Of a stretch of DNA of 21,036 nt, positions 1-21,036 are shown piece after piece. Position 1 is the first letter of the stretch, and the number at the start of each line of letters is the position of its first letter. The translations under genes were made by a program, and so were the position numbers. The stretch is from a virus. Below the pieces are notes generated by a model. The model was not told the DNA's origin. It saw only the letters and a list, made by a program, of their open reading frames with translations, and ran no database searches. Where the stretch lies: positions 1 through 21,036 of IMG/VR virus record IMGVR_UViG_3300027880_000085; one strand, written 5' to 3'.

Positions 1-12
1 GCCAGGGGGTGA
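1..12 (+). CDS. 3' end of an upstream gene (partial)
   Basis: The first bases read Ala-Arg-Gly-stop, with TGA at 10-12, and the stop overlaps the GTG start at 9 in a GTGA joint. Nearly every gene in this window is joined to its neighbour in this way, so the end of a preceding head gene (a portal or MuF-type gene would be expected here) is plausible. Only three codons are visible, so nothing can be said about the product. Confidence 0.3.
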   Translation, partial: ARG

Positions 13-740
13 CCGTCAGCCGGTTGACGGGTGGGGTGAGCGCGGAGGTAGACCTGTACGTGCTCGACGATGGCCGGCGGGTGGTTCGCAAGAAAGGTCC
101 GAAGTGGAATGACGAGCTGGACAGCCGACGGGAAGCCGACGCCGATCAGCTCTACTCGTTGACCGCCCGGTCGCTCGATGCTCGGGTGCCACGGGTCTAC
201 CGGGACGCGCCGGACGTGGTCTGGATGGACTACGAGCATGGCCGCACGTACGCCGAGCTGATCCACGACGATCGGACACTGTGGACAGAGCGGCACGATC
301 AGATTCTCGACACGAAACCCGTTCAGCGGGTCGGACTCATGGACTCACTAGCCGCGAACTCCGACCGCAACACGGGTAACCAGTTCCTGACCGACACGGG
401 GGAGTATGTCGGGCTCGATCACTCGTTCGCCTGGGGTGGGGCCGAGACGAACGGGTTGGATCTCGGGTTGTTCGGTCCGAATGGACTCGGCAGCGTCGGC
501 GCGATACCGGCTCGCTCGTTCGTCGTGCGAGGGCACGATGAGCGGTTGGACATCACCACGAATTCGTGGATCGATAACCCATTGACCGCCGATGATGTGT
601 CAGAGATACGACAGCGGTTGGTTTCACTGCGTGCCGATTTCGACAAACTGGACCGCGGTTACTGGCTGGACTACTCGTTGTCGATGCTCGACGAGCTGGC
701 CGAGCACGCGACCGGGAAGGGGTCGGGTCTCTATGGCTGA
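9..740 (+). CDS. Kinase-fold protein (HipA/PI-kinase-like) in head operon
   Basis: The 243-aa product shows the layout of a compact protein-kinase-like fold. A Gly-containing strand (GGVSAEVDLYVL, residues 8-19) is followed by a basic VVRKK that could hold the ATP lysine. A hinge-like WMDYEHG lies at 72-78. A catalytic-loop-like NSDRNTGN (117-124) gives candidate catalytic D119 and metal-binding N124, and GLDHSFAW (135-142) puts D137 at the DFG-Asp position. This resembles the HipA and actinobacterial PI3/4-kinase-like families more than classic Ser/Thr kinases. The GTG start overlaps the upstream stop and has a G-rich Shine-Dalgarno sequence. It sits just upstream of the prohead protease, so it may act on head proteins or be packaged and delivered; both are guesses. 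The substrate is unknown, and the fold call rests on motifs only. Confidence 0.7.
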   Translation: MTVSRLTGGVSAEVDLYVLDDGRRVVRKKGPKWNDELDSRREADADQLYSLTARSLDARVPRVYRDAPDVVWMDYEHGRTYAELIHDDRTLWTERHDQILDTKPVQRVGLMDSLAANSDRNTGNQFLTDTGEYVGLDHSFAWGGAETNGLDLGLFGPNGLGSVGAIPARSFVVRGHDERLDITTNSWIDNPLTADDVSEIRQRLVSLRADFDKLDRGYWLDYSLSMLDELAEHATGKGSGLYG

Positions 741-966
741 GCCGATGGTGCTGGAGCTGCGCGTCGTAGATCAAGACGCGGCGGTCGGTCGCAAGCTTGG
801 CGAGCTGCGCCGGACCGAGAGCGGCCGGGTGTCCAGCCAGGGTGACGTGGCCGAATCGATCCTGCTCCGGGTGATGCGTGCGGTCGCGGTTGACCGGACG
901 GAAGCGTTCGACCTGCTCGCGGTCAACGGCTGGAGCAACGGTCATCTTGTCCTGGTTGCCGGGTAG
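733..966 (+). CDS. Small conserved-looking phage protein, 77 aa
   Basis: The ATG at 733 lies inside the end of the kinase-like gene (8-nt overlap) and has a GAAGGGG Shine-Dalgarno sequence about 10 nt upstream, which is why this start is preferred over the longer open frame. The product is soluble, with a mixed N-terminal half and a C-terminal helix (VAESILLRVMRAVAVDRTEA) ending in a NGWSNGHLVLVAG motif. I recall similar 'GWSNG' tails on small proteins encoded between the minor capsid and protease genes of actinophages, but this is from memory. The function is unknown; position suggests a head-assembly accessory role. Confidence 0.65.
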   Translation: MAEPMVLELRVVDQDAAVGRKLGELRRTESGRVSSQGDVAESILLRVMRAVAVDRTEAFDLLAVNGWSNGHLVLVAG

Positions 967-977
967 AGGTGCTACCC
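961..977 (+). promoter_or_regulatory. Inverted repeat overlapping start region of protease gene
   Basis: GGGTAG (961-966) and CTACCC (972-977) form a perfect 6-bp inverted repeat with a 5-nt AGGTG loop. The left arm holds the stop codon of the 77-aa gene, and the loop holds the only Shine-Dalgarno-like bases and the GTG at 969. As RNA it could bury this initiation region; as DNA it could be a protein site. It could also be chance. Confidence 0.35.
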
Positions 978-986
978 TGCGATGCC

Positions 987-2000
987 ATGAGGCGCCGCGT
1001 TTCGCGCATGCTGAACAGAAAGACGCTGCCCGACCGGGCGCTACGGGTTGCCCGGCCGCGCGCCGAGCTGCGCGCCGGCCGTACCGACTGGTACCGAATC
1101 GTCAACGCGACCGCTCCCCAGGCCGAGATCTACATCTACAACGAGATTGGTTGGTTCGGTACCACGGCTGACGATTTCGTCAAGGAGCTGCGCGCCATCA
1201 CCGCGGCCGGGATCGACCTGCACATCAACTCTCCGGGTGGGGAGATCTTCGACGGCATCGCGATCTACAACTGCCTGCTGGCGCACCCGGCCGCGGTGAC
1301 CACGTACGTCGACTCGCTCGCGGCTTCGATCGCTTCGGTCATCGCGATGGCCGGCGACAAGATCATCATGGGTCGGAATTCGCAAATGATGATCCATGAC
1401 GGGATGGGGCTGTGCGTCGGCAACGCCGAGGACATGCGCCGGATGGCTGACGATCTCGATGTGCAGTCGGCCAACATCGCCAGCGTGTACGCCGATCGAG
1501 CGGGTGGAACGGTCGACGAGTGGCGCGAACGGATGCGCGCCGAGACGTGGTACTCCGCGGACGAAGCGGTCAGTGCCGGCCTGGCGGACGAGGTGGTTGC
1601 GTTGCGGCCCGGTCCGGCACCGGAGAACAACTGGGACCTCTCGGTCTTCCAGTACGCTGGCCGGGATCGGGCTCCGGCTCCCGTGGCGAGTGCTCCGCAG
1701 CCGCGCGAGCCCGTGAGTGTTCCGGCGCCGGCCGCACCCGCACTCCCCATGCGATCGGCGCCGGAACCTGTGTCTGCGCCGCTGATCGCGTTCAGCCCTG
1801 ACGACTTCCGGGGCATTTTCGAAGACCTGCGCCGAGACGCGCCGGCCCTGCCCGATCCCGTACCCGAGCCGGTACCGGTACCCGTGACGACCGGTCTTCC
1901 GTTCGACATGGTCGACGTTCGCTCGGCCGTCCTCGACAGTCTTCGGTCGGCCAGTCGGCCTGCCGAGCCCGACAACGCCCCCGAAAGGGAGGGACAGTGA
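987..2000 (+). CDS. ClpP-like prohead (capsid maturation) protease
   Basis: This serine peptidase of the S14/ClpP prohead-protease type should trim the capsid delta domain during head maturation. Counting from the upstream GTG at 969, INSPGGEIFDG (86-96) is the oxyanion-side loop, SLAASIAS carries the nucleophile S120, and MMIHDG carries H143. ETWYSADEAVSAGLADEV is the typical family end. The acid position appears to be Glu rather than Asp. After about residue 215 comes a long Pro/Ala-rich extension, including a PVPEPVPVPV stretch, and then a short helix. ATG 987 (337 aa) is chosen; GTG 969 (343 aa) and ATG 1008 remain possible because no clear Shine-Dalgarno sequence decides. The stop overlaps the capsid gene start in a GTGA joint, which suggests translational coupling. 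Confidence 0.93.
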   Translation: MRRRVSRMLNRKTLPDRALRVARPRAELRAGRTDWYRIVNATAPQAEIYIYNEIGWFGTTADDFVKELRAITAAGIDLHINSPGGEIFDGIAIYNCLLAHPAAVTTYVDSLAASIASVIAMAGDKIIMGRNSQMMIHDGMGLCVGNAEDMRRMADDLDVQSANIASVYADRAGGTVDEWRERMRAETWYSADEAVSAGLADEVVALRPGPAPENNWDLSVFQYAGRDRAPAPVASAPQPREPVSVPAPAAPALPMRSAPEPVSAPLIAFSPDDFRGIFEDLRRDAPALPDPVPEPVPVPVTTGLPFDMVDVRSAVLDSLRSASRPAEPDNAPEREGQ

Positions 2001-3484
2001 GCAATCGATCTCACATGATGAGCAGGGGCGTACGTCACCGGCTCGCGCAACTCGGTTTCGACGCTTACCGCAAGCAGGCCATGTTCAACCGCGCGGCGCC
2101 TCCGACCAACGCACCCGATCCGGACACCCTGACCATTCCGAACGACCCGCGCGAACTGGAGGAGATGCTCTCCGACCCGGCCAAGCTGCAGAAGGTGTTC
2201 AGCAATCGCGAGACCGCGACCCAGTTCATCCGCAACTACGCGGGTGGGGTCATGCGCAACCAGGCCGACATCATGCAAGAGGTCCGTGTCGAGGCACAGC
2301 GGTTCATGGCTCAGTGGCTGACCGAGAACCAGCCGGATGCGGTACGCCGGCTGAACCTCGATCTCGCTCAGCGGGTCAGCCCGACCGACCGGATGCACGG
2401 CGACAAGGCCAAGCGCGCCGGGCTGTACAACAGTCGGGCGATGGGTGCCTCGATCGATGGCATGTTCGAGACGAGCGGCGACTACTTCAAGGCGATCTGG
2501 CACAATACGCCCAAAGATGTCGAGCTGCAGACCAAGCTGCGCACCCTGCGCAACGCGTTCTCCTCCACGATCCCGTCCGAGGGCGGTTTCCTGATCCCCG
2601 AGACGCTGCGCTCCGAACTGCTCCGGGTAGCGCTGGAGAACGCGATCGTGCGGTCGCGCGCGCGGGTCATCCCGATGGAGTCGTTGCGGGTGCCGTTCCC
2701 GGCCGTCGATTCGACCAGCAACGTGTCTTCGGTGTACGGCGGCATCGTCGCCTACTGGACCGAAGAGGCCGCGGCGCTGACCGCCAGCTCGGCCACGTTC
2801 GGCCGGGTCGTGCTGGATGCCAAGAAGTTGACCGCGTACACCGAGGTCCCGAGCGAGCTGATCAGCGACTCGATCACCTCGTTCACGGCGTACCTGGACA
2901 TGCTCTTCCCGGAGGCGCTCGGTTTCTACGAAGACGACGCGTTCATCAGCGGGACCGGCGTGGGCGAGCCGCTCGGCTACCTGAACGGCTCGGCCATGAT
3001 CTCGGTGACCAAGGAAGTCGGGCAGGTCGCCAGCACGATTGTCTGGGAGAACATCGTCAAGATGTACTCGCGGATGCTGCCGTCCTCGCTCGGCCGGGCG
3101 GTCTGGGTTGCCTCGATCAACACATTCCCCGAGCTGGCCACGATGGCGCTCACGGTCGGCACCGGCGGTTCGGCGATCTGGTTGAACAACGGTGTCGAGG
3201 GTCCGCCCGTGAGCATCCTCGGCCGGCCGGTGCTGTTCACCGAGAAGGTCCCGCCGCTGGGCACCGCGGGAGATCTGTCCTTCGTGGACTTCGGTTACTA
3301 CCTGATCGGTGACCGGCAGGCCATGAGCGCCATGTCGTCCGAGCACTTCAAGTTTGGCAACGACATGACCGCGTACCGGATCATCGAGCGGGTCGATGGA
3401 CGGCCGTGGCTGCAGAGCGCGATCACCCCCAAGAACAACGGTCCGACGCTCAGTCCGTTCGTACAGATCGAGACACGCGCGTAA
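1997..3484 (+). CDS. Major capsid protein, HK97 fold
   Basis: The 495-aa product is a typical HK97-type major capsid protein. Residues 1 to about 185 form a charged, helical delta (scaffold-like) region. The conserved coat core begins near TIPSEGGFLIPE (191-202) and continues with the SELLR helix, the VPFPAVDSTS strand and a WTEEAAALTASSATFGRVVLDAKK-like region. An ELISDSI segment and the E-loop/A-domain motifs GTGVGEPLGYLN and TAYRIIERVDG follow. The adjacent ClpP-like enzyme probably cleaves somewhere in the 180-195 linker; the exact bond cannot be read from sequence. The GTG start overlaps the protease stop and has a strong GGGAGGGA Shine-Dalgarno sequence. The length is normal for capsid proteins that carry their own scaffold domain. 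Confidence 0.95.
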   Translation: MSNRSHMMSRGVRHRLAQLGFDAYRKQAMFNRAAPPTNAPDPDTLTIPNDPRELEEMLSDPAKLQKVFSNRETATQFIRNYAGGVMRNQADIMQEVRVEAQRFMAQWLTENQPDAVRRLNLDLAQRVSPTDRMHGDKAKRAGLYNSRAMGASIDGMFETSGDYFKAIWHNTPKDVELQTKLRTLRNAFSSTIPSEGGFLIPETLRSELLRVALENAIVRSRARVIPMESLRVPFPAVDSTSNVSSVYGGIVAYWTEEAAALTASSATFGRVVLDAKKLTAYTEVPSELISDSITSFTAYLDMLFPEALGFYEDDAFISGTGVGEPLGYLNGSAMISVTKEVGQVASTIVWENIVKMYSRMLPSSLGRAVWVASINTFPELATMALTVGTGGSAIWLNNGVEGPPVSILGRPVLFTEKVPPLGTAGDLSFVDFGYYLIGDRQAMSAMSSEHFKFGNDMTAYRIIERVDGRPWLQSAITPKNNGPTLSPFVQIETRA

Positions 3485-3690
3485 TTACAAGAACCTCCGC
3501 GGTACCGGGGCTGCAGCGTCGGGAAGCGGATGGTCGTCATGGGCGCAGGCGCGCAGCGAGGGATCGGGAGACCGGACCGCGCAGGGGATCGGATCGTTAC
3601 CGGTCGTGACACGCTCTACGCCGTACCCGGACGGTCCGGGAGTAGGCGGAACCGCGCTGGCATTCGAACCCCGGCCGGAGAGGACGAGAT
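3485..3690 (+). other. 206-nt gap after capsid gene, with a hairpin
   Basis: This is one of the longest gaps without a confident gene in the plus-strand operon. It holds a perfect 6-bp hairpin, CCCGGA-CGG-TCCGGG, at 3626-3640, with no T-tract behind it, so it is at best a partial terminator or an mRNA-processing or stability element. A weak 33-codon frame (GTG 3606 to 3707) also lies here. A gap and hairpin directly behind the capsid gene would fit differential expression of the most abundant protein, but that is inference. Confidence 0.4.
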
Positions 3691-3707
3691 ATGTGGGCTC
3701 TGGGTAG
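3606..3707 (+). CDS. Possible small ORF, 33 aa (weak)
   Basis: A GTG-initiated frame runs through the gap behind the capsid gene and overlaps the start of the next gene by 17 nt. The product begins MTRSTPYPDGPGVGGTALAF and is Pro/Gly-rich. A G-rich stretch lies further upstream than is usual for a Shine-Dalgarno sequence, so initiation is doubtful. It is listed because the overlap fits the pattern of this operon; it may well be non-coding. Confidence 0.18.
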   Translation: MTRSTPYPDGPGVGGTALAFEPRPERTRYVGSG

Positions 3708-4104
3708 GTTGTTCAACATCCTGCCGGTTGCCGATGACGTGTACGTCGACCTGAAGTCGTGCGCCGGCGTGACGTTCGTCGGCGTGAACGCCGCGGGCGA
3801 CACGTGGACGCTGACCGAGGCCAAGGATGCGGCCGGTACCGGTGCGCAGGTTCTGGCGACCATGACGCAGTATTACGTCAGCGCGACCAACGGGGCGGTC
3901 TGGCAGAAGCTGACGCAGGCCGCGGGCTCTACGATCGTGACCACGGCGGCGCAAGACGTGCTCGTGGTCGAGATCGAGGGGGTCGAACTCTCGGCGCTCT
4001 ACGACTGGGTCAAGCTGACCAGCACGGGCGCCGGACTGGTGTACGCCATCACGCGGGACCTCGCCATCCAGCGGGCACCGCAGAACCTCCCGGCGATGGT
4101 GTGA
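3691..4104 (+). CDS. Putative head structural protein, 137 aa
   Basis: The ATG at 3691 has a good GAGAGGA Shine-Dalgarno sequence. The product is predicted to be almost entirely beta strand, with alternating hydrophobic and Thr/Val segments (DVYVDLKSCAGVTFVGVNAA, TWTLTEAKDAAG, DVLVVEIEGVEL, DWVKLTST) and a short C-terminal tail QRAPQNLP. There is no signal peptide or membrane segment. I do not recognise a named family. Position right behind the major capsid protein and the compact beta composition suggest a capsid decoration or cement protein, but it could equally be another head-associated factor. Confidence 0.65.
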   Translation: MWALGRLFNILPVADDVYVDLKSCAGVTFVGVNAAGDTWTLTEAKDAAGTGAQVLATMTQYYVSATNGAVWQKLTQAAGSTIVTTAAQDVLVVEIEGVELSALYDWVKLTSTGAGLVYAITRDLAIQRAPQNLPAMV

Positions 4105-4105
4105 C

Positions 4106-4579
4106 GTGAGCGTCTACAACGATGCCGCCGCGTTCCGCAAGAGCGCGTTCGGCTCCCTGGTCAGCAAGGCGTACACGCCCCTGGCCGTCGAAACCAAGGT
4201 GCTGTTCAACGTCTCCGACCTGTGCATCATCACCGCGATCTTCGGTGTGGTGACTACCAGGATCAGCGTTGCCGGCACGTCCAAGCTGCAGTTCAACCCG
4301 ACCTTGGCCAGCGCGGTCACAACCGACCTGGTCGCCGCGACCGACTTGGGTACGACCGACACGGAGGTGGGCTCACTGCTCAGTTTCGACGGCATCCGGG
4401 CGTCCTCGATCCAGTACGTCGGGGCGGCCGGCGGAGGCGGAGTGCCGATGCTCCAGCGGCCGATCGCGGTACCGGCCGGCGCCATCGAGCAGGTCAACGC
4501 GACCGGTGCCGATGGTGGTATTACCTGGTATCTCACCTACGTCGCCGTGACCGACGGCGCGACCATCGCGGCGGCCTGA
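4106..4579 (+). CDS. Putative head decoration/fibre-type beta protein, 157 aa
   Basis: The GTG at 4106 follows the previous stop by one base. The beta-rich product has the run LFNVSDLCIITAIFGVVTTR, then a strand set around KLQFNPTLASAVTTDLVAATDLGTTDTEVGSLL. It ends with a VPAGAIEQVNATGADGGITWYLTYVAVTDGATI region. As I remember them, many phage structural proteins share this pattern: an 'I-TA--G-VTT' opening, an Asn-Pro strand, a 'VPAG-I' strand, then 'W-L-Y-P/V-DGA'. They are often annotated as hypothetical or head fibre/decoration proteins. No search was possible. Placement among head genes supports a virion surface role. Confidence 0.65.
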   Translation: MSVYNDAAAFRKSAFGSLVSKAYTPLAVETKVLFNVSDLCIITAIFGVVTTRISVAGTSKLQFNPTLASAVTTDLVAATDLGTTDTEVGSLLSFDGIRASSIQYVGAAGGGGVPMLQRPIAVPAGAIEQVNATGADGGITWYLTYVAVTDGATIAAA

Positions 4580-4580
4580 C

Positions 4581-4886
4581 ATGCCCAAGATCACTAGGTA
4601 TGGTGGGCCGAGCATCGAGGGTCCACGTTGGGAGGGCACCGAGCCACTTCCGGCGGCCGAGTCCGAGCAGGTGGAGGAGGTGGGTGAGCCATCGGATGGC
4701 AACAGCTCATCGACATTGCCCGAGAGGCCGCTGACGAATGGCGAGCCGAACGAAGCAGACCCCCAGTCGCCTGTCCCAACGACGGAGAGCCTCTCCGGGC
4801 CGGACCAGCCGGCGTCCTCTTCTGTCCCTTCGACGGATGGCAGTACCCCCGAGACTGGATCCGACCAGCCTGAACAGCCGAGCTGA
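4581..4886 (+). CDS. Disordered acidic protein, 101 aa
   Basis: The ATG at 4581 lies two bases after the preceding stop (4577-4579) with no Shine-Dalgarno sequence of its own, so translation is probably coupled. The product starts MPKITRYGGPSIEG; this short N-terminal motif is followed by about 85 residues rich in Glu, Ser, Pro, Asp and Thr with no predicted structure. From memory, actinophages often have a small protein beginning MPKIT(K/R)-GGPS near the capsid gene. No enzymatic motif is visible. A flexible head-associated or assembly-adapter role is possible; the function is unknown. Confidence 0.65.
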   Translation: MPKITRYGGPSIEGPRWEGTEPLPAAESEQVEEVGEPSDGNSSSTLPERPLTNGEPNEADPQSPVPTTESLSGPDQPASSSVPSTDGSTPETGSDQPEQPS

Positions 4887-4889
4887 ACC

Positions 4890-5621
4890 ATGCCCGGCCC
4901 GTCGCTACGGATCGACGCCGTCTCGTACGACCCGAACGAGGGGCCGGCCGGCTGGTTCACCGCGGCGCCCCGTGGCGGCTCGACCGACCATCCCGCGCTC
5001 GGCGTATCGCAAGATGCGACCGCCGGGCGTGGGGAGGCGCTGCGGATCTTCTCCCGTAACACGGCCGTACCGGTGCTCACGGCGCGCGGTGGTGGGGTGC
5101 TGCTCGACCTGCGCAACAGCGCCGGCACGACGGTTTTTGCGGTCGGCCAGGACGGCGGGCAGACCGGAATCGGCCGGGAGCTGTTCGACGACCTGACCGG
5201 TGACCATGCCGGCGTGGTGTCCAGCACGGTGTTGGTGCACAGTGGCCTGGCGCTCACGCTGGACGTCAGCTCGACGTGGCTGGTCGAGTCGATGGTGGTC
5301 TACACGGGCGTGACCACCGGAGATATCAAGTTCGGCTGGACGGTGCCGGCCGGCGCTACGGGTACATGGGTACCGGGTGGCATCACCAGCGCAGCGAGCG
5401 GCTCGACCGGCGCGGTCAGCCTGGGATCCAAGACCCTGGCCGAGACGGCGATCGTGGGCGCGGTGGACGCGGTCACGCCGCTGGTCGCCATGATCCGGGG
5501 TATCGTCCGGATGGGCGTCACGGCCGGCGCCGTGGAGCTCGACTACGCACAGGGCACATCCGACCCGACTGCCACGATCATGAAAGCCGACAGTTGGTTC
5601 CGCGCGAAGAGGGTTGCATAA
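4890..5621 (+). CDS. Fibre-like structural protein, 243 aa (head region)
   Basis: The N-terminal half carries strand-turn units (ALRIFSRNTAVPVLTARGGG, LLDLRNSAGTTVFAVGQDGG) like the short beta-helical stem of phage fibres. The C-terminal 125 residues form a beta module that runs from SSTVLVHSGLALTLDV to an ending AGAVELDYAQGTSDPTATI, then KADSWFRAKRVA. The same ending pattern closes the 170-aa fibre-like protein at 15251-15763, which suggests a shared receptor-binding or trimerising module. The ATG is three bases after the previous stop with no clear Shine-Dalgarno sequence, suggesting coupling. Position before the connector genes points to a head fibre or capsid-surface appendage rather than a tail fibre; this is inferred from location only. 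Confidence 0.65.
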   Translation: MPGPSLRIDAVSYDPNEGPAGWFTAAPRGGSTDHPALGVSQDATAGRGEALRIFSRNTAVPVLTARGGGVLLDLRNSAGTTVFAVGQDGGQTGIGRELFDDLTGDHAGVVSSTVLVHSGLALTLDVSSTWLVESMVVYTGVTTGDIKFGWTVPAGATGTWVPGGITSAASGSTGAVSLGSKTLAETAIVGAVDAVTPLVAMIRGIVRMGVTAGAVELDYAQGTSDPTATIMKADSWFRAKRVA

Positions 5622-5623
5622 CT

Positions 5624-5657
5624 TAATATCACAGCTCGGACCCGGGGCGTGAGCCCC
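5624..5657 (+). promoter_or_regulatory. AT-rich patch followed by GNRA-capped hairpin
   Basis: In this GC-rich window, 5616-5632 is strikingly AT-rich and contains TAATAT (5624-5629), a plausible -10 element, though I find no good -35 at the right distance. Twenty bases on, GGGGC-GTGA-GCCCC (5644-5657) is a perfect 5-bp stem closed by a GNRA-type GUGA tetraloop. It sits 24 nt ahead of the connector gene start. It may be a promoter with a structured leader for the connector/tail genes. Confidence 0.35.
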
Positions 5658-5681
5658 TAGGCCAGGAAGCAAGGCGAGGGT

Positions 5682-6725
5682 ATGGGCATTTGGTATACTA
5701 CCCGGGAGAAGGTCAAGGCCCGGTTGGACATCAGCGCGACCGCGCGCATAGACGCGCTGGTTGACGACGCGATCGACGCTGCAAGTGCACCGATCGAAGG
5801 GTGCTTGCACCGACGGTTCTATCCCGAGCTCGCGACCCGCTATTTCGACTGGCCGAACTACCAGTACGCGCGTACGTTCCGGCTCTGGCTGGAGTCCAGC
5901 GAGGCAATTTCCCTCAGCCAACTTGTCTCCGGCGGGGTGACGATCCTGGCCTCGGACTACTTCCTGCGCCGTAGCGATGGGCTCGACGAACCGCCGTACG
6001 ACTCGATCGAGATCGACCTGGCGAGCTCGGCCGCATTCGGCTCGGGCAGTACTCACCAGCGCAGCATTGCCGCGACCGGGCTGTTCGGGTTCGACGACAC
6101 CTCGGCGCCGGCTGGCGCCCTTGCGGAAGCGCTGGACTCTTCGGAAACCGCGGTCGACGTGACCAATGCGGCGCTGGTCGGCGTGGGCAACATCGTCAAG
6201 TGTGAGAGCGAGCGCATGATCGTGACCGATCGCGCGCAGCTCGATACCGGGCAGGATCTGATCGGCACCATCGCCGCGGACAAGGCCGTGGTGTCCCTGA
6301 CCGTGGCCGACGGTACCGCTCTGCATGTCGGGGAGACCCTGCTGCTCGACAGCGAACGCATGCAAGTGATCGACATCGCGGGCAACGTGCTGACCGTCAA
6401 ACGGGCCGTAGACGGCTCGGTGCTCGCTGCCCATACCAACTCCTCCATCTACGCCCCTCGGGCGCTCACCGTGACCCGTGGAGCCCTCGGAACCACCGCG
6501 GCGGCGCACGCCGACACGACAGCGCTCACCCGGTACGTTGTGCCCGCCGCGGTCGACGCGTGGGCTCGCGCGCTGGCCATCGACACATTGCTCCAGGAGT
6601 CGAGTGGGTACGCCCGGATGGTCGGCTCGGGCGACAACGAGCGCGAGGCATCCGGGCGCGCGCTCAAGATCGCCGCGCAGCGTGCGGAAGCGCAGTACGG
6701 CCGCGTCCGGCTGGCCGCGATATGA
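5682..6725 (+). CDS. Head-tail connector (adaptor), 347 aa, with inserted beta region
   Basis: This is a head-tail adaptor of the gp6/gp15-like type, which would sit under the portal. Residues 1-60 are helical (TREKVKARLDI... LVDDAIDAASAPIEGCLHRRF) and carry the usual 'I--aLHRrFyP' signature, followed by a YFDWPN strand segment. The C-terminal 60 residues form the closing helices (AAVDAWARALAIDTLLQESSGYARM ... AQRAEAQYGRVRL). Between them lies a roughly 200-residue beta-rich part with two related units, around GNIVKCESERMIVTDRAQ and GETLLLDSERMQVIDIAG, then LTVTRGALGTTAAAH. Family members I know without this insertion are roughly 100-200 aa. The Shine-Dalgarno sequence is AAGGCGAGG. The stop overlaps the next gene (ATGA). 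Confidence 0.8.
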   Translation: MGIWYTTREKVKARLDISATARIDALVDDAIDAASAPIEGCLHRRFYPELATRYFDWPNYQYARTFRLWLESSEAISLSQLVSGGVTILASDYFLRRSDGLDEPPYDSIEIDLASSAAFGSGSTHQRSIAATGLFGFDDTSAPAGALAEALDSSETAVDVTNAALVGVGNIVKCESERMIVTDRAQLDTGQDLIGTIAADKAVVSLTVADGTALHVGETLLLDSERMQVIDIAGNVLTVKRAVDGSVLAAHTNSSIYAPRALTVTRGALGTTAAAHADTTALTRYVVPAAVDAWARALAIDTLLQESSGYARMVGSGDNEREASGRALKIAAQRAEAQYGRVRLAAI

Positions 6726-7123
6726 GCAACCCGAAGATCCAATACCGGGTGCGCGGACCGCTGTTCGACGGCCGGGCACGGCGCGCGCTGGCGATGTACG
6801 TCGAGGAAGTGAAGGCCGAGATCGCATTCCAGGGCCTGGCGGACGTGCATTTCGAGGCGGACCGGATGCTCAGGCACCCGACGCCGTACTGGGAGACGCA
6901 ACTGCAGATCGAGCACGTTCGGCAGGACATCGTAGTCAACGATTCGGACGTGATCTACGGGCCGTGGCTGGAGGGCACCGGCTCGCGCAACAAGACGACC
7001 CGGTTCAAGGGCTACTGGATCTTCCGGCGGGTTACCCAAGCACTGCGTCGCAAGGCGCCGGCCATCGCGCAGCACGTGCTCGTGTTCGGCGGGACGTTGC
7101 GCCGGATGAACGGCGGGATCTGA
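6722..7123 (+). CDS. Head-closure/tail-completion protein, gp10-like, 133 aa
   Basis: The ATG at 6722 overlaps the adaptor stop (ATGA), which is chosen over the longer frame opening at 6560. The product begins with basic strands (KIQYRVRGPLFDGRARRAL), then a helix (MYVEEVKAEIAFQGLADVHFEADRM). It then has the signature VIYGPWLEGTGSRNKTTRF followed by an amphipathic helix (YWIFRRVTQALRRKAPAI). 'YGp-LE-GtgsRn--t-F' is typical of HK97 gp10-type and related minor structural proteins placed between adaptor and tail terminator. The gene order here (adaptor, this gene, terminator, tail tube) supports a head-tail joining role. The exact family is not certain. Confidence 0.75.
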   Translation: MSNPKIQYRVRGPLFDGRARRALAMYVEEVKAEIAFQGLADVHFEADRMLRHPTPYWETQLQIEHVRQDIVVNDSDVIYGPWLEGTGSRNKTTRFKGYWIFRRVTQALRRKAPAIAQHVLVFGGTLRRMNGGI

Positions 7124-7124
7124 C

Positions 7125-7586
7125 GTGGACACCCAGGCGATCATCGACGCGGTGGCGAGCCATGCCATGCGCATCGGGGCGTTCGAGTCGGTCACCACGC
7201 ACGAGCCCAAGGGTGCGTTCACAGCCGGCGGGCTGCGCGCCTCGATCTGGGCTGACGGCATCAAGCCGGTACCGCTCGCGTCCGGCCTGGCCGTGACCAG
7301 CGCACTCCTGACCCTGAACCTGCGTATCTATCTGGGCATGGTCACCGAACCTCAGGAGTCGATCGATCCCGAGATCGTCAAGGTCGTGGACACGCTGATC
7401 GGCGTGTACTCCGGCGACTTCACCCTGGGTGGGCTGATCCGTAACGTCGACCTGCTCGGCGCGTACGGCGCAGCGCTGGAGGCGCGCGCCGGCTATCTGA
7501 TCCTCGGTAGTCCCAGCACCATGTACCGGGTGATCACCATCGTTCTCCCTCTCGTGATCAACGACGCGTGGACCCAGGCGGAGTGA
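7125..7586 (+). CDS. Tail terminator protein, 153 aa
   Basis: The GTG at 7125 follows the previous stop by one base. The length and order fit a siphovirus tail terminator: an N-terminal helix (AIIDAVASHAMRIGAFESV), a GLRASIWADGIKPV segment, and a long central strand pair TSALLTLNLRIYLGM. A helical part PEIVKVVDTLIGVYSG and a C-terminal strand MYRVITIVLPLVINDAW close it. Such proteins cap the tail tube at the head-proximal end and stop polymerisation. It lies directly upstream of the tail-tube gene, as in most siphophages. No unusual features were seen. Confidence 0.78.
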   Translation: MDTQAIIDAVASHAMRIGAFESVTTHEPKGAFTAGGLRASIWADGIKPVPLASGLAVTSALLTLNLRIYLGMVTEPQESIDPEIVKVVDTLIGVYSGDFTLGGLIRNVDLLGAYGAALEARAGYLILGSPSTMYRVITIVLPLVINDAWTQAE

Positions 7587-7590
7587 GGCC

Positions 7591-8343
7591 ATGACCAAAC
7601 AGACCGGGCTCGGTGACAACTGCTACGTAGGCGGGTACGACGTATCCGGCGACACGCAGTCCCTGCAGCGCATCGGGGGCGGACCGGCCGCGCTCGACCT
7701 GACTGCGATCGACAAGTCCGCGTACGAGCGGCTCGGCGGGCTGCGCGACGGCGGGATCGACTGGACGAGCTACTTCGACAAGGCCGCGACAGCCTCGCAC
7801 ATCGCCTACCGGGCGTTGCCCACTGTGGACACTCAGGTCATGTACCTTCGTGGGACCACGCTCGGCAAACCGGCCGCGGCGCTGGTCGGCAAACAGGTCA
7901 ACTACGACGGCAACCGCCAGACGGACGGCTCGCTGTTGTTCACCCTGCAGGCCCTGGCCAACGGCAAGGGCCTGGAATGGGGCGTCAACATGACGGCCGG
8001 TAAGCGCACGGACGGCGCCGCGGCCAACGGTACCGGGGTCGATTTCGCGGCGAGCACGGCGTTCGGCCTGCAGGCGTACCTCCAGGTCTTCGCGTTCACT
8101 GGCACCTCGGTCACGGTCAAGATCCAGGAGAGCAGTGACAATGCGGTCGGTGACCCGTACGCGGACGTGGTCGGCGCCTCGTTCACCGCGGTTACCGCGG
8201 CTCCGGCGTTCGAGCGCGTGCAGACCGCCCGCGGGCTGACCGTCGAGCGCTGGCTCCGGGTGGTCACGACCGGCGTGTTCAGCAATGCCGTATTCGCCGT
8301 GGTGGTCGTCAAGAACGATGTTTCCGTGACGTTCGAATCCTGA
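7591..8343 (+). CDS. Major tail (tube) protein with extra C-terminal domain, 250 aa
   Basis: This is probably a tail tube subunit. The N-terminal 120 residues begin GLGDNCYVGGYDVSGD and contain LDLTAIDKSAYERLGGLRDGGIDWTSYFD, then SHIAYRALPTVDTQVMYLRG. This series parallels the second tail protein at 9007-9414 (VTGVDKSAIERLLLLADFSITLNGVY, then SHAVFKTVPSTSVLRTVSL), so the two are likely paralogues. Residues from about 135 on form a separate beta domain (LQAYLQVFAFTGTSVTVKIQ ... RWLRVVTTGVFSNAVFAVVVV) that could decorate the outside of the tube. The Shine-Dalgarno sequence is GAGG. Which paralogue forms the main tube cannot be decided here. Confidence 0.75.
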   Translation: MTKQTGLGDNCYVGGYDVSGDTQSLQRIGGGPAALDLTAIDKSAYERLGGLRDGGIDWTSYFDKAATASHIAYRALPTVDTQVMYLRGTTLGKPAAALVGKQVNYDGNRQTDGSLLFTLQALANGKGLEWGVNMTAGKRTDGAAANGTGVDFAASTAFGLQAYLQVFAFTGTSVTVKIQESSDNAVGDPYADVVGASFTAVTAAPAFERVQTARGLTVERWLRVVTTGVFSNAVFAVVVVKNDVSVTFES

Positions 8344-8358
8344 GGAGGAGAGAGAGGG

Positions 8359-8802
8359 ATGCAACCGATCAATCGGGTACAGCCGGTGCTGCCGATCACC
8401 GCGATGATGACTTACCAGATCCTGGCACCGGTCGAGACGCACTGGCGGCAGGTACCGTGCACCGCGGATAACTGCCCGAACCATGTGCACGGCTGGCGCT
8501 CCTATGTCGATGAGTCGACCGACATCGGCCGGCGTCAGGCGTACGCCATCCGGCATCAGCTCGGCCGTGGGTTCCTGGAGGAGCGGAACGAGCACGGGAT
8601 CACCGAGTTCACGTTCCCGGCCGGACAGCAGTGTTTCGACGTGCACCGGGAGCGGGTCGAGCGGCCGGAGCACTTCCTGGTGCGAGCTGGCGACCACCGC
8701 TCGTCGCTGGAGGTCATCCGTCGGCACGCCAGCGCGGACGACTGGGTGGACGACTTCGCCAATCATCAGATCGAGATCGCAGAGAGGGTGAACCGTGGCT
8801 AA
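8359..8802 (+). CDS. Conserved-looking tail-region protein with CxxxxC motif, 147 aa
   Basis: It has an excellent GAGGAGAGAGAGG Shine-Dalgarno sequence ahead of the ATG at 8359. The product has a hydrophobic strand start (VLPITAMMTYQILAPV), a THWRQVPCTADNCPNHVHGWRSYVDE segment, and a basic helix (RRQAYAIRHQLGRGFLEE). An ITEFTFPAGQQCFDVHRE strand, HFLVRAGDH and a C-terminal acidic helix follow. The Cys/His cluster (C-x4-C-x3-H-x-H) could bind a metal, but I do not recognise a named domain. The position between two tail-tube genes suggests a tail assembly or structural role. From memory, similar proteins occur at this spot in actinophages. Confidence 0.65.
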   Translation: MQPINRVQPVLPITAMMTYQILAPVETHWRQVPCTADNCPNHVHGWRSYVDESTDIGRRQAYAIRHQLGRGFLEERNEHGITEFTFPAGQQCFDVHRERVERPEHFLVRAGDHRSSLEVIRRHASADDWVDDFANHQIEIAERVNRG

Positions 8803-9014
8803 GGCTGTGAGCTCGGTTCATCACCGATGCATTGGTGCGCGCTGGGCTGATCCAGCCGAACGAAGTCAACGAGATAATGCGAGTCGTGATCGACATTCGA
8901 GCCGGCGACATGCCGATTATGTACGTCCAAAGAGATTGTGACTCGTTTGGGTTGGCGGTAGCGCTCGGCGAGGACGGTATTCGGATCGAACGAAGGGACA
9001 GACCCGATGGCTAA
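8795..9014 (+). pseudogene. Small tail-region gene with apparent frameshift near its start
   Basis: GTG 8795 has a strong AGAGAGGG Shine-Dalgarno sequence and reads MAKAVSS, then continues in a frame that ends at 8941 with Arg/His-rich, unprotein-like sequence. Moving one base forward (+1) at about 8816, the other frame reads FITDALVRAGLIQPNEVNEI and goes on for 66 residues to the stop at 9012-9014, ending in GLAVALGEDGIRIERRD. This second frame looks like real protein and overlaps the next start by 8 nt, but it has only TTG 8832 and GTG 8835 as starts, with no Shine-Dalgarno sequence. Either a 7-nt insertion (GTGAGCT, just after AAGGCT) broke the gene, or a +1 shift or weak start is used. 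The function is unknown. Confidence 0.5.
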
Positions 9015-9414
9015 GGAACCCGGGCTCGGCTGGACGACGCTGAGCGTCGATGACAGCGCCGGATCAGCAAAAGCAATCAAGAACGACGTGACGAACTTCC
9101 AGTTCGCCACACCGCGGGGTGTCCAGGACGTGACCGGTGTGGACAAGTCGGCCATCGAGCGGCTACTCCTGCTGGCCGATTTCTCGATCACTCTCAACGG
9201 GGTATACAACGACGCGGCCGACTTCTCACACGCGGTCTTCAAGACGGTACCGAGTACGTCAGTGCTGCGTACCGTCTCGCTGGCCGTGAGCGGTCAGACC
9301 CTGAACAACGAATGCTTGTTCACTGACTACGCGCTGACCCGCGCGGCATCCGGTGAGCTGACCTGGACTGCGCCCGGCGTGCTCGCCGACGGCACCGTAC
9401 CGACCTGGAGCTGA
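9007..9414 (+). CDS. Second tail-tube-like protein, 135 aa
   Basis: The ATG at 9007 has a GAAGGGA Shine-Dalgarno sequence. The product reads MAKEPGLGWTTLSVDDSAGS, then NDVTNFQFATPRGVQDVTGVDKSAIERL..., a compact tail-tube-like pattern whose middle matches the first half of the 250-aa protein at 7591-8343. It ends with a strand-rich region (ECLFTDYALTRAASGELTWTAPG), typical of tube proteins, where the last strand pair closes the barrel. It lies directly upstream of the tail assembly chaperone, the usual place of the major tail protein. It may be the main tube subunit, with the longer paralogue a variant or decorated form, or the reverse. Confidence 0.75.
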   Translation: MAKEPGLGWTTLSVDDSAGSAKAIKNDVTNFQFATPRGVQDVTGVDKSAIERLLLLADFSITLNGVYNDAADFSHAVFKTVPSTSVLRTVSLAVSGQTLNNECLFTDYALTRAASGELTWTAPGVLADGTVPTWS

Positions 9415-9417
9415 GCT

Positions 9418-9885
9418 ATGGGCTACGTGCGTGACCGGATCTACCGGCTGAAGTTCACCGATGACGAGTACTGCTCGCCGGAGACCGGTGACCCGCTGGA
9501 GGTTCGCGTCCGGCCCATGTCGATCGGCGTGCTCGATATGGTGGGCGAGCTGACCGAGCTGCGTGAGCGCAAGCTCACCGCGGCCGACATAAAGAGGATC
9601 TTCGAACTGTTCGAGCTGTTCGCCGAGCACCTGGTGAGTTGGAACCTGGAGACCGCCAAGCTCGACGAACGCGGCGAGCCCATCGAGGGTGAGACCGTAC
9701 CGGTGCCGGCCACTGTGGACGGTGTACGGGCGCAGGATCTGGACTTCGGACTTACGCTCATGTTCGCCTGGCTGGACGCGGTGACCGGGGTGCCCGCCCC
9801 TTTAGCCGCGCCCTCCAGCTCTGGCGCCTCGTACCCGGCGGTATCGATTCCGATGGAAACGTTGTCACCAAACCCCGAGAGCTAG
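9418..9885 (+). CDS. Tail assembly chaperone (G-type, unshifted)
   Basis: The 155-aa product lies immediately upstream of the tape measure gene. It begins with a strand-rich part (RLKFTDDEYCSPETGDPLEV) followed by helices (VRPMSIGVLDMVGELTELRE, AADIKRIFELFELFAEHLVSW) and an acidic linker. A helix around LDFGLTLMFAWLDAVTG comes next, then a low-complexity Pro/Ser/Ala tail of the kind seen when the zero frame only serves to reach a stop. Tail assembly chaperones of this type bind the tape measure protein during tail assembly. The slippery site at codons 128-129 permits the longer product described separately. Confidence 0.82.
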   Translation: MGYVRDRIYRLKFTDDEYCSPETGDPLEVRVRPMSIGVLDMVGELTELRERKLTAADIKRIFELFELFAEHLVSWNLETAKLDERGEPIEGETVPVPATVDGVRAQDLDFGLTLMFAWLDAVTGVPAPLAAPSSSGASYPAVSIPMETLSPNPES

Positions 9886-10022
9886 AGACCGCCGAGCTAC
9901 TGCTCGGGATTATGGAGCGGTTCGGGTACGCCAGCCTGGCCGCGGTCCGCGCCGAATCGGCCGAGCTGCTCCAGCTACTGAAGATCGAGGCGTTGGGAAG
10001 GCCGGAAGCCGATGGCCAATGA
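9418..10022 (+). CDS. Tail assembly chaperone frameshift product (GT-type), -1 at 9804
   Basis: Reading 9418-9804 and then, after slipping back one base, 9804-10022 gives 201 residues: 129 shared plus 72 new. The new part, SRALQLWRLVPGGIDSDGNV then a helical run (ELETAELLLGIMERFGYASL, AVRAESAELLQLLKIEALGR), has normal protein composition and no ATG at its start. That is the hallmark of the second half of a siphovirus tail chaperone pair. Its stop lies 11 nt inside the tape measure gene. The switch point is the heptamer CCCTTTA. The short form probably dominates, with a minor fraction shifted, as in lambda gpG/gpGT. Confidence 0.85.
9798..9804 (+). promoter_or_regulatory. -1 ribosomal frameshift slippery heptamer CCCTTTA
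   Basis: In the zero frame the bases read C CCT TTA, matching X XXY YYZ exactly, with CCC, TTT and A. After a -1 slip both tRNAs re-pair as CCC TTT and reading continues AGC CGC. The site precedes the zero-frame stop by 78 nt, and the -1 frame is open to 10020. TTA is a rare codon in such GC-rich genomes, which may add a pause. I did not identify a definite downstream pseudoknot. Confidence 0.85.
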
Positions 10023-11673
10023 GGTGGAGATCGTCGTCACGAGCCGGGACATGTCCGGCCCGGGGATGGCCTCTGCCCAGCAGAAGGCGACGGGACTCGG
10101 CTCGGCGTTCGGCAAGCTCGGCGAGCTGGCCCGGATAGCCGGCGGGTTCATCGTGGCGAACCTGGTCACCCAGGGGATCGGCAAGCTGGTCAGCGCGTTC
10201 GACACCGCCATCACCGCGGCCAGCGACCTGGGTGAGTCGGTCAACGCGGTGAACCAGATCTTCGACGAGGCGGCGCCGGCCGTCATCGCCTGGGGTGAGG
10301 CGAACGCGAACGCGCTCGGGCTGAGCCGCCGCGCGTTCCAGCAGTTGGCTACGCCACTGGGCGCCATGCTCAAGAACAGCGGACTGTCCATGAAGGACGT
10401 GGAGAAGAACACGATTGCGCTGACCGAGCGCGCGGCTGACATGGCCTCCGTGTTCAACACCGACGTGTCCGACGCGCTGGAGGCGATCCAGGCCGGCTTG
10501 CGCGGGGAGTCCGACCCGCTGGAACGGTACGGCGTCGGGCTCAATGCGGCCAAGGTGGAGGCGCAGGCCCTGGCGGACACCCACAAGAAGTCCGCGGCTC
10601 AGCTCACTGACCAGGAGAAGCAACTCGCCCGACTGAAGATCATCTTCCAGCAGACCAACGACGTGGCCGGCGACTTCCGGAACACGTCGGACGGGTATGC
10701 CAACTCGGCCCGGATCGCCGCGGCCAAGACGGAGGAGCTGAACGCGAAGATCGGTGAGCGGCTGATGCCGATCGCGCAGAAGATGACCCAGGTGAAGCTC
10801 GCGCTCGTCGAGGCGATCTCGGACAAGCTGTTGCCGGCGCTGGACAAGGCCGCGGTGAAGATGGAGCCGTTGCGCCGGGCCATCGCCGATCACGTGGTGC
10901 CGGCGCTGATGCGGCTCTGGCAGTGGACCCAGGAGAAGGTGTTGCCGGTCATTGCGAAACTGGTCGACGAGTATGTCGCCCGCGGGGTCGAAGCCTTCCA
11001 TGACCTGCAGGGTGTGATCAAAGACAACGAAGTGGAGCTTCGCCAGCTCGGTGAGTGGCTGGGGAAGATCGCGAACTTCATCATCGAGAAGGTGGTTCCG
11101 GTGGTCGGGCCGGTGCTGGCCAACGGCTTTAAGGTCGCGATCAACCAGATCAGTTTCATGATCACCATAGTCGGTACGGTCATCCGGGTGTGGAACGGAG
11201 CGGTCGACTTCTTCAAGAAACTGCCCGGCCGGATCAGCGCCGCGGCAAGCGGCATGTGGGATGGCATCAAGGCCGCGTTTCGCGGCGCGATCAACTGGAT
11301 CGTGGATCGTTGGAACGGCCTGGAGTTCCGGGTACCGGGATTCTCGGCGTTCGGGTTCTCGGTGCCTGGCGTCACGCTCGGCCTGCCGGACATTCCGCGG
11401 CTCGCCCACGGCGGTATCCGGGGTGGTTGGGCGATGCTCGGCGAGCGCGGCGCGGAGCTGGTGCGGCTACCCCAGGGCTCGCAGGTCTACAGTGCCGCGC
11501 AGTCCCGCGGCATGGCCGAGCTCGGCGGAAGCCGGGCGCTGGATGTGACCGCGTCGTGGGCCGGTGGCGGAGGACCGGCCGGCGACCTGGGGGCGGCACT
11601 GCTGAAGATGATGCGGCTCGTCATCCGTGAGCGCGGCGGGGACGTGGTCGCGGTGCTCGGCCCGGCGGGCTGA
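10012..11673 (+). CDS. Tape measure protein, 553 aa
   Basis: The protein starts MANEVEIVVTSRDMSGPGM and is mostly helical. It has a Gly/Ala-rich hydrophobic stretch at about 40-63 (ARIAGGFIVANLVTQGIGKL), a long charged helical middle (residues 80-330), and later hydrophobic segments around FIIEKVVPVVGPVLANGF and FMITIVGTVIRVWNGAV. A Gly-rich C-terminal module with AHGGIRGGWAMLGERGAELV typical of tape measure C-termini follows. At roughly 0.15 nm per residue it would set a short tail of about 80 nm. The ATG at 10012 lies within the frameshifted chaperone gene (11-nt overlap) and has a GGAAGG Shine-Dalgarno sequence. No peptidase motif was noticed. Confidence 0.92.
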   Translation: MANEVEIVVTSRDMSGPGMASAQQKATGLGSAFGKLGELARIAGGFIVANLVTQGIGKLVSAFDTAITAASDLGESVNAVNQIFDEAAPAVIAWGEANANALGLSRRAFQQLATPLGAMLKNSGLSMKDVEKNTIALTERAADMASVFNTDVSDALEAIQAGLRGESDPLERYGVGLNAAKVEAQALADTHKKSAAQLTDQEKQLARLKIIFQQTNDVAGDFRNTSDGYANSARIAAAKTEELNAKIGERLMPIAQKMTQVKLALVEAISDKLLPALDKAAVKMEPLRRAIADHVVPALMRLWQWTQEKVLPVIAKLVDEYVARGVEAFHDLQGVIKDNEVELRQLGEWLGKIANFIIEKVVPVVGPVLANGFKVAINQISFMITIVGTVIRVWNGAVDFFKKLPGRISAAASGMWDGIKAAFRGAINWIVDRWNGLEFRVPGFSAFGFSVPGVTLGLPDIPRLAHGGIRGGWAMLGERGAELVRLPQGSQVYSAAQSRGMAELGGSRALDVTASWAGGGGPAGDLGAALLKMMRLVIRERGGDVVAVLGPAG

Positions 11674-11676
11674 GTC

Positions 11677-14600
11677 ATGGCTGATCCGGTTGTCGAAGAG
11701 TATCTAGCCGGCGTCGCGCTCGGCGCGGATGTCACGCTGGTGACTGGTGCCGGTACGCAGGTTGGTTGGGTGCTGCTCGCGGTCCAGGGGTGGGATTACT
11801 CACCAGGACATGAGATGAAGCCGCCCACCGGTACGGCTGGTGACTGGAAGCGAGTCGGATACTTCACCCTGGGAGAGAACGGTGCGGTATCGTTCTCTGC
11901 CGCTGTGGGGTTTCGTTACAGTCTATGGACCCGCACGGTCACCTCCGGCGGGGCGCAGACCGTCACCATGCGACGCGACAACAATGCTCAGACAGATAAT
12001 CACTGTCGACTCTATGTGTTGTCCGGGGTACGCGCCTACACCCCAATTCGGTTTCGGGGGTCGGGCGTCAACAGCACGCTTGACGAACTGTACAGTACCA
12101 GCCATGTAGCCGGTCAGACATACGCACCCGACGATGATGCACTGCTGATCGCCATCTGGCTGTCCGGTGACAATGGGGTCGGTTCGTCGAACCTCACCCT
12201 GCCGGCCAGCTTGACCATTCAGGCCGAGTTGGATGGTTTCTTCTCCACCTCACGTTCGGGCTATGTCGCGCTGGCCGCGGCCGGACCGACCGGCGAGCTG
12301 ACCGCGACCGACTCGTTCAACAACGGATATTGCGCTCTACAGATTGTAGTTTCCGGCTCTCAGGGCGCGGTGACATTCCCGAGTACGGCCATGGGATTCC
12401 GTGTCGAGCTGGCGCTCGGTGCCGATCTGACCGACCATCCGGACGACTGGACCTGGACGGACATCACCGATTACGTCTTCTGGCGTGATGGAATCACGAC
12501 CACGGTTGGTCGGGCGGACGAGTCGAGCCGGATCGAACCGGGATCGTGCGCACTCACCCTCGACAACATCATCTCCAGTGTCCAGGGTGGACGGTTCAGC
12601 TCGCGCAATCCGCTGTCTCCCTACTTTGGACAGTTGCGGGTCAATACTCCGATCCGGATATGGATCGACCCCGGGTCGGGGTTTACCGAGCGCTTCAGCG
12701 GGTTCGTGCCGAGCTGGCCGCCGCGCTGGTCGACAGGGGCTGACCGGTACGTCCGGATCAACGCCAAGGGGATTCTCTACCTACTTGGTCAAGGCACACC
12801 GCCTGAGCATTCGTCGATCTGGCGTCGGACGATGGCGCAGCGAAACCTTGGACTGCTCGGCTACTGGTCGCTGGAGGATGAGGCGGGCGCCGTCGCGGCA
12901 CTGAGCGCGTTACCGGGCGGCTCGCCCCTCGATGTAGTGGGTGATGTCGTTTTTGCCGATACTGACATCGACTTCGGAGGTGACATCACCGTCTATCCCG
13001 CGGACACGTTCGGTACCAAGGCTCTGCCCAGCTTCAATACCGGTGGTCAACTGTTCGGCAGTGTGCCTCGTGGTTCATCCTCGCCGATAGAGTGGACATT
13101 TGTCATATACACCGTGTCGTCCGCCACTGGACCCGGTGAGACCGTGCATATCGCTGAATGGGAGACCCCAGGCGGCTCGTTCGTGAAATGGCGCCTTCAG
13201 GAGACAACCGCCCCGCTGACCGAGCTCGTCGGGTTCGACGCGGCCGGCACTGCCACCACACTACTGTCTGTGGCGAGGTCTTCGCTCGATCTCTACCCCT
13301 GGGTTATCACTGCCCGGCAAGGTGGGGCCAACGTCGTCACATCGTTCTACCTGGGTTCTCCCGTGGTGCTCGATACCGATAGCCGAGCAGGAACGCTGGC
13401 CTACGTCTCGTCGTTCGTGCTGAACCCCCGGGCCAATTCGACAACGGCTCCTTGGCACATGGGACATGTGCAGTTCTGGGATATAGGACTTGATGACCCA
13501 TCTCGATTCAGTTCGGTTATTCCGAGTAATTACTTCGATGATTACAGCTATTTGATCTTTTCGATACTAGGCGTCAAGGAAGAGGCTGCCCACCTACGGC
13601 TGGCCCGATTGTGCGCCGAGGACGGGATCGAGCTGACCACGGTCCCCGTAGATACGCCATATGCCATCCGGATGGATAGCCAGCGATCCGGTACCCAGCT
13701 TGCCCTGTACCGAGAGTGCGAGGCAACCGACGCCGGGGTGTTGTACGAGCAGGGGTTCGGGCTCGGCTACCTGCCGCGTGTCAGTCGGTACAACCCGCCC
13801 GTCAGCCTGGCCGCGGACTACGCGCAGGGTCATCTCTGGCAGTCACCCGAGCCGGTCGACGATGACCAGCGGTTGCGCAACCGGGCCAGCGTTGCGCGGG
13901 CGTTCGGTAGCGCTGGCGTCTGGGAGAAGTCGGACGGACCGTCCGGTGTAGACACTGTCGGGCTGTACGAGACGGGCGGCTCGCTGACCCTGAACATCGA
14001 TCCACGAGAAAACCTCGTGGATCGAGCCGCGCTGGAGGTGGCGCAGGGCACTCCGCCGGAGTACCGGTACCCGGTGATCTCGGTCAACCTGGGCCGGCCG
14101 GACGCGGTCGAGCTAATCCCGGACTGGCTGAACATGCCCACCCAGGGTGGCCGGATGACGATCGCCAACCCGCCGGACGACGTACCGCCGGAGACCATCG
14201 ACCTGATTCGCGAGGGGTACACCGAGTTCGTCACCAGTAAGCAATGGGAGGTTTGGGCGAACTGTTCGCCTGCTTCTCCCTGGCTCATGTGGACGGTCGA
14301 GGGCTCGGCGAACACGGGCCGGCTCGACACGGCCGGCTCGGTGGTCGCGGTCGACACACTGTCCAGCTCGACCACGCTGCCGGTCCGGCGCAGCGACCGG
14401 ATTCTGAAAAAGTGGTCCACGTCGGTGACCGGGTACGACATCGAGGTCACGCCGGCCGGTTACACCGCGGGCGAACGAATGACCGTGACCGCGGTCGCGG
14501 ATGTCACCCCGAGCTTCGTCGCAGCCGGCGCCGCGGCGCACGCGGTCAACGCCAGCGTGACTCCGGCGCTACCCAACCATGCCGCCCGGGACGCGCTCTA

Positions 14601-15243
14601 CGTGCTTGCGGCCATCCGCAACAGCGGTGCCGGCGTGCCGGCGACCGCGAGCGCCGGCTGGGAACGACTCGCAGTTTTCCCGACCGACTCCAACGTCCAG
14701 CTCTTCGGGAAGATCGCCGAGTCCGCGGCGGAGACCGATCCCACGATCACATTCTCCGGCGGGGTGGCCAACGCCGACACCAGCGCGCAGGCGTTCCGCG
14801 CCCGGGGGACCACGCTCGACATCATCGCTGCCGCGGCTCAGCTCAACGGCTCGGCGCAGGACATCGCTTACCCAGCGCTCACCCTGCCCGATGATCTGAT
14901 CAACTGGAACCAGGTCTTCGTGCTGTTCCTGGGCTGGAAAGCCGACGACTGGACCAGCGTGGCGACCCTCGCGGGTTCGGTCGAGATCGGCGAACCGGAT
15001 ACGACAACCGGCGATGACCAGGGAATCGTCTGGGATCGGCTGAGCGTGGGAGTCGCGGTCAACATCGCGTCCGGCTCGTTCGTCGTGACCGGCGGGGCGA
15101 ACGCGATCAGTCGTGGTGCCGTCGTGGCCTTCTATGTCGTCGAGCAGAACCTGACCATTACCCGGTCGGTCAACGGCGCCGCGCTGGCGCTCGCACCCGG
15201 CGACGACGTACGGCTCTGGCGACCCAACCATCTAGCGCTGTGA
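11677..15243 (+). CDS. Multidomain tail-tip (minor tail) protein, 1188 aa
   Basis: This is the largest protein in the window. Residues 1-235 are a beta-sandwich-type module (GWVLLAVQGWDYS, TVTSGGAQTVTMRRD, ALLIAIWLSGD, ALQIVVSG). Residues 238-380 resemble a distal-tail type domain (FRVELALGADLTDHPDDWTW, DITDYVFWRDGI, SGFVPSWPPRW). Residues 391-600 look like a LamG/concanavalin-type lectin (GLLGYWSLEDEAGAVAALSA, ... HMGHVQFWDIGLDD). Residues 600-945 look like a hub region (LRLARLCAEDGIELTTV, LYRECEATDAGVLYEQGFG). Residues 946-1150 repeat the style of the first module (DALYVLAAIRNSGAGVPATA, GWERLAVFPTDS, FFRARG-like). It may combine distal tail, hub and adhesion functions in one chain. Domain borders are estimates, and family names are by pattern only. 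Confidence 0.82.
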   Translation: MADPVVEEYLAGVALGADVTLVTGAGTQVGWVLLAVQGWDYSPGHEMKPPTGTAGDWKRVGYFTLGENGAVSFSAAVGFRYSLWTRTVTSGGAQTVTMRRDNNAQTDNHCRLYVLSGVRAYTPIRFRGSGVNSTLDELYSTSHVAGQTYAPDDDALLIAIWLSGDNGVGSSNLTLPASLTIQAELDGFFSTSRSGYVALAAAGPTGELTATDSFNNGYCALQIVVSGSQGAVTFPSTAMGFRVELALGADLTDHPDDWTWTDITDYVFWRDGITTTVGRADESSRIEPGSCALTLDNIISSVQGGRFSSRNPLSPYFGQLRVNTPIRIWIDPGSGFTERFSGFVPSWPPRWSTGADRYVRINAKGILYLLGQGTPPEHSSIWRRTMAQRNLGLLGYWSLEDEAGAVAALSALPGGSPLDVVGDVVFADTDIDFGGDITVYPADTFGTKALPSFNTGGQLFGSVPRGSSSPIEWTFVIYTVSSATGPGETVHIAEWETPGGSFVKWRLQETTAPLTELVGFDAAGTATTLLSVARSSLDLYPWVITARQGGANVVTSFYLGSPVVLDTDSRAGTLAYVSSFVLNPRANSTTAPWHMGHVQFWDIGLDDPSRFSSVIPSNYFDDYSYLIFSILGVKEEAAHLRLARLCAEDGIELTTVPVDTPYAIRMDSQRSGTQLALYRECEATDAGVLYEQGFGLGYLPRVSRYNPPVSLAADYAQGHLWQSPEPVDDDQRLRNRASVARAFGSAGVWEKSDGPSGVDTVGLYETGGSLTLNIDPRENLVDRAALEVAQGTPPEYRYPVISVNLGRPDAVELIPDWLNMPTQGGRMTIANPPDDVPPETIDLIREGYTEFVTSKQWEVWANCSPASPWLMWTVEGSANTGRLDTAGSVVAVDTLSSSTTLPVRRSDRILKKWSTSVTGYDIEVTPAGYTAGERMTVTAVADVTPSFVAAGAAAHAVNASVTPALPNHAARDALYVLAAIRNSGAGVPATASAGWERLAVFPTDSNVQLFGKIAESAAETDPTITFSGGVANADTSAQAFRARGTTLDIIAAAAQLNGSAQDIAYPALTLPDDLINWNQVFVLFLGWKADDWTSVATLAGSVEIGEPDTTTGDDQGIVWDRLSVGVAVNIASGSFVVTGGANAISRGAVVAFYVVEQNLTITRSVNGAALALAPGDDVRLWRPNHLAL

Positions 15244-15250
15244 GGAACCC

Positions 15251-15763
15251 ATGGCTCGTGCAGTCGATTTCGTAGCGGCGCAGATACCGACCGCCGATCA
15301 GCTCGATGTGCTGGTCGACTACTTCGCCCACCTGACCTCGCCGCTCACGGACATCGTCAGCAACACGACCCTGGCTGACGTGACCGGCCTGTCGCTCGAC
15401 CTGCCGACCGGCTACACCTTCCGGTTCGAGTGTGGACTGTTCGCGGCCAGCGCCAGCAACACCCCGGACATGGACAGCAAAATGGCTTACAGCGGCAGTA
15501 CGTCCCTGTACCGGGAATGGTTCGAGGGACCGTTGGCCGCGATCACTGCGGTACCGAACACGATCACCATGTTGGGTACCGCCACCACGCCGACCGAGGT
15601 CACGTCGGGTGTCACCTCGACCGAGAGCCTGACCCTCATCCGTGGTCACTTCACCACCACGACGGCCGGCACGCTGAAGGTCCAGGCCGCTCAAAACGTC
15701 AGCAACGCGACCGCGCTGAGCATCAAGGCGGGATCGTATCTGTGGGCGCGAATCGTGGCGTAG
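15251..15763 (+). CDS. Fibre-like minor tail protein, 170 aa
   Basis: A short helical N-terminus (VDFVAAQIPTADQLDVLVDY) could trimerise or attach to the tail tip. The rest is a beta module from SNTTLADVTGLSLDLPTGYT to LTLIRGHFTTTTAGTLKVQA, then NVSNATALSIKAGSYLWARIVA. This ending aligns by eye with the C-terminal module of the 243-aa protein at 4890-5621 (IRG ... AG ... AQ ... TA ... KA-S-- -A--VA). The place between the tail-tip protein and the endolysin is usual for receptor-binding proteins. It is short for a fibre, so it may work as a small trimer at the tip. The ATG follows the preceding stop by 7 nt. Confidence 0.72.
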   Translation: MARAVDFVAAQIPTADQLDVLVDYFAHLTSPLTDIVSNTTLADVTGLSLDLPTGYTFRFECGLFAASASNTPDMDSKMAYSGSTSLYREWFEGPLAAITAVPNTITMLGTATTPTEVTSGVTSTESLTLIRGHFTTTTAGTLKVQAAQNVSNATALSIKAGSYLWARIVA

Positions 15764-15772
15764 GCTGCGCGC

Positions 15773-16624
15773 ATGGTCACCATCGTCACGCGTCCACAGT
15801 GGGATGCCCGCTCGCCGAGCAGCGCGGTCGACCTGGCCAAGTGGAGCCAGCGGACCGGGTTCGTCGTGCACTACTCGGCCGCGAACAAGGATCAGACCGT
15901 ACGGTCGATCCAGAACTTCCACATGGACAGCAACGGCTGGCGGGACATCGGATACAACTGGCTGGTCACTGTGGACGGTCGGGTCTGGGAAGGCCGTCAA
16001 CATACCTGGGACGCGATCGGCGCACACGTGCAAGATCACAATACCGAGAACATCGGGTGCTGCATGATCGGCACCGATGCGGACGTGACCGACGAGGCGA
16101 AGCGCTCGATCCGGTGGCTCTACGACGAGGCCTGCCGGCTGGCCGGGCGTACGTTGGCGAAGCGGTACCACTCGCAGTACGCGAGCACGAGCTGCCCAGG
16201 GAACAACCTGCGCGCCTGGGTACAGGCCGGCATGCCGATATCGACAACGGAAGGCGGCAACGACATGGAGCAGACCGAGAGACTGATCAACGACACCGGG
16301 TCACCCAACCGGACCGTGGGCAACGTGCTGGCCGACATCGAGAACCTCCGCAACTGGGCTGTGTCCGAGCCCGGCGCCGGCTCGCTCGGCGTACCGATCG
16401 CCGGCTCGGTCGGGGACCTGCTGCTGCAGGCGGCGCAGGCGGTGCTGGACGGCTCGCTCGTCGTCGACCCGGCCGCGGTCGCCGCGGCGCTCGCGGCGGA
16501 CGAGGCATGGACCCAGGGCCTGGCCGATCGGATCGCCGAGCAGGTCAGCCAGCGGCCGATGAGCGTCGGGCTGAGTGTGAGTCTGACCGGATCGGCGAGC
16601 GGGCAAGCGACACCGATCGAGTAG
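15773..16624 (+). CDS. Endolysin: N-acetylmuramoyl-L-alanine amidase (amidase_2/PGRP type)
   Basis: The N-terminal domain (1 to about 165) is a zinc amidase that should cleave the bond between muramic acid and the stem peptide. Visible zinc ligands are H33 (VVHYS), H133 (YHSQY) and C141 (STSCPG), with Y61 in GYNWLVTVDG and W72-E73 in the active cleft. The HRD-x-CPG segment of classical members is here YHSQYASTSCPG, so the usual Lys/Thr near the second ligand differs. Residues 165-283 form an Ala-rich helical region (PAAVAAALAADEAWTQGLAD) and a short SVGLSVSLTG end, perhaps for wall binding or multimerisation. There is no signal peptide, so export would depend on a holin. An in-frame ATG at 16265 has its own Shine-Dalgarno sequence. 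The Shine-Dalgarno sequence of the main ATG is weak. Confidence 0.92.
   Translation: MVTIVTRPQWDARSPSSAVDLAKWSQRTGFVVHYSAANKDQTVRSIQNFHMDSNGWRDIGYNWLVTVDGRVWEGRQHTWDAIGAHVQDHNTENIGCCMIGTDADVTDEAKRSIRWLYDEACRLAGRTLAKRYHSQYASTSCPGNNLRAWVQAGMPISTTEGGNDMEQTERLINDTGSPNRTVGNVLADIENLRNWAVSEPGAGSLGVPIAGSVGDLLLQAAQAVLDGSLVVDPAAVAAALAADEAWTQGLADRIAEQVSQRPMSVGLSVSLTGSASGQATPIE
16265..16624 (+). CDS. Possible internally started C-terminal endolysin fragment, 119 aa
   Basis: ATG 16265 (residue 165 of the endolysin) follows GGAAGG (16249-16254) with a 10-nt spacer, a better Shine-Dalgarno context than that of the full-length start. It lies exactly at the end of the amidase domain. The product would be MEQTERLINDTGSPNRTVGN onward, a helical, Ala-rich chain without the catalytic part. 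Internal starts that yield separate wall-binding subunits are known for several phage endolysins. Whether this start is used is untested. Confidence 0.35.
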   Translation: MEQTERLINDTGSPNRTVGNVLADIENLRNWAVSEPGAGSLGVPIAGSVGDLLLQAAQAVLDGSLVVDPAAVAAALAADEAWTQGLADRIAEQVSQRPMSVGLSVSLTGSASGQATPIE

Positions 16625-16634
16625 CTTTTGGGGC

Positions 16635-16886
16635 ATGCCCCCCGAATTGGTCGCCTGGCTGCCGGTCCTCAACCTCGGCGCCATGGGCGCGCTGTTCTGG
16701 CTGGTCGGCACCGGCCGACTGGTCCCGCGGGCGACCGTCGAGCGGGATGTCCGTGCACCACTGCAGGCGCTGGCGGAGGATCGACGGATGGCGTACGAGA
16801 CCGAACGAGCTCGGGCCGATCTGCTCGCCGCGCAACTGGCCAGGTTTCTGCGCCTGGCCGACCGGGCAGAAGAGACCAGATCATGA
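16635..16886 (+). CDS. Small one-TM protein, holin candidate, 83 aa
   Basis: The ATG at 16635 has GGGG five bases upstream. One hydrophobic segment (LVAWLPVLNLGAMGALFWLV, about 5-27) is followed by a TGRLVPR turn and a charged helix (VERDVRAPLQALAEDRRMAY ...) likely to form a coiled coil in the cytoplasm. Position behind the endolysin suggests a holin or spanin-like role, but one TM and a long helix also fit other phage membrane proteins. The stop overlaps the next ATG. Confidence 0.65.
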   Translation: MPPELVAWLPVLNLGAMGALFWLVGTGRLVPRATVERDVRAPLQALAEDRRMAYETERARADLLAAQLARFLRLADRAEETRS

Positions 16887-17074
16887 CCTGGCGCTGGCCG
16901 TGGTCGCACGGCAACGGGCGGGCGCGGGAGATCGAGCGGGCGCGGGAGGACGCGACGATCGAACGGGCCGCAGCGGAGCGCCGGCTGAACGAGGCGAGGC
17001 TGCGAGCCCGGGCGGCCGATCGTAGCCTGGATCGGTTCGCGACCTGGATCACGGATGCCCTGGAGGGACGATGA
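16883..17074 (+). CDS. Small WRWPW-type charged helical protein, 63 aa
   Basis: The ATG at 16883 overlaps the previous stop (ATGA) and its own stop overlaps the next ATG (17071). The product begins MTWRWPWSHG and then is a very charged helix rich in Arg, Glu and Ala (RAREIERAREDATIERAAAE and on), probably coiled coil. A Trp-rich N-terminus ahead of such a helix is something I remember from small actinophage lysis-region proteins. No membrane segment is seen, so it may act at the membrane surface. The function is unknown. Confidence 0.65.
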   Translation: MTWRWPWSHGNGRAREIERAREDATIERAAAERRLNEARLRARAADRSLDRFATWITDALEGR

Positions 17075-17379
17075 GCGCGGTACGGGTGGTCGAGCTGGCG
17101 CTGTTCGTGGTCGCGCTCGCCGCGCTGGCGACGTTCGTCGTGGTGTACGCGCGGCGGAGTTGGTACCGCAGTTCGACCGGCCGGGCCGTCATGGCGATGA
17201 ACGCCGGCTGGTTGCTCTTCGCGGCGGCGCTGGCCGGCTCGGGCTGGGTCGAGCTGCCCGCGGCGGTCTGGATCCTGATTCTCGGCGTGCTCGACGTGAC
17301 GCTCTGGGGGCAGGTCGTGCTGTTGCTCAGAGCAGGTCGTGCGGGCACTGTACGCTCCGCTGACGGACGAAAGGAGTAG
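17071..17379 (+). CDS. Three-TM membrane protein, holin-like, 102 aa
   Basis: Three hydrophobic segments lie at about 5-26 (VRVVELALFVVALAALATFV), 39-57 (MAMNAGWLLFAAALAGSG) and 63-86 (AAVWILILGVLDVTLWGQVV), with a basic loop (RRSWYRSSTGR) after the first. The start overlaps the 63-aa gene's stop. Length, TM number and place in the lysis cassette suit a class I-like holin or a holin-associated membrane protein. The short polar tail ends RSADGRKE. The topology is a prediction by eye. Confidence 0.7.
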   Translation: MSAVRVVELALFVVALAALATFVVVYARRSWYRSSTGRAVMAMNAGWLLFAAALAGSGWVELPAAVWILILGVLDVTLWGQVVLLLRAGRAGTVRSADGRKE

Positions 17380-17382
17380 ACC

Positions 17383-17610
17383 GTGGACCAGTACCGCAAG
17401 TTCATCGCCGCGCTCGTGACGGCCGGTGTGTCTGCCGCGCTGCAGTTCCTGCCGCTGAGCGACACGTGGCGGGGCATCCTGTTGGTGATCGGCGCCATCG
17501 CGACCGCGGCGAGCGTGTGGGCGGTGCCGAACGCGCCGACCGCCGAGCAACGCGAAGAGATCCTGGCCAGCGTCCGACCGCCGACTCAGCGGCAGTTCCC
17601 CACCCGATAA
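17383..17610 (+). CDS. Two-TM holin candidate, 75 aa
   Basis: The GTG at 17383 has a textbook AAGGAG Shine-Dalgarno sequence. Residues 6-24 (KFIAALVTAGVSAALQFLPL) and 29-48 (WRGILLVIGAIATAASVWAV) are hydrophobic, separated by a short SDTWR turn. A cytoplasmic AVPNAPTAEQREEILASVRP tail follows. A basic start, two TMs, and a VWAVPN end are common in small actinophage holins as I remember them. Of the three membrane proteins here, this is my first choice for the pore-forming holin. It is the last lysis gene before a 58-nt gap. Confidence 0.72.
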   Translation: MDQYRKFIAALVTAGVSAALQFLPLSDTWRGILLVIGAIATAASVWAVPNAPTAEQREEILASVRPPTQRQFPTR

Positions 17611-17616
17611 ACCTTG

Positions 17617-17637
17617 CCGGATCCTGGTAGGATTCGG
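17617..17637 (+). promoter_or_regulatory. 21-bp imperfect palindrome around ATCCTGGTAGGAT
   Basis: The centre ATCCT-GGT-AGGAT (17621-17633) is a perfect 5-bp inverted repeat. Extending outward, CCGGATCCT and AGGATTCGG match at 8 of 9 positions. It lies in the gap between the holin candidate and the acidic 65-aa gene. A near-identical core occurs on the minus strand at 20531-20543. It could be an operator or a promoter element (TGGTAGGAT resembles an extended -10), though no -35 is clear. Confidence 0.4.
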
Positions 17638-17668
17638 TGAACACCTACCCCCGATCGGAAGGGAAGTC

Positions 17669-17866
17669 ATGAGCGACGAGTACGAGACCGGCGTGCCACC
17701 GTTGACCGAAGCTGAGTACGTCGAGGACGTTACTCCAGAGAACGATCCGGACGCGGTTGCCGAGGCTGAGCTCACGGCGGAAGCCGAAGCGCTCGAAGCG
17801 GCGAACGAGGCTGCGCAGGACGAGTCCGAGAGCGACGACGCGCCGGATCCGAACCTGGGCGAGTAG
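17669..17866 (+). CDS. Highly acidic protein without Lys, Arg or His, 65 aa
   Basis: The ATG at 17669 has a strong GGAAGGGAAG Shine-Dalgarno sequence. By my count 23 of 65 residues are Asp or Glu and none is Lys, Arg or His, so the net charge is about -23. The middle (AEAELTAEAEALEAANEAAQ) should be a single acidic helix; both ends look disordered, and the product ends DDAPDPNLGE. No membrane segment or signal is seen. It is the last plus-strand gene before the convergent terminator, separated from the lysis genes by a palindrome. DNA-mimic anti-defence proteins have such composition, but so do flexible structural or chaperone-like proteins. The function is unknown. Confidence 0.7.
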   Translation: MSDEYETGVPPLTEAEYVEDVTPENDPDAVAEAELTAEAEALEAANEAAQDESESDDAPDPNLGE

Positions 17867-17870
17867 ATCT

Positions 17871-17891
17871 TTTCTCTCCTCCAAAGAGAAA
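17871..17891 (+). terminator. Small AT-rich hairpin after last plus-strand gene
   Basis: TTTCTCT (17871-17877) can pair with AGAGAAA (17885-17891) over a 7-nt loop, five bases after the stop of the acidic gene. It is a weak stem alone. For minus-strand RNA that has passed the 16-bp hairpin, this stretch supplies the U-rich tail (CTTTCTCTTT). Confidence 0.4.
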
Positions 17892-17892
17892 G

Positions 17893-17933
17893 CAACAGAT
17901 CCCTGCCGGACACTTGGCGGCAGGGATCTGTTG
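17893..17933 (+). terminator. Strong hairpin terminator, 16-bp perfect stem
   Basis: CAACAGATCCCTGCCG (17893-17908) and its exact reverse complement (17918-17933) enclose a 9-nt loop, and TCTGTCT follows. A perfect GC-containing 16-bp stem directly behind the last plus-strand gene is a convincing intrinsic terminator, although the T-run is broken. It can work for both directions because the minus-strand side is also followed by a pyrimidine-rich tract. Confidence 0.8.
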
Positions 17934-17938
17934 TCTGT

Positions 17939-18002
17939 CTATGTAGACTTTCAAATACAGGAAAAGGCCCGGCTCGCGAGAGGCATTCCAAAGTCTACAT
18001 AG
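17939..18002. repeat. 13-bp inverted repeat overlapping the large terminator repeat
   Basis: CTATGTAGACTTT (17939-17951) and AAAGTCTACATAG (17990-18002) are perfect reverse complements 38 nt apart. The left copy shares its GACTTT with the left arm of the 34-bp repeat, so the two hairpins exclude each other. AAAGTCTAC (17990-17998) could also pair with GTGGACTTT (18003-18011) over a 4-nt loop with one U-G pair. Confidence 0.85.
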
Positions 18003-18055
18003 GTGGACTTTCAAATCCTCTTCGCGAGCCGGGCCTTTTCCTGTATTTGAAAGTC
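17946..18055. terminator. 34-bp perfect inverted repeat, bidirectional terminator
   Basis: The left arm (17946-17979) begins GACTTTCAAATACAGG and ends GGCTCGCGA; the right arm (18022-18055) is its exact reverse complement, with a 42-nt spacer. In either direction the GC-rich block GGCCCGGCTCGCGA/TCGCGAGCCGGGCC is followed by TTTTCC, giving an intrinsic terminator on both strands. It lies between convergent transcription units, and the right arm reaches two bases into the stop codon of the minus-strand gene. Arms of 34 bp are longer than usual, so a mobile or duplicated origin is possible. Confidence 0.85.
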
Positions 18056-18392
18056 AGAGCGACGGTTCGCCAGCGTGCACCCGGGCGAACGGATCGGTCG
18101 TGGGCAGGGCTGCCGCCGTGGGTGGGGTGGGCGCGTCCAGCTCGACGGAGCTCGGCGGGGTTACGGGCTTCGGCGGGCGACCGCGGCGTCGGCCGCCCCC
18201 GTTGACGACCGGCTCGGGTACTGGCGGGAAGCCCGCGGCGGTCAGGGTGGCGTTCAGCCGGTTGGCCAGCTCACCGACCATGCCCTTGATGCCAGCGCCG
18301 ACCATGCCGGGCTCGCCGGTTACTTGGGCGATCAGCACGGGTGGGCTGTCGTCGTCGAGCTTCTCCAGCGTCCAGCGGTACAACTCGGTCAT
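18054..18392 (-). CDS. Protein with AT-hook-like motif, 112 aa
   Basis: The ATG at 18392 overlaps the stop of the resolvase gene (ATGA). Residues 1-55 look folded: YRWTLEKLDDDSPPVLIAQV, then GMVGAGIKGMVGELANRLNA, helix- and strand-prone. After FPPVPEPVVNGGG comes RRRGRPPKPV, matching the AT-hook core RGRP with flanking basic and Pro residues, and then an unstructured Pro/Thr/Ala tail. An AT-hook would bind the minor groove of AT-rich DNA, which is rare in this genome. No family is recognised. It is the last gene of the minus operon and ends at the terminator repeat. Confidence 0.65.
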   Translation of the reverse strand: MTELYRWTLEKLDDDSPPVLIAQVTGEPGMVGAGIKGMVGELANRLNATLTAAGFPPVPEPVVNGGGRRRGRPPKPVTPPSSVELDAPTPPTAAALPTTDPFARVHAGEPSL

Positions 18393-18892
18393 ACGTTATT
18401 CTCCAATTCGGACAGTTGAGTTACCTTGACCCATGCGCCGGTCCATCCGTCGATGGCACGACGTTTGGTGTGTAGGTATTCGGAGCCGGTGATGATCGGC
18501 CATGTCTCGGGTCTACCGGCATACACCTTGTAGAGTCGATCACAGCCGACCCACAGTGCATCGTCCGCCCATACGCCGGCCCGGGTGAGTGCGTCGGCCA
18601 CGCCACGCGCCAGCTTGTCGAGGTCCGGCGGCTTGGCCGGGTAGTCGTCCAGCCAGGGCGTGTCCGGGCTCTGGTGCTCGGCCCGGTCGAGCGAGAACAC
18701 CAGATCGAGCACGCAGGGCATGGTGGCGGTTCGCCACTTCGCGGCGATGCGCGCCCGTTGCGCGGCCAGGATAACCGCGTCCATCCAGGCGGGCAGGTAG
18801 CGCGACTGTTCGTAGAACTGGCCCGCTCCGCCGTGCTGTTTCGAGCCCTTGGGCGCCGGTCGGCCGTACGTGACGAACTCCAGCGCGCTCAC
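18389..18892 (-). CDS. RusA-type Holliday junction resolvase, 167 aa
   Basis: The N-terminus has the RusA-like start VSALEFVTYGRPAPKGSKQH. The catalytic region PAKPPDLDKLARGVADALTR is followed by AGVWADDALWVGCDRLYKVY, which supplies the expected cluster of aspartates (PDLD, DAL and the DD pair) that bind metal in RusA. Such enzymes cut four-way DNA junctions made during phage recombination or replication, or trim branches before packaging. GTG 18892 overlaps the previous gene's stop (GTGA); the upstream extension in the same frame is Arg/Pro-rich shadow sequence and is left out. The C-terminal 30 residues (HTKRRAIDGWTGAWVKVTQL) are an added strand/helix. Confidence 0.9.
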   Translation of the reverse strand: MSALEFVTYGRPAPKGSKQHGGAGQFYEQSRYLPAWMDAVILAAQRARIAAKWRTATMPCVLDLVFSLDRAEHQSPDTPWLDDYPAKPPDLDKLARGVADALTRAGVWADDALWVGCDRLYKVYAGRPETWPIITGSEYLHTKRRAIDGWTGAWVKVTQLSELENNV

Positions 18893-19107
18893 TTCGGATC
18901 CAGCTCCCTGGGGTGCTCGCCGTACCAGTGCATGGCCGCGACGAGCGCGGCCCGGTGCTTGCGGTGGTCCTGGCGCTTGAACGTACGGGTGATCTCGCTG
19001 CGCAACTCGGACGGCAGCCGGTACCAGTCGGTCGGGCAGGCCAACTTGTCGCGGTGCACCCGCTCGCCGCAGCCCCCGGGGCATTCGTGGGTGCCCTCGC
19101 GGCTCAC
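18889..19107 (-). CDS. Small Cys-rich (zinc-ribbon-like) protein, 72 aa
   Basis: GTG 19107 overlaps the stop of the gene above (GTGA) and its own stop overlaps the resolvase start. The short product begins MSREGTHECPGGCGERVHRD and continues KLACPTDWYRLPSELRSEIT. The C-x3-C ... C-x-x-x-W pattern with His and a following helix is like small phage zinc-ribbon proteins. The rest is basic (RTFKRQDHRKHRAAL), suiting nucleic-acid contact. Conserved neighbours (resolvase, Pro-rich protein) suggest a role in DNA metabolism. The metal site is a guess from Cys and His spacing. Confidence 0.75.
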   Translation of the reverse strand: MSREGTHECPGGCGERVHRDKLACPTDWYRLPSELRSEITRTFKRQDHRKHRAALVAAMHWYGEHPRELDPK

Positions 19108-19520
19108 CGCGCGTACTCCAGCTCGGCGCTGGCCGCGTGGACGGTCCGCCAGGCGGACGTGTCGAACGTCAGCCAGGACGGGTCGACCTGAGGCATTTGC
19201 TCGGCGAGGGTGTCGAACAGCACGGCTGGCGGGCTCTCCGGCGTGAATCCGTCGATGATCCGGTTCAGGATCAGGTTCGCGTCGAATCCACGTTCGACCG
19301 CGCTCCATCCGGCCGGGTCGGGCGCCTGCTCGGCCGCGGTGTGCAGCTCGACCGCGTATGCCTCGTCGGCGCCGTCGTGCTCGAATGCCCAGCGTGTCCG
19401 ACGACTGATGAGCCCCAGGGCCTGATCGACCAGCAGAAGCGCCCCGCCGAGCACGAGCATGCAGCCGACGAGAATCAACACCGGCCCACGAGCGGCCAGC
19501 GAGGGAACCGCGAACGTCAT
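19104..19520 (-). CDS. Membrane-anchored protein, one TM, 138 aa
   Basis: The ATG at 19520 has a GGAGGAGAG Shine-Dalgarno sequence. Residues 12-36 (PVLILVGCMLVLGGALLLVD) form one clear membrane segment near the N-terminus, preceded by a short polar start. The remaining 100 residues are acidic and soluble (TRWAFEHDGADEAYAVELHT, then LILNRIIDGFTPESPPAVLF), probably cytoplasmic by the positive-inside rule because RR follows the TM. No known domain is recognised. Its position among DNA-metabolism genes does not tell its job. Confidence 0.7.
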   Translation of the reverse strand: MTFAVPSLAARGPVLILVGCMLVLGGALLLVDQALGLISRRTRWAFEHDGADEAYAVELHTAAEQAPDPAGWSAVERGFDANLILNRIIDGFTPESPPAVLFDTLAEQMPQVDPSWLTFDTSAWRTVHAASAELEYAR

Positions 19521-19523
19521 CGT

Positions 19524-19589
19524 CTACTCTCCTCCAACGGTGCCAGGTCCCGCCCGAGCCTTGTTCGGCGAGTCGAGCGGGACCGACAC
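19524..19589 (-). CDS. Possible 21-aa ORF in intergenic gap
   Basis: GTG 19589 is preceded by GAAGGA about 7 nt upstream, and the frame ends at TAG four bases before the ATG of the membrane-anchored protein. The product would be MSVPLDSPNKARAGPGTVGG plus Glu. It is too short to judge by composition. The operon's pattern of end-to-end reading makes it conceivable; it may only couple translation to the next gene. Confidence 0.22.
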   Translation of the reverse strand: MSVPLDSPNKARAGPGTVGGE

Positions 19590-19592
19590 GGC

Positions 19593-19664
19593 CTATTCCT
19601 TCAGCTCACGCCTGGCCTTCAGCTCACGTGCCACCAAGCGAATGTGATCGTGAACACGGCTCAC
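19593..19664 (-). CDS. Very small gene, 23 aa, coupled to the Pro-rich protein gene
   Basis: GTG 19664 overlaps the stop of the gene above in a GTGA joint. The product begins MSRVHDHIRLVARELKARRE and ends LKE. It should be one basic amphipathic helix. The coding DNA has an exact 13-nt tandem unit (CGTGAGCTGAAGG twice, 20 nt apart), giving ARELKA and RRELKE. Overlap style and composition support real translation; the function is unknown. Confidence 0.4.
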   Translation of the reverse strand: MSRVHDHIRLVARELKARRELKE

Positions 19665-20326
19665 CCGCCGAACGGGTCGCGCGGGTTGGCGCGCAGCCAG
19701 GCACGAGCCAGTGCCATTTCTTCGTCGGTCGGCTTGTCGATCAGCCAGGAACCCTGCGGCTGATTCTTCGGATCGTCCTGGAACAGCCGGCCGAGCACCA
19801 TGGTGATCGAGCCGGGCGGCAGGGTCACGCCGGCACGCTGGCGCTCGACGTTGGCCATGGCGACCGAGGTCTGGCTGATCAGGCCCACGTTACTGATCCA
19901 CATGCCCTGAATGAACCAGGGCACCGTAGCCGACTTGTCGTGCGGCCGGCGCTGGCTGGTCTGCAGGGCTTCCGGCGAGCCGCCGTACGCGACCGGCTCG
20001 GCCGGCGCGAGCACGACAATATCCGCAGTTAGCCGGTCCTGGACGACGGGCTGGCCGTTGTTGTCCTTCAGGGTGCGGGAGATCAGCCCGCGCTGGATCT
20101 TCTGCGGGATGATCAACAGGGTGCGGCCCTCCAGGTCGCGGATGCGCGGCCGGCTGGCCTGGGGTGCCGGTCCGCCGAATGGGTCGTCCGCCCCGCTGTG
20201 CGGGGCGCTGGTGGCTGGGGGCGGGCTGGCCGGTACTGCCGGGTACCCCTGGGGCGCCGGGGGCGCGTAGGCCGGCTGAGCGGGCGCGGGCGGTGCTGCT
20301 ACCTGCTGTCCGAACGGGTTGGTCAT
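19661..20326 (-). CDS. Conserved-looking actinophage protein with Pro-rich N-terminus, 221 aa
   Basis: The ATG at 20326 overlaps the upstream stop (ATGA) and has GAGG as its Shine-Dalgarno sequence. Residues 1-65 are low complexity, rich in Pro, Ala and Gln, and contain the repeated NPFG/DPFGG motif, which recurs at the very end (RDPFGG). From 70 on it looks folded: RIRDLEGRTLLIIPQKIQRG, DRLTADIVVLAPAEP, VPWFIQGMWISNVGLI, then MVLGRLFQDDPKNQPQG. From memory, many actinophages have this protein beside replication or recombination genes, usually as hypothetical. A beta-barrel that binds ssDNA is conceivable; no catalytic motif was seen. Confidence 0.75.
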   Translation of the reverse strand: MTNPFGQQVAAPPAPAQPAYAPPAPQGYPAVPASPPPATSAPHSGADDPFGGPAPQASRPRIRDLEGRTLLIIPQKIQRGLISRTLKDNNGQPVVQDRLTADIVVLAPAEPVAYGGSPEALQTSQRRPHDKSATVPWFIQGMWISNVGLISQTSVAMANVERQRAGVTLPPGSITMVLGRLFQDDPKNQPQGSWLIDKPTDEEMALARAWLRANPRDPFGG

Positions 20327-20523
20327 CTCTCGATCCTCGTTTCTCGGTGCTCTGGATTCGGGTAGGTGCTGCCGGTGGAGTAGGCGCGTAGCGTCGCCTC
20401 GTTCTTGGGCTCCAGCCAGACTGCCATTCTCAGCGTCCCGGAGGGCGCATCACCCAGCTCTGGCCTGCCAGCACGTTTAGGAGATCTGCCCTGATACCTG
20501 GCTGGAGTCTCCACCAGCAGCAC
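20323..20523 (-). CDS. Small basic protein, 66 aa, unknown
   Basis: GTG 20523 is preceded by AGGA with an 8-nt spacer, and the stop overlaps the next ATG. The product starts MLLVETPARYQGRSPKRAG and goes on MAVWLEPKNEATLRAYST. It is basic, with a single strand-helix core, no Cys and no TM. The upstream palindrome (20531-20543) ends 7 bases before the start and includes the stop of the upstream small ORF, so this gene may have its own promoter or operator. No family is recognised. Confidence 0.55.
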   Translation of the reverse strand: MLLVETPARYQGRSPKRAGRPELGDAPSGTLRMAVWLEPKNEATLRAYSTGSTYPNPEHRETRIER

Positions 20524-20530
20524 GTCTCGG

Positions 20531-20543
20531 ATCCTACCAGGAT
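20531..20543 (-). promoter_or_regulatory. Second copy of the ATCCTGGTAGGAT palindrome
   Basis: Read on the minus strand this is ATCCTGGTAGGATCCG, matching 15 of 16 bases of the plus-strand site that starts at 17621. Flanking CCTACC and GGTAGG on the plus strand (20534-20551) add another inverted repeat around it. It covers the stop codon of the 35-aa ORF and the Shine-Dalgarno sequence of the 66-aa gene. Regulatory use is inferred. Confidence 0.35.
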
Positions 20544-20641
20544 TTTGGTAGGGGGGGGTACGTCTTGCGCGGGTCGGGCGTGTGGCGCTCGGCCGCGAGC
20601 CGAGCCTGGATCACTGACAGCGACTGCTCACCATCGGCCAC
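20534..20641 (-). CDS. Small ORF, 35 aa, overlapping the preceding gene
   Basis: GTG 20641 lies within the last codons of the 33-aa gene (14-nt overlap), with AGGA 10 nt upstream. The product begins MADGEQSLSVIQARLAAERH and ends RKTYPPLPKSW. The composition looks protein-like: a short helix and a Pro-rich tail. It contains an 8-C run (on this strand) that could be a slippage or sequencing-error hotspot. The frame is also open upstream of the GTG, without other usual starts. The function is unknown. Confidence 0.4.
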   Translation of the reverse strand: MADGEQSLSVIQARLAAERHTPDPRKTYPPLPKSW

Positions 20642-20729
20642 GAAGATCTGATCCTGCCGGCGGTGCCGGCCGGCGCCCTGGTCGGGACTGCCAGTACCCG
20701 CTGCCTTTCGGCGCGTTGTGCTTGCCCAT
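20628..20729 (-). CDS. Small basic protein, 33 aa
   Basis: ATG 20729 has a strong GAGGAGGAGAG Shine-Dalgarno sequence, one of the best in the window, and this chooses the start inside a longer open frame. The product begins MGKHNAPKGSGYWQSRPGRR and ends in a Pro/Gly/Arg-rich tail. It is basic and unlikely to fold alone. It might bind nucleic acid; no family is recognised. Confidence 0.5.
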   Translation of the reverse strand: MGKHNAPKGSGYWQSRPGRRPAPPAGSDLRGRW

Positions 20730-20812
20730 ACGCTCTCCTCCTGCTCGTCGCGGTGCCCCCGGGTCGGGGCGCGCGGTCAGCGGGTGGGCGGGAGTCGAAC
20801 CCGCCTCCACCA
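20730..20812 (-). other. Short gap with isolated tRNA T-arm-like hairpin
   Basis: Right after the helix-turn-helix gene the minus strand reads GCGGG-TTCGACT-CCCGC (20804-20788). This is a perfect 5-bp stem with a TTCGACT loop just as in a tRNA T-arm, followed by CCACCCG (20787-20781), the place of an acceptor 3' strand. No matching 5' acceptor, D-arm or anticodon arm is found upstream, so this is not a whole tRNA. It could be the tRNA part of an attachment site, a tRNA remnant, or chance. Confidence 0.3.
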
Positions 20813-21028
20813 TCACCCTCTTTTGCGGCCGGCCAGCCAGGCGTGCACGGTCTCGGGGTACCACACCGGCCGGTCCTCCAGGTCGTACCCGTCCTCGGCC
20901 GGCGCCTGCCCGCGGCTGACGTAGCCGGTCCATGTCTTGGTGCCGACGCCGGCCGCGGCGGCACACTGCCAGTTGTGCCACATTTCCCGGCCGGCCGTGT
21001 CGTACGTCGCAGCGATCCGGGCGGTCAC
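20813..21028 (-). CDS. Helix-turn-helix DNA-binding protein, excisionase-like, 71 aa (maybe partial)
   Basis: The product has a winged-helix/MerR-like layout: WQCAAAAGVGTKTWTGYVSR gives helix-turn-recognition helix, and GQAPAEDGYDLEDRPVWYPE forms the wing. A final helix ETVHAWLAGRKRG follows. Small proteins of this type act as excisionases or transcription regulators in phages. GTG 21028 is the first visible start, but the frame stays open to the window edge, so the gene may begin upstream of it on the minus strand, outside the window. Directly after its stop lies the tRNA T-arm-like sequence, which would fit an excision role, though no integrase is in view. Confidence 0.7.
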   Translation of the reverse strand: MTARIAATYDTAGREMWHNWQCAAAAGVGTKTWTGYVSRGQAPAEDGYDLEDRPVWYPETVHAWLAGRKRG

Positions 21029-21036
21029 CGGAACGC

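Follow-up and report, generated by a model that had tools for sequence, protein, structure and literature searches.

Probable tandem two-way terminators, one of them an overlong palindrome, at a convergent gene junction of an uncultivated actinobacteriophage-like siphovirus

Why does the meeting point of two viral operons carry a palindrome far longer than a terminator needs, directly behind an ordinary hairpin? The locus lies in a 21,036-nucleotide stretch of DNA (the window, by which we mean the whole sequence analysed), a fragment of an uncultivated actinobacteriophage-like siphovirus from an IMG/VR-type virus record. The + strand of the window carries head, tail and lysis genes, and its last open reading frame before the junction (17669-17866, stop codon 17864-17866) codes for 65 amino acids, belongs to no PHROGs family and has a 3' end that is conserved in a sister phage, L010 (IMGVR_UViG_3300027880_000075, also recorded as 3300006880_000246). 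On the opposite strand, the junction-proximal frame (18054-18392, TGA stop at 18054-18056) codes for 112 amino acids with 79% identity to its counterpart in the sister; beside it in the leftward block lies a gene annotated as a RusA-like Holliday-junction resolvase (18389-19084, minus strand). The gene layout confirms that a rightward block meets a leftward block here, as a first-pass annotation had proposed.

The long palindrome described in that annotation is present exactly as a perfect inverted repeat. Its left arm (17946-17979, GACTTTCAAATACAGGAAAAGGCCCGGCTCGCGA) and right arm (18022-18055, TCGCGAGCCGGGCCTTTTCCTGTATTTGAAAGTC) pair at 34/34 bp across a 42-nt spacer. The left arm holds an A-tract in the rightward reading, which is a T-tract in the leftward one, and the right arm supplies the T-tract TTTTCCTGTATTT for the rightward reading; the end of the right arm overlaps the TGA stop of the leftward gene. 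The 42-nt centre (17980-18021) forms an imperfect hairpin of its own (-16.9 kcal/mol, z -5), and when mismatches are allowed the palindrome extends inwards to 53-nt arms (17946-17998/18003-18055) that are 87% complementary around a 4-nt loop. The whole element can be drawn as one 110-nt hairpin of -85.6 kcal/mol. The fold on the opposite strand is comparable, with a folding z of -16 to -17.6 on either strand, and 0 of 200 shuffles folded as well. Two copies of GACTTT (at 17946 and 18006) and two of its complement AAAGTC (ending at 17995 and 18055) bear out the reported D-D'-D-D' order. We also observed that the C-terminus of the 112-residue leftward protein (window 18054-18075) reads SL where the sister has YEDAPF, the change falling exactly at the start of the palindrome.

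Such a structure is not expected by chance: a random 21-kb sequence of the same composition would hold about 1e-13 perfect stems of 34 bp whose loop does not exceed 60 nt. No longer stem occurs in 1.44 Mb of related phage contigs; the runners-up there are a poly-C/poly-G run of 23 bp and a stem of 20 bp. A near-identical contig, IMGVR_UViG_3300006969_000150, shows 4 differences from the window over 11,580 positions; none lies near the palindrome, which is identical letter for letter. An assembly artefact is unlikely as its source, because the 110 nt would fit within one ordinary short read.

Upstream of the palindrome we confirmed the perfect 16-bp hairpin of the first-pass annotation. This hairpin 1 (17893-17933) has arms at 17893-17908 and 17918-17933 that pair at 16/16 bp around a 9-nt loop. 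The sister carries a hairpin at the same place, in which 4 of the 16 pairs are changed on both sides, 12 are unchanged and none is broken; its loop, unlike the stem, has diverged between the two phages. The shuffle control for these compensatory changes is weak (37/500 shuffles, with two distinct sequences only). The T-rich flanks on both sides are also conserved in the sister. In the leftward reading, the T-rich tail CTTTCTCTTT follows hairpin 1 immediately and is picked up by a terminator scan. This tail comes from the block TTTTCTCTCCTCCAAAGAGAAAG (17870-17892), a small imperfect pyrimidine/purine hairpin that is conserved in L010. In the rightward reading the tail TCTGTCTATGT is T-rich but interrupted, and the conserved + strand stretch TCTGTCTATGTAGAC (17934-17948) forms the T-rich tail of hairpin 1 and a small dyad. 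Hairpin 1 is thus a stable GC-containing hairpin between convergent genes, with a T-rich tract on both strands and compensatory stem changes, the features looked for in a terminator. Because of the compensatory pair changes and the conserved T-rich flanks in the sister, we conclude from comparative sequence that hairpin 1 is conserved and is most likely the ancestral bidirectional intrinsic terminator.

Two further features of these flanks were noted. The conserved motif TGTCTATGTAGAC was considered as a repeated operator and rejected; it has a single exact copy in each phage, and we therefore assign it to the terminator tail. Read leftward, the block at 17870-17892 also contains a strong ribosome-binding-like GGAGGAG, conserved in the sister, which has no start codon nearby; the same motif precedes the start of a leftward gene near window position 19510.

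The long palindrome has a different history. It was not found at the corresponding junction of the sister, where the similarity to the left arm is not significant (P 0.15) and neither is the fold. A decayed palindrome in the sister (CAAAT..AAGGCC / GGCCT..TTTG) was considered and rejected, since its alignment against shuffles gave P 0.05-0.8 and its folding z was about -1 to 0. Absence of the exact arm from any relative had been named in the first-pass annotation as part of what would favour a chance elaboration, and the sister does lack the arm. Searches for further relatives with the RusA, lysin, tail and flanking genes returned the junction in the same two phage types only; the endolysin relatives L011 and L012 have no syntenic junction, and the search for prophage relatives in bacterial genomes gave one distant match, in Rhizocola, without the junction sequence. 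The comparison of these two phages suggests that the palindrome is recent in the window phage, or else was lost from the sister.

The two phages are not equally related along their length. Identity is 94.6% over the first 8.8 kb (head genes), 86-89% in the tail genes and 77% in the junction flank. The fall is sharp, from about 95% in the head genes (window 1-8804) to 75-77% in 17714-19601, which suggests mosaic exchange or a faster change of the leftward block.

What might the palindrome do? On each strand a GC stem is followed by a T-tract, GGGCC-TTTTCCTGTATTT, by perfect symmetry. On either strand, the GC core (GGCCCGGCTCGCGA/TCGCGAGCCGGGCC) has A's ahead of it and TTTTCCTGTATTT behind it. 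RNA polymerase, whichever side it came from, would then pause on the U-tract, giving a very stable hairpin time to form and to extract the RNA, and where polymerases meet head-on the structure would help to end both transcripts. Two-way termination on top of that provided by hairpin 1 would be the simplest reading of the palindrome, which is most likely a second bidirectional intrinsic terminator. We put the probability at roughly 60% that the junction consists of tandem two-way intrinsic terminators between the rightward late operon and the leftward operon, with hairpin 1 ancestral and the palindrome a young, lineage-specific addition produced by template switching. The earlier remark that the structure far exceeds the needs of a terminator is supported, and the anatomy of a terminator is present on both strands; the palindrome is probably striking in its length and ordinary in its function.

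Several observations count against termination by the palindrome. The perfect stem closes a loop of 42 nt, far longer than the 4-8 nt that PMC8269248 gives as the optimum for intrinsic terminators of E. coli, although this centre, with mismatches, itself folds until a loop of 4 nt is left; a short loop is typical of such terminators but does not strictly define them. Pairing continues through the U-tract to the ends of the arms, which is superfluous for any terminator. The sister manages without a long palindrome, and hairpin 1 alone may already suffice.

Known systems offer partial parallels. The convergent junctions of the Streptomyces phages R4, Verse and Dagobah have single perfect or near-perfect hairpins of 12-17 bp. 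Bidirectional, overlapping intrinsic terminators (Ju, Li and Liu 2019, as cited in PMC8269248; the Streptomyces Bi-TEPs) likewise place a stable stem between opposed units, and in Streptomyces clavuligerus, bidirectional 3' ends are reported there to show both longer, more stable stems and lower read-through (PMC8269248). The usual terminators of this kind, as that source presents them, have a far shorter stem and a short loop, whereas the present element has 34 perfect bp and an imperfect core, a folded 42-nt centre and pairing that runs past the T-tract. In the description of Mycobacterium smegmatis gyrA in PMC8355165, two hairpins stand in series after the stop codon, as here, and such tandem hairpins are stated to terminate better than single ones; the stems of such tandem terminators are typically short and are not inverted copies of each other. 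The terminator in the gene 32-33 region of the cluster A mycobacteriophages L5, D29 and StarStuff ends rightward late transcription at the close of the structural operon (PMC5712189), and its counterpart here is hairpin 1. A second, overlong palindrome is not part of the description of these phages as available from PMC5712189, and no sequence match to any phage record was found.

The internal layout of the palindrome points to how it may have arisen. Its 110 bp consist of a 50-nt unit A (17946-17995; D, a 28-nt spacer and an imperfect D'), a 10-nt link and a 50-nt unit B (18006-18055; D, the spacer of unit A inverted and a perfect D'). Save for a few changes at one end, unit B is unit A with its spacer inverted: the order of D and D' is kept, the 28-nt spacer is turned around and the outer 34 bp are perfect. 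A template switch by DNA polymerase, begun at an imperfect inverted repeat adjoining hairpin 1, may have copied the segment back in inverted orientation and thereby made the arms perfect. Homogenisation of arms and inversion of the spacer are described products of template switching (PMC8604942), and since the D-D'-D-D' layout with its inverted spacer fits those products, we favour such an origin. The excess length and the repeated layout are best explained by this putative origin, not by an extra function. Both products are common to the present case and to quasi-palindrome correction, or template switching, as known from PMC8604942 and PMC3820800; those events were traced in yeast, whereas here the origin is reconstructed without an ancestral sequence.

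The main rival to tandem terminators, which we regard as possible but doubtful, is that template switching left the palindrome behind as a by-product without function, tolerated between genes beside a hairpin 1 that is sufficient by itself. Its absence from the sister, whose junction bears an inverted-copy scar of its own, and the confinement of conservation to hairpin 1 are what this explanation would predict. It accords less well with arms that are still perfect over 34 bp and with the A/T tracts that stand symmetrically at the GC core. As DNA, long palindromes tend to be unstable, yet two separately assembled contigs carry this one, which hints at some use or at great youth. A mobile origin, in the form of a MITE-like miniature transposable element with 34-bp terminal inverted repeats, deserves hardly any credence. 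Perfect terminal repeats do flank a 42-bp centre, and one phage has the element where the other lacks it at the same place, but neither end has a target-site duplication within 3 nt, and the left end lies within sequence common to the sister (GTAGAC). Two exact patterns of the arm, run against 2.9 million viral contigs, returned this element only. Neither annotated phages nor plasmids yielded anything for the junction DNA beyond 22-nt chance matches, these coming from the phages, and in 395 actinobacterial genomes five matches at E <= 0.01 (E per genome) were found, about the number expected by chance. Two of the checks proposed in the first-pass annotation, a search for the arm in other phages and one for target-site duplications, thus spoke against its suggestion of a MITE-like insertion.

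The idea of a regulated switch, in which an alternative stem competes with the long hairpin, is just as improbable, although the alternative stems foreseen earlier are real in the sequence. Stem S1 (17939-17956/17985-18002) has 16 of 18 pairs and -21.5 kcal/mol, and stem S2 (18006-18016/18045-18055) has 11/11 pairs and -13.1 kcal/mol. When the rightward RNA is folded step by step, S1 gives the most favourable partial structure until about 18025, but the full hairpin has taken over by 18030, before the T-tract is transcribed; the leftward RNA follows an equivalent course. Together S1 and S2 reach about -35 kcal/mol against -85.6 kcal/mol for the full hairpin. A stable two-state switch is unlikely because the alternatives fall about 50 kcal/mol short of the full hairpin, and stepwise folding yields the full hairpin as soon as the right arm is complete; the terms "switchable" and "mutually exclusive" are therefore not supported. 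The sister, moreover, lacks the palindrome. A source of double-stranded RNA or a barrier to colliding polymerases is conceivable. The more definite proposal, a stable or double-stranded RNA in which a hairpin of about 50 bp shields the 3' end from nucleases or serves as a substrate of RNase III, is improbable. The -85.6 kcal/mol fold and the comparable one on the other strand would suit it, but the palindrome is not conserved, a promoter-like site was looked for nearby and none was found, and Rfam gives only generic miRNA-type long hairpins well below gathering scores, which we rejected as sub-threshold artefacts of any long hairpin. That the palindrome acts at the DNA level, be it as a cruciform, an origin, a site of recombination or the target of a resolvase, perhaps of the RusA-like nuclease next door, is very improbable. 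The near-perfect palindrome does adjoin the resolvase gene, but Dubu and phiSASD1 have RusA-like genes without such a long palindrome. The sister likewise has the resolvase gene and no palindrome, and the proximity of this gene to a cruciform-capable palindrome is therefore probably a coincidence.

Returning to tandem terminators of which the second was made by template switching, the scar in the sister bears on how such junctions may evolve. In L010, 30 bp at the junction (7297-7326) recur as a perfect inverted copy at 9432-9461, 2.1 kb away; this second site is where a leftward gene has its 3' end, within DNA that is inserted relative to the window. This repeat may be a templated copy, or could permit inversion of the intervening segment. 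That this junction bears distinct inverted-copy scars in the two phages suggests a local tendency, although two cases are no proof of a hot spot. That the junction is a hot spot of repeated inverted self-copies in this lineage, gaining new terminator hairpins by template switching instead of point mutation, perhaps with head-on transcription or replication at the terminator hairpin as the trigger, is an unlikely idea that we offer as speculation.

In summary, if the long palindrome terminates transcription, these two sister phages, only one of which has it, would make a clean pair for asking what a second, overlong hairpin contributes at a convergent junction; otherwise, this would be an ordinary junction with a curious scar. 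And if its origin by template switching is true, the locus would be a snapshot of strong terminators appearing in one step.
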